Shown here piece after piece: positions 1-53,144 of a stretch of DNA of 53,144 nt (positions within the stretch are counted from its first letter, which is position 1; each line of letters opens with the position of its first letter). The stretch is from Erythrobacter sp. (lineage in GTDB: Bacteria; Pseudomonadota; Alphaproteobacteria; Sphingomonadales; Sphingomonadaceae): NCBI RefSeq assembly GCF_023653175.1, contig NZ_JAMNXL010000006.1:1-53144 (forward strand), written 5' to 3'. The translations under genes were made by a program, and so were the position numbers. The notes beneath the pieces are model-generated. The model worked only from the letters and a program-made list of their open reading frames with translations, was not told where the DNA came from and searched no databases.

Positions 1-49
1 CGACCTAGCCGTTATGAGCGGCCAGCTCTAACCGCTGAGCTACAGGCCC
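1..49 (-). tRNA. tRNA with CAT anticodon (probably tRNA-Ile2), truncated by the window edge
   Basis: Reverse complement reads GGGCCTGTAGCTCAGCGGTTAGAGCTGGCCGCTCATAACGGCTAGGTCG: acceptor 5' strand, D-arm TAGCTCAG..GGTTAGAGC, anticodon loop CTCATAA. The 3' half lies outside the window. Confidence 0.8.
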
Positions 50-138
50 GTTGCGCAGTGACGCATCCGGGGCAGGGCAGGGCGACAGGTGGGCCCTACT
101 CTGCGAGCGCGCGCTAGACAAGCGGGCAAGATGCGCGA

Positions 139-1140
139 CTATCCGCCCGTGGCGGCGATGATCTCCGCGACTGTGCAACTTCGCACTCCGCGCGCGGCGA
201 GGCGGGAATAGACGGCCTCGAACCAGCCATAGAGCGCCTCGACCTGAGCTTCGGTCGCGGCATAGGGTGTGTGGCCGGGGGCCAGCGTCGGGCTGTGGAA
301 CGAGAGCACCAGCACCGGCAACCCCGCATCGATCGACAGGTCGATCCCGCGGATCGCCTCGGCGGCCGATACGCCCTCGGGCGTCAGCGCGATACGTTCG
401 AGCAGGCGCAGGCGCGAAAAGCCCGAGAAGAATGTCGGCACATGGCGCTGCACGCGATGGAGCAGCGGGCCGAGCGCCCGCAGCGGGCCCCAATAGGTGC
501 TGGTCACCGGCAGCTCGAGCAGCCGCTGCTCGGGATCGACCCAATAGGGAGTGAGCGGGTGGTTGCTGTAATCGGGCCCGTCCTGATCGCTGTAATCGAA
601 CAGCGATCGCACCGAGGTGTCGATACGGATCCCGGCCTGCTTCAGCAGCGCGGCGGTGTGTGGCCCGAGCCCGTATCGCCCGGCACGATAGATCTGCGGC
701 GCGGTGCCGAAAGCGGCTTCGATCGCATCGCGCAGCAGGGTGAACTTGGCCGCTTCGAGCCCCTGCGGCAGGTTGCCGGCGAAGGAATTGGTCACGCTCA
801 CCTCCTCCTCGAACGGCGGGTTGACCCAGGGGTGGAGCTGCACGCCGACCTCGGCCGTCCCGCGCCGCACCGCATCGCCGATCACCTCGACAGCGCGCGC
901 GTCCTGCACGATCGGCCAATCGACCAGATAGACCGGATGCGCGCCGATCCGCTCGCAGAAGGTCTGGAACCGCGGGATCGCCGCGACATGGCTGAGGCCA
1001 TAGCCTTCGCGCCGGAAGGGGGCGCGCCAGTCGAACTCCTCTTCGGTGTCGACCGTCAGCAGCACCCGCTGGCCAAAGCCGGGCGCAAGACGGGCGCTGC
1101 GCCCCGCAGGCGGCACCTCCAGCATCGAACCTGTTGTCAT
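139..1140 (-). CDS. WalW-like / polysaccharide deacetylase family protein
   Basis: ORF with VLLTVDTEEEFDW and downstream deacetylase-like motifs; start taken at MTTGSMLEVPP. Confidence 0.7.
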   Translation of the reverse strand: MTTGSMLEVPPAGRSARLAPGFGQRVLLTVDTEEEFDWRAPFRREGYGLSHVAAIPRFQTFCERIGAHPVYLVDWPIVQDARAVEVIGDAVRRGTAEVGVQLHPWVNPPFEEEVSVTNSFAGNLPQGLEAAKFTLLRDAIEAAFGTAPQIYRAGRYGLGPHTAALLKQAGIRIDTSVRSLFDYSDQDGPDYSNHPLTPYWVDPEQRLLELPVTSTYWGPLRALGPLLHRVQRHVPTFFSGFSRLRLLERIALTPEGVSAAEAIRGIDLSIDAGLPVLVLSFHSPTLAPGHTPYAATEAQVEALYGWFEAVYSRLAARGVRSCTVAEIIAATGG

Positions 1141-1171
1141 CCCCTGTCTGCGTCTCCCCGCCGCATGCCGT

Positions 1172-3046
1172 TCAGGCGAGGGCTGTGTCCCGCAGCTCTC
1201 TATTCCCGCCAAGCAGGGGCAGCGTCAAGAGCAGCGCGTCGCCCTCGCGCCGCAGCGCCCCGCCAGCGGCCCTGGCTTCGGCCCGGGCGAGCCGCAGCGC
1301 GAAACCGGTGCCGAACAGTCCGGGGCTGATCGCGCTGTCGCCGGTGCGGGTGGTGGCGGCGAACAGGCCCGCCTCCCCGGCTGCGGCAAGCCGCGCCGGG
1401 ATGGTGCAATGGAGCCGCGCCTCGCCGCGCCCGGCGCCGATCACAGGATCGAGCCGCAAGGCGATCCGCTCGCCGGGGCCGGCCGCCGCGGCAAGGCTTG
1501 CCAGCAGGCGCCACACCAGCCCTTCGGCGTCATCGAGGTCGATGGCGGTCATGAGGCAGGCGTCTTCGCCAAGGTCGAGATCCAAGGCTGCGCCCTGCGG
1601 CGCAAGCACCGGCGCCAGCTGCCCGGCGGTGCGGCGCAGCAGCGCGGCCAGATCGCTCTCGCCCGGCGCGATGTTGATCGCACCCGTCTCGAGCCGCGCC
1701 AGCCGGTCGAGCTCCTCGAAACCGGCGAGGATGCGCGCCGCATCGGCCGCGATGGCCGCAGCGAGCGCGCGGTATTCGTGCGGGGCCGGGCCGAACAGTT
1801 GCTGCTGGATCACCTCGGCATAGCCTTGCACCGCCGTTACCGGTGTGCGCAATTCGTGGAGCAGCTGGCGGATGCGATCGGCCTCGCGCGCCTCGGGGCC
1901 GGTGGCCGCCCCTTCGGCCGCGCCCTGCACCCGGCGCAGGCGGCCGAAATAGCCGGTGAAGTGGCCTTCCTCCGAAAAGCGCGGCTCGGCATCGGCGATC
2001 CATTCGCCGGTGATCGCCGGAGCGCCCTCGAGACTGATCGCGGCGCGGGTAACCGGCTGGCGTCGCTGGAAGGCGCGGGCGATCCCGTCAGCCGCGCCGT
2101 CATGGGTCGCATTGCCCGCAAACAGGCGCATGCCGATCACCATCGGCGCCGCCTCGGCCGCAGCCCAGGCGATGCGTCCGGTGGTGTCGGTGGCAAAGCC
2201 GAACATCGTTACCGCACGCTCGGAGCGCTCGGGCAACTCGCCCAGGGGCAGCAGCGGCGAGCGTTCGAGCTCGGCCTGGGTTTCGGAGCGGGTGCGACGG
2301 AACTGGGCGATGCGCTCGACCAGTGCGGAGATTTCGGTGCGCCCGGTATCGTCGCGGCTGCGCGCGGCAGGGGAATTTGCCGCGGTGGCTGGTGCGGGCG
2401 CAGGCGCAGGCGTCGCAAAGGCGGCGGGCGCGGGCTGGGCCGAGGGGATGTCGCGCGGCACGACAGCGGCGGGCCGCAGCCGCACAGGTTCGGGAGCGGG
2501 CGCAGGCGGTGCAGCATGTTCAGGTAGATCCTGCACCGGGGCCGGAAGCCCGCGGTCATGCACGCCCAGCCGCTCGAGTAGCGCCTCGACATCGACCGGC
2601 AGATCGCGGCGCAGGCGCAGGAAGCCGCGCGCACGCACCGGCAGCCGGGGGATCAGCACGGCCCAGTCCTCGCCGGCCAGATCCGCGCGGGTCAGCGCGG
2701 CGGCGGCGACCTCGGGCTCCTGATCGGCGAGGTGGACGACCAGATCTGGGCTCTGGAAGCGCCAGCCGGGCTCGCGGATCATCCGCGCACGGGTGGCGGC
2801 CGGGATCGCCTCGGCCAGCGCATCGAGCCGCAGCCATGCCGCCGCGAGCAGGCTGCGATCGCCGCCGCGCGGCTGCACCCGCTCGCGCCCGAGCAGGTCG
2901 AGCAATTGCCGATACTGCGTGCGCAAGCTCGTCTCGCCGGTGGCGCGCTGGCGCAGCACGGTGGCAAGGCGATCATCGAAAAACACCCGGTGGGAACTCC
3001 TCAAGCACATGGCTGCGCGGCGATTCGCATCTCTTCGCACCTGCAA
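1172..3046 (-). CDS. sensor histidine kinase with a long N-terminal helical region
   Basis: LLHELRTPVTAVQGYAEVI (HisKA H-box) followed by a C-terminal ATPase-like domain; start uncertain (an internal Met at MCLRSSHRV is possible). Confidence 0.75.
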   Translation of the reverse strand: MQVRRDANRRAAMCLRSSHRVFFDDRLATVLRQRATGETSLRTQYRQLLDLLGRERVQPRGGDRSLLAAAWLRLDALAEAIPAATRARMIREPGWRFQSPDLVVHLADQEPEVAAAALTRADLAGEDWAVLIPRLPVRARGFLRLRRDLPVDVEALLERLGVHDRGLPAPVQDLPEHAAPPAPAPEPVRLRPAAVVPRDIPSAQPAPAAFATPAPAPAPATAANSPAARSRDDTGRTEISALVERIAQFRRTRSETQAELERSPLLPLGELPERSERAVTMFGFATDTTGRIAWAAAEAAPMVIGMRLFAGNATHDGAADGIARAFQRRQPVTRAAISLEGAPAITGEWIADAEPRFSEEGHFTGYFGRLRRVQGAAEGAATGPEAREADRIRQLLHELRTPVTAVQGYAEVIQQQLFGPAPHEYRALAAAIAADAARILAGFEELDRLARLETGAINIAPGESDLAALLRRTAGQLAPVLAPQGAALDLDLGEDACLMTAIDLDDAEGLVWRLLASLAAAAGPGERIALRLDPVIGAGRGEARLHCTIPARLAAAGEAGLFAATTRTGDSAISPGLFGTGFALRLARAEARAAGGALRREGDALLLTLPLLGGNRELRDTALA

Positions 3047-3257
3047 GCGGGCGAGGATAGGTGGACTGCGCCATTGCGTCTTATCAGGATGGGGAAATTG
3101 TCACACTCTGGCGCGAAAGGCGCGTTGCAAAGCGGGACAATTGCTGCCAGACCTAATAATATTAGCCGAGCACGCCATCAGGCACGCCGGTTGTTTCTTG
3201 GGGAACATGTTGCACGGCCTTGCAGCTAAGCAAGGGGGGGCGTGCTGGAGGAACTGA

Positions 3258-3719
3258 GTGGCCAATCTCGACGAAATCGACCGCCGTCTGCTGGCGGAAC
3301 TGCAGGCGGAAGGGCGCGTCACCAATGTCGAACTTGCCCAGCGTGTCGGGCTGACCGCGCCGCCGTGCCTGCGCCGGGTGCGCGGGCTCGAGGAAGACGG
3401 CGTGATCCGCGGCTATCACGCTGATCTCGACCCGTCGAAACTGGGATTTGCGATCACTGTCTTTGCGATGGTCAGCCTGAAAAGCCAGGCCGAAAGCTCG
3501 CTTCGCGAATTCGAGGAGCATATGCGCGCGCTGCCCGAAGTGCGCGAGTGCCACATGCTCAACGGCGAGATCGACTTCATCCTCAAGATCGTCAGCAAGG
3601 ACCTGCAGAGCTTTCAGGAGTTCCTGACCGGCAAGCTGACGCCTGCGCCCAATGTGGAGAGCGTGAAAACGTCGCTCACCATCCGCACCGCCAAGCAGGA
3701 GCCCGGCGTTCCGCTGTGA
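3258..3719 (+). CDS. Lrp/AsnC family transcriptional regulator
   Basis: LDEIDRRLLAELQAEGRVTNVELAQRVGLTAPPCLRRVRGLEEDGVIRGY is a typical AsnC HTH followed by a RAM domain. Confidence 0.93.
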   Translation: MANLDEIDRRLLAELQAEGRVTNVELAQRVGLTAPPCLRRVRGLEEDGVIRGYHADLDPSKLGFAITVFAMVSLKSQAESSLREFEEHMRALPEVRECHMLNGEIDFILKIVSKDLQSFQEFLTGKLTPAPNVESVKTSLTIRTAKQEPGVPL

Positions 3720-4162
3720 GTGAGGCGCCGCGCTTTGCCGAGCCGGTCACCGGGCGCTGCCTGTGCGGTGCTGTGACGATCACCGTCACCGCGATGCAGG
3801 CCGAGGTCGAAATCTGCCACTGCGCCATGTGCCAGCGGTGGGGCGGGGCGTTCTTCGCAGGGCTCAAGGGCGAGAGCGTCACCGTGACCGGCGAGGGCGC
3901 AATCACCCTCTACCGTTCCAGCGAATGGGCCGAGCGCGCCTTCTGCGGCACCTGCGGCAGCAACCTGTGGTATCGCTTCTTGCCGACTGGCCATCGCAGC
4001 TTTCTTGCGGGCCTGTTCGATCTGCCGCAGGGAATGGCCATCGAGCGGCAGATTTTTGTCGACGAGAAGCCCGACTGGTATGATATTGCACAGGAAAGCC
4101 CGATGCTGACGGGCGCCGAGGTGATCGCCGAGGCCATGGCGCAGGGACTCAGCTTCGACTAG
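3716..4162 (+). CDS. GFA (glutathione-dependent formaldehyde-activating) family protein
   Basis: GRCLCGAVTI...CHCAMCQRWGG...FCGTCGSNLWYR zinc motifs; GTG start overlaps the upstream stop. Confidence 0.88.
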   Translation: MSEAPRFAEPVTGRCLCGAVTITVTAMQAEVEICHCAMCQRWGGAFFAGLKGESVTVTGEGAITLYRSSEWAERAFCGTCGSNLWYRFLPTGHRSFLAGLFDLPQGMAIERQIFVDEKPDWYDIAQESPMLTGAEVIAEAMAQGLSFD

Positions 4163-4185
4163 TCGCGAGGGGAGGTGCGTGCCAA

Positions 4186-4572
4186 TTGATCGACGAGCCT
4201 CCCGCCCCGTCTTCGCCCCCGCTCGCCGCCGAAGCCCAAGGCGAGGCGCCCGCCGCACCTGCCTTTCCTGTGGGAGACAACGGCAGGGTCGTGATCGACC
4301 TCACCCAGTTCCTCCCTCCGCCGCCCGCGCCCGATTGCCCGGATGAGCCGCCCGATCCCTTCAACCCCGAAATCGTGGTCTGTGCAGCAAGCACCCCCGC
4401 GCCGCGGCTCGGGCCGGTGGTGGGACCGGTGGATGAGGGCTTCGGCAGCGCCATCCCACGCGCGCGGATCAAGCTCTCCGATACGGCCAGCGCTGAGGCC
4501 AACCTCCTCAAGCAGGGCGTCGGCGGCTTTGATGCCGATGGCGCCGAGGTGCGGCTGAAGATCGGGTTCTAA
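4186..4572 (+). CDS. hypothetical protein
   Basis: 128-aa Pro-rich ORF between co-oriented and convergent genes; stop overlaps that of the convergent oxidoreductase. Confidence 0.5.
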   Translation: MIDEPPAPSSPPLAAEAQGEAPAAPAFPVGDNGRVVIDLTQFLPPPPAPDCPDEPPDPFNPEIVVCAASTPAPRLGPVVGPVDEGFGSAIPRARIKLSDTASAEANLLKQGVGGFDADGAEVRLKIGF

Positions 4573-5879
4573 TGCAGCTTGAGCTTGGGCCGCACGATGC
4601 GGTTCACGCGGCCGACCAGCATCAGGAAGGTCGCCTTGACCCAGCCGTGGATGCCGATCAGGTGCAACCGGTAGAGCGAGGTGTAGATGAACCGCGCCAG
4701 CCGGCCCTCGATCGCCATGCTCCCGCCGATCAGGTTGCCCATGAGGCTCCCCACGGTCGAGAAGCGGCTGAGCGAGACCAGCGAGCCCTTGTCGCGGTAG
4801 ACGAAGTGCTTGAGCGCGCGGCCTTCCTGCATCCGCACGATGTTGGCGAACACCGTCTCGGCCATCTGGTGCGCGGCCTGTGCGCGGGGTGGCACCGGGC
4901 GGTCCTCGCCCGGCGGCGTGTAGCTCGCGCAGTCGCCGAGCGCGTAGATGCACGGATCCTCGCGCGTCTGGAGCGTGTCGGTGACGAGGATCTGGTTGCG
5001 CCCGTTGGTCTCCAGTCCCAGTCCCGAGAGGAAATCGGCGCCCTTGACGCCTGCTGCCCAGACGATGAGGTCGGCCTCGATCACCTCGCCGGTTTTAGTG
5101 ATCAGCTGGCGCGGACGAGCTTCGACCACCTGCACTTGCGGACGCACCTGCACCCCGAGCACCTCCAGTTCATGCTTGGCCGCCGCGGCGAGCTTGTCGG
5201 GGAGGGCGGGGAGGATGCGCGGGCCGGCCTCGAGCAGAGTCACGTGCATCCGGCTCTCGTCGAAGACCTCGAGCCCGTAGTGTCTGAGCGCGCCGGCCGC
5301 GTTGTAGAGTTCGGCCGCCAGTTCCACGCCCGTAGCCCCGCCGCCGACGATGGCGACACGCACCTGCTCGTTGGCGGTCGGATCGTTCATCATCGCCCGG
5401 CTGACGCGCAGGCAGTGATTGAGCAGCCGCGTGCGGAAGCGGTCGGCCTGAACGCGGCTGTCGAGGTAGAGGCAGTGGTCCTTGACCCCCGGCACCCCGA
5501 AATCGTTGGAGACCGATCCCAGCGCCAGCGCGAGGATGTCGTAGCGGATCGTGTGGGCCTCGATCAGCTCGCTGCCGTCCTCGTCCTTGACCGGCGCGAG
5601 GCGGATGGTCTTGCGCTCACGGTCGATCGCGTCGAGGCTGCCCTGGAAGAAACGGTAGCCCCAGCGATAGCAGTGCCCGCGGTAGCCGACCTCATCGAGA
5701 TTGGCGTCGAGCGAGCCGGCGGCGACCTCGTGCAGTAGCGGCTTCCAGATGTGGGAGAGGTTCTTGTCGACAAGGATGATGTCGTGCTTCTTGCGGCCGT
5801 ACTTGGAGCCGAGCCTGCGGACCAGCTCGAGCCCGCCCGCGCCTCCGCCGACGACGACAATCTGGGTCTTGCGGTTCAT
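4569..5879 (-). CDS. NAD(P)/FAD-dependent oxidoreductase (type II NADH dehydrogenase-like)
   Basis: VVVGGGAGGLELVRRLG, VAIVGGGATGVELAAEL, IYALGDCAS motifs. Confidence 0.9.
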   Translation of the reverse strand: MNRKTQIVVVGGGAGGLELVRRLGSKYGRKKHDIILVDKNLSHIWKPLLHEVAAGSLDANLDEVGYRGHCYRWGYRFFQGSLDAIDRERKTIRLAPVKDEDGSELIEAHTIRYDILALALGSVSNDFGVPGVKDHCLYLDSRVQADRFRTRLLNHCLRVSRAMMNDPTANEQVRVAIVGGGATGVELAAELYNAAGALRHYGLEVFDESRMHVTLLEAGPRILPALPDKLAAAAKHELEVLGVQVRPQVQVVEARPRQLITKTGEVIEADLIVWAAGVKGADFLSGLGLETNGRNQILVTDTLQTREDPCIYALGDCASYTPPGEDRPVPPRAQAAHQMAETVFANIVRMQEGRALKHFVYRDKGSLVSLSRFSTVGSLMGNLIGGSMAIEGRLARFIYTSLYRLHLIGIHGWVKATFLMLVGRVNRIVRPKLKLH

Positions 5880-6717
5880 TCGGCACTCCTTGGCACAGCG
5901 GTGCAGCGCAATCCCGACGCTGTGTTAGCGCGTGCAGCCAACAATTGCGCGTCAAATCAACGTGGCTGCGTGCAACTTTTGTTGCGGTGCAGCATAATGG
6001 CATCAGCGCCTGAAGGCCAGCGCGGATCCTGCAATCAGGAAAAAGCCGGATCGCCAAATGTCAGAGCCCAATCCAGCGGGGCAGGCAGCGTGTCGGCGCT
6101 GTAATCGACCTGCAGGACACGGCGCGGACCCGCGCTGGCCGAGCGGCGCGAGGCGTGAAGGATCGCGGTGGCATAGGCCCACACATCGCCCGGCGCAGCA
6201 AGGCAGGCACGACTCTCGCAGGTCGCGACCACTTCGGCGATGCGCGGCTCGGCGATCAAGCCTTTGCGGTGCGATCCGATCGCGATCTCGAGCGGGGCAT
6301 TGTCGGGCGTTACCGGATCGAGGTGGATGCGCAGCGTCACCATGCGCTCGATCAGCGTGAAGGGCGGCTGGACGTGGAGGTGGCCCTGCTTGACCGTCCA
6401 CGGGCCAAACCCTGCGACCTCTGCCCTTGCGGCGACATTGATCGTGCGGTCCTGATGCCAGCCCAGCGCCCAATTGGCGTCCGGCGACTTGTCGAAGGCG
6501 ATGGCGCGGACCGGCCTCGCAGGACGTCCGAGCAGTTTCGAGGCCAGCTCGGCAATCGGCCCGGGCGCGGCGAGGAAGGGGGTAAAGGCACCCAGCCGGT
6601 CAAGCCGGGTGCCGGGCGTAGCAGGGACATCGCGATACCAGTCTGCAAGGACCGGCAGCATGTCGCGGGCGGCCCCCGCGAACAGCTGTGCGCCATCCGT
6701 GGCGAGCCGCAGGTCGC

Positions 6718-8067
<1,350 letters not shown>

Positions 8068-8071
8068 GGGT

Positions 8072-8587
8072 TCAGGAGATCACAACGAGGGGCTGGTCGA
8101 ACTCGACCGGCTGGGCGGTTTCGATCAGGATCGCGGTGACGGTGCCAGCGCGCGGCGCGGTGATCGGGTTCATGACCTTCATCGCCTCGACGATCAGCAG
8201 CGTGTCGCCTTCCTTCACGTCCTTGCCGACCGCAACGAAGGGCGCGGCGCCCGGCTCGGGGGTCAGATAGGCAGTGCCGACCATCGGCGATTTGACCGCG
8301 TTCTTGAGATCGGGGCCGGCAGGCGCGGCGGGCTCGGCAGGAGCCGGGGCGACGGCCGCAGGGGCCGGAGCGGCAGCGGCAGGCGCGGGGGCGGCGGCAT
8401 AGACCGGTGCGGCGGCGGCGACAGCGCCGCGCGAGACGCGGATCTTGCGGTCGTCATCCTCGACTTCGATCTCGGTCAGGCCGGTCTCGTTCAGCAGTTC
8501 GGCCAGCTCGCGCACCAGCGCGGTGTCGATGTTCATGCCCGACTTGCGACCGTTTGCCTTGCCGGATTGGCCAGCGTCGTTTCCCAT
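8072..8587 (-). CDS. accB: acetyl-CoA carboxylase biotin carboxyl carrier protein
   Basis: C-terminal biotinylation motif VEAMKVMN with Ala/Pro linker; adjacent to accC. Confidence 0.95.
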
Positions 8588-8710
8588 GTATGCCCCTTGT
8601 TGAGTGCTGTGCGACCTTTAACCCCGGGGCGTCTATTGCCGCCAATTGCGGCAGGCAAGTGGCAAGGGCGCAAAATGTGAAAGCCCTGTGACGATTTCAG
8701 GGTGGCGAAT

Positions 8711-9151
8711 TCAGACTTCGCCCGACGCTACGGCTTCAAGCGCGATGAGGTAGGAGCGCGCGCCATGGCCCTCGACGGTCTTGGCTGCGCCCATGCCGAC
8801 ATAGGAGATGTGGCGGAAGGCCTCTCGGGTTTTGGGATCGGACAGATGCACCTCGATCACCGGCGTGCGGATCGCCTTGATCGCGTCCAGCAAGGCGATG
8901 GAGGTGTGGGTATAGGCCGCGGCGTTCAATAGCACCGCCCGCGCGCCCTCCGCCTGCGCCTCATGCAGCCAGTCGACCAGCGTGCCTTCGTAGTTGGTCT
9001 GGCGCATGTCGATCTCGAGCCCGAGTTCGCGGGCGCGGTCTTCGAGAATCCCGGCGATATCGTCCAATGTGGTGGTGCCGTAAATCTCCGGCTCGCGCGT
9101 GCCGAGGAGATTGAGGTTGGGGCCGTTGAGAACGTAGACGAGGTTGCTCAT
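8711..9151 (-). CDS. aroQ: type II 3-dehydroquinate dehydratase
   Basis: VYVLNGPNLNLLGTREPEIYG...LNAAAYTHTSIALLDA...EVHLSD; upstream of accBC. Confidence 0.96.
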   Translation of the reverse strand: MSNLVYVLNGPNLNLLGTREPEIYGTTTLDDIAGILEDRARELGLEIDMRQTNYEGTLVDWLHEAQAEGARAVLLNAAAYTHTSIALLDAIKAIRTPVIEVHLSDPKTREAFRHISYVGMGAAKTVEGHGARSYLIALEAVASGEV

Positions 9152-9247
9152 GGGCAGCCGCTTAGCGGGAAGGGGCGGGGCGGGGAAGGGTGTGCCAAAC
9201 TTCGCGTCGCTTGCCAGCCACACACACTTGGTTAGACACTTACAGTC

Positions 9248-9787
9248 ATGAAAGAATTTCGGGCATACTATTCCCGCTGGCGGATGACGCTAATTCTGCT
9301 GATTTGCCTCGGCTTCGTTACACTCGGTCTTTTCCTTGCGGGTGTCATCGGCGAGCCACCTGATCCCGACGCATGGTCTCGCCGGAGGAGGAGCATCCCG
9401 CCCGAACTGTTTCCCTATTTTGGCTGGTTTTGCGCCGCCGTTTTCGGGATCGGCGTGCCGGTCATCCTGAAACGCTTCTTCGACCATGAGGCACAAGTTG
9501 CAATTGGAGCGGCAGGCATCAGGATTTCGCGCTGGTCCGAAGCGACGATTCCTTGGTCGGAAATCCAGCGTGTTTCGGTCTGGAGATACCAGCATCAGAA
9601 GCACATCATCCTGCATCTGCACCGGCCAGAGGCATACCCCGGCCGCGGGATCGCCGCGAGACTGGCGCGCGTAAACAGGATGTTGACCGGGGGCGACATA
9701 GCAATCAATCTGGTCGGCACGGACGGCAAGTTCGACGACGCCATGGCGGCGATCAGCCATTTCGGCGGCCGCGCCCTGTTTGATTGA
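9248..9787 (+). CDS. hypothetical membrane protein
   Basis: 179-aa ORF with two N-terminal hydrophobic segments. Confidence 0.65.
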   Translation: MKEFRAYYSRWRMTLILLICLGFVTLGLFLAGVIGEPPDPDAWSRRRRSIPPELFPYFGWFCAAVFGIGVPVILKRFFDHEAQVAIGAAGIRISRWSEATIPWSEIQRVSVWRYQHQKHIILHLHRPEAYPGRGIAARLARVNRMLTGGDIAINLVGTDGKFDDAMAAISHFGGRALFD

Positions 9788-9797
9788 GTGAGATCGC

Positions 9798-10211
9798 CTA
9801 CCGATCCACCCCCTTTACCTTCCCCCACTGCCGCGCCGCCGTGTAGCCGAGATAGCCGGTGCCGAAGAGGGCGTAGAGCGGCTCGGGCAGGCCGGCGAGG
9901 TAGGCGTTCATGCCCGCGGCGATCTCGCGGGCGGCCGCGGGATTGAAGGCGGAGAGCAGCCCCATCGGCAGCGAGGCGAGCAGCAGGATGTACATCACAT
10001 AGAGGAAGCTCGGGCGCGCGCGGCTGGTCCACGGGTCGTTCGAATTTGCCTCGGCAACGATCGCCTTGAGCTGGGTTTCGAGCATCTGCATTTCCTGCGT
10101 GCCCTGGAGCGCGATGAGTTCCAGCTTGGCTTTCGCCCTCGCTTCCTTGTCGGGGATGATCTTGTCGATGATCGAGGCGATGGGGCCGATGAGGACGTCG
10201 ATGATAGCCAT
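9798..10211 (-). CDS. holin of the GTA 3-TM type (holin family protein)
   Basis: MAIIDVLIGPIASIIDKIIPDKEARAKAKLE...DPWTSRARPSFLYVMYILLLASLPMGLLSAF...LYALFGTGYLGYTAARQWGKVKG; matches the remembered GTA_holin_3TM pattern. AGGAG RBS upstream of the ATG at 10211. Confidence 0.75.
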   Translation of the reverse strand: MAIIDVLIGPIASIIDKIIPDKEARAKAKLELIALQGTQEMQMLETQLKAIVAEANSNDPWTSRARPSFLYVMYILLLASLPMGLLSAFNPAAAREIAAGMNAYLAGLPEPLYALFGTGYLGYTAARQWGKVKGVDR

Positions 10212-10249
10212 GGCAGCGCGCTCCTGTGGAGGTGAGTCGCGCAACCGAA

Positions 10250-10289
10250 TAACCAAATAGGTTAATGTAGGAAAATGAAATAACCTATT
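10250..10289. promoter_or_regulatory. putative operator/promoter region of the holin gene
   Basis: TAACC-AAATA-GGTTA perfect palindrome at 10250-10264; AATAGGTTA (10256-10264) inverted against TAACCTATT (10281-10289); minus strand reads GGTTATTTCATTTTCCTACA (10285-10266). Confidence 0.5.
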
Positions 10290-11187
10290 GCGCGCCCGCT
10301 TCGGCGAGCAGTCGCTGCGCCAGCACCAGATGTGGGCGGTCGAGCATCGCCCCGTCGAGCGCCACCACACCCGCGCCGGGGTGGTCGGCAAAGGCCTGCA
10401 CCACAGCGCGGGCGTGCGCCAATTCCTCGGCACTGGGAGTGAAGGCGGCGTTGATCGGATCGACCTGCGCTGGGTGGATCGCGAGCATCCCGCGGAACCC
10501 CTGCGCCCGCACCCGCCGCGCACGGGCGGCCAGCGCGTCGAGATCGCGGAATTCGGGCTGGACCGTCTCGATCGCCGCGACTCCCGCCGCCGAAGCGCCG
10601 ATCAGGCACAGGCTGCGCGCCATTTCGTAGGTGTGCGCATATTCGCCATCGTCCCCGCGCTGCTCGCGCGCGCCGAGCGCCGAGGACAGGTCTTCTGCCC
10701 CCCAGCTCATCGCCACCAAGCGCGCCTTGCCGGGGTAATCGCCCGCATAATCGCCCGTCCTGAACATCGCCGCCGCCGTTTCGGTGACGAGTGCGGCGAT
10801 CAGGGTGCGGCCCAGCGGGATGCCGTTCGCTGCCTCCAGCGCGGTGAGATAGTGGTGGAGCTGCGTCACATCGGCCGCGCCTTCGGCCTTGGGCAGGAAC
10901 ACCCCGCCGGGGCGCGAGGGCATGATCGCCGCGAGATCGGCGATGCATTCGTGCCCGGTGATCGGATTGATCCGCACCCACAGCCGCGCCTTGTTCTTCG
11001 AGGCGGCGATCTGCTCGGCGACCATCTGGCGCGCGGCGGGCTTGTTCTCGGGCGAAACCGAATCCTCAAGATCGAGCAGTGCGATATCCGCCGCGCTGCC
11101 TTCCGCCTTGCCCATCTTCTTTTCGCTGTCGCCCGGCGCGAACAGCCATGAGCGCATGCGGGGCGGGGTGGGGGCGGTGTGGGGCAT
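10285..11187 (-). CDS. HpcH/HpaI aldolase / citrate lyase beta-like CoA ester lyase
   Basis: RSWLFAPGDSEKKMGKAEGSAADIALLDLEDSV...KARLWVRINP...GMLAIHPAQVDPINAAF. Confidence 0.9.
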   Translation of the reverse strand: MPHTAPTPPRMRSWLFAPGDSEKKMGKAEGSAADIALLDLEDSVSPENKPAARQMVAEQIAASKNKARLWVRINPITGHECIADLAAIMPSRPGGVFLPKAEGAADVTQLHHYLTALEAANGIPLGRTLIAALVTETAAAMFRTGDYAGDYPGKARLVAMSWGAEDLSSALGAREQRGDDGEYAHTYEMARSLCLIGASAAGVAAIETVQPEFRDLDALAARARRVRAQGFRGMLAIHPAQVDPINAAFTPSAEELAHARAVVQAFADHPGAGVVALDGAMLDRPHLVLAQRLLAEAGAQ

Positions 11188-11353
11188 GGGACTTCCTCTC
11201 CTCGTCGCACTTGCGCTTACGAAGCGCGCCCGCGCATCGCAAGCCTGCGTCATTTGCCCGGGGCCGCGCCGCCGCAGCGTCTTTCCGTTTGGCGAGGGGG
11301 GGCTCGCGTTGCTATAGGCAACTCAAATTACCAACCATCGGGGAGCGCCGCCT

Positions 11354-11830
11354 GTGGCAATCGCATTTTCTGTAAACGGCAAGCCCGTCAGCGTGGAGGT
11401 CGATGCCGACACGCCGTTGCTGTGGGCGCTGCGTGACGATCTCGGGCTGACCGGCACCAAGTTCGGTTGCGGCATTGCGGCCTGCGGGGCGTGCTCGGTG
11501 CATGTCGACGGCAACCTCACCCGCTCGTGCAGCGTGCCCGTCAGCGAGGTTGCGGGCAAGGCCGTGACCACGATCGAGGGGCTGAAGAGCGCCGATGGCG
11601 TGCTCCACAAGGTCCAGCAGGCGTGGATCGACGCGCAGGTGCCGCAATGCGGATACTGCCAGTCGGGCCAGATCATGGCCGCCGTGGCGCTGATCGAACA
11701 GGTCGGCACGCCGTCGGACGCGCAGATCGACGAGGCGATGACCAATATCTGCCGCTGCGGCACCTATCCGCGCATCCGCAAGGCGATCCTCGCCGCGACC
11801 GGCGCCGCCGCTCAGACGGGAGATGCATAA
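11354..11830 (+). CDS. (2Fe-2S)-binding protein, isoquinoline 1-oxidoreductase alpha-like subunit
   Basis: [20 protein letters not shown] and [10 protein letters not shown]...[15 protein letters not shown]. Confidence 0.94.
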
Positions 11831-14094
11831 TGGCCGATAACCCCAATCCCGATCTCGACCTGCCCGAAACCGCTGCTCCGGCGCCCAAGCCCAAGAAGAA
11901 GGGCATCAAGCGCCGTATCTTCCTCGCTGGTTCGGCGCTGGTGGTGGGCGGCGGCATTTTCGGCGTGTGGTGGACCGACAGCAGCGCCAAGGCCAAGGGC
12001 AATGCGCTGATCGGCGGCGAGGGCCGCCAAGCCTTCGGCAGCGTCATGACCATCGCCGAGGACGATACCGTCACGGTCTTCTCGCCGCATATCGACTTCG
12101 GGCAGGGTTCGCACACCGCGCTCGCGCAGATGCTCGCGGACGAGCTTGATGCGGACTGGAACAAGGTCGCGATCGAGCAGGCCCCGGCCGACCTCGCCTT
12201 CGCCAACGCGTCGCTCGCCAAGGGCTTCCTGCCGACCATGGCGGGAGAGACGCTGGCAGGGCTGATCCCCGATGCAGTCATCGGGATGATGGCGCGCTCG
12301 ATGCCGCTGATGATTACCGGCGGTTCCTCGGCGATCCGCTTTACCGGCGAGATCGCGATGCGTCGCACCGGCGCGGCGGTGCGCGCGGCGCTGATCGCCG
12401 AGGCCGCCGACCGGCTGGGCGTGCCCGAGAGCGAGCTCACCACCGCCGACAGCAAAGTGATCCATGCCGCGACGGGCAAGTCGCTGCGCTATGGCGAACT
12501 CGCGGCGGGCGCGGCCGAGCGCTCGCTTTCCAGCGATCCGGTGCTCAAGACTCGCGAGCAGTGGAAGCTGATCGGCACCGGCGTTCCCCGCCGCGACATC
12601 CCCGCCAAGGTCGATGGCTCCGCGGTCTACGGGATCGACTTCACGCTCCCCGAGATGCGCGTCGCCACCATCGCGGCGGCCCCTGTGCGCGGCGGCACGC
12701 TGGAAAGCGTGGACGAGGCTCCGGCGCTCGCCGTCAAGGGCGTCGAGAAGGTCATCAAGCTGCCCGACGCGGTGGTGGTGATCGGCAAGGGTTACTGGCC
12801 CGCGACCAAGGGTCTTCAGGCGCTTTCGCCGAAGTTCTCCGATGGCGGCCATGCGGCGGTCTCGACCCCGGCGATCTACGCCGCGCAAGCCAAGCTGATG
12901 GCCGGCGGCAAGCCCGACAACGAGGCGGGCGAGGGCGATGTTGACGGCGCATTCAAGGCGGCGGGTGCCAAGCTGGTCGAGGCCGAGTACCGCGTCCCCT
13001 TCCTCCACCACGCGATGATGGAGCCCTTCGCGCTGACCGGTCATTTCAAGGACGGCAAGCTCACCATCTGGGGCGGGCTGCAAGACCCGCTCAGCACCCG
13101 CGCGCGGGCGGCCAAGGCGATCGGGCTCGGGATCGACGATGTGGTGTTCAACACCATGATCATGGGCGGCGGCTTCGGTCGGCGCTTCCCCGACATCGTC
13201 GAGATCATCGACCAGATCGCGCTAGTGGCGAAAGAGGTGCCTTACCCGGTCAAGCTCGTCTGGAGCCGCGAGGAGGAAGTGCGCCACGGCTCCTATCGCC
13301 CGCAATCCTCGGCCAAGCTGTCGGCATCGCTCAAGGACGGTGCGATCACCGCGATGCGGATCGATTACGCGCAGAGCGGCAATGCCGAAGGCGAGGTGCC
13401 CTTCATCTACAAGCTGCCCGCCACCTCGCGGCGGCACTTTGCCTACCAGTCGAACCAGATCGACGGGCCGTGGCGCTCGGTCAATGCGACGCAATTGGGC
13501 TTCTACACCGAAAGCTTCATGGACGAGCTCGCGTTGGCGGCGGGGGAGGATCCCTACCAGTTCCGGCGCAAGCATCTGCCCGAAGGCTCGCGGCACCTGA
13601 AGGTGCTCGATGAAGTCGCCAAGCGCGCCGGCTGGGGCACGCCGCTGCCCGAGGGTGTGGGCCGCGGGATCGCCATTGTGGAAAGCTTCGACACGATCGT
13701 CGCCGAAGTCGTCGAGGCGACCCTCAAGGAAGACGGCAGCCCCAAGGTGGTGCGCGCCTTCGCGGTGGTCGACTGCGGCACCACGGTGAACCCCTTGAAC
13801 GCCGAGGCGCAGATTGCGGGCGGCCTGATCATGGGGCTGTCCTCGGCGATTGGCGAGGCGGTGACGCTCGACAAGGGCGCGGTGGTCGAGAGCAATTACA
13901 CCGACTACCCGATCCTCAAACTGGCGGACGCGCCGCCTGCGGTCGACGTGCACTTTGCCGACAGCGGCGCCAAGACCGGCGGGATCGGCGAGCCAGGCCT
14001 GCCGCCCGCGACCCCGGCGCTCGCCAACGCGCTCGCATCGCTGACCGGCAAGCGTATCCGCAACCTGCCGATCCTGACGCAGGCGAAAGCCTGA
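11830..14094 (+). CDS. xanthine dehydrogenase-family molybdopterin-binding subunit with N-terminal Tat-like signal
   Basis: KRRIFLAGSALVVGGGIFGVWW signal/anchor; GMMARSMPLMITGGSSAIR, MGGGFGRRF, GGIGEPGLPPATPALANA motifs; ATG overlaps the upstream TAA. Confidence 0.93.
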   Translation: MADNPNPDLDLPETAAPAPKPKKKGIKRRIFLAGSALVVGGGIFGVWWTDSSAKAKGNALIGGEGRQAFGSVMTIAEDDTVTVFSPHIDFGQGSHTALAQMLADELDADWNKVAIEQAPADLAFANASLAKGFLPTMAGETLAGLIPDAVIGMMARSMPLMITGGSSAIRFTGEIAMRRTGAAVRAALIAEAADRLGVPESELTTADSKVIHAATGKSLRYGELAAGAAERSLSSDPVLKTREQWKLIGTGVPRRDIPAKVDGSAVYGIDFTLPEMRVATIAAAPVRGGTLESVDEAPALAVKGVEKVIKLPDAVVVIGKGYWPATKGLQALSPKFSDGGHAAVSTPAIYAAQAKLMAGGKPDNEAGEGDVDGAFKAAGAKLVEAEYRVPFLHHAMMEPFALTGHFKDGKLTIWGGLQDPLSTRARAAKAIGLGIDDVVFNTMIMGGGFGRRFPDIVEIIDQIALVAKEVPYPVKLVWSREEEVRHGSYRPQSSAKLSASLKDGAITAMRIDYAQSGNAEGEVPFIYKLPATSRRHFAYQSNQIDGPWRSVNATQLGFYTESFMDELALAAGEDPYQFRRKHLPEGSRHLKVLDEVAKRAGWGTPLPEGVGRGIAIVESFDTIVAEVVEATLKEDGSPKVVRAFAVVDCGTTVNPLNAEAQIAGGLIMGLSSAIGEAVTLDKGAVVESNYTDYPILKLADAPPAVDVHFADSGAKTGGIGEPGLPPATPALANALASLTGKRIRNLPILTQAKA

Positions 14095-14104
14095 GCGCGA
14101 GCCT

Positions 14105-14716
14105 TTGGCACTTGGGGGCTGGTCGGCGCTGATCCTCGCCGCGGGCGCGGGGCGGCGGTTCGGCGCCAATGAGGGTGGGGGCAAGCTCCTTGCCGATCTC
14201 GGCGGCGCGCCGGTGATCCGGCGGGTGGCCGAGCGGGTGGTCTCCGCAGGATTTGCCGAGGTGATTGCCATCACCGGAGCGGACGAGGCGAACATCAGGC
14301 GCGCAATCGCGGGTGCGGATGTGTCGATACGCCACGCCTCCGACTGGGCCGAAGGCATGGCCGCGAGCTTGCGCACCGGCATTGCTGCGCTCGATCCCGA
14401 GTGCATGGGGGTGTGCGTCTTCCTCGGCGACATGCCGCTGGTGCCGGTAGGGCTGTGCGCAGACCTTGCCGCGCGGGCGCAAGCGGCGGGCTTCGCCGCG
14501 CGGCCGCGTCTTGCGGGCAAGCCCGGGCATCCCGTGGCCTTCGCCCGCGCCGCCTTTGCCGATCTGCTCGCGCTGACCGGCGATCAGGGCGCGACCGCGC
14601 TGCTGAAGTCGCGGCCCGAGGCGGTCGCCTATTGCGACACCGCCGACAGCGGTGTGCTGCTCGATATCGACACGCCCGCCGATCTCGAAGCCGCCGCGGC
14701 CGCATGGAAGGCCTGA
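14105..14716 (+). CDS. MocA/MobA-like nucleotidyltransferase (molybdenum cofactor cytidylyltransferase-like)
   Basis: LILAAGAGRRFG...GGKLLADLGGAPVIRRV...VFLGDMPLV...DIDTPADLE; TTG start assumed. Confidence 0.85.
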   Translation: MALGGWSALILAAGAGRRFGANEGGGKLLADLGGAPVIRRVAERVVSAGFAEVIAITGADEANIRRAIAGADVSIRHASDWAEGMAASLRTGIAALDPECMGVCVFLGDMPLVPVGLCADLAARAQAAGFAARPRLAGKPGHPVAFARAAFADLLALTGDQGATALLKSRPEAVAYCDTADSGVLLDIDTPADLEAAAAAWKA

Positions 14717-15636
14717 GAAATCTCTGCCACAAGTGAAAGCGCCACCTCGCGCGGAGCCTTGCCGAAGCCGTAGAGGCCAATCGGGGCATGGAGCCGCGCC
14801 AGCGCCGCCTCGCCGACGCCGTGACCGCGCAACTTCGCCATCCGCTGCTCGAGCCGCACGCGGGCGCCGATCGCGCCGACATAGAAGGCCTGCGAGCACA
14901 GCGCCGCGGCAAGCCCGCGCTCGTCATCCTCGCGGTCATGCGAGAGCACGGCGATCGCCGTCCAGCGGTCGGGCGCGATATCCGCCAGCGCGGCGGCAGG
15001 GTCGTTGCGGTGGTAGACGATCCCCGCCATCGGCGCGGCCTCGGGCCCGCCAGGGGTGACGAGCGCAACCTGCCAGCCCATCGCCAGCGCCAGCGAAGCG
15101 GCGGTGAGCGTCGCCCCGTCCTCGCCGATCAGCACCAGCTTGAGCGGCGGGGTGAAGAGGCGGGTGTAGCGCTTGCCGTCCCAGTGGTCTTGCGCAGGCG
15201 CCTCGCCTGCGGCTTCGGCGCGGCGGGTCACGCCGTTGCTCGACCACAGCACCGGCGTGCGGGTGCGCCAGCCTTCGAGCAGTGCGGTGACCGCAGGTTC
15301 GCCGCCTGCGACCGGCTCGACCAGCACGGTGATCCCCGATCCGCAGGCGAGCTTGATGTCGATCCACGGGCTGCCCTCGCCATAGCGCAAGGTGCGCGGC
15401 GCGCCCTCTGCCAAGGCCTCGCGGCCATGGCGGGCAACGTCATCCTCGATGCAGCCGCCCGACAGGAACCCCCAGTGCTCGCTTTCGGTGATGAGCATCT
15501 GCGCCCCCACATCGCGCGGGGCCGAGCCGTCGACCGCGACCAGCGTCGCGATGGCAAAGCGCTCCGGCAGCACAGGGCAAGCCAGCAGGGCCTCGCGGAT
15601 ATCGTCGACAGGAGCGGCAAGACGCCAGCGGGTCAT
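14629..15636 (-). CDS. XdhC family protein
   Basis: IATLVAVDGSAPRDVGAQMLI...GFLSGGCIEDDVARHG...AFYVGAIGARVRLEQRMAKL...GLYGFGKAPREVALSLVAEI. Confidence 0.9.
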   Translation of the reverse strand: MTRWRLAAPVDDIREALLACPVLPERFAIATLVAVDGSAPRDVGAQMLITESEHWGFLSGGCIEDDVARHGREALAEGAPRTLRYGEGSPWIDIKLACGSGITVLVEPVAGGEPAVTALLEGWRTRTPVLWSSNGVTRRAEAAGEAPAQDHWDGKRYTRLFTPPLKLVLIGEDGATLTAASLALAMGWQVALVTPGGPEAAPMAGIVYHRNDPAAALADIAPDRWTAIAVLSHDREDDERGLAAALCSQAFYVGAIGARVRLEQRMAKLRGHGVGEAALARLHAPIGLYGFGKAPREVALSLVAEISQAFHAAAAASRSAGVSISSSTPLSAVSQ

Positions 15637-15747
15637 GGGCGGGGAGGGGCTTTCGTCGGGAGGCCTGAGCAAGCCGCCAGCCTAGACCGCGCGCGCCCGG
15701 CGCGCAATTGCGCGGGGCGATCAGCGGATGGAAGGAAAGAGGTCCAC

Positions 15748-15824
15748 TGGTCGGGACGAGAGGATTCGAACCTCCGACCCCCACACCCCCAGTGTGATGC
15801 GCTACCAGGCTGCGCTACGTCCCG
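15748..15824 (-). tRNA. tRNA-Pro(GGG)
   Basis: Reverse complement CGGGACGTAGCGCAGCCTGGTAGCGCATCACACTGGGGGTGTGGGGGTCGGAGGTTCGAATCCTCTCGTCCCGACCA; cloverleaf, anticodon GGG, encoded CCA. Confidence 0.96.
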
Positions 15825-16022
15825 TCACCAGTGGAGCGGGGCCTATAGGCGCGGCTTCAATTGCTGGCAAGCGGGTTTGAAAGGGCACCTGTGTTGCAAC
15901 TGTGCACGGTCTGCGCCCCCTCGCGATTGCGACCCGCTTGCATTGCTGCTACGCGCGCCCACTTGAACGCACGGGGCGGACGCCTCGGACGCATATTCAC
16001 GGGATCTGACGGGCTCTAGCGC

Positions 16023-16355
16023 ATGACAATCGACCTTCTTGCTGCCGCTGCCGGGGCGGGCGCGCCTTCGGGGGCGGCCTTCTGGCTCAACATCGTGCCG
16101 ATCGTCGGCATGATCGCGATCTTCTGGTTCCTTATCATCGCTCCGCAGATGAAGAAGCAGAAGGAACATCAGGCCAAGATCGCGGCCGTCAAGAAGGGCG
16201 ACCAGGTGGTTACCGCGGGCGGCCTCGTCGGCAAGGTCGTCAAGGTCGACGACGTCTATGTCGAGCTCGATCTGGGCCCCAATGTCCGCGTCAAGGCAAT
16301 CAAGGCGACGCTGGGTGACATCATTCCGCCGGCCGGCAAGCCTGCCAACGACTGA
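16023..16355 (+). CDS. yajC: preprotein translocase subunit YajC
   Basis: FWFLIIAPQMKKQKEHQAKIAAVKKGDQVVTAGGLVGKV; followed by secD and secF. Confidence 0.96.
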   Translation: MTIDLLAAAAGAGAPSGAAFWLNIVPIVGMIAIFWFLIIAPQMKKQKEHQAKIAAVKKGDQVVTAGGLVGKVVKVDDVYVELDLGPNVRVKAIKATLGDIIPPAGKPAND

Positions 16356-16425
16356 TCCTGCGCGCGCGCGGGCCCTCGCGGCCGCTCGCGCGACGATGAA
16401 CTTTTGCGTGTGAGACCCTGACGCA

Positions 16426-18024
16426 ATGCTCGACTTTCCCCTCTGGAAAAAGCTCTCGCTGTGGGCGATCACGCTGGCAGCCTCGCTGCTGGCGCTGCCC
16501 TCGCTGGTCAATGTGGCCGGGCTCGACTGGCCCGAGGCGCTGCCCAGCCCGCAGGTCAATCTCGGGCTCGACCTTGCCGGCGGCTCGCACCTGCTGCTCG
16601 AGGCCAAGGCGACCGACGTGCGCGCGCAGCGGCTCGAAAACATGGAGGAGACGGTCCGCCAGCTGATGCGCAATGCCTCCCCGCGCATCCGCATCGGCGA
16701 CGTCTCGACCGCGGGCGGCGAGCTTTCGTTCATCCTCGAGAACGCGGCCGATATCGACCGCGCGCGCGGGCTGATCGAGCCGACCATGCAGGGCGCGACC
16801 ACGGTGCGCGAGTGGGAGCTGCGGGTTGTCGATGGCCAGCGCATCGTGCTCAGCCAGACCGAGGCCGGGGTGAACCAGGCGATCGACGATGCGATGGACA
16901 GCGCCACCGAAGTCGTGCGCCGCCGCATCGACGAGCTCGGCACGCGCGAGCCGACCATCATCCGCCAGGGCGAGACCCGCATCGTGGTGCAGGTGCCGGG
17001 GCTGCAGGACCCCGAGGCCTTGAAGGCGCTGGTCGGCCAGACCGCGCAGCTCGAATTCAAGCTGGTCGATCTCGATGCCCTGCCGACGAATATCCAGGCC
17101 GGCATCGCGCCTCCGGGCAGCGAGATCGTGCCCTATGCCCCCGGCACCCCGGGTGCGGGCAGCGCGATCGCGGTCAAGCGGCTCGGCGGAATCCGCGGCG
17201 AGAACCTCACTGGCGCGCAGGCCGAGCGTGACCCGCAGAACGGCCAAAGTGTGGTGACCATCGCCTTCGACGCGCAAGGCGGGGCCAAATTCGCCAAGCT
17301 GACCACCGAGAACGTCGGACGGCCGTTTGCGATCATCCTCGACGGGCAGGTGCTCTCCGCGCCCAACATCAACGAGCCGATCCTCGGCGGGCGGGCGCAG
17401 ATCGCGGGGAGCTTCACGCCCGAGAGCTCCAACAACCTCGCGATCGCGCTGCGTTCTGGCGCGCTGCCGGTGCCGCTGGCGGTGGTCGAGGAACGCACCG
17501 TCGGGCCGGACCTCGGTGCGGATTCAATCCGCAAGGGCCTGATCGCGATGGGCATCGGCAGTCTGGCGGTGATCGCGCTGATGATCGCAACCTATGGCCG
17601 TTTCGGCATCTATGCCACGGTCGCGCTGGTGTTCAACGTGCTGATGCTGCTCGGGCTGATGGCGCTGGGCGGCTTCACGCTGAGCCTGCCGGGGATCGCG
17701 GGCTTCGTCATCACCATCGGCGCGGCGGTCGATGCCAACGTGCTGATCAACGAGCGCATCCGCGAGGAGCGCGCGCGCGGGCGCCGGGTCATCGCCGCGG
17801 TCGAGACCGGCTACAAGGAAGCCAGCCGCGCGATCTTCGATGCCAACCTCACCAACCTCATCTCCGCGCTGGCGCTGGGCATGTTCGGCAGCGGCCCGGT
17901 GCGCGGCTTTGCGGTGGTGCTGTTCATCGGCATCATCACCTCGGTGTTCACCGGCGTGACCCTCACCCGCATGTTCGTCGCCGGATGGCTGCGCAAGGCG
18001 CGCCCCAACGACATCACCATCTGA
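16426..18024 (+). CDS. secD: protein translocase subunit SecD
   Basis: GLDLAGGSHLLLE...AVDANVLINERIREE...GFAVVLFIGIITSVFTGVTLTRMFV. Confidence 0.97.
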   Translation: MLDFPLWKKLSLWAITLAASLLALPSLVNVAGLDWPEALPSPQVNLGLDLAGGSHLLLEAKATDVRAQRLENMEETVRQLMRNASPRIRIGDVSTAGGELSFILENAADIDRARGLIEPTMQGATTVREWELRVVDGQRIVLSQTEAGVNQAIDDAMDSATEVVRRRIDELGTREPTIIRQGETRIVVQVPGLQDPEALKALVGQTAQLEFKLVDLDALPTNIQAGIAPPGSEIVPYAPGTPGAGSAIAVKRLGGIRGENLTGAQAERDPQNGQSVVTIAFDAQGGAKFAKLTTENVGRPFAIILDGQVLSAPNINEPILGGRAQIAGSFTPESSNNLAIALRSGALPVPLAVVEERTVGPDLGADSIRKGLIAMGIGSLAVIALMIATYGRFGIYATVALVFNVLMLLGLMALGGFTLSLPGIAGFVITIGAAVDANVLINERIREERARGRRVIAAVETGYKEASRAIFDANLTNLISALALGMFGSGPVRGFAVVLFIGIITSVFTGVTLTRMFVAGWLRKARPNDITI

Positions 18025-18037
18025 GGAGCAGGGACAC

Positions 18038-19015
18038 ATGAAACTCCTGAAGCTGGTTCCCGACAACACCAATATCCAGTTCCTCAAGCTGCGCGTGCCG
18101 TTCTTCCTGCTCAGCCTCGTGCTGATCCTGGGGAGCTGGATCGCGGTGGGGGTCAACGGCCTTGCCTTCGGCGTCGACTTTGCCGGCGGTCAGGAAGTGC
18201 GCATGACCTTCACCCAGCAGACTGTCGCCCCGATCCCGAGCTTGCGCGAGAAGATCGCCGGCCTCGGCTATGGCGAGCCGGTGGTGCAGGAGTTCGGCGC
18301 CCCCAACCAGGTCTCGATCCGCGTCAAGCTGCCCGACGACGCCGCGGCCGCGCCCGATGCCGCCAAGGCGATCGGCGAGCGCGTGATCGCGACGGTGAGA
18401 GCCGACCATGTCGATGCGCGGGTCGACGGCAACGACACCGTGTCGGGCAAGGTCGCCGGCGAGTTCCGCAACCAGGCGATCCTCGCGCTGCTGGCGGCGA
18501 TGGCGGCGGTCTCGGTCTATATCTGGGTGCGCTTCGAATGGCAGTTCGGCGTGGGCGCGATGTTCGCGCTGGTGCACGACGTGTCGATCACGCTGGGCCT
18601 GTTCGCGCTCACCCAGTGGGAGTTCAGCCTGCAGATCGTCGCCGCGATCCTCGCGATCATCGGCTATTCGCTGAACGACACCATCGTCGTTTACGACCGC
18701 ATCCGCGAGAACCTCAAGAAGTTCCGCAAGATGGAGATGGGCGCGCTGCTCGACCTGTCGGTCAACGAGACGCTGGCGCGCACGGTGATGACCTCGCTGA
18801 CGCTGTTCATCGCGCTGATCCCGCTGCTGCTGTTCGGCCCGCCGAGCCTGTTCGGCATGGTCGCGGCGATCACCGTGGGCCTGTTCGTGGGCACCTATTC
18901 CTCGGTCTACATGGCCGGGCCGCTGCTGATCTGGATGGGGGTGACCACCAACAGCTTCGTCCCCACCGAAACCGCGCTCGACAAGCAGGAAAAGCTCGCC
19001 AAGGGGCAGGGTTGA
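18038..19015 (+). CDS. secF: protein translocase subunit SecF
   Basis: FGVDFAGGQEVRMTF...IGYSLNDTIVVYDRIREN; directly after secD. Confidence 0.97.
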   Translation: MKLLKLVPDNTNIQFLKLRVPFFLLSLVLILGSWIAVGVNGLAFGVDFAGGQEVRMTFTQQTVAPIPSLREKIAGLGYGEPVVQEFGAPNQVSIRVKLPDDAAAAPDAAKAIGERVIATVRADHVDARVDGNDTVSGKVAGEFRNQAILALLAAMAAVSVYIWVRFEWQFGVGAMFALVHDVSITLGLFALTQWEFSLQIVAAILAIIGYSLNDTIVVYDRIRENLKKFRKMEMGALLDLSVNETLARTVMTSLTLFIALIPLLLFGPPSLFGMVAAITVGLFVGTYSSVYMAGPLLIWMGVTTNSFVPTETALDKQEKLAKGQG

Positions 19016-19058
19016 TTTCTCGGGTTCGCTAGCGCGAACCGGCAGGTCTGCGCCGCCG

Positions 19059-20240
19059 TCAGGCGGCCAACAGCCCCTCATAATGCGCCGCCAACGCGGC
19101 GGCATTCGCGTCCCAGCTGAAGCCCTCGGTCAGCGCCGCCACCGCCTGGCGTGGGGGCGGTTCGGCGAGGATCGCGTTGATCCCGGCCGCCACCGCATCC
19201 GGACCGCGCGCCACCAGCCGCCCGGCCACATCGCTCGCGATCAGCTCGCGCGCGCCGCCCACGTCGCAGGTGACCACCGGCGTCCCGCAGGCGAGCGCCT
19301 CGACCCAGGCATTGGCGAGGCCCTCGCTCGCGGTCGGCAGCACCATGACGTCGGCGGCCGACAGCAGCAGCGGCATCAGATCATGGTCGATCGAGCCTGC
19401 AAAGAACACGCGCTCGGCTACGCTTTCGCGCTGCGCCTGCGCGCGAAGAGCCGCCTCCGCCTCGCCCTTGCCGATCAGCACCAGCCGCGCCTCGGGAATG
19501 GCTTGCAGCGCCTTGATGGCAATGGCCTGACCCTTGCGCTCGATCAGCGCGCCGACACAGGCGAGCAGCGGCACCCCGGCCGGCATGGCAAAGCCCAGCT
19601 CCTCGGAAAGCTGGCGGCGCAGCTGCGGGTGATCGAAGGGCCGGAATCGGTCGCGGTCGAGCCCGGTGTAATGCACCGTGATCTTCTCGGCCGGCATCCC
19701 CATTGCCGCCATCTGGCGGGCCAGATCATGGCTCACCGCTAGGAGGCCCTTGGCTTGCTGTGCGGCCTCCAGCATCTGGGCGCGGGCAAAGCCTTCCTTG
19801 CCCCACAAGGTGATGTCACTCCCGCGCGCCTTGATCGACAGCGGCAGATGCAGCGCGCGCGCGATGCTGGCGGCAGCGGGGCCATCGGGGAAGAAAAACT
19901 GCGCATCGACGAGGTCGAACGGCGCCTCGCCGTGGAGGCGCTGCGCCAGCGGCAGCACGGCCCGCGCGATGGCCGCGGCGTTGCGGCGCGAGCCGATGCG
20001 CGGGATCAGCGTGAAGCGCGGGCGGTGGACGGTGACGCCGCCTTCCTCGGCCACTTCGGGCAGGTCGGCGAGCGCGCGGTAGCGCCCCAGCACCAGTGGC
20101 GGCAGGCCGATGGGATTGACCACCGTAACCCGCCAGTCCCCGCGCTTGGCCAGCGCCTCGACCGAGCGCGCGACGAAGGTGCCGAACCGCGGACCCGCCG
20201 GGTTGGGATAGAGTGTCGAGAGGACGAGGACGTGCTTCAC
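19059..20240 (-). CDS. glycosyltransferase family 4-like protein
   Basis: VLVLSTLYPNPAGPRFGTFVARSVEAL...LLACVGALIERKGQ...VMVLPTASEGLANAWVEALACGTPVVTCDVGGARELI. Confidence 0.92.
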   Translation of the reverse strand: MKHVLVLSTLYPNPAGPRFGTFVARSVEALAKRGDWRVTVVNPIGLPPLVLGRYRALADLPEVAEEGGVTVHRPRFTLIPRIGSRRNAAAIARAVLPLAQRLHGEAPFDLVDAQFFFPDGPAAASIARALHLPLSIKARGSDITLWGKEGFARAQMLEAAQQAKGLLAVSHDLARQMAAMGMPAEKITVHYTGLDRDRFRPFDHPQLRRQLSEELGFAMPAGVPLLACVGALIERKGQAIAIKALQAIPEARLVLIGKGEAEAALRAQAQRESVAERVFFAGSIDHDLMPLLLSAADVMVLPTASEGLANAWVEALACGTPVVTCDVGGARELIASDVAGRLVARGPDAVAAGINAILAEPPPRQAVAALTEGFSWDANAAALAAHYEGLLAA

Positions 20241-20264
20241 GCCGCCTGCCTATCGCCCCCCACG

Positions 20265-20843
20265 TTAAAGCGCTCTAACCAGCATGAAGGCAACCGCGAC
20301 CCATGGCGGGTTGTCGACCACCACCTGTTTCTGGCCCGCGCCGGGCGGCAGCAGGCCGACGAGACTGCCGCGCCGGTCAATCAGCCGTCCGAAGGCGAAG
20401 CGCCCGCCGGGCTTGGGGACGAGGCAGTCGCGGTTGATCGCCGATTGCACCGCTTGCGGATCGAGCGGGCGCATCCACACCAGATCGCCCGGGCGATATT
20501 CTCCGACGCTCTCGGTCACCGCGACCACCATCGCCGGCGACCCATCGCTCTGCGTCAGCGCATCCGGCGCAAGCGCTTCGCGCGGGGCGGTGAGGGCCTG
20601 CGGGCCGGCGGCGGTGAGGTCGGCGACGATCTGCGCCGGGGCCGCCGCCTCGTCACGCATCAGGCTGGCGGGTTCGACGCCCATTGCCGCGGCGATCTTG
20701 TTCATCCAGCCGAGCGACAGGCGGCGCATCCCGGTTTCGAGCCTGCCGATGGTCTGCGCGGTGGTCGGCGGATCACAGGCGGCGGCAAGATCGGCGAGGG
20801 TCAGCCCCTTGGCCTTGCGGATGTCGCGGATGCGGTTGGTCAT
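20265..20843 (-). CDS. XRE-family HTH regulator with S24/LexA-like C-terminal region
   Basis: IRDIRKAKGLTLADLAAACDPPTTAQTIGRLETGMRRLSLGWMNKIAAAMGV HTH; C-terminal YRPGDLVWMRPLDP...RFAFGRLIDRRG resembles the S24 fold without an evident catalytic dyad. Confidence 0.85.
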   Translation of the reverse strand: MTNRIRDIRKAKGLTLADLAAACDPPTTAQTIGRLETGMRRLSLGWMNKIAAAMGVEPASLMRDEAAAPAQIVADLTAAGPQALTAPREALAPDALTQSDGSPAMVVAVTESVGEYRPGDLVWMRPLDPQAVQSAINRDCLVPKPGGRFAFGRLIDRRGSLVGLLPPGAGQKQVVVDNPPWVAVAFMLVRAL

Positions 20844-20944
20844 GTCAGGCCTCAAGCAGCGAAGCGGTAGGGGAACAGAAACGCCTCAAGTAGCGGTTGC
20901 GAAGCACAGCCGAAGGCTGAACCGGTAGGCATCAAGAACCCTCG

Positions 20945-20983
20945 GGAAAGAAATAACCGGATTGGTGATTTTTCTTTCCTACA
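20945..20983. promoter_or_regulatory. putative shared operator between the divergent HTH regulator and DUF6456-like genes
   Basis: GGAAAGAAATAACC-GGATT-GGTGATTTTTCTTTCCTACA: extended imperfect palindrome; the 20964-20983 half matches the holin promoter at 16 of 20 positions. Confidence 0.5.
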
Positions 20984-21034
20984 GATGCACCCTCTTGGCA
21001 AGCCTTCTTGGCAACTCAAGCGGAGGATTCGCCC

Positions 21035-21517
21035 ATGAAGCGCCATCTCGTCGAACGCGAACTCACCTCGGAAGGCCCGCGGCAGCGTCCGGCAGGCCCC
21101 GGCGGCCTAGCGCGGTCACGCTCGGTGACGGTCAATCTCGCCGAGAGCCCGCTCGCCTGGCTGCATGCGCGCGGGCATCTGTCTGAGCGCCTGTTCGACG
21201 CGGGCGAGGCGCTGCGCGCGGATTACGAACGCGCCCAGCTGCCGGCGAGCATCACCATGCGCTGGGACCCGGTGCGATCGAAGTCGACCGCGCCGGGCGG
21301 CCTCGACCCTTCCGAGAAGCACATCGCCGCGCGGCGGCGTTTCGATGGGGCGATTTCTGCAGCGGGGCGCGGGCTGGAGGACATCCTGTGGCGCGTGGTC
21401 TGCGCGGGCGAGGCGCTTCCGCAAGCGGAAAAGCATCTCGGCTGGCCCTCGCGCAGCGGCAAGCTGGTGCTGCGGATCGCGCTCGAGCGGGTGGCGGATT
21501 ACTACCGGATCAGGTGA
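21035..21517 (+). CDS. DUF6456-like domain protein (possible GafZ / GafA C-terminal-like)
   Basis: NLAESPLAWLHARG...LFDAGEALRADYERAQLPASITMRWD...LGWPSRSGKLVLRIALERVADYYRIR fits the DUF6456 pattern as remembered; GGAGG RBS 8 nt before ATG 21035. Confidence 0.7.
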   Translation: MKRHLVERELTSEGPRQRPAGPGGLARSRSVTVNLAESPLAWLHARGHLSERLFDAGEALRADYERAQLPASITMRWDPVRSKSTAPGGLDPSEKHIAARRRFDGAISAAGRGLEDILWRVVCAGEALPQAEKHLGWPSRSGKLVLRIALERVADYYRIR

Positions 21518-21523
21518 GGCGGA

Positions 21524-22126
21524 TCAGGTGAGGCGGGCGGCAACCGCCGCGCGCAAGGGGGGCAGCACCTCGGCCTCGAACCACGGGTTCTTGGCCATCC
21601 ACAGGCGCGACCGCCAGGCGGGGTGGGGGAGCGCGACCCGATTGCCGAACTGTCCGAAGGCGCGCACGCGCTGGGTCATGGGCCAGCCCTTGGTCTCGGG
21701 CAGATAGCGGGCCTGCGCATGGGTGCCGACGAGCAGGGTTAGCCGGTCCTCAGGCAGGTGGCTGAGGACGGCGTCATGCCACTGCGGCGCACACTCGCGG
21801 CGCGGCGGGGCATCGCCGCCCGCCGCCTTGCCGGGGTAGCAGAAGCCCATCGGCATCTGCGCGAGCCTTGCCTCGTCGTAGAAGGTGGGCTTGTCGATCC
21901 CGAGCCAGCCGCGCAGCCGGTCGCCGCTGTCGTCGTCCCATGGCACGCCCGAGAGGTGCACCTTGGTGCCGGGTGCCTGGCCGATGATGAGGATGCGCGC
22001 GGTCGCCGAGAAGCGGGTGATCGGGCGCGGGCCCAAGGGCAGGTGCGCCGCGCACAGGGTGCAGGCGTTGATGGCGGCCTTGAGGTCGTCGATGCTGTCC
22101 TGTGCCCCCTCTGCGGGTGCGCTCAT
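21524..22126 (-). CDS. uracil-DNA glycosylase family protein
   Basis: ILIIGQAPGTKVHLSGVPWDDDSGDRLRGWLGI...CYPGKAAGGDAPPR...LLVGTHAQ...LPHPAWRSRLWM. Confidence 0.88.
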   Translation of the reverse strand: MSAPAEGAQDSIDDLKAAINACTLCAAHLPLGPRPITRFSATARILIIGQAPGTKVHLSGVPWDDDSGDRLRGWLGIDKPTFYDEARLAQMPMGFCYPGKAAGGDAPPRRECAPQWHDAVLSHLPEDRLTLLVGTHAQARYLPETKGWPMTQRVRAFGQFGNRVALPHPAWRSRLWMAKNPWFEAEVLPPLRAAVAARLT

Positions 22127-23958
22127 CCCTCGACCAGCTCGGCGAGGGTGAGCCAGCGCTCTTCGGCCGCGTCCTTCTCGGCCCGCGCATTGGCGATGCC
22201 TTGCGAGATGGCGGCGAAGCGGGCGGGGTCGGTGGTGTAGAGCGCGGGGTCCGAGAGCAGCGCCTCACCCTTGGCGATCGCGGCGTCGAGTTCGGCGATC
22301 CGGGCGGGCAGGATCTCGTAGTCGCGCTGGTCCTTGTAGGACAGTTTCGGCGCGGCGGCGGGCCGGGCGGTGGCGGCCGGTTGTTGAGCAGTCGTTGCAC
22401 GGTCGTGCGCAGGTGGTTGCGCGGTCTTGCCGGGCTTGTGCGCGGGCCGTCGCTTGGCTTCCCAGTCGGCGTAACCGCCTGCGACAATGTCCACCTTGCC
22501 CGACCCGTCGAGCCCCAAGGTGACGGTGACGGTGCGGTCGAGGAAGTCGCGATCGTGGCTGACGATCAGCACGGTGCCGTCGAAATCGGCGATGACTTCC
22601 TGAAGAAGATCAAGGGTTTCAAGATCGAGGTCGTTGGTCGGCTCGTCGAGCACCAGCAGGTTGGCGGTGCGCGCGAACTCGCGGGCGAGCAGGAGGCGCG
22701 AGCGCTCTCCGCCCGAGAGGATGCCGATCTTGGTGTCGACGAGGCCGGGATCGAACAGGAAGTCCTTGAGATAGGCCATGACATGCTTGCGCACCCCCCG
22801 AACGTCGATCCAGTCGCCGCCCTCGGCCAAGACCTGGCGGACCGTCGCGCCCGGTGCGAGGAGTGTCCTCTGCTGGTCGATCATCACCCCCGACAAGGTG
22901 CGCGCGTGGGTGACGGAACCGGTGTCGCTCTCGATCTCTTTGGTGAGCAATTTCAACAGCGTGGTCTTGCCTGCGCCGTTCGACCCGACGATTCCGATGC
23001 GGTCGCCGTTCTGGATGCGCAAGCTGAAGGGCTTGATGACCGCGCGCTCCCCGTAAGTCTTTGAAATATTTTCGGCGACGATCACCGACTTCGACTTGAA
23101 GTCATCGTCGCTCGCCAGTTTCAGCTTGGCAGTGCCCGCGCCCGAGATCATCGCCGCCCTGACGGCGCGCATCTGGTGAAGCTTCTCGAGCCGCCCCTGG
23201 TTGCGCTTGCGCCTTGCGGTCACCCCGCGCTCGAGCCAGTGCGCCTCGATTTTCAGTTTCGCATCAAGGCGATCCGCGTTGCGTGCCTCCTCGGCGTAGA
23301 CGGTCTCCTCCCACGCCTCGTAGCCGCCGAAGCCGACCTCCTTGCGCCGCATCGTCCCGCGGTCGAGCCACAGGGTCGCGCGAGTCAGGCGGGTGAGGAA
23401 GGTGCGGTCGTGGCTGATGGTGATGAAGGCACCGCGGTAGCGCGAGAGCCAGTCCTCGAGCCACTCGATGGCGGCAAGATCGAGGTGGTTGGTCGGCTCG
23501 TCGAGGAGGAGCAGGTCGGGGTCCTGCGCCAGCGCGCGGGCGATCGCGGCGCGGCGCTTCTCGCCGCCGCTGGCGGTGGCGGCCGGGCGGCTCATGTCGA
23601 TGCCGAGCTGGCCGGCGATGGCCTCGACCTCGTGTCGCTCAGGCGGATCCTCGCCGCCGATGGCAAAGTCCATCAACGTCGCATGTGGTGCAAAGTCGGG
23701 GTCCTGCTCGAGCGACACGATGCGCGTGCCCGGCTTGACGCGGCGCTGGCCCCTGTCGGGCTCGAGCCGCCCTGTGACGAGGCGCAGAAGCGTGGTCTTG
23801 CCCGCGCCATTGCGCCCGATCAGCGCCAGCCGGTCACCGGGCAGCACATGCAGGTCGATCGGCGCCGCGCCGCTGGTCGGGGTCGGCCCGCCGAACAGCC
23901 AGCGGCCGCCCTGCTGCAAGGCCACGCCTTCGAGCGAGAAGATGGGAGGCTGTGCCAT
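22123..23958 (-). CDS. ABC-F family ATP-binding cassette protein
   Basis: Two Walker A motifs (GRNGAGKTTLLRL, GSNGAGKTTLLKL), ASGGEKRR and LSGGERSRLLLA signatures, no TM region. Confidence 0.95.
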   Translation of the reverse strand: MAQPPIFSLEGVALQQGGRWLFGGPTPTSGAAPIDLHVLPGDRLALIGRNGAGKTTLLRLVTGRLEPDRGQRRVKPGTRIVSLEQDPDFAPHATLMDFAIGGEDPPERHEVEAIAGQLGIDMSRPAATASGGEKRRAAIARALAQDPDLLLLDEPTNHLDLAAIEWLEDWLSRYRGAFITISHDRTFLTRLTRATLWLDRGTMRRKEVGFGGYEAWEETVYAEEARNADRLDAKLKIEAHWLERGVTARRKRNQGRLEKLHQMRAVRAAMISGAGTAKLKLASDDDFKSKSVIVAENISKTYGERAVIKPFSLRIQNGDRIGIVGSNGAGKTTLLKLLTKEIESDTGSVTHARTLSGVMIDQQRTLLAPGATVRQVLAEGGDWIDVRGVRKHVMAYLKDFLFDPGLVDTKIGILSGGERSRLLLAREFARTANLLVLDEPTNDLDLETLDLLQEVIADFDGTVLIVSHDRDFLDRTVTVTLGLDGSGKVDIVAGGYADWEAKRRPAHKPGKTAQPPAHDRATTAQQPAATARPAAAPKLSYKDQRDYEILPARIAELDAAIAKGEALLSDPALYTTDPARFAAISQGIANARAEKDAAEERWLTLAELVEG

Positions 23959-24072
23959 GGTGCGCCGCACCTAGGGACTGCGCGGCCAAGCGGCAAGCCT
24001 GCGTATCCCGCGTGGTTCAGTCTCGCGAAAGGCGAGGCGTTCCAAAGGCGCGGCTAATCGGAGGAATTGCAT

Positions 24073-24804
24073 ATGTTGAAGCCTGCCACCCTGTTCGCTG
24101 CCGCCTCGGCGCTGATGCTGCCCGCTGCCGCTTTCGCCGCGCCGCAGGTCAATCTTGCGCCCACGGGGCCGGTGGTCGAACTCAGCATCTACGAGAGCAT
24201 CGATGCCTCGCCCGATCAGGTCACGATCGGCGCGGGCGTCACCACCACCGCGCCCTCGGCCAGCGAGGCGATGCGCCAGAACGCGGCCGAGATGACCAAG
24301 GTGATCGCCCGCATCAAGGCGCTCGGGATCGCCGAGAAGGACATCCAGACCGCTGGCATCGCGCTCGGCCCGCAATATGACTATCAGGACAGCGGGCCGG
24401 TCTTCCGCGGCTATCAGGCCAGCAACCGGGTGAGCGTCATCCTGCGCAAGATCGACGATACCGGCCGCGTGCTCGATGCGCTGGTCGAAGCGGGCGCGAC
24501 CGACATCGGCGGACCGAGTTTCACCATCGCCGACGACACCGCCATCAAGGAGCAGGCCCGCAAGGCCGCCGTCGCGCGCGGCGCGGCGCAGGCGCGGGCC
24601 TATGCGGCGATGCTCGGCTATGCGGACATCCGGGTGCTTGCCGTTGCGGAGAGCATCGAGGGCAGCGTGCCGCTCTACGCGGCCGCCAAGACGGTGGCAC
24701 TCGAGGCGACCTCCACCCCGATCCAGCCCGGTCGGGTCTCGACCGGGGTCAACGTGACGATCACCTACGAATTGGTCGGCAAATCCGCCGCCGGAACCGG
24801 TTAA
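24073..24804 (+). CDS. SIMPL (DUF541) domain secreted protein
   Basis: Signal peptide; DQVTIGAGVTTTAPSASEAMRQNAAEMTKVIARIKALGIAEKDIQTAGIALGPQYDY. Confidence 0.9.
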   Translation: MLKPATLFAAASALMLPAAAFAAPQVNLAPTGPVVELSIYESIDASPDQVTIGAGVTTTAPSASEAMRQNAAEMTKVIARIKALGIAEKDIQTAGIALGPQYDYQDSGPVFRGYQASNRVSVILRKIDDTGRVLDALVEAGATDIGGPSFTIADDTAIKEQARKAAVARGAAQARAYAAMLGYADIRVLAVAESIEGSVPLYAAAKTVALEATSTPIQPGRVSTGVNVTITYELVGKSAAGTG

Positions 24805-24851
24805 GCCATTCACGGCTTGTTCAATGGACATCTGCTAGGCACAATCCTGTC

Positions 24852-25163
24852 ATGAACCTTCGCTCCGCCATCCTCCTTGCCTCGCTTGCCGCCGCCACGC
24901 TGGCGGGTGCGCCCGCGTCTGCGGAGCCGGACAAGCTGCGCGGCGAGCAGGGCGAGGCGCGGCGCGAGGCGCAGGCAGGCAACATCATGCGTTCCGGCGA
25001 GATCGAGGCGAAGATCCTGCCCCAGATGCGCGATGCCGAATATCTCGGCTTTGCCTACGATTCGACCGCGCGCGCCTATCGCCTCAAGTTCATCAAGGAT
25101 GGCCGCGTCACCTATGTCGATGTCGACGCCCGCACCGGGCGCATCATCGGCCGTTCGCGCTGA
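24852..25163 (+). CDS. PepSY-domain periplasmic protein
   Basis: Signal peptide; EYLGFAYDSTARAYRLKFIKDGRVTYVDVDARTGRIIGRSR. Confidence 0.8.
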   Translation: MNLRSAILLASLAAATLAGAPASAEPDKLRGEQGEARREAQAGNIMRSGEIEAKILPQMRDAEYLGFAYDSTARAYRLKFIKDGRVTYVDVDARTGRIIGRSR

Positions 25164-25283
25164 CGGCGGGCTGATGGGCACTGAGCGGGGGAAAGCGGCC
25201 CGAAGGGCGCAAGCGCCTTGCTTGACGCCTGCGGCCCAAAAGCGCACGAACCCAGCGGACATCAATCAGGAAACCGGGGACCC

Positions 25284-25961
25284 ATGCGCATTCTGATCGT
25301 CGAAGACGAACCGACCCTTGGCGCACAGTTGAAGGCGACGCTGGAGGGGCAGGGCTATGCCGTAGACCTCTCGGTCGATGGCGAGGACGGGCACTTCATG
25401 GGCTCGACCGAGGATTACGATGCGGTGGTGCTTGACCTTGGCCTGCCCGAGATCGACGGGCTGACCGTGCTCGGCATGTGGCGGCGCGAGGGCCGGGCCT
25501 TCCCGGTGCTGGTGCTGACCGCGCGCGATTCATGGAGCGACAAGGTCGCAGGCCTCGATGCGGGCGCCGACGATTACCTCGCCAAGCCGTTCCAGACCGA
25601 GGAACTGATCGCCCGCCTGCGCGCGCTGATCCGCCGCGCGAGCGGCAATACTTCCTCTGAACTCACCGCCGGTGACGTGCGGCTCGATACCCGCTCGGGC
25701 CGGGTGACGCTCGCAGGCGAGCCGGTCAAGCTGACCGCGCAGGAATACAAGCTGCTGAGCTACCTCATGCACCACAAGGGCAAGGTGGTGAGCCGCACCG
25801 AACTGATCGAACACATCTACGATCAGGACTTCGACCGGGATTCGAACACCATCGAAGTCTTCGTCACCCGCATCCGCAAGAAGCTCGGCGCAGACGTGAT
25901 AACCACCATCCGTGGCCTCGGTTACAGCCTCGACGACCCCGCCGACCAGCCGCGCGCCTGA
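25284..25961 (+). CDS. OmpR/PhoB-type response regulator
   Basis: MRILIVEDEPTLGAQLKATLEGQGYAVD...DAVVLDLGLPEIDG...winged-helix VVSRTELIEHIYDQDFDRDSNTIEVFVTRIRKKLG. Confidence 0.96.
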   Translation: MRILIVEDEPTLGAQLKATLEGQGYAVDLSVDGEDGHFMGSTEDYDAVVLDLGLPEIDGLTVLGMWRREGRAFPVLVLTARDSWSDKVAGLDAGADDYLAKPFQTEELIARLRALIRRASGNTSSELTAGDVRLDTRSGRVTLAGEPVKLTAQEYKLLSYLMHHKGKVVSRTELIEHIYDQDFDRDSNTIEVFVTRIRKKLGADVITTIRGLGYSLDDPADQPRA

Positions 25962-27417
25962 GGCGCCGGCCGGCGGCGGCGATGCCTCCGTGACCTTGCC
26001 TGCGGGCGGGGCGAAGGACGTGCACGAGGCCGCCCCGGCACCCGCCGTTTCCAAGCCGCGCGCCAGCCTCGCCCGGCGCATGGGGCTGATCGCGGCGGGG
26101 TGGATCTTCGTGCTCCTGCTGGGCGGCGGCCTCGCGCTCGAACGCACCCTGACCTCGCAGGTCGAGGCCAATTTCGACGAACAGCTCGATTACCAGCTCA
26201 CCGCGATGATCGCCTCGGCCGAGATCGATGCCAGCGGGGAGGTGTGGTTCTACCGCACGCTGGGCGACCAGCGCTTCCTCGAGCCCGGCAGCGGGCTCTA
26301 TTGGCAGATCTCGGGCGGCAATTTCGAACCCTGGCCCTCGCGCAGCCTGTGGGACCGGACGCTGAAGCTCCACGGGGCCGAGGGGAAGGGCGCGCACTTC
26401 GACAGCGAGGTGCACATATACAATTCCGACCAGTTCGCCGGCGAGCCGCTGCGGATTGCCGAGCGCACTGTGATCCTCCCCGGAAGCGAGACGCGCTGGA
26501 CCTTCGCGGTTGCCAGCGCCACCGAGCAGATGGACACGCAGATCGGGCGCGTGCGGCTGATCCTGATCTGGAGCTTTGCGGTGCTCGGCCTCGGCCTGCT
26601 TGTCATGGCGCTGCTCCAGATCCGCTACGGCCTCTCGCCCTTGCGACGCGTGCGCGCGGCGATTCAGAACCTGCGCACCACCGGCGCGAACCGCATCACC
26701 GATCCCCTCCCACTGGAAGTGCAGCCGCTGGTCGAGGAGCTGAACGCGCTGCTCGAACATTCCGAGCGGCAGGCCGAGGAAGCGCGGCGGCACGCGGGCA
26801 ATCTGGCACATGCATTGAAGACCCCGCTCACCGTGCTCACCAATGCTGCGACCGCGCGCGCGCCCGACCTCGGCGATGCGGTGATGCGCGAGACCCGGAC
26901 GATGCAGCGCCATGTCGACCACCACCTCGCCCGCGCCCGCGCCGTCGGCCGCCGCGCGGTTGGGCATGCGCGCACCAATGTGATGGCGAGCGCCGAGGCC
27001 GTGCGCCGCGCGGTCGAAAGGCTCTATCCCGAGGGGCGGCTGGACATTGCGGGCGACCGGGAGGCGCTGGTCTCGCTCGAACGGCAGGACCTCGACGAAC
27101 TGCTCGGCAACCTGATCGAGAACGCGGCGAAGTATGGCGGCGGCTCCGTGTTCGTCACCATCGACCCCGACGAGGCCGAGCGCGACCCGAAGATGTGCCT
27201 CATCTGGGTCGAGGATGACGGCACGGGCATTCCCGAGGCCGAGCGCATCCGCATCTTCGATCGCGGCGTCCGGCTCGACACCGGCAAGCCCGGCACCGGC
27301 CTCGGCCTTGCGATCGTGCGCGATGTGGCGGAGATCTACGGCGGCAGCGTTATGCTCGGGGAGAGCGAAGATCTCGGCGGGCTGCTGGTCGAACTGCGTC
27401 TGCCGCGCGCCGATTGA
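25912..27417 (+). CDS. PhoQ-like sensor histidine kinase
   Basis: Two TM segments, GNLAHALKTPLTVLTNAA H-box, LGNLIENAAKYGG N-box, PGTGLGLAIVRDVAEIYGG; start uncertain, overlaps the response regulator. Confidence 0.92.
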   Translation: MASVTASTTPPTSRAPEAPAGGGDASVTLPAGGAKDVHEAAPAPAVSKPRASLARRMGLIAAGWIFVLLLGGGLALERTLTSQVEANFDEQLDYQLTAMIASAEIDASGEVWFYRTLGDQRFLEPGSGLYWQISGGNFEPWPSRSLWDRTLKLHGAEGKGAHFDSEVHIYNSDQFAGEPLRIAERTVILPGSETRWTFAVASATEQMDTQIGRVRLILIWSFAVLGLGLLVMALLQIRYGLSPLRRVRAAIQNLRTTGANRITDPLPLEVQPLVEELNALLEHSERQAEEARRHAGNLAHALKTPLTVLTNAATARAPDLGDAVMRETRTMQRHVDHHLARARAVGRRAVGHARTNVMASAEAVRRAVERLYPEGRLDIAGDREALVSLERQDLDELLGNLIENAAKYGGGSVFVTIDPDEAERDPKMCLIWVEDDGTGIPEAERIRIFDRGVRLDTGKPGTGLGLAIVRDVAEIYGGSVMLGESEDLGGLLVELRLPRAD

Positions 27418-27493
27418 GCCTGCGCGAAGGGTTTTTTCAGCGCCAGCGTTATAGGGGCGAAGACACCGCCGCAAACAGGCCATTTGCGAACCT

Positions 27494-28111
27494 ATGAACA
27501 CTGCGACCGAGCCAGCTCCCGCGACCATGCTCGCCCCGCCGCCGGGCGATGATGCGGCGTGGGCGGCTCGGGTGGCGGCGCGCGAGCCGCAAGCCTTGCG
27601 GGAGATGATCGCGCGGCACGGCGCGGCGCTCCACCGAGTCGCCTATCGGATGACCGGCGACGCGCACGAGGCCGAGGACATCGTGCAGGAGGCGATGCTG
27701 CGACTGTGGGACAATGCGCCCGCCATCGCGGCCAAGCATCCTGTCGGCAGCCAGGCGGCGGCGCGGCTCAGGCTAGGCGGCTGGCTCCAGCGGGTGGCGA
27801 CCAACCTCGCCATCGACCGCCTGCGCCGCGCCCGGCGCCTGTCGGGAGGCGAGGTGCCCGAGGAGGAGGACGGCGCCCCGCTGGCCGATGCAGTGATCGA
27901 GGCGGGTGAGCGCGACAATCTGGCGCGCTCGCTGGTGCTCGGCCTGCCCGAACGCCAGCGCGCCGCGATCGTGCTGACCTATTACGAGGAGCTGCCCAAT
28001 GCTGAGGCGGCCGAAGCGATGGATATGAACATCAAGGCCTTCGAAAGCCTGCTCCACCGTGCCCGGACGGCGCTGCGGCAGGCCCTGACGGCGCAAGGAG
28101 ATGCGCCATGA
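27494..28111 (+). CDS. ECF-type RNA polymerase sigma factor
   Basis: LHRVAYRMTGDAHEAEDIVQEAMLRLWDNA and LVLGLPERQRAAIVLTYYEELPNAEAAEAMDMNIKAFESLLHRARTALRQAL. Confidence 0.93.
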   Translation: MNTATEPAPATMLAPPPGDDAAWAARVAAREPQALREMIARHGAALHRVAYRMTGDAHEAEDIVQEAMLRLWDNAPAIAAKHPVGSQAAARLRLGGWLQRVATNLAIDRLRRARRLSGGEVPEEEDGAPLADAVIEAGERDNLARSLVLGLPERQRAAIVLTYYEELPNAEAAEAMDMNIKAFESLLHRARTALRQALTAQGDAP

Positions 28112-29031
28112 GCGTGAACGAACAAGCCAACAGGGGCACCGGCCCCATTGCCCCCGGCAGCCCGCTCGCGCGTGTGCTGGACGGCTACGGTGCGCCCGAT
28201 CTTCCCGCAGGCTTTGCCGAGCGGGTGCTCGCCGCTGCCGAAGCACGCCCCGCTCCGCTCCCCGACCTGCGCCGCCCTGTGCGCAGCCGCCGCTGGCGGA
28301 TAGGCCAGCGCATCGCCATCGGCGTCGCCAGCTTCGGCGCGCTCGCGAGTGCGGCGGCGGCGACGGGCCTGCTCGAGCAGCTCGCCATCCCCGTGCCCTC
28401 GGCCAACAAAGTGTGGGCCAGCCTCACCGGCAGCGCGCCGGCCGCGGCCGCGCCCGAGCCGGTCGTCGCCGCGCCCGCGCCTGCTCCCACCTCCGCAGCC
28501 GTAGTCATCGACGGCCCGATCGACACGCCCGAGGAATTGCAGGAGACCTTCCGCCGCGTCGATCAGGTGCGCGCAGGCCGCCGCGAGGAGCGTCGCGCGA
28601 TCATCGACCAGCGCATCAAGTCCGAGATCGAGCGCCGCCGCGCCGCAGGGCTCCCTGTGCCTGCGCCCGAGGAAGAGGCGCGGCTGCGCGCCCGGATCGA
28701 ACAGGCGGTCACGGCCCGCGAACAGCGCGCCGATGCCGCCGCCGCCGCACGGCGCGAGGCGATGCAGCGCAAGGTCGAGAACGGCGAGGCGCTGACCCGC
28801 GAGGACATGACCGGCCGCAAGCCGGTCAGCCCCGAGGCGCGCGAGCGGTTCCGCGGCCTGCGCGACCTGCCCCCCGGCGAGCGCGCCAAGGCGTGGCGCG
28901 AGCTGTCGCCCGAGGAGCGCCGCGCGCTCGCCGACGAGCTGCGTGCCCGCCGCGCGGCGCGGTTGCCCCAGCCACCTGCGCCCGAGCCTGCTGATGTCCC
29001 GGCACAGGACACCCCGCCGCCTTCCGAATGA
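28108..29031 (+). CDS. single-TM protein with DUF3106-like C-terminus (candidate sigma-factor partner)
   Basis: ATGA overlap with the sigma gene; TM near RIAIGVASFGALASAAAATGLL; FRGLRDLPPGERAKAWRELSPEERRALADELRAR. Confidence 0.6.
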   Translation: MSVNEQANRGTGPIAPGSPLARVLDGYGAPDLPAGFAERVLAAAEARPAPLPDLRRPVRSRRWRIGQRIAIGVASFGALASAAAATGLLEQLAIPVPSANKVWASLTGSAPAAAAPEPVVAAPAPAPTSAAVVIDGPIDTPEELQETFRRVDQVRAGRREERRAIIDQRIKSEIERRRAAGLPVPAPEEEARLRARIEQAVTAREQRADAAAAARREAMQRKVENGEALTREDMTGRKPVSPEARERFRGLRDLPPGERAKAWRELSPEERRALADELRARRAARLPQPPAPEPADVPAQDTPPPSE

Positions 29032-29152
29032 AATTCTCCGGCGGCCGCGAAGGGCATTTGCGGCTGCGGCGTTGAAGTCTTGTCACCGGCAGCGCCTCAG
29101 CTTGCCGCCGCCGGGACAGATCAACGCCTTGAAGGCATGGAGGAATGTGACG

Positions 29153-29710
29153 ATGTTCAAGACCCCGATGATGATCGCCTCGCTCGCCGCAATTGCGCTT
29201 GCCGCGCCTCTTGCCGCGCAGGAGAAGAGCCGCACCAAGACCTATGATGGTCCCAACGCCACCGCGACCAAGACCACCACCGTCAACCCCGAAACCGGCA
29301 CCGCCACCCGCGACCGCGCGGTGACCAACGTCAGCACCGGCAAGACCGCCACCAGCAGCGCCGTGCGCCAGCGCACCGAGACCGGCTCGACCATCGGCGT
29401 CGTCCAGACCGGCCCGAACGGCGGCACCCGCAGCCTCGAGGGCGAGCGCGTGCGCACCGAAGGGGGCTCGACCTTCACCGGCAGCGCCACCGGTCGCGGC
29501 GGCCAGACCTACGGGCTTGGGGGCAGCCGCAGCCGTGACGGCCAGGGCAATTCGCAGGCGAGCCAGAGCGTCACCAACGGCGCGGGCGAGACCATCGCCG
29601 CGCGCGACCGCGTCACCACTCGCGGCAATGGCCAGGTCAGCACCACCGTCAACAAGACCCGCGCCCAGGGCGTCTCGCGCCCGCCGCGCGCTCGCCGCCC
29701 GCGCGGCTGA
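29153..29710 (+). CDS. secreted low-complexity Thr/Gly/Ser-rich protein
   Basis: Signal peptide MFKTPMMIASLAAIALAAPLAAQ, then TxTxxxPETGTATRDRAVTN-like composition. Confidence 0.7.
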   Translation: MFKTPMMIASLAAIALAAPLAAQEKSRTKTYDGPNATATKTTTVNPETGTATRDRAVTNVSTGKTATSSAVRQRTETGSTIGVVQTGPNGGTRSLEGERVRTEGGSTFTGSATGRGGQTYGLGGSRSRDGQGNSQASQSVTNGAGETIAARDRVTTRGNGQVSTTVNKTRAQGVSRPPRARRPRG

Positions 29711-29789
29711 AGATCACGATTGCGCCGCTCCGGCAGGCGGCGTGGCCCCGCTCGCCTGCCCGTTGTTCTTGCAAAGGAGCGCGCGTTCT

Positions 29790-29830
29790 GGGGCACGCCG
29801 GCCGGACAAGCGGCGGCGTGCCCCTTTTTT
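29790..29830 (+). terminator. Rho-independent terminator
   Basis: GGGGCACGCCG...CGGCGTGCCCC stem followed by TTTTTT. Confidence 0.85.
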
Positions 29831-29904
29831 GCACGCCCGGTTCACCGCCGGTTCAAGCCCTCCAAGCGACTGAATTCGCGTAGCGCTTGTCTGGAGGCGA
29901 TGAC

Positions 29905-30282
29905 GTGAACCGAGGCCCCCGCACCGTCCTGATCCTCGCCCCGTTGCTGCTCACCGGATGCGCCGCGGATTCGCTCGAGGCCGAGCGCACGGTGTTCCAC
30001 AACCCCTATGCCCCGGCGGCCCTCGACCCGGACGGGATCGGCCCGCAATGCGAGACCACCGCGCGGGCTGGTGATGCGACCTGTCTTGGCGTGCCGCTCA
30101 CGCGGAAGGGGCGGGGCAATGCCATCGGGGTGCCGCTCGCCGAGGGGCCGCGCCTCACCCGCGCCCAGCGCCGCCTGCTGCGCGAGCGTGCCGAACTGCT
30201 TGAAGCGCTGCGCCAGCAACCGGCGATCCCGCCGCCGCTTCCGCCTCCGCCACCGATAGCCGCGCCAACGCCGGCGCCGTGA
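29905..30282 (+). CDS. putative lipoprotein
   Basis: GTG start; VLILAPLLLTGCAAD lipobox. Confidence 0.6.
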   Translation: MNRGPRTVLILAPLLLTGCAADSLEAERTVFHNPYAPAALDPDGIGPQCETTARAGDATCLGVPLTRKGRGNAIGVPLAEGPRLTRAQRRLLRERAELLEALRQQPAIPPPLPPPPPIAAPTPAP

Positions 30283-30288
30283 ACCGCC

Positions 30289-30597
30289 TCAGCCCGCTGC
30301 TGCGCGTTCGTGGTGGCGGATCACCTCGTCGATGATGAAGCGCAGGAACTTCTCGGAGAACTCGGGGTCGAGATCGGCCTCCTCCGACAGCTTCCTCAGC
30401 CGCGCGATCTGGCGCGCCTCGCGCTCGGGATCGGCGGGGGGGAGGGTGGCTTTCGCCTTGTACTCGCCCACGGCTTGCGTGATCCGGAACCGCTCGGCCA
30501 GCATGTGGATGATCGCCGCATCGATATTGTCGATGCTCTTGCGGAAGCCTGCCAGAATCGGATCGGGCTCGGTTGGGTGTTGCGGATCATGCGCCAT
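30289..30597 (-). CDS. chorismate mutase
   Basis: FRKSIDNIDAAIIHMLAERFRITQAVGEYKAKATLPPADPEREARQIARL. Confidence 0.92.
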   Translation of the reverse strand: MAHDPQHPTEPDPILAGFRKSIDNIDAAIIHMLAERFRITQAVGEYKAKATLPPADPEREARQIARLRKLSEEADLDPEFSEKFLRFIIDEVIRHHERAAAG

Positions 30598-30666
30598 CGC
30601 GCGCGAAACTAGCAGCAATTCTGCGCTTGCCAAGCACGCTGGGGCCGCCCTAGGAGCCAAGGCAGC

Positions 30667-31677
30667 ATGAGTGCCGACATCATTCCCATGCCGCGCAAGG
30701 CACCGACGCTGGATCCGATGCTGTCGCTGACGGCCGGCGGCATGAATTCCGTGAACGCGGTGATCCTCGACCGGATGCAGAGCGAGATCCCGCTGATCCC
30801 GCGGCTGGCCGGGCACCTGATCTCGGGCGGCGGCAAGCGGCTGCGGCCGATGCTGACGCTCGCAGGCGCGGAGCTGGTCGGCTACCAGGGCACGCGCCAC
30901 CACAAGCTTGCCGCTGCGGTCGAGTTCATCCACACCGCTACGCTGCTGCACGATGACGTGGTCGACGGCAGCGAGCTGCGGCGCGGGAAGGCTGCGGCCA
31001 ATATCATCTTCGGCAATCCCGCGACCGTGCTGGTGGGCGACTTCCTGTTCAGTCGGGCCTTCGAACTGATGACCGAGGACGGATCCTTGCGCGTCCTCTC
31101 GATCCTCAGCCGCGCCAGTGCGGTGATCGCGGAAGGCGAGGTCTCGCAGCTTTCCGCCCAGCGCCAGATCAACACCAGCGAAGAACAATACCTCCACATC
31201 ATCGGCGCCAAGACCGCTGCGCTGTTCGCTGCCGCCAGCCAGATCAGCGCGGTGGTGGCCGAGTGCTCGGAGGAGCAGGAGCGCGCGCTCGAGGCCTATG
31301 GCCGCAACCTCGGCGTCGCCTTCCAGCTGGTCGATGACGCGATCGACTACGATTCCGACGCCGCCGAAATGGGCAAGGATCAGGGCGACGATTTCCGTGA
31401 GGGCAAGATGACCCTGCCGGTGATCCTCGCCTATGCCCGCGGCGGGGAGGATGAGCGCAAGTTCTGGAAGGACGCTATCATCGGCCACCGCTCGTCCGAC
31501 GCGGACCTTGCTCACGCGATCGGGCTGATCGGCAAGCACAACGCGCTCGAAGACACCCGCGAGCGCGCGCGCCACTTCGCGCACCGGGCGATCGATGCGA
31601 TCTCGATCTTCCCCGATGGCAAGGCCCGGGCCGCCATGGCGGAAGCTGCGCAATTCGCGGTCGCGCGCGGGCACTGA
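30667..31677 (+). CDS. polyprenyl synthetase family protein (octaprenyl diphosphate synthase-like)
   Basis: GGGKRLRPMLTL, LLHDDVVDGSELRRGK, FQLVDDAIDYDSD. Confidence 0.95.
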   Translation: MSADIIPMPRKAPTLDPMLSLTAGGMNSVNAVILDRMQSEIPLIPRLAGHLISGGGKRLRPMLTLAGAELVGYQGTRHHKLAAAVEFIHTATLLHDDVVDGSELRRGKAAANIIFGNPATVLVGDFLFSRAFELMTEDGSLRVLSILSRASAVIAEGEVSQLSAQRQINTSEEQYLHIIGAKTAALFAAASQISAVVAECSEEQERALEAYGRNLGVAFQLVDDAIDYDSDAAEMGKDQGDDFREGKMTLPVILAYARGGEDERKFWKDAIIGHRSSDADLAHAIGLIGKHNALEDTRERARHFAHRAIDAISIFPDGKARAAMAEAAQFAVARGH

Positions 31678-31696
31678 GCCAGCTATCGGCGGGGCG

Positions 31697-34132
31697 ATGA
31701 CCCCCGACCTTCCCATCACGGCCGTCCTCGCGCAGATCCGCGCCGCGCTTGGCGTGGCGGGCGCTGCTGTGCTCATCGCGCCGCCAGGGGCGGGCAAGAC
31801 CACAGCAGTCGCGCTGGCCCTGCTGGGCGAGGCATGGTGCAGCGGCCAGATCATCATGACCTCCCCCCGCCGTGTCGCCGCCCGCGCCGCGGCCGAGCGC
31901 ATGGCAGAAATGCTGGGGGAGAAGCCGGGCGAGACCATCGGCTACATGACCCGGCTCGACAGCAAGGTTTCAGGCCGAACCCGCATTCTGGTGGTGACCG
32001 AAGCCATTCTCGTGAACCGGCTGGTCGACGATCCCGAGCTGCCCGGTGTATCCGCGCTGCTGTTCGACGAGGCGCATGAACGCGCGCTCGACAGCGATCT
32101 GGGTCTGGCGCTGGCGCTCGAGACCCGCGCGGTGCTGCGCGAAGATCTCAGGGTGCTGGTGATGTCGGCGACCATCGACGGCGCGCGATTTGCCCGGTTG
32201 CTGGGCGAGGATGCCGCGATCATCGAGAGCGAGGGGCGCAGTTTTCCGCTTGCGATCAAATGGCTTGGCGGTGACGCCTCGCAAGGCATCGAAGATCGGG
32301 TGGCGGCCGCCGTGATGACCGCATGGCGCGAGGATGCGGGCGACATCCTCGCCTTCCTCCCCGGCGTGCGCGAGATCGAGCGGGTCCGCGAGCGGCTGGA
32401 ACCGCGCCTTGCGGGCACGCCGATCCATCCGCTCCACGGCCAGATCGAGCCCGCCGCCCAGCGCGCCGCGATCCGCCGCGACCCCGAGGGCCGCCGCCGG
32501 ATCGTGCTGGCGACCGCGATTGCCGAGACCTCGCTGACGCTCGATGGGGTGAGCGTGGTGGTCGATTCCGGCCTTGCGCGCCTCGCGGAGTTCGACCGCG
32601 CAGCGGGCACCACGCACCTCGTCACCCGCCGCGCCAGCCAAGCCTCGGCGGAGCAGCGCGCGGGGCGCGCGGCGCGGCAGGGGCCGGGGGTGGCCTATCG
32701 CTTGTGGGAGGAGGCCGCGCATGCCGGGCTCCCGCCTTTCGCGCCGGCCGAGATCATGCAGGCCGACCTTGCCCCGCTGCTGCTGCGGCTGGCGAAGTGG
32801 GGCACGGCGGACCCGGCTGCGCTGGCGTGGCTCGATGCGCCGCCCGACTCCTCGGTGGCCGCGGCAAGGCGCGCGCTGGAGGGTTTGGGCGCGATTGACG
32901 GGGCCGGGCGGATCACCGCGCTCGGGCAAGCGATCGCGAGCCTGCCGATGGCGCCCGATCAGGCCGCAGCCGTGCTCCATGGCGCGGCGGCGGGCGTGGG
33001 CGAGGATGCGGCGCGGCTGGTCATGCTGCTCCAGGAGCGTGGGCTGGGCGGGCGCGGCGAGGACCTGATGCAGCGCCTCGCCCGCTGGCGCGGCGACCGC
33101 GCGCCGCGTGCTGTCGCTGCGGCAGGCATTGCGCGGGGCTGGGCGGGGCAGGGGGGCAAGCTCGCCAGCGTGATCGGCGAGAGCCCCGCCACGGATGCGG
33201 CCGAAGCCATCGCACTCGCCCGACCGGATTTCGTCGCGCGCCGCCGGGATGCCAGCGGCGAGCATTGGCTGAGCGCCGGGGGCAGGGGCTACATCCTCGA
33301 CCCGGCCTCGCCATTGGCCCGCGCCGAGTGGATCGTGGTCGGCGACGCGCAGGGCCAAGCCAAGGGGGCGCGCATCACCGCAGGCGCCGAGATAGCCCCC
33401 GAACGCATCCCCGCACTGTTTGCGAGCGAGCTTCAGGAGCGCGTCACAACCCGCTGGAACAACGAGAAGAACCGCGTCGAGGCACGGCGCGAGCGCCGCC
33501 TTGGCGCGATCATTCTGGCGAGCGCGCCCGAAGCCTTGCCCGATCCCGCGCTGCTTGTGGATATACTTGTGGAGAAGGCGCTGGAGAAGCTGGGGGAACT
33601 TCTGCCCGCCGGCTTCCTCGCCCGCGCCCGCTTTGCCGGGGTCGAGGCGGTTTCGCCCGAGGCCCTGAGTGCGCGCGCCGCCGACTGGCTCGCCCCGCTG
33701 CTCGCCGGCCGCCGCGATCTAGACCTGCCGCCGCACCGCTTTGCGGACGCCGCGCTGGGCCTGCTCGACTGGAACGGACGGCAAGCGCTCGACCGCGCCG
33801 CGCCCACCCACTTCACCTCGCCTGCCGACACCCGGCACCCCATCGATTATGCGGGCGACGATGCTCCCAGTGTGGAGGTGCGGGTGCAGGGGGTTTTCGG
33901 GCTCGACGTGCAGCCGATGATCGGGGCGACGCCGCTGCTCCTCAAACTCACCAGCCCCGGCGGGCGCCCGGTGCAATCGACCCGCGACCTGCCCGGCTTC
34001 TGGCGCGGTAGCTGGCGCGATGTGGTCAAGGACATGAAGGGTCGCTATCCCAAGCACCGCTGGCCCGATCAGCCATGGCTCGAACGCCCGAGCATGAAGA
34101 CCAAAAACGCCTTCAACCGCAGCGATTCGTGA
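31697..34132 (+). CDS. hrpB: ATP-dependent helicase HrpB
   Basis: LIAPPGAGKTTAVALALL, FDEAHERALDSDLGL, VMSATIDG, QRAGRAARQGPGVAYRLW. Confidence 0.95.
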   Translation: MTPDLPITAVLAQIRAALGVAGAAVLIAPPGAGKTTAVALALLGEAWCSGQIIMTSPRRVAARAAAERMAEMLGEKPGETIGYMTRLDSKVSGRTRILVVTEAILVNRLVDDPELPGVSALLFDEAHERALDSDLGLALALETRAVLREDLRVLVMSATIDGARFARLLGEDAAIIESEGRSFPLAIKWLGGDASQGIEDRVAAAVMTAWREDAGDILAFLPGVREIERVRERLEPRLAGTPIHPLHGQIEPAAQRAAIRRDPEGRRRIVLATAIAETSLTLDGVSVVVDSGLARLAEFDRAAGTTHLVTRRASQASAEQRAGRAARQGPGVAYRLWEEAAHAGLPPFAPAEIMQADLAPLLLRLAKWGTADPAALAWLDAPPDSSVAAARRALEGLGAIDGAGRITALGQAIASLPMAPDQAAAVLHGAAAGVGEDAARLVMLLQERGLGGRGEDLMQRLARWRGDRAPRAVAAAGIARGWAGQGGKLASVIGESPATDAAEAIALARPDFVARRRDASGEHWLSAGGRGYILDPASPLARAEWIVVGDAQGQAKGARITAGAEIAPERIPALFASELQERVTTRWNNEKNRVEARRERRLGAIILASAPEALPDPALLVDILVEKALEKLGELLPAGFLARARFAGVEAVSPEALSARAADWLAPLLAGRRDLDLPPHRFADAALGLLDWNGRQALDRAAPTHFTSPADTRHPIDYAGDDAPSVEVRVQGVFGLDVQPMIGATPLLLKLTSPGGRPVQSTRDLPGFWRGSWRDVVKDMKGRYPKHRWPDQPWLERPSMKTKNAFNRSDS

Positions 34133-34147
34133 GTTAAGGGCCACCCT

Positions 34148-34426
34148 ATGAGCGCACGCATCTATCAGAAGCCCAAGCACGCCATGCAGTCCGGCAAGGC
34201 CCACATCGATGAGTGGGTGCTCGAGTTCGAGCAGTCGGAAGCCCGCTTCGCCGATCCCCTGATGGGCTGGACGGGCAGCGCCGACACCCAGTCGCAGGTG
34301 CGCCTGACCTTCCCCGACAAGGACGCCGCGCGCGCCTATGCCGAGAAATACGGCATTCCCGCGCGTGTGCTGGCCACGCCTCCCAAGCGGCTCAAGCTCC
34401 AGGCCTACGCGGATAATTTTCGCTGA
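34148..34426 (+). CDS. ETC complex I subunit (NDUFS4-like)
   Basis: ARIYQKPKHAMQSGKAHIDEWVLEFEQSEARFADPLMGWTGSADTQSQVRLTF. Confidence 0.92.
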   Translation: MSARIYQKPKHAMQSGKAHIDEWVLEFEQSEARFADPLMGWTGSADTQSQVRLTFPDKDAARAYAEKYGIPARVLATPPKRLKLQAYADNFR

Positions 34427-34463
34427 GTTGACGTTTCGGTTCGCCGACGCCATATGCCCAACC

Positions 34464-34551
34464 GGGAGTCGGGTGGACGTTTGCGTCCGCTCACCGTGTC
34501 AGGTCCGGAAGGAAGCAGCACAGGTGGATTGCGGCGGGTCGCCCGGCTCCT
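34464..34551 (+). ncRNA. ffs: signal recognition particle small RNA
   Basis: Signature GTCAGGTCCGGAAGGAAGCAGCA; ends GGAGTCGGG/CCCGGCTCC pair; T-run follows. Confidence 0.88.
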
Positions 34552-34615
34552 TTTTCACCCACGTCGCCGCCATGCCTTGCATGACAAACCGCGTCCGAGC
34601 GCCTAGCTTGGTCCA

Positions 34616-36406
34616 ATGAGCGATTCCGATCCCGAACTCCCCGAGGAAGACACCGGGCCGACCGCTGCCGAGCTCGAGGCGGCGGGGCAGAATGCGCTTT
34701 TCGGCGATCCCCTGCCTGAGCCTGCACTCGCCCCGGTGGCCGCGCCCGTCGCACCGCCGCCAGCGCCCGCTCAGGCTGCTTCCAAGCCGTATCGCGTGCT
34801 CGCCCGCAAGTATCGCCCGCAGACCTTCTCCGAGCTGATCGGGCAGGAGGCGATGGTGCGCACACTTGCCAATGCCATCGCCCGCGACCGGCTGGCCCAT
34901 GCCTTCCTGATGACCGGGGTGAGGGGGGTCGGCAAGACCTCGACCGCGCGGCTCATCGCCAAGGCGCTGAACTGCGTCGGCCCCGACGGGCAGGGAGGGC
35001 CGACGATCGACCCCTGCGGCGTCTGCGAGCCATGCACCGCGATCGCCGAGGGCCGCCATATCGACGTGATCGAGATGGACGCGGCCTCCAATACCGGCGT
35101 CGACGACGTGCGCGAGATCATCGAGCAGGTGCGCTATGCGGCCGTCTCGGCGCGCTACAAGATCTATATCATCGACGAAGTCCATATGCTGTCGCGCAAT
35201 GCTTTCAACGCTTTGCTCAAGACACTTGAGGAACCGCCGCCGCATGTGAAGTTCCTGTTCGCCACCACCGAGGTCGACAAGCTGCCGGTCACGGTGCTGA
35301 GCCGGACCCAGCGCTTCGACCTGCGCCGTATCCCTGCGCCGATGCTGGCCGAACATTTTGCGCGGGTCTGCGGCCTCGAAGGCGTCGAGGCGGATACCGA
35401 GGCGCTCTCGATCATCGCCAACGCTGCCGAAGGATCGGTGCGCGACGGGCTCTCGATCCTCGACCAGGCCATTGCCCATGCCGACCTCGACGGCGAGGGC
35501 AAGGTCACCGCCGCCCGCGTGCGCGACATGTTGGGGCTTGCCGACAAGAGCGCGCAGCGCCGGCTGCTCGGACATGTTTTGTCGGGCGATGCCAAGGCTT
35601 TGCTGGCGGCGGTTGACGAACAATATGCATTGGGCGTCGAGCCGCTCGCGCTGATGCGTGCGCTGATGGACCTCGTCCACCGCGTCACCCTCGCGCAGGT
35701 CTCGGGGACTGCGCCCGATGGCCCGTCCGAGGACGAGCGCGCCGCGCTCGCCGATTTCGCCGCGCGGCTCGGGCCGGCGGAATTGCACCGGTTGTGGCAA
35801 TTGCTCCTCAAGGGCCATGACGAGGTGCGCACCGGGCCCGATCCGCTGGTTTCGCTGCAGATGGCGCTGCTGCGCATCCTCCACGCCGCGCAAATGCCCG
35901 ATCCGGGCAAGCTCGCACGGCGAATCGAAGAGTTGGCGGCGAGCGGCCTCGCTGCCGCGCCCGCGCCTGCCGGTGCCGCTCCGGCGCCCGCGCCCGTCGC
36001 CAATTCGTCCAACCAGGGCCCCAATCAGACCTGGGCCGCACTGGTCGACGAGATCGACGCCTCGGGCCAGCTGCGCATCGCCCAGATGATGCGCGACCGG
36101 GTGCGGGTGATCGAACTCGGCCCCGAACGCCTCGTTTATGAGCAAGCCGACAATTTCCCCGATGACCCTGCGCCCGAGATCCGCGAGGCGCTGTTCAAGC
36201 TCACGGGCAAGCGCTGGCAGATCGAGCGTGGCACCGGAACCCCGCAGCCCAGCTTGCGCGAAGCCGCCGAGGCCGCCGCCGCTGCCGAGGACGCGCGCAT
36301 CCGCTCCGATCCGCTGGTCAGAGCCGCCTTCGAAGCCTTCCCCGATGCCGAGCTGATCGGTTCGGAACCCCGCGCCGCCGCTGGCGGTAGCCCCCCCTGG
36401 AATTGA
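34616..36406 (+). CDS. dnaX: DNA polymerase III subunit gamma/tau
   Basis: YRVLARKYRPQTFSELIGQEAMVRTLANAI, GVRGVGKTSTARL, YIIDEVHMLSRNAFNALLKTLEEPP. Confidence 0.96.
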   Translation: MSDSDPELPEEDTGPTAAELEAAGQNALFGDPLPEPALAPVAAPVAPPPAPAQAASKPYRVLARKYRPQTFSELIGQEAMVRTLANAIARDRLAHAFLMTGVRGVGKTSTARLIAKALNCVGPDGQGGPTIDPCGVCEPCTAIAEGRHIDVIEMDAASNTGVDDVREIIEQVRYAAVSARYKIYIIDEVHMLSRNAFNALLKTLEEPPPHVKFLFATTEVDKLPVTVLSRTQRFDLRRIPAPMLAEHFARVCGLEGVEADTEALSIIANAAEGSVRDGLSILDQAIAHADLDGEGKVTAARVRDMLGLADKSAQRRLLGHVLSGDAKALLAAVDEQYALGVEPLALMRALMDLVHRVTLAQVSGTAPDGPSEDERAALADFAARLGPAELHRLWQLLLKGHDEVRTGPDPLVSLQMALLRILHAAQMPDPGKLARRIEELAASGLAAAPAPAGAAPAPAPVANSSNQGPNQTWAALVDEIDASGQLRIAQMMRDRVRVIELGPERLVYEQADNFPDDPAPEIREALFKLTGKRWQIERGTGTPQPSLREAAEAAAAAEDARIRSDPLVRAAFEAFPDAELIGSEPRAAAGGSPPWN

Positions 36407-36762
36407 TGGAGTATCCCCCGATGAAGTCGATGGAAGAGATGATGGCAGCCGCGCAGCAAGCCGCCGAGACCATCCAGAAGCAGATGAACGAGATGCAGGT
36501 GAAGCTCGACTCGATCGAGGTCGAGGGCACGGCGGGCAGGGGCCTCGTCAAGGTCCGCGCCAGCGCCAAGGGCCGCATCCTCGGCGTCGCGATCGACGAC
36601 AGCCTGATGAACGCCGACGACAAGCAGATCCTCGAGGATCTCGTCGCCGCCGCCTTCAACGACGCGCGCGACCGGGCGGATCGGGTGTCGGAACAGGAGA
36701 TGAAGGCCATGCAGTCACAGATGGGCCTGCCGCCGGGGTTCAACCTGCCCGGGCTGGGGTGA
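36406..36762 (+). CDS. YbaB/EbfC nucleoid-associated protein
   Basis: MEEMMAAAQQAAETIQKQMNEMQ...LPPGFNLPGLG; directly downstream of dnaX; start at 36406 or 36421. Confidence 0.92.
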   Translation: MEYPPMKSMEEMMAAAQQAAETIQKQMNEMQVKLDSIEVEGTAGRGLVKVRASAKGRILGVAIDDSLMNADDKQILEDLVAAAFNDARDRADRVSEQEMKAMQSQMGLPPGFNLPGLG

Positions 36763-37241
36763 GGCCAGTGGCGGCACGCGGCGCGATGCTGGTGACCGGA
36801 ATGCTGCTCTCGGTTGCCGCCATTGGTTCTGCAGGCCGCGCGCAGGACCAGGGGGCGGCGCAGCCTCCGTCCGGCGCTGTCATCCAAGCTCTTCAGGAGA
36901 CAAGGATGGGCCCGGTGTGCTGGGCGGCGATCGTGGAGTCCATCCGCCAGGTCGGCACCCGCTGCCATCCGGGAGAGAACCCCGCGCTTGCCGTTGAGCT
37001 CGATCAGGCCACTGCGCAGCTTGGCGCGATGTTCGTGGCGCGCGGCTGGACACCGCAGCAGCTTGAGGGCTTCCGCCGTCAGATGGGCGAGGCCGACACG
37101 CCCACCGAAAAGCTCTGCGCGAATACCGAGGCGACCGAGATGTATCGCGGTTTTGCCAGCGCGGACATGGCCGATCTGCGAGCGACAACCGAGACGATGC
37201 TTGCCCGGCCCGGCCCGCCCCAATGGGGCGCTTGCCTCTAG
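36759..37241 (+). CDS. hypothetical secreted protein
   Basis: ORF with signal peptide-like N-terminus; overlaps the stop of the preceding gene. Confidence 0.6.
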   Translation: MRPVAARGAMLVTGMLLSVAAIGSAGRAQDQGAAQPPSGAVIQALQETRMGPVCWAAIVESIRQVGTRCHPGENPALAVELDQATAQLGAMFVARGWTPQQLEGFRRQMGEADTPTEKLCANTEATEMYRGFASADMADLRATTETMLARPGPPQWGACL

Positions 37242-37657
37242 ACGACCTTTCGTCCGAAGCCTCCCTGCGCGGCAGGCGCGCGGGCGGGGACGGGCTTGCT
37301 GGGTGAGGATGCGGCCGGCGGTTCAGGCTCCGCCTCCTCCCGCGCCTTGCGGTGCTGCATGTAGCGTTCGAAGGCTGCGTCGGCGTCGAAGTCCGACAGC
37401 GGCTCGGCATCCTCGGCAAAACGGCTGCCGCCTTGGGGCTTGCGATAGGTCTTGCCCGTTGCCACGCCCCACAGGTCGGCCAGTGCGCTGCGCAGACCGC
37501 GCCAGATGCAGATGTTGCCTGCCGCCACCATCAGCAGCTTGGGGAGGGTGCCGGCCAGCCCTGTGTCCATGATCGCCTGGGACGCGCCTCCGCCGTGCAG
37601 CGCGACGGCGGCAATGTTGAGGCCGAGGCCGCAGGCAATCCAGATCACGGTCTTCAT
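37238..37657 (-). CDS. hypothetical membrane protein, paralog of the next gene
   Basis: N-terminal TM; C-terminal LSDFDADAAFERYMQHRK...GGFGRK. Confidence 0.65.
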   Translation of the reverse strand: MKTVIWIACGLGLNIAAVALHGGGASQAIMDTGLAGTLPKLLMVAAGNICIWRGLRSALADLWGVATGKTYRKPQGGSRFAEDAEPLSDFDADAAFERYMQHRKAREEAEPEPPAASSPSKPVPARAPAAQGGFGRKVV

Positions 37658-37766
37658 CGCGCGTCGCTCCGGTTCGCACGGATCCCGGAATAGCCGGTGA
37701 GGGTTAACGCCGCGTGGGGATCTGCCTTTCGCTGCATTCGAGGGCGCGACGCTATCGGAGCGAAGG

Positions 37767-38186
37767 TCAGGCGCCCTTGCGTCCGAACCCGCGCGGTTGC
37801 GGCGGCGGCACGCTCTGGTCCGACGCGCGAGGAGCTTGCGGCCCGCTGTCGCCGCGCCGCTCCATGTAGCGGGCGAAGGCTGCATCGGCATCGAAACTGT
37901 CGGAGCCGTCGGCGGGCAGGGCGTCGGTCAGACGGCGGGCGGGCCGCGCACCTCCCTCTGGGCCGTTTCCGCCTGATCCGCCGCCCCGGTTTCTGCCCGT
38001 GAAGGTGTCCCACACAACCCGGCCCGCCTTGATGAAGCAGAACGCAGCGCCGAGCAGAACTCCAATACCGAGAAAGTAGATCGGCAGACGCTCGCTTGAG
38101 GTCGCTCCCCGGTCGCCGATAGCTTCGATCAACCGCGCAAGCGTGAGCAACACCCAGCCGCCCATGACCCAGAACATCGCTTTCAT
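37767..38186 (-). CDS. hypothetical membrane protein, paralog of the preceding gene
   Basis: MKAMFWVMGGWVLLTLARLIEA TM; C-terminal SDSFDADAAFARYMERRG...RGFGRKGA. Confidence 0.65.
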   Translation of the reverse strand: MKAMFWVMGGWVLLTLARLIEAIGDRGATSSERLPIYFLGIGVLLGAAFCFIKAGRVVWDTFTGRNRGGGSGGNGPEGGARPARRLTDALPADGSDSFDADAAFARYMERRGDSGPQAPRASDQSVPPPQPRGFGRKGA

Positions 38187-38308
38187 CTCTGCCTCCTGTG
38201 CGATGCAGGCGAGCCTAAGCCCAAAGTCTTAATTGTCGGTCATTCATGTCCACAACCTAGCCCGCGTGCCCCATTGCGATGGGCCCGCCCGCTTCCCATA
38301 TCTCCGTC

Positions 38309-40720
38309 ATGACCCATACCTATCCCCTCCTCCCCCTGCGCGATATCGTCGTCTTCCCCGGCATGGTCGTGCCCCTGTTCGTCGGGCGCGACAAGTCGGT
38401 GGCGGCGCTTGAGGCGGCGATGGAGGCGTCGAAAGACATTGTTCTGCTCGCCCAGCTCGATCCGGGCTGCGACGATCCGGAGGGCGATGATCTCTATGAT
38501 GTGGGCGTGATCGCTCAGGTGCTCCAGCTCCTGAAGCTGCCCGACGGCACGGTGCGCGTGCTGGTCGAGGGCAAGAGCCGTGCGCGGCTCAGCGCGCTGG
38601 AGGATCTCGGCACGCACCTCCTTGCCGAGGTCGAGAGCATCGCGCCCGAGACGGTCTCGGGCAGCGAGGTCACCGCGCTGATGCGCCAGGTGACCGAGCA
38701 GTTCGGCGAATATGTGAAGCTGAACAAGAAGATGGGCGAGGATGCGGGTGTGGACCTGACCGAGGTCGATGATGCCGGCCAGCTCGCCGACACCATCGCC
38801 GCGGCGATCAGCGCCAAGGTGTCCGACAAGCAATCGCTGCTGACCGAGGGCAATCCCCTGAAGCGGCTCGAACTCGTCATGGCCTTCATGGAAGGCGAGC
38901 TGTCGGTGCTGCAGGTCGAACGCCGTATCCGCGGGCGCGTTAAGCGCCAGATGGAGAAGACCCAGCGCGAATATTACCTCAACGAGCAATTGAAGGCGAT
39001 CCAGTCGGAGCTCGGCGGCGGAGACGAGGGCGAGGGCAACGAGATTGCCGAGCTCACCGAGAAGATCGAGAAGACCAAGCTTTCCAAGGAAGCCAGGGCC
39101 AAGGCCCAGGCCGAGCTGAAGAAGCTGCGCGCGATGCAGCCGATGAGCGCCGAGGCGACAGTCATCCGCAACTATCTCGACGTGCTGCTCGGCCTGCCAT
39201 GGGGCAAGAAATCGAAGCTGAAGAAGGACATCGCGCGTGCGCAGGCCGTGCTCGATGCCGATCACTATGCACTCGAGAAGGTCAAGGACCGGATCGTCGA
39301 GTATCTCGCGGTGCAGGCGCGCACCAACAAGCTCAAGGGCCCGATCCTGTGTCTCGTCGGCCCGCCGGGCGTCGGCAAGACCAGCCTCGGCAAGTCGATC
39401 GCCAAGGCTTGCGGCCGCGAGTTCGTGCGCCAGTCCTTGGGCGGCGTGCGCGACGAAGCCGAGATCCGCGGCCACCGGCGCACCTACATCGGCTCGATGC
39501 CGGGCAAGATCGTCGCCAACCTGAGGAAGGCCGGCACGTCCAACCCGCTGTTCCTGCTCGACGAGATCGACAAGCTCGGGCAGGATTTCCGCGGCGATCC
39601 CGCTTCGGCGCTGCTGGAGGTGCTTGACCCCGAGCAGAACGCCAAGTTCCAGGATCACTACCTCGAACTCGATCTCGACCTCAGCGACATCATGTTCGTG
39701 TGCACCGCCAACAGCCTCAACCTGCCGCAGCCGCTGCTCGACCGGATGGAGATCATCCGCCTCGAAGGCTATACCGAGGACGAAAAGGTCGCCATCGCCG
39801 AGCGGCATCTGGTCGAAAAGCAGGTCAAGGCGCACGGGCTCAAGAAGGGCGAATTCACCCTTCAGGAAGAGGCCCTGCGCGACCTGATCCGCTACTACAC
39901 CCGCGAGGCCGGCGTGCGCACGCTCGAGCGCGAGATTGCCAAGCTGGCGCGCAAGAGTCTGCGCCAGATCCTCGAAGGCAAGACCGGAAGCGTCACCATC
40001 ACGCCCGAAAACCTCGGCGACTTCTCGGGCGTGCGGCGCTTCAAGCACGGCGTTTCGGAGGAAGAAGCACAGGTCGGCGCGGTGACCGGGCTGGCGTGGA
40101 CCTCGGTGGGCGGCGAACTGCTCACCATCGAAAGCGTCACCACGCCGGGCAAGGGCGAGGTCAAGACCACCGGCAAGCTCGGCCAGGTGATGAACGAGAG
40201 CGTCGCGGCGGCCTTCAGCTTCGTCAAGGCGCGCGCGCCCGCCTACGGTATCAAGCCCAGCGTGTTCAACCGCAAGAACGTCCACATCCACCTGCCCGAG
40301 GGCGCGGTGCCCAAGGACGGGCCGAGCGCCGGGATCGGGATGGTCACCTCGATCGTCTCGACGCTCACAGGCATTGCGGTGCGCCCAGATGTGGCGATGA
40401 CCGGCGAAGTAACTTTGCGCGGACGCGTGCTGGCGATCGGGGGCCTCAAGGAAAAGCTGCTCGCGGCGCTGCGCGGCGGGATCAAGACCGTCCTCATCCC
40501 CGAGGAGAACGTCAAGGACCTCGCCGAAATCCCCGCCAATGCGCGCGAAGGCCTGGAGATCATCGCGGTCAGCCATGTCGACGAGGTGCTCGCCCGCGCG
40601 CTGGTCGAGCCGGTGGCACCGATCGAGTGGACCGAGGCCGACGATCTTGCCAGCCAGCCGGGCGTCGCCCCCTCCACTTCGGGGCCGTCGGGAGCGTCTG
40701 AAGTGCCAACCGCGCACTGA
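38309..40720 (+). CDS. lon: endopeptidase La (Lon protease)
   Basis: [37 protein letters not shown], catalytic [11 protein letters not shown]. Confidence 0.98.
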
Positions 40721-41042
40721 TCCGCCAGCGGTCTTCCTGCCGCGACCCCGCAGGGGTGGGCCGCTTCGAGCCTATCGCCCCTCAGCGAGTCAAAGCCCTC
40801 GGCGGTCACTATGCTCCGGCATGGATGCGTTCGCGCTCCTCGCGCAGGGCCAAAATCGGCTCGGTGCAAATGCTTTCACCTGACCCGGACAGGCTCTAGA
40901 AGGCCGCCACTTGCCGTGATTCGCGGCAGGGTCGCTTTTTTCCGTCAGTCGGCAAACGGGACTGAATCTTGCGTCCAACCGAGGTTAGGCGCGGGAAGTT
41001 CCCTGCCTTTTTGCGCGCGCCCGGGCCTGGAGCCGATAGGCT

Positions 41043-41071
41043 TTGACAGCGTTGGCAAAAAGGTCTCAATT
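41043..41071 (+). promoter_or_regulatory. possible hupB promoter
   Basis: TTGACA-N17-TCAATT upstream of HU; -10 is weak. Confidence 0.35.
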
Positions 41072-41132
41072 TGCCGGCTTTCGACAAAGGCGATTCATCG
41101 AAAACAAAATTCTGAAGCGAGGGGGTTCCCAT

Positions 41133-41405
41133 ATGAACAAGAACGACCTGATCAGCGAAGTTGCCAACGCGAGCGGTCTTTCGAAGAACGACGCATCGAG
41201 TGCGGTCGAGAGCGTCTTCGACGCGATCACCAAGGCGTTGGCGGGCGGCGACGAGGTGCGGCTGGTCGGCTTCGGCACCTTCTCGGTCGCCAAGCGCAAG
41301 GCTTCGACGGGGCGCAACCCGCGCACCGGCGAGCCGATGAAGATCAAGGCCTCCAACCAGCCCAAGTTCAAGGCGGGCAAGGGCTTGAAGGACGCGGTCA
41401 ACTAG
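41133..41405 (+). CDS. hupB: HU family DNA-binding protein
   Basis: MNKNDLISEVANASGLSKNDASSAVESVFDAI...GFGTFSVAKRKASTGRNPRTGEPMKI. Confidence 0.97.
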   Translation: MNKNDLISEVANASGLSKNDASSAVESVFDAITKALAGGDEVRLVGFGTFSVAKRKASTGRNPRTGEPMKIKASNQPKFKAGKGLKDAVN

Positions 41406-41440
41406 GACCGCGCGCCGACTACGACAGGGGCATAAAAAAA

Positions 41441-41472
41441 CCCCGCCGGCGAGTCCGCTGGCGGGGTTTTTC
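41441..41472. terminator. bidirectional Rho-independent terminator
   Basis: AAAAAAA-CCCCGCCGGC-GAGTCC-GCTGGCGGGG-TTTTTCTTT between convergent genes. Confidence 0.9.
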
Positions 41473-41490
41473 TTTGGCAGATGCGTGTCC

Positions 41491-42408
41491 TCAGTTCCCG
41501 GCGGCGATCAGCGCGGTCGGGGCCTGCGCGGTGCGCGGATTGATCTGCCACACAAGCGCCTCGCCTGCGGCTTGGGCGACCGGGCCTTCGTCGGTATTGT
41601 TGGCAAGGATGCGCATGCCGGGGGCTGCGCGGACGGTGAAGGTGCCCTCGATCTGGGGCACGCCCGGGATCGCGCCCGGATCCTTGCCCGCTTCGCGCGC
41701 TTCCTCGGCCGCGCCCATCGCCGCGAGCCCCGCGAAGGAGCCGGCGCCCAGCACCGTGCCGAGCCCGCCGCTCTCGGTGCTCTGCGCGGCAAAACCCGGC
41801 GCATTGATCCGCACCTGACCGCCCTTGCGCAAGTATGCCTGGACGAAGGGGTTGGTGGTGGGGAAGCCCTCGATCAGCGGGAACATGAAATCATGCCCCA
41901 TCGTGCCGGTGATGCGGTAGCTGACGTCGAACACCCCGTCACCCTTGTGAACCACGCGCTCCCAGCCCTTCTGGCGCTGGAGGATCTTGACCAGCTCGTC
42001 GGCGGCCTTGGGGTCGGACGGGTCGATCCCGCCCATCAGCGCCGCCATCTGTTTCGCCTGCTTCGTTTCCCGCTCAGCCCGCTCGGCCGCGCCCGCTTCC
42101 CATTCGGAACGCTGGGCGGCGAGCTCATCTTCGGTGCAATCGCGGTTCTCGTAGGTTTCCTCGTCGAAGCATTCGGTGGGCGTGAACTCCTCCTTGCCCG
42201 CCTCCATCTGCGCGAGCTTGGAAAGGCCTAGGAAGAAGATCTCGCCTTCATAGGTGAAGGTGAAGCTGTCCGGTCCGGTGATTGCTAGCTCGGAGATGAA
42301 TTTGCCCGGCGTCATGAAGCAGCCGCTGAGCGCCAGCGCGAAGCCGGTCAGCAGCGCGGCGGCCCGCAGCACGGCGGTGCGCGGGCGGATTTGCGAAAAC
42401 ATTGTCAT
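41491..42408 (-). CDS. putative lipoprotein
   Basis: MTMFSQIRPRTAVLRAAALLTGFALALSGCFMTPGKF lipobox LSGC. Confidence 0.75.
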   Translation of the reverse strand: MTMFSQIRPRTAVLRAAALLTGFALALSGCFMTPGKFISELAITGPDSFTFTYEGEIFFLGLSKLAQMEAGKEEFTPTECFDEETYENRDCTEDELAAQRSEWEAGAAERAERETKQAKQMAALMGGIDPSDPKAADELVKILQRQKGWERVVHKGDGVFDVSYRITGTMGHDFMFPLIEGFPTTNPFVQAYLRKGGQVRINAPGFAAQSTESGGLGTVLGAGSFAGLAAMGAAEEAREAGKDPGAIPGVPQIEGTFTVRAAPGMRILANNTDEGPVAQAAGEALVWQINPRTAQAPTALIAAGN

Positions 42409-42434
42409 GGTATTTCCCCCTCTCACCCTGGCTT

Positions 42435-43226
42435 CTACCCGCGCGAGGCCACCGCATAAAGCGCAATCGCACCGGCGTTGGAGACGTTGAGGCTCTCGAT
42501 CGCCGAGGAGATCGGCAGCTTTGCCAGCACGTCGCAATGCGCGGCGATGTTCTGCCTGAGGCCTTCGCCTTCCGCGCCGAGCACGATCGCGACCGGGCCG
42601 GTCGGGAGGATGTCGGCGAGCACCGCCTCGGCCTCGCCCGCCAGCCCGATGCGCCAGTAACCCGCCTCGGCGAGTTCCTCGAGCGCGCGGGCGAGGTTGA
42701 CGACGCGCACCCAGGGCACGGTCTCCAATGCGCCCGATGCTGCCTTGGCGAGCACGCCGCCTTCGGGCGGGGCGTGGCGGTCCTGGGTGACGATCGCCGC
42801 CGCGCCGAAGGCCGCCGCCGAGCGCAGGATCGCGCCGACATTGTGCGGATCGGTGACCTGGTCGAGCACCACGATCGGTCGCTCCGCCGCGCCGAGCGCG
42901 ACTTCATCGAGGAACACGTCCTCGAGCGGGGCACATTCCAGCACCAGACCCTGATGCGGCGCGTCCTTGGCCACCAGCCGCGCGAGGTCTGCGGCCTGGG
43001 CGTGCTCGATCGGGAAATCGGCGGGCAATTCGCCGTCGAGGCTTTCGAGCCCTTCGGGCGTGGCCCATAGCTTGCGGTGCTGGCGCTCCGGATTCTTCAA
43101 CGCCGCCTCGACAGCGTGGCGGCCCCACAGGCGTACCTGTCCGCTCGACGCCCGGCCCGAGCCGCGTCCGCCCTTCATCCGCCCCGCACGGCCGCGCAGC
43201 GCGCGCTTCTTCTCACCTTTGCTCAT
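42435..43226 (-). CDS. rlmB: 23S rRNA (guanosine(2251)-2'-O)-methyltransferase RlmB-like (SpoU family)
   Basis: RLWGRHAVEAALKNPERQHRKLW, VVLDQVTDPHNVGAILRSAAAFGA, IVLGAEGEGLRQNIAAHCD, ESLNVSNAGAIALYA. Confidence 0.93.
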   Translation of the reverse strand: MSKGEKKRALRGRAGRMKGGRGSGRASSGQVRLWGRHAVEAALKNPERQHRKLWATPEGLESLDGELPADFPIEHAQAADLARLVAKDAPHQGLVLECAPLEDVFLDEVALGAAERPIVVLDQVTDPHNVGAILRSAAAFGAAAIVTQDRHAPPEGGVLAKAASGALETVPWVRVVNLARALEELAEAGYWRIGLAGEAEAVLADILPTGPVAIVLGAEGEGLRQNIAAHCDVLAKLPISSAIESLNVSNAGAIALYAVASRG

Positions 43227-43404
43227 GCTCGTTCCTAGCGCCTCACAGGCATTGAAGCGCGCCCCCTGCCAGCAGGGGCATTGACAGGCAAGCACCGCTT
43301 CGCCAAAGGGGCGCCTCTCGGCAGCGGGCCCCCCCCCGGGGACTCGCGCAATTTCAGCGTTTCTTCGCGCTTCGAGATGCCCCCCTCATCGCAGGGGACT
43401 GTGT

Positions 43405-43490
43405 GGACAGGTGGCCGAGTGGTTAAAGGCAGCAGACTGTAAATCTGCCCGCGCAAGCGTACGCTGGTTCGAATCCAGCCCTGTCCACCA
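43405..43490 (+). tRNA. tRNA-Tyr(GTA)
   Basis: GGACAGGTGGCCGAGTGGTTAAAGGCAGCAGACTGTAAATCTGCCCGCGCAAGCGTACGCTGGTTCGAATCCAGCCCTGTCCACCA; class II variable arm, GTA anticodon. Confidence 0.96.
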
Positions 43491-43577
43491 CACCCCCTCC
43501 TGAGGCCTTATCCCTCAATAACTCACTGACTTTCCGTTGATCTTCTTCCCCCACTTGGTACGGAAGGTTGGTACGGA

Positions 43578-44462
43578 ATGGCGTTTGCGATGGTCGGATT
43601 GAAGCGCAGCAAGACAGGCCTTTGGACAGCCCGCAAGGAGATACCGGCGGACGTTCGGGCAGCCTACGGGAAGCGGGAAGAGAAAAAGAGTTGGCCAGCC
43701 GAACTCACGGCGGGGCAGGCGAAAGCCGAGTTGGCCGCATGGCTTATCCCCGTCGAAGAGCGCATCGCGGCCTTGCGGGCGATGGCAGGGCAGACCCCCG
43801 TCACCCTTTCGAAGCGGCAGGCCCGCGCTATCGCTGGCGAATGGTACAGGGCCAAGGTTGCCCAGCATGAGGATGACCCGGGCGATCCGGCGGGGTGGTG
43901 GTTCGCCGCGCTGGAGGTCGAACCGGAAGACCCAGAGGAGCGTGAAGCGGGGCGCGTGAGGCCCACGGGCTGGCTGATCGAAGAACGGGATGCCCTGTTG
44001 CGGGCCAAGGGGCTGGCGCTCACGCCGTCCTCGGGCGATGCCCTGTTGCAGGAGATGGGCGACCTCTGGGTGTCGCTCTGCGCCCTCATGGAGCGGCGGG
44101 CCGAAGGCGACTATGGGCCAGACCCGCTGGCCGACACGTTGCCAGCCCTTGAGGTCGCCTCAGTGAAGCCGAAGGCGGCAGTCTCGCTCAAGCAGCTGTT
44201 CGAAGACTACGCCGCCTCTGGCGCATCCTCCCCTCGCACGGTCGCCAAGTGGAGGCCCCATGTGAATAGCTTCGTGGCCCATATCGGGCATGACGACGCT
44301 ACACGGGTGACGGCGGCGGATGTGAACGGCTGGGTCAAGGCGCTCATCGCCAAGCCTCTGGCGGTCAAGACGGTGCAGGACAGCTACCTTCCCGCTATCA
44401 AGATCATTCTGGCGGATGCGGTGGCGCAAGGCCTCATCCCGTCTATAGGAAGACCTTGGTGA
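43578..44462 (+). pseudogene. truncated tyrosine recombinase/integrase (N-terminal and core-binding parts only)
   Basis: GLKRSKTGLWTARKEIPADVRAAYGKREEKKSW... and SLKQLFEDYAASGASSPRTVAKWRPHVNSFVAHIGHDDATRVTAADVNGW; ends at GLIPSIGRPW with no catalytic R...HxxR...Y domain. Confidence 0.8.
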
Positions 44463-44872
44463 TCCGCTCCCGGTCTCAGGTGCTATAGCGCGCCCTTTGT
44501 GATCCCCAGCGCGGCTGGGGCGGTCATCGTGCTATAGGCGGTGGTTGGTGATCCGGGTGCTATAGGAAGAGGTTGGTGATCCCCCTGCTATAGGGGGCCT
44601 TTTGGGAACCCCCCTTAGCGTCCCGTTTGGGCATCCCCCCTACCTACCCTACCTGTCCTGTCGACACGGGACGCTAAGCAGCCCGCAAACCCGCAGAAAT
44701 GCGTGGGCGGGGAGGGCCGTTTTGAGAGACCTAGGGTAGGGCGCGGGGAGGGCGTTGGGACTTCGGTGCTATAGGTCACCTTTTGGGGTTCCCCCGGCTG
44801 GCGCGGTCTCTGTGCAATAGGGCAACCTTTGGGATGCTCCAGCCCCGGCGCGGGCGGTCATCGTGCTATAGG
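44443..44872 (+). repeat. iteron-like array, consensus CTATAGG-N11-GATCC (23 bp)
   Basis: CTATAG (CAATAG once) at 44443, 44483, 44532, 44560, 44588, 44769, 44815, 44866; GATCC-like partner 18 nt downstream of the CTATAG start in most copies; 28-bp period for three consecutive copies. Confidence 0.75.
44614..44678. repeat. 13-bp perfect inverted repeat
   Basis: CTTAGCGTCCCGT (44614-44626) and ACGGGACGCTAAG (44666-44678). Confidence 0.85.
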
Positions 44873-45067
44873 GAGGGATAAATGCCGTACCGCTAGATCG
44901 AACAATGGTTCGAATCCCGCCTTTGCAATCGAACATTGCACGGGGTACGGAAATCAGGTACGGAAGGCGCGAAACAACGCGGAATTAAATCACGCAAAGT
45001 CAGTATGTTAGATGGTGTCTTGGCTGAGTCCAGCCCTGTCCACCACACCCTTTACCGTTGCCCGCAG

Positions 45068-46057
45068 TCAGCGCAGCGAGGCTTTCGAGTCCGCGAGCAT
45101 GGTGTCGAGATAGCCGCGCGTCTGGCGCGCCCGCTCCAGCGATTGGCGGGTCAGGCTCTCCGAATTCGTGCCGCGTACCGAGCGTGCCAGCGTCTCGAGA
45201 TAGGTGCGGTAGGTCTTCGCCGCCTCGGCATTCTGCTGCCTCAGGCGATAGCTGGCCAGTTCCGCGGGCGAGGCATCGCGGCCGGGCCGCTGGCGGTCAC
45301 CCAGACGGATCATGGCGCGGATGGCATCCCGGCAATCGTCCATTGCCGCGCGGTATTGCTTAAGTGTTGCGGTCGTCGCCGGGCTGTCGGCAATGGGCGG
45401 CGGGGGCGGGGCGACGATGCTCGTGGCCGGGAGGGCGGCGGCCTGTCCTGCGGCAGGGGCCGACGCGGTGCGGGTCACCGGAGGCAGCGTCCGGGCGGTG
45501 GCTGGAGCGGCTGCGACCGGCTTGACCTTTACAGCCGCTGCCTCTCAGCCGGAGCGGGCCGGTTCGGCGACCAGGTTCTGCAGCGGCGCGGCGGGCGGCG
45601 TGCCGAGTGCGGTGCTCTGGCCGGTCGGCGCAGCGGTATCGGTCGCCGCGATCCTTGCAGGGGGCGCAGCGGTGTTGTCCTGTGAGGCAAGCGCCTGCTG
45701 CGCTGCGGGGGCAGGCGGCGCTGCGGTGTTTCCCGCCGCATACCACGCGCCGCCGCCCAGCACCGCGAGCGCTGCGGCGAGGCCGGCATGGCGCATCAGC
45801 CCGATCCGCTCCCGAGCAGCCGGTACGCGAGCCGCGCGCAGCGCACCCGGGCCGGGCCCGGACGGCTCGAACCAGGGCAGCGCGTCCAGCGAGGATAGTG
45901 CCTCGGCCTTGGCCGCCGCCGACTGCTCGCCGCGCGCTGTTTCGCCAATCGGCTGCCCGCCGCAGTTCAGTTGCGCGCGCAGGCTATTTGCAGCGCTCAC
46001 CCGATCGACACGGGTCGAGGGATCGGCAAGGTGTGCGGACATCGGCCAGTCATCCAT
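45068..46057 (-). pseudogene. hypothetical membrane protein gene interrupted by one in-frame TGA
   Basis: ORFs 45545-46057 and 45068-45478 share a reading frame; only TGA at 45547-45545 separates continuous open codons (..PARSG*EAAAVKVKPVAAAPATARTLPPV..). Confidence 0.6.
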
Positions 46058-46135
46058 TCACGGCAGTTGGGTTCCTGCCTGTCCGAACGGATCGACACCG
46101 TCACAAATTCCCGCGCCGGGAAATTTACCTCTGCC

Positions 46136-48523
46136 TTATGCGGCCACGGCAATTCCCGAGTCGGTATCGCTCCACCGGAGGCCCGGCAGATAGCGGGCGG
46201 CGACCTTGCCGCCCTCGAGCGCGAACAGGTGCAGCCAGCCATTGTCGAACAATGCGCGCACCGCGGTGTGCTTCTCGAGAACCTTCAGTATCTCCTCGCG
46301 CGGCGCCTCGATCATCACGCTGAGGCGCAGCGGTTCGTGCTGCAGGCCCTCGCCGTCGTGGACCGCCTGCCAGGGGAGCCCTGCGCGCAAGGCTCCGCCA
46401 TTGCCCTCGACCACCCCGATCCCGCCGACGACATTGTGAATGAGCTTGTTGCCGCCGCCGAACATTGCGGGTGCGACGCTCGAGCCGTAATATTGGAGGC
46501 TGATCCAGCTGGCGACCACCACCGGCGCGGTGATGATCAGTTCGAGCGTGCCGAAGCCCTCGTCCGCCTGCCAGTCGTAGGAGTGCAGGAAGGCGCGGCC
46601 GCCGAGGTCGCGGCCCGCCGTGGCTTCGCGCGGCGCGGCGATGAAGGCGGCACAACCGGCAAGGCCCCATTCGGGGCGGATCTCGGCCCAGTTCTGCGCC
46701 CGGGCGGGGATGCTCGTGGCCGAAGCGCCGGGGATGCGCAGCGCGCGCTCGGCGCGGGCGACCTTGGCGGCCTGCGCCAGCCAGCCGCGGACCTTCGCCA
46801 GATCGCTGGCGCGGGCGGCGGGCAGGCCATCGTCGTAGAGGGTGATCGCGTCGGTCGTGGTGTCGTGCAGGCCCGCCACGAACAGCGTGTCCTCAGGCAC
46901 CTCGACCCCGCGTGCGGCAAGCCCTGCGCGGGTCTCGGGATCGTTGAGCAGGATTGCCAGCAGACGGGCCGAAACCTCGCCGGTGTAGCCCCCGCAGGCG
47001 CCGCAGTGATAGGCGCTTTCGTGCGGGTTGTTGGTGACATAGCCGCCATGGCCGAGCAGCAGGACGATTGCGCCGTGGCCGCGCGTCAGGCTCATCGCCT
47101 TGAGCACCGCCGCACCGGTATCGGCCTTGGCCTCGGCGCTCATGCCGCCGATCACTGCGGGGGCGGGCTCGGGCGCGGGCTTGGGGGTGAAGCCCAGCGC
47201 GGACTTGACCAGCTTGACCGCATAGACGGGGCCCATCGCCTCGACAAAGGCGAAGGAGGAGACCGCCGCCTGCCGGAACCGGCCCCAGGCGCGGGCGGTG
47301 CGCGCCGCGATGCGGTCGGCCTGATCCCTCGCCGGATCGCCAGCGCTGGTGGTCTCGATCGCCGGGTTGAGCAGCACCGGCAGGCGCGCCTCGAGGATGT
47401 CCGAGCCATGGGCGTGATGCGCCAGCGGCAGGCCGAAGAAGCCGGCAAAGCCGATCGTGGCGATCGCAGGGTCGATGGCTTCGAGCGCGCGGCGGAACAC
47501 TTCGGAACGCACGTCGATGCAGAAGGCGGCCTGCAGGAAGGGGCGCTCCGCAGCGTTGGGAGCCGCGCCGTCCAATGCAGCGGCAAGGCGGCGCTGGTGG
47601 CCGCGGTCGGCAGCGTCCTGAAGGATCGCGAGCGCGACGCCTTCGGGCGAGGGCGCGACCTGCTCGGCATGGGCGGCAACGACCGCGGCCCAGCTTGTCG
47701 CGATGGCGGGGGTCTGGACCAGCAGCGCCTCGTCCCAGATCAGACGGATCGCGAGCAGGTCCATCAGGGTGCGGTCGGTGCCGCCGTCAAGCTCCGCCTG
47801 CCACAGCAGCCAGCGCGCATGCTGCGCCCAGCCGCCGAGGCTCATCGCAAGCCGGTGGAAGGCGGTCGGCGCGGCGGCGTCGGTGATGCCGAGGGTCTCG
47901 GCAGCCGAAAGGATCGCGCGCTCGGTGGTGTCGGGGGCGCAGGCGACATGGGCGCAGAAGCCGGTGAGGCCCGCGATCTCGGGGGTGAGGTCATGCATCG
48001 CCCAGCCGCGCCAGGCGGTGAAGGCCTCGGCGCCGGGGGCGGGGGACCACAGCGCCTGTCCGCGATCGAAGTGGCCCGCGGCCCACAATCCGATGCACTT
48101 GTCGATGAGCGCGGGCCAGTCGATGCCGGTCGCCTGCGCTGCCAGGTCGGCGACGGTCGGCAGGGCGCGCGGGGCCGGCCCGGCGCCGATCCGCGCGGCG
48201 GCGTGGCGCAGCATCGCGGTGTCGGCGGGCTTGAGCGGCGAGGCGCTTGCAGCCAGCGCCTCGGCAAGGTCGCTCTCGATGATCGCGCCGCTGACGATCG
48301 CCTCGCAATAGTCCGCGCCGGTCTGCGTGACCCGCACCCCGGCGACCCGCGCCAGCCGCGCGGCGGCAGTGGCAAGGTCCTCGTGCGTCTGGCCGAGGAA
48401 GGGATTGACCGCGACGGTCGCATCGAGCGGGAAGGCGGGGGGTACCATGCGGCCTGCGGCCTCTGCGGCTTCGAGCACCGCCGAGAAGCGGGCCGGGGCG
48501 ATGTCGGCGTGGTTCATCAGCAT
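46136..48523 (-). CDS. dabA: DUF2309 / inorganic carbon transporter subunit DabA-like
   Basis: AFCIDVRSEVFRRALE, GYVTNNPHESAYHCGACGGYTGEVSAR, FVAGLHDTTTDAI metal-site motifs; RBS AAAGGAG upstream of ATG 48523. Confidence 0.9.
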   Translation of the reverse strand: MLMNHADIAPARFSAVLEAAEAAGRMVPPAFPLDATVAVNPFLGQTHEDLATAAARLARVAGVRVTQTGADYCEAIVSGAIIESDLAEALAASASPLKPADTAMLRHAAARIGAGPAPRALPTVADLAAQATGIDWPALIDKCIGLWAAGHFDRGQALWSPAPGAEAFTAWRGWAMHDLTPEIAGLTGFCAHVACAPDTTERAILSAAETLGITDAAAPTAFHRLAMSLGGWAQHARWLLWQAELDGGTDRTLMDLLAIRLIWDEALLVQTPAIATSWAAVVAAHAEQVAPSPEGVALAILQDAADRGHQRRLAAALDGAAPNAAERPFLQAAFCIDVRSEVFRRALEAIDPAIATIGFAGFFGLPLAHHAHGSDILEARLPVLLNPAIETTSAGDPARDQADRIAARTARAWGRFRQAAVSSFAFVEAMGPVYAVKLVKSALGFTPKPAPEPAPAVIGGMSAEAKADTGAAVLKAMSLTRGHGAIVLLLGHGGYVTNNPHESAYHCGACGGYTGEVSARLLAILLNDPETRAGLAARGVEVPEDTLFVAGLHDTTTDAITLYDDGLPAARASDLAKVRGWLAQAAKVARAERALRIPGASATSIPARAQNWAEIRPEWGLAGCAAFIAAPREATAGRDLGGRAFLHSYDWQADEGFGTLELIITAPVVVASWISLQYYGSSVAPAMFGGGNKLIHNVVGGIGVVEGNGGALRAGLPWQAVHDGEGLQHEPLRLSVMIEAPREEILKVLEKHTAVRALFDNGWLHLFALEGGKVAARYLPGLRWSDTDSGIAVAA

Positions 48524-48548
48524 GGCGTTGTCTCCTTTGATGCGTTCG

Positions 48549-50114
48549 TCAGCGGGTCGTTGCGGTGCGGAAGCCGCCGATCGCACGGTCGAGCAGGGCG
48601 TTGAGATAGAGGCCGTTGGCGAGGTGGACGCGCAGGCCAGCAGCGGCGGGGTGATGCGCCCACAGCGGGAACAGCGCCTGGGCAAAGGCGACGAGGCCGA
48701 AGCTCGCGACCGCGACGACCAGCAGTGCCCATTCGAGATCCGTCGGCCGCGGCGCGGCGGGCAGCACCGGACCCCAGATGCCCTGCGCGAGGGTCTGGAA
48801 GCTGAAATAGCCGATCGCGGCAGCGAGCGCGGCGGCGGCGGTGCGCTTGGTCAGGGCCACGGGCGCGCGGTCGGCAAGGCCCTGCGCGACGAGGTAGGCC
48901 ACTCCGAAGATCAGGATCGCGCCCAGCGCCAGCGCCTGCGGGGTCTTGGAGCCGAAGGCATAGGTGAAACTCGCGGCGATGGCAGCGAAGATGGCGAGCG
49001 CAAGCGCGAAGCTCTTGAGCACCGCAGCCACGCTTGGCACCGCGACCGGCCCGGGGCGGCGGATGCTCGCGACTTCGGTCACCGCCGTCCCCGAAGAGAG
49101 GAAGGCGTGCGCCTTGTAGAGCGAGTGGGCAATGATGTGCAGCAGCGCCAGCGTCCACAGGCCGAGACCGCACTGGAGCAGCATGAAGCCCATCTGCGAG
49201 ACCGTCGACCAGGCGAGCGCGGTCTTGATCGCGCTCTGGGTCAGCATCACCGCCGCGCCGAACAGCGCGGTGAAGCCGCCGATCATGACCAGCGCGGCCA
49301 TCGCTCCGGTGCTCTGCTGGACGAGGCCCGCAGCGGTGATCAGCAGCACGCCGCCCGAATTGATGATCCCGGCATGGAGCAGTGCGGAGACAGGGGTGGG
49401 GGCCTCCATCACCTCGGTTAGCCAGCCGTGCAGGGGGAAGGCGGCGGTCTTGAGGGCAGCGGCGGCGACGAGCGCGGCGATACCGAGCGTTCCTGCCAGA
49501 CCGACGCCGGCGACGCTTGCGGCAGCGGGCAGGGCGGTCAGGTCGAGCGTGCCGAACCGCGCGAAGAGCAGCGCCGCCGCGATCACTAGCATGATGTCGC
49601 CGGTGTGCCACACGGCGGCAAACTTGGTCGCCGCGCGCTGGGCCTCCGGGCGGTCGGGGTAGAAAAGCAGCAGGCGCTTCAGCGCGAGCCCGACGGAGAT
49701 GGTGGCGATGATCAGGGTGGGGAGCGTGCCCGCCTGGACGAACACCAGCACTGCGGCGAGCGCGGTCAGCATCAGCCCGTGAAATGCCCCCTCGCGCGCT
49801 TCGCCATCAAGGTAAGTGCGGCTGTAGCGCATCACGATCCAGCCGATGAAGCCGACCAGCGTGGCAAGGCTCGCCGCGACGAGGTCGGCGCGCAGGGCGA
49901 GGGTGAAGGGTGCGTCAAACAGCGCCGCTCCAGAAGGGGTGCCCAGCATCGCCTGCGCAAGCCCGACCAGCGTCACGCCGAATGCGGCAAAGGCTGCCAG
50001 TTCGGCGAGGGCCGGGAGGTTGCCGGGGCGTTTGCCCGGACGCAGCAGAGCCAGCACGATGGCCGGCACTAGCGCCAGCGGGGCGATCATGGTCTGGGTG
50101 ATGGCGTCTGGCAT
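48549..50114 (-). CDS. dabB: NuoL/antiporter-like membrane subunit, DabB-like
   Basis: TAAFPLHGWLTEVMEAPTPVSALLHAGIINSGGVLL...KTALAWSTVSQMGFMLLQCGLG; directly upstream of dabA. Confidence 0.88.
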   Translation of the reverse strand: MPDAITQTMIAPLALVPAIVLALLRPGKRPGNLPALAELAAFAAFGVTLVGLAQAMLGTPSGAALFDAPFTLALRADLVAASLATLVGFIGWIVMRYSRTYLDGEAREGAFHGLMLTALAAVLVFVQAGTLPTLIIATISVGLALKRLLLFYPDRPEAQRAATKFAAVWHTGDIMLVIAAALLFARFGTLDLTALPAAASVAGVGLAGTLGIAALVAAAALKTAAFPLHGWLTEVMEAPTPVSALLHAGIINSGGVLLITAAGLVQQSTGAMAALVMIGGFTALFGAAVMLTQSAIKTALAWSTVSQMGFMLLQCGLGLWTLALLHIIAHSLYKAHAFLSSGTAVTEVASIRRPGPVAVPSVAAVLKSFALALAIFAAIAASFTYAFGSKTPQALALGAILIFGVAYLVAQGLADRAPVALTKRTAAAALAAAIGYFSFQTLAQGIWGPVLPAAPRPTDLEWALLVVAVASFGLVAFAQALFPLWAHHPAAAGLRVHLANGLYLNALLDRAIGGFRTATTR

Positions 50115-50243
50115 CTGGCGAAAACTCCGTCGGCGGGCAGGATTGCTGATGCCGAGCGGATAGGGGCTGGACGAAATCAAAGAAAATTCATATTTTATCG
50201 TCAATCGTTCTATACAATGGAACGCTCATGCGGATTCGCAGCC

Positions 50244-51131
50244 ATGGCCACGCTCAATCTCCACCACCTGCGCCTGTTCCGCGCCGTCGCCCGTGAGGGC
50301 ACGCTGACCGCCGCCGCGCGTGCGCTCAACATCTCGCAAAGCGCGGTCTCGACCCAGATCAAGGCGCTCGAGACCGACCTCGGCCACGATCTGTTTGAAC
50401 GGCGCGGGCGCAATCTGGTGCTGACCGAGGCCGGGCGGATCGCGCTCGACTATGCCGAGCAGATCTTCCGCGCTTCCGAACAGCTCACCGCCACCTTCCG
50501 CGCGGTGGGCGGGCAGAGGAAGGTGCTCCGCATCGGCGCGCTCGCCACGCTCTCGCGCAACTTCCAGATGGGGTTTCTGGCACCGCTGCTGGGGCGCGAC
50601 GATGTCGAGGTGGTGCTGCGCTCTGGCACACAGGCCTCCCTGCTGCGCGCGCTGGAAGCGCTCAGGATCGACGTGCTGCTCACCAACCAGGTGCCCGCCC
50701 GCGACGCGGCGAGTCCCTATCTGGTGCGGCGGCTGGCCGAGCAGCCGGTCAGCCTCGTCGGCAGCCGCACGCGGCTGGCGCTGGCAGCCCAGGGCCTGCC
50801 GATGCTGCTGTCGCGCGCGCCGCTGATCCTGCCCACCCCCGAAACCGCGCTGCGCGCCGGATTCGACGCGCTGGTCGAGGGACTCGGCATCGTTCCGCGC
50901 ATCGCCGCCGAAGCCGACGACATGGCGATGCTGCGCCTGCTCGCGCGCTCGGACGCGGGCGTCGCGGTGATCCCGCCGATCGTGGTGCGCGACGAGCTGG
51001 CCAATGGCACGCTCTACGAGCTCGCCCAGCTGCCCGGCCTTACCGAGGAGTTCCACGCCGTCACCACCCCGCGCACCTTCCCCAATCCGCTGCTGCGCGA
51101 TGTGCTCGGGACGACAGGTGGGGGGGGCTGA
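50244..51131 (+). CDS. LysR family transcriptional regulator
   Basis: LNLHHLRLFRAVAREGTLTAAARALNISQSAVSTQIKALETDLGHDLFERRGRNLVLTEAG; divergent from dabB. Confidence 0.94.
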   Translation: MATLNLHHLRLFRAVAREGTLTAAARALNISQSAVSTQIKALETDLGHDLFERRGRNLVLTEAGRIALDYAEQIFRASEQLTATFRAVGGQRKVLRIGALATLSRNFQMGFLAPLLGRDDVEVVLRSGTQASLLRALEALRIDVLLTNQVPARDAASPYLVRRLAEQPVSLVGSRTRLALAAQGLPMLLSRAPLILPTPETALRAGFDALVEGLGIVPRIAAEADDMAMLRLLARSDAGVAVIPPIVVRDELANGTLYELAQLPGLTEEFHAVTTPRTFPNPLLRDVLGTTGGGG

Positions 51132-51220
51132 CGTGTCCGCTGCGGCCCTCTGACCACCCACCGACATCTAACTTGCAAGACTTGCAGCATTGCAGGCTGC
51201 GGATTAATGCCGCCATCCCT

Positions 51221-52375
51221 ATGCAAGAGAGTTCCATGCAGGAAACGCACGTCGCACCCAACGCCACGATGACCGGCCGCCCGGTCATTTCCGCCACCGG
51301 TCTGTTCACTCCGCCCGAAAGCATCACCAACGAGGAGCTGGTCGCAAGCTTCAACGCCTTTGTTGACCGCCACAATGCCGCGAACCCGGACGCCGAACCT
51401 CTGGCCTATTCCACGGTGGAGTTCATCGAGAAGGCGAGCGGGATCAAGGCGCGCCACGTGATGAGCAAGGCGCCGATCCTCGACCCTGCAATCATGTGTC
51501 CGCGCCTGCCCGAGCGCGAGAACGACGAGATCTCGGTGATGGCCGAAATCGGCGTCGCTGCAGCCAAGCAGGCGCTGGAGCGCGCAGGACGGCGGCCCGA
51601 GGATGTCGATGCGGTGCTGTGCGCAGCCTCGAACATGCAGCGCGCCTACCCTGCGATGGCGATCGAGATCCAGCAGGCACTGGGGATCGAGGGCTTCGGC
51701 TTCGACATGAATGTCGCCTGCTCCTCGGCAACCTTCGGCATCCAGACCGCGGCCGATTACGTGAGGGCGGGCAATGCGCGGAGCGTGCTGGTGGTCAGCC
51801 CTGAAATCACCTCGGGCCACCTCAACTGGCGCGACCGGGACAGCCACTTCATCTTCGGTGACGTGGCGACCGCGGTGCTGGTGGAAGACGCCGCCATCGC
51901 GCCCGTGCAGCACTGGGAAATCCTCGGCACCAAGCTGAAGACGGTGTTTTCGAACAACATCCGCAACAATTTCGGCTTTCTGAACCGCGCCGCGCCCGAG
52001 GGCGAGGGCGCGCCCGACAAGCTCTTCGTCCAGGAAGGGCGCAAGGTTTTCAAGGAAGTGGTGCCGATGGTCGCGCAGATGATCGTCGAGGAGGCCGCGC
52101 GGCTCGGGATCGATCCGGCGGGTTTGCGGCGACTGTGGCTGCATCAGGCCAACGCGGGGATGAACCGGCTGATCGCGCATCGCGTGCTTGGCCACGAAGC
52201 GACAGGGGACGAAAGCCCGACCGTGCTCGACACCTACGGCAACACCTCGAGCGCCGGTTCCATCATCGCTTTTCATATGCATAATGAGGAGCTTGGCGCG
52301 GGCGATACCGGGCTGATCTGCTCGTTCGGTGCGGGCTATTCGGCCGGCACCGTGTTCGTGCGCAAGGTTGGCTGA
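51221..52375 (+). CDS. beta-ketoacyl-ACP synthase III-like protein
   Basis: VISATGLFTPPESITNEELV...DMNVACSSATFGIQTAADYV...WLHQANAGMNRLI...DTYGNTSSAGSI (Cys-His-Asn triad). Confidence 0.9.
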   Translation: MQESSMQETHVAPNATMTGRPVISATGLFTPPESITNEELVASFNAFVDRHNAANPDAEPLAYSTVEFIEKASGIKARHVMSKAPILDPAIMCPRLPERENDEISVMAEIGVAAAKQALERAGRRPEDVDAVLCAASNMQRAYPAMAIEIQQALGIEGFGFDMNVACSSATFGIQTAADYVRAGNARSVLVVSPEITSGHLNWRDRDSHFIFGDVATAVLVEDAAIAPVQHWEILGTKLKTVFSNNIRNNFGFLNRAAPEGEGAPDKLFVQEGRKVFKEVVPMVAQMIVEEAARLGIDPAGLRRLWLHQANAGMNRLIAHRVLGHEATGDESPTVLDTYGNTSSAGSIIAFHMHNEELGAGDTGLICSFGAGYSAGTVFVRKVG

Positions 52376-52426
52376 GGGGGCGACTTGCCTTGCGGGGGGC
52401 GCAAGCTCTCCCTAGAAGCGTGAGCC

Positions 52427-53144
52427 ATGGCAGGTGAAATCCTCGACAACAAGGGCCGCGGCGAGGCGGGCTGGGACTGGCCCGCGATCCATCCCGAAGG
52501 ACGCAAGTTCGGGCTGATCGCGGTCGCTGTGAGCCTGTTCTTCCTGCTCGTGCTCAGCTGGGAGATCATCGGCTGGCCGCTGCTGGTGCTGTCGGGGGGC
52601 ATCTTCGCCTTCTTCCGCGATCCCGAGCGCGTGGTGCCGCAGGCCGACAGCGTGATCCTCTCGCCCGCCGACGGGATCGTGAGCCTCATCCGGGAGGTCG
52701 AGCCCCCGCTCGAACTCCAGATCGACGATGGTTCGGGCTATCCGGGTCTGCCTGCGGGCCCGGTGACGCGAGTGTCGATCTTCATGAGCGTCTTCGATGT
52801 TCACATCAACCGCACGCCCGTGGGCGGCACGGTGCGCCGCGTGGTCTACATCCCCGGCCGCTTCGTGAACGCCGAGCTCGACAAGGCGGGCGAGGAGAAT
52901 GAGCGCCAGCACCTGCTGGTCGAGCGCTCTGACGGCTTGCGCGTCGGTTTCACCCAGATCGCGGGGCTGGTGGCGCGGCGGATCGTGCCTTTCGTCAAGC
53001 CCGGCGACATCCTCGCCAAGGGCCAGCGGGTGGGGCTGATCCGCTTCGGCAGCCGGGTCGACGTGTACCTGCCCGCCGGGACCGACGCCAAGGTCATGAT
53101 CGGCCAGACGGTGGTCGCGGGCGAGACGGTGCTTGCCGAGATCG
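52427..53144 (+). CDS. psd: phosphatidylserine decarboxylase (partial, runs off the window)
   Basis: Open frame from ATG 52427: [31 protein letters not shown]...[27 protein letters not shown]...[18 protein letters not shown]. Confidence 0.92.

Follow-up and report, generated by a model that had tools for sequence, protein, structure and literature searches.

Our analysis of a 53,144-bp stretch of an Erythrobacter sp. genome (the window) indicates that the promoters of two genes some 10 kb apart – one encoding a holin of the type associated with gene transfer agents (GTAs), the other a DUF6456 regulator – probably belong to a single dispersed GTA regulon. Judged from sequence, two cis-elements mark this regulon: TTTCCTAC, located at the -35 position, and a palindrome, AACC-N5-GGTT, with the DUF6456 protein and a divergently encoded Xre protein as their respective putative readers. 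The elements, their positions, their conservation and the gene assignments are matters of observation. GTA control is known mainly from Rhodobacter and Caulobacter; the two elements are the first candidate DNA code for such control in Erythrobacter and its relatives.

A first-pass annotation of the window drew attention to a 20-mer shared by the two promoters (10266-10285, minus strand, at the holin; 20964-20983, plus strand, at DUF6456), and took it as the possible mark of a dispersed GTA regulon with one regulator for both genes. On re-reading the window, coordinates, strands and distances to the ATG were correct. The main idea – a dispersed regulon with common cis-elements – stands, but not in the form of one 20-mer and one regulator: the 20-mer is a composite of TTTCCTAC (at 10274-10267 and 20975-20982, respectively) and the palindrome, and since these elements are separable there are probably two regulators. 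In the holin 20-mer the GGTTATTT part runs into the stop codon of the preceding gene, and orthologous promoters do not in general conserve it; the conserved partner of TTTCCTAC at this site is the palindrome just downstream (10266-10248, minus strand). At DUF6456, GGTGATTT makes up the right half of this palindrome, at 20952-20970.

Allowing three mismatches, GGTKATTTNNNTTTCCTACA has three matches in the window (0.01 expected from shuffles) and six in the whole 3.7-Mb genome (none for a reversed-pattern control), with perfect matches genome-wide confined to the holin and DUF6456 sites, although the pattern was derived from these same two sites. TTTCCTAC alone provides an independent test: the window holds exactly two copies, in the holin and DUF6456 promoters. 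The third window match to GGTKATTTNNNTTTCCTACA (11313-11332, minus strand, three mismatches) lies 5′ of a CitE-like gene; having neither TTTCCTAC nor the palindrome, it was set aside as unrelated.

The holin gene (9798-10211, minus strand) is monocistronic and encodes a 137-aa protein (PF11351, E 2.5e-30; PHROG holin). Both it and the DUF6456 gene are nearly universal in some 60 congeneric genomes of the Erythrobacter group, and the element is conserved upstream of the orthologues. Exact copies of TTTCCTAC stand in 58/59 DUF6456 promoters, its eight columns carrying 2.0 bits each against a mean of 0.53 over the remaining 72 positions (58 promoters), and the element is near-universal in the holin promoters of the genus, despite divergence of the flanking DNA. 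The upstream flanks of the holin promoters show a mean identity of 42%, which argues that conservation reflects selection and not recent ancestry. The combined holin-type pattern (TTTCCTAC-N3-AACC-N3-T-N-GGT, one mismatch allowed) occurs at the holin in 56 of 61 genomes, the control being almost empty, with just three further matches across the 61, all of them head-spike promoters. At about one match per genome, at the holin, the pattern is thus not frequent before unrelated chromosomal genes, a possibility that the first-pass annotation had raised. A broader pattern, YTTTCCTACW-N14-TA, was rejected as a sole definition of the regulon because it matches mostly coding or repeat sequence. Among the papers searched, none was found to describe the shared promoter motif.

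In the holin promoter TTTCCT (10269-10274, minus strand, within TTTCCTAC at 10267-10274) lies 17 nt before a -10-like hexamer beginning with TA, TATTCG (10246-10251, minus strand). In the DUF6456 promoter TTTCCTAC (20975-20982, plus strand) is followed by TTGGCAAGC (20995-21003, plus strand), the GCAAG of which begins 17 nt after TTTCCT; this promoter is odd in having a fixed GCAAG (1.9-2.0 bits per column, 58 promoters) where a TA-starting -10 would be. A scan with the sigma-70 consensus returned no promoter at either site. That TTTCCT occupies the -35 position is indicated firstly by the GTA cluster promoter, which has TTGACA in the matching register after that same palindrome, and secondly by head-spike promoters free of the palindrome, where TA occurs at spacing 17 in 12/22 cases and at any other spacing in no more than three.

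The palindrome reads ATTAACC-TATTT-GGTTATT at the holin (10248-10266, minus strand), where it is a candidate operator within the -35/-10 spacer and AACC-N5-GGT is conserved among holin promoters, and AATAACC-GGATT-GGTGATT at DUF6456 (20952-20970, plus strand), where it precedes the -35 position, within the divergent intergenic region, and AACC-N5-GGT is exact in 51/58 relatives. Relative to TTTCCTAC it is therefore upstream at DUF6456 and 2-3 nt downstream, within the would-be spacer, at the holin. The palindrome pattern returned 71 matches, almost all of them at loci of the proposed regulon, as against five when reversed as a control. Exactly two fall in the Erythrobacter genome itself, at DUF6456 and at the GTA cluster, and the distance from palindrome to TTTCCT at the former equals that from palindrome to TTGACA at the latter. 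DUF6456 promoters of the host family combine the palindrome with TTTCCTAC or TGTCCTAC; those of other families of the order keep mainly the palindrome. Upstream of DUF6456 and the GTA cluster the palindrome could be an activator site, and regulation could be of either sign. To our knowledge AACC-N5-GGTT corresponds to no known CI or LexA site.

The GTA structural cluster was located by means of PF09931 and TerL (PF13547, the GTA TIM barrel, had no match in the genome). Its promoter had been named as a place where the 20-mer would count as support; what it carries, in our genome as in others, is the palindrome half, the 20-mer as written being absent, with TTGACA in place of TTTCCT. The arrangement is palindrome-TTGACA-17-TA (TTAACCTGATTGGTTATTTATCTTGACATCGTGACACTCATTGGTTATCAG at G000:C159:10816), then a conserved leader that includes the stretch GCATCATCGAgAAATaGCGATTCGCC, then an intrinsic terminator; TTTCCTAC itself is found in 1/30 of these promoters. 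The terminator precedes the start of the small terminase in 35/43 GTA loci. Since GafZ is an anti-terminator at the Caulobacter GTA cluster (PMC11150451), the DUF6456 protein is, by analogy, likely to act as an anti-terminator at this leader, for which the terminator is circumstantial evidence, and the elements predict a leader anti-termination switch. The holin leader likewise holds a conserved word: GCGACTC follows the -10 and precedes the start codon in 28/30 relatives (at most one mismatch). The word GCATCATCGAgAAATaGCGATTCGCC of the GTA leader, with GCGA[CT]TC recurring in that of the holin, is a possible anti-termination RNA site. At locus L351 (G032:C344:3500-9000) the old palindrome-TTGACA promoter (position 681) lies apart from the small terminase, with what is probably a transposase insertion in between, and the gene now has in front of it another palindrome, accompanied by TTTCCTACA (position 2977).

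More than half of the genomes yielded no intact structural cluster, and yet in many of these the regulators, the holin, and the holin and DUF6456 promoters persist; the regulon may therefore serve for more than the release of GTAs, or the losses may be recent. A separate observation concerns a deletion with identical endpoints in at least 12 species: some 12 kb are gone by comparison with an intact cluster (L098:4164-17668), and TerL is fused out of frame at codon ~151 to codon ~24 of DUF2793, the last gene of the cluster. In a tree of the TerL N-terminus the 12 carriers are scattered (12 changes) and interleaved with intact relatives, and no clear microhomology was found at the endpoints. Is this a recurrent precise deletion, or an old polymorphism of producers and non-producers?

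Head-spike operons, named at the outset as a place to look, do have the element: TTTCCTAC stands in front of the spike-base gene (NF048002, RCAP_Rcc01079 family) at 30/30 loci, in one case as TTTCCTAT, and the operon of our own genome (G000:C144:6182) is among the carriers. The -10 side of these promoters is barely conserved and the palindrome is retained in about eight species. In 14/30, our genome included, a LexA box (GTTC-N7-GTTC) lies near the place that the palindrome takes elsewhere; the promoters of the holin, DUF6456 and the GTA cluster that were tested showed no such box. The presence of LexA boxes on TTTCCTAC promoters suggests SOS control of head spikes, and would in many species connect the spikes of GTAs with the SOS response.

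The combination of TTTCCTAC and a LexA box also occurs at VirB1-like transglycosylase genes situated beside a tyrosine integrase, on integrative conjugative elements. A GTA endolysin had been named as another place where the motif would count as support; the transglycosylases do bear TTTCCTAC, but their proximity to an integrase, together with near-identical promoters in different species, led us to reject them in this role, and no GTA endolysin was identified. TTTCCTAC is thus not exclusive to GTAs, and a promoter of this type may also serve integrative conjugative elements.

Extension of the holin-type pattern to 84,980 species genomes gave matches among which, as listed, at least 49 of 80 checked loci are holins. 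Solitary genes resembling small terminases (PHROG 4044) lie behind a holin-type promoter at at least six loci of Sphingomonas-type genomes, as do, at no fewer than seven loci in Novosphingobium and other Sphingomonadaceae, members of a repetitive fibre-like family (MPNPPVTFPA...), two of which were tested and had no Pfam or PHROG match. The metagenome-assembled genome SZAS-28 has at least four matches to the pattern.

What, then, reads the two elements? The DUF6456 gene (21035-21517, plus strand) encodes a 160-aa protein like GafZ and the C-terminal domain of GafA (PF20057, E 5e-40; 137 bits against a cut-off of 26.3). A sequence search of the PDB gave no matches. In the structural model (pLDDT 81) the helical C-terminal domain is closest to domains of sigma factors that bind the -35, with 3vfz as a neighbour (TM 0.85 to target, rmsd 1.3 over 59 columns), although the Foldseek E-values are weak (best 1.0) and resemblance to sigma region 4 is common to many HTH proteins. 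The sigma-like model, taken together with the finding that the C-terminus of GafA binds -35/-10 regions (PMC9638019), makes this protein a candidate reader of TTTCCTAC.

In the relatives examined, the Xre/CI-like gene (20265-20843, minus strand; 192 aa) and the DUF6456 gene are divergently oriented. Its product combines an N-terminal HTH (Pfam HTH_3) with a C-terminal LexA/CI S24-like domain. The AlphaFold model of this protein (pLDDT 87) finds a lambda-186 hybrid repressor (Foldseek E 8e-7) and then LexA; by sequence the PDB yields matches to the HTH alone. By alignment position, compared by hand with the LexA motif, the catalytic pair is missing, the Ser position being variable (T/S/R/K) and the Lys position being Gly in FGRL. 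The recognition-helix stretch TTxQTIGRLETG, like the palindrome, is nearly invariant across families. Its position and conservation make the Xre protein the leading candidate to read the palindrome.

As to the reader of each element and the sign of regulation, we infer the following. With TTTCCTAC at the -35 (TTTCCT, 17 nt, -10), sigma-70 holoenzyme alone would use these promoters poorly, and the DUF6456 protein would help RNA polymerase to do so, thereby activating its own gene together with the holin and head-spike genes. AACC-N5-GGTT would be the operator of the Xre/LexA-fold protein: in the holin spacer it would block RNA polymerase, while at the DUF6456 gene and the structural cluster it sits just upstream of the -35. 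The TTGACA, leader and terminator of the cluster are as expected if DUF6456 also anti-terminates there in the manner of GafZ. More tentatively, DUF6456 may be a mimic of sigma region 4 that reads TTTCCTAC instead of a -35 element; the GTA accessory promoters would then be usable only once it is made, and interchangeable repressor operators – a CI-like palindrome where lysis and structural genes are concerned, a LexA box for spikes – would set the stress that releases each gene.

It is possible, though we are doubtful, that the palindrome is bound by Xre as proposed while TTTCCTAC is read not by DUF6456 but by a GafY/DnaA-like or some other activator. In Caulobacter it is GafY and not GafZ that binds some 18 accessory promoters (PMC11150451, PMC9632790), and elsewhere in the order there are families with DUF6456 proteins but without TTTCCTAC in the corresponding promoters. 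Yet the 160-aa protein contains no GafY/DnaA-like domain, no GafY-type gene adjoins it here or elsewhere in the family, the upstream neighbour being the divergent Xre gene, and neither the DnaA box nor the IHF consensus is enriched in 90 promoters. That TTTCCTAC is a mere weak variant of the sigma-70 -35, by which lethal promoters are kept weak while Xre or LexA does all the regulating, we consider unlikely. That it is paired with the palindrome in some promoters and with a LexA box in others (14/30 of those for spikes), and is present in LexA-box promoters of conjugative elements, fits this idea; however, eight fixed columns (2.0 bits, 58 promoters) amount to a constraint far beyond need, and the AC at positions 7-8 falls outside the -35 hexamer. 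A dedicated alternative sigma factor reading TTTCCTAC-N15-TA is more improbable still: the fixed -35/-10 geometry of spike promoters speaks for it, but their -10 side is barely conserved, DUF6456 promoters have GCAAG and the GTA cluster TTGACA, and no linked sigma gene was found. Chance similarity or common ancestry of the two promoters, conceivable for a pair 16/20 identical and picked by eye, is already refuted by conservation in some 60 species and three unlinked operons with diverged flanks, and by the concentration of the holin-type matches listed from 84,980 species genomes mostly in Sphingomonadaceae/Erythrobacteraceae.

The reading that we favour, with DUF6456 at TTTCCTAC and Xre at the palindrome, supplies a sequence code for finding GTA-regulated genes in Sphingomonadales and a candidate reader for each element. 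Among its closest parallels is the GafY/GafZ/RogA/IHF system of Caulobacter crescentus, with which it shares a DUF6456 protein, an activator gene that is autoregulated (here putatively) and scattered accessory genes, along with a terminator 3′ of the main promoter. In Caulobacter a LexA-like repressor without catalytic residues, RogA, acts at the activator promoter, that of gafYZ (PMC9632790), and RogA and Xre alike are proteins of about 200 aa with an HTH and a LexA/CI S24-like domain predicted to be missing the catalytic Ser/Lys. The CcGTA -35 is degenerate, and exchanging the -35 of PgtaT freed it from its need for GafYZ (PMC11150451); for the GafYZ activators prediction of a binding motif proved impossible (PMC9632790), and GafZ acts solely at the main GTA cluster (PMC11150451, PMC9632790). 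Differences are nonetheless plain: the repressor-like and DUF6456 genes diverge from each other here; the RogA operator GGAA-N4-TTCC occurs in 0/90 promoters (0/30 for DUF6456), the candidate site being AACC-N5-GGTT; the IHF consensus was not found in the 90; no described counterpart of TTTCCTAC was found; and there is a holin, none being reported in Caulobacter. Across the same 90 promoters consensus sites for CtrA, IHF, RogA, the DnaA box, sigma-54 and RpoH are essentially absent.

GafA of Rhodobacter capsulatus (rcc01865) likewise has a DUF6456-type C-terminus, there binding promoter core regions, and a regulon in which holin and head-spike genes are dispersed from the main cluster; it differs in being a single fused protein with a DnaA-like N-terminus, and the CtrA motif TTAA-N7-TTAA occurs in 0/90 promoters here. 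The operators of lambda CI and LexA offer a further likeness, in the 19-bp palindrome with conserved halves, the site within a -35/-10 spacer and the LexA/CI fold of the candidate repressor, although the S24-like domain of Xre is predicted to be non-cleavable. Finally, the GTTC-N7-GTTC of 14/30 head-spike promoters is that of the SOS promoters of Alphaproteobacteria, with the difference that here the boxes are set on a TTTCCTAC promoter, near the place that other species give to the palindrome.
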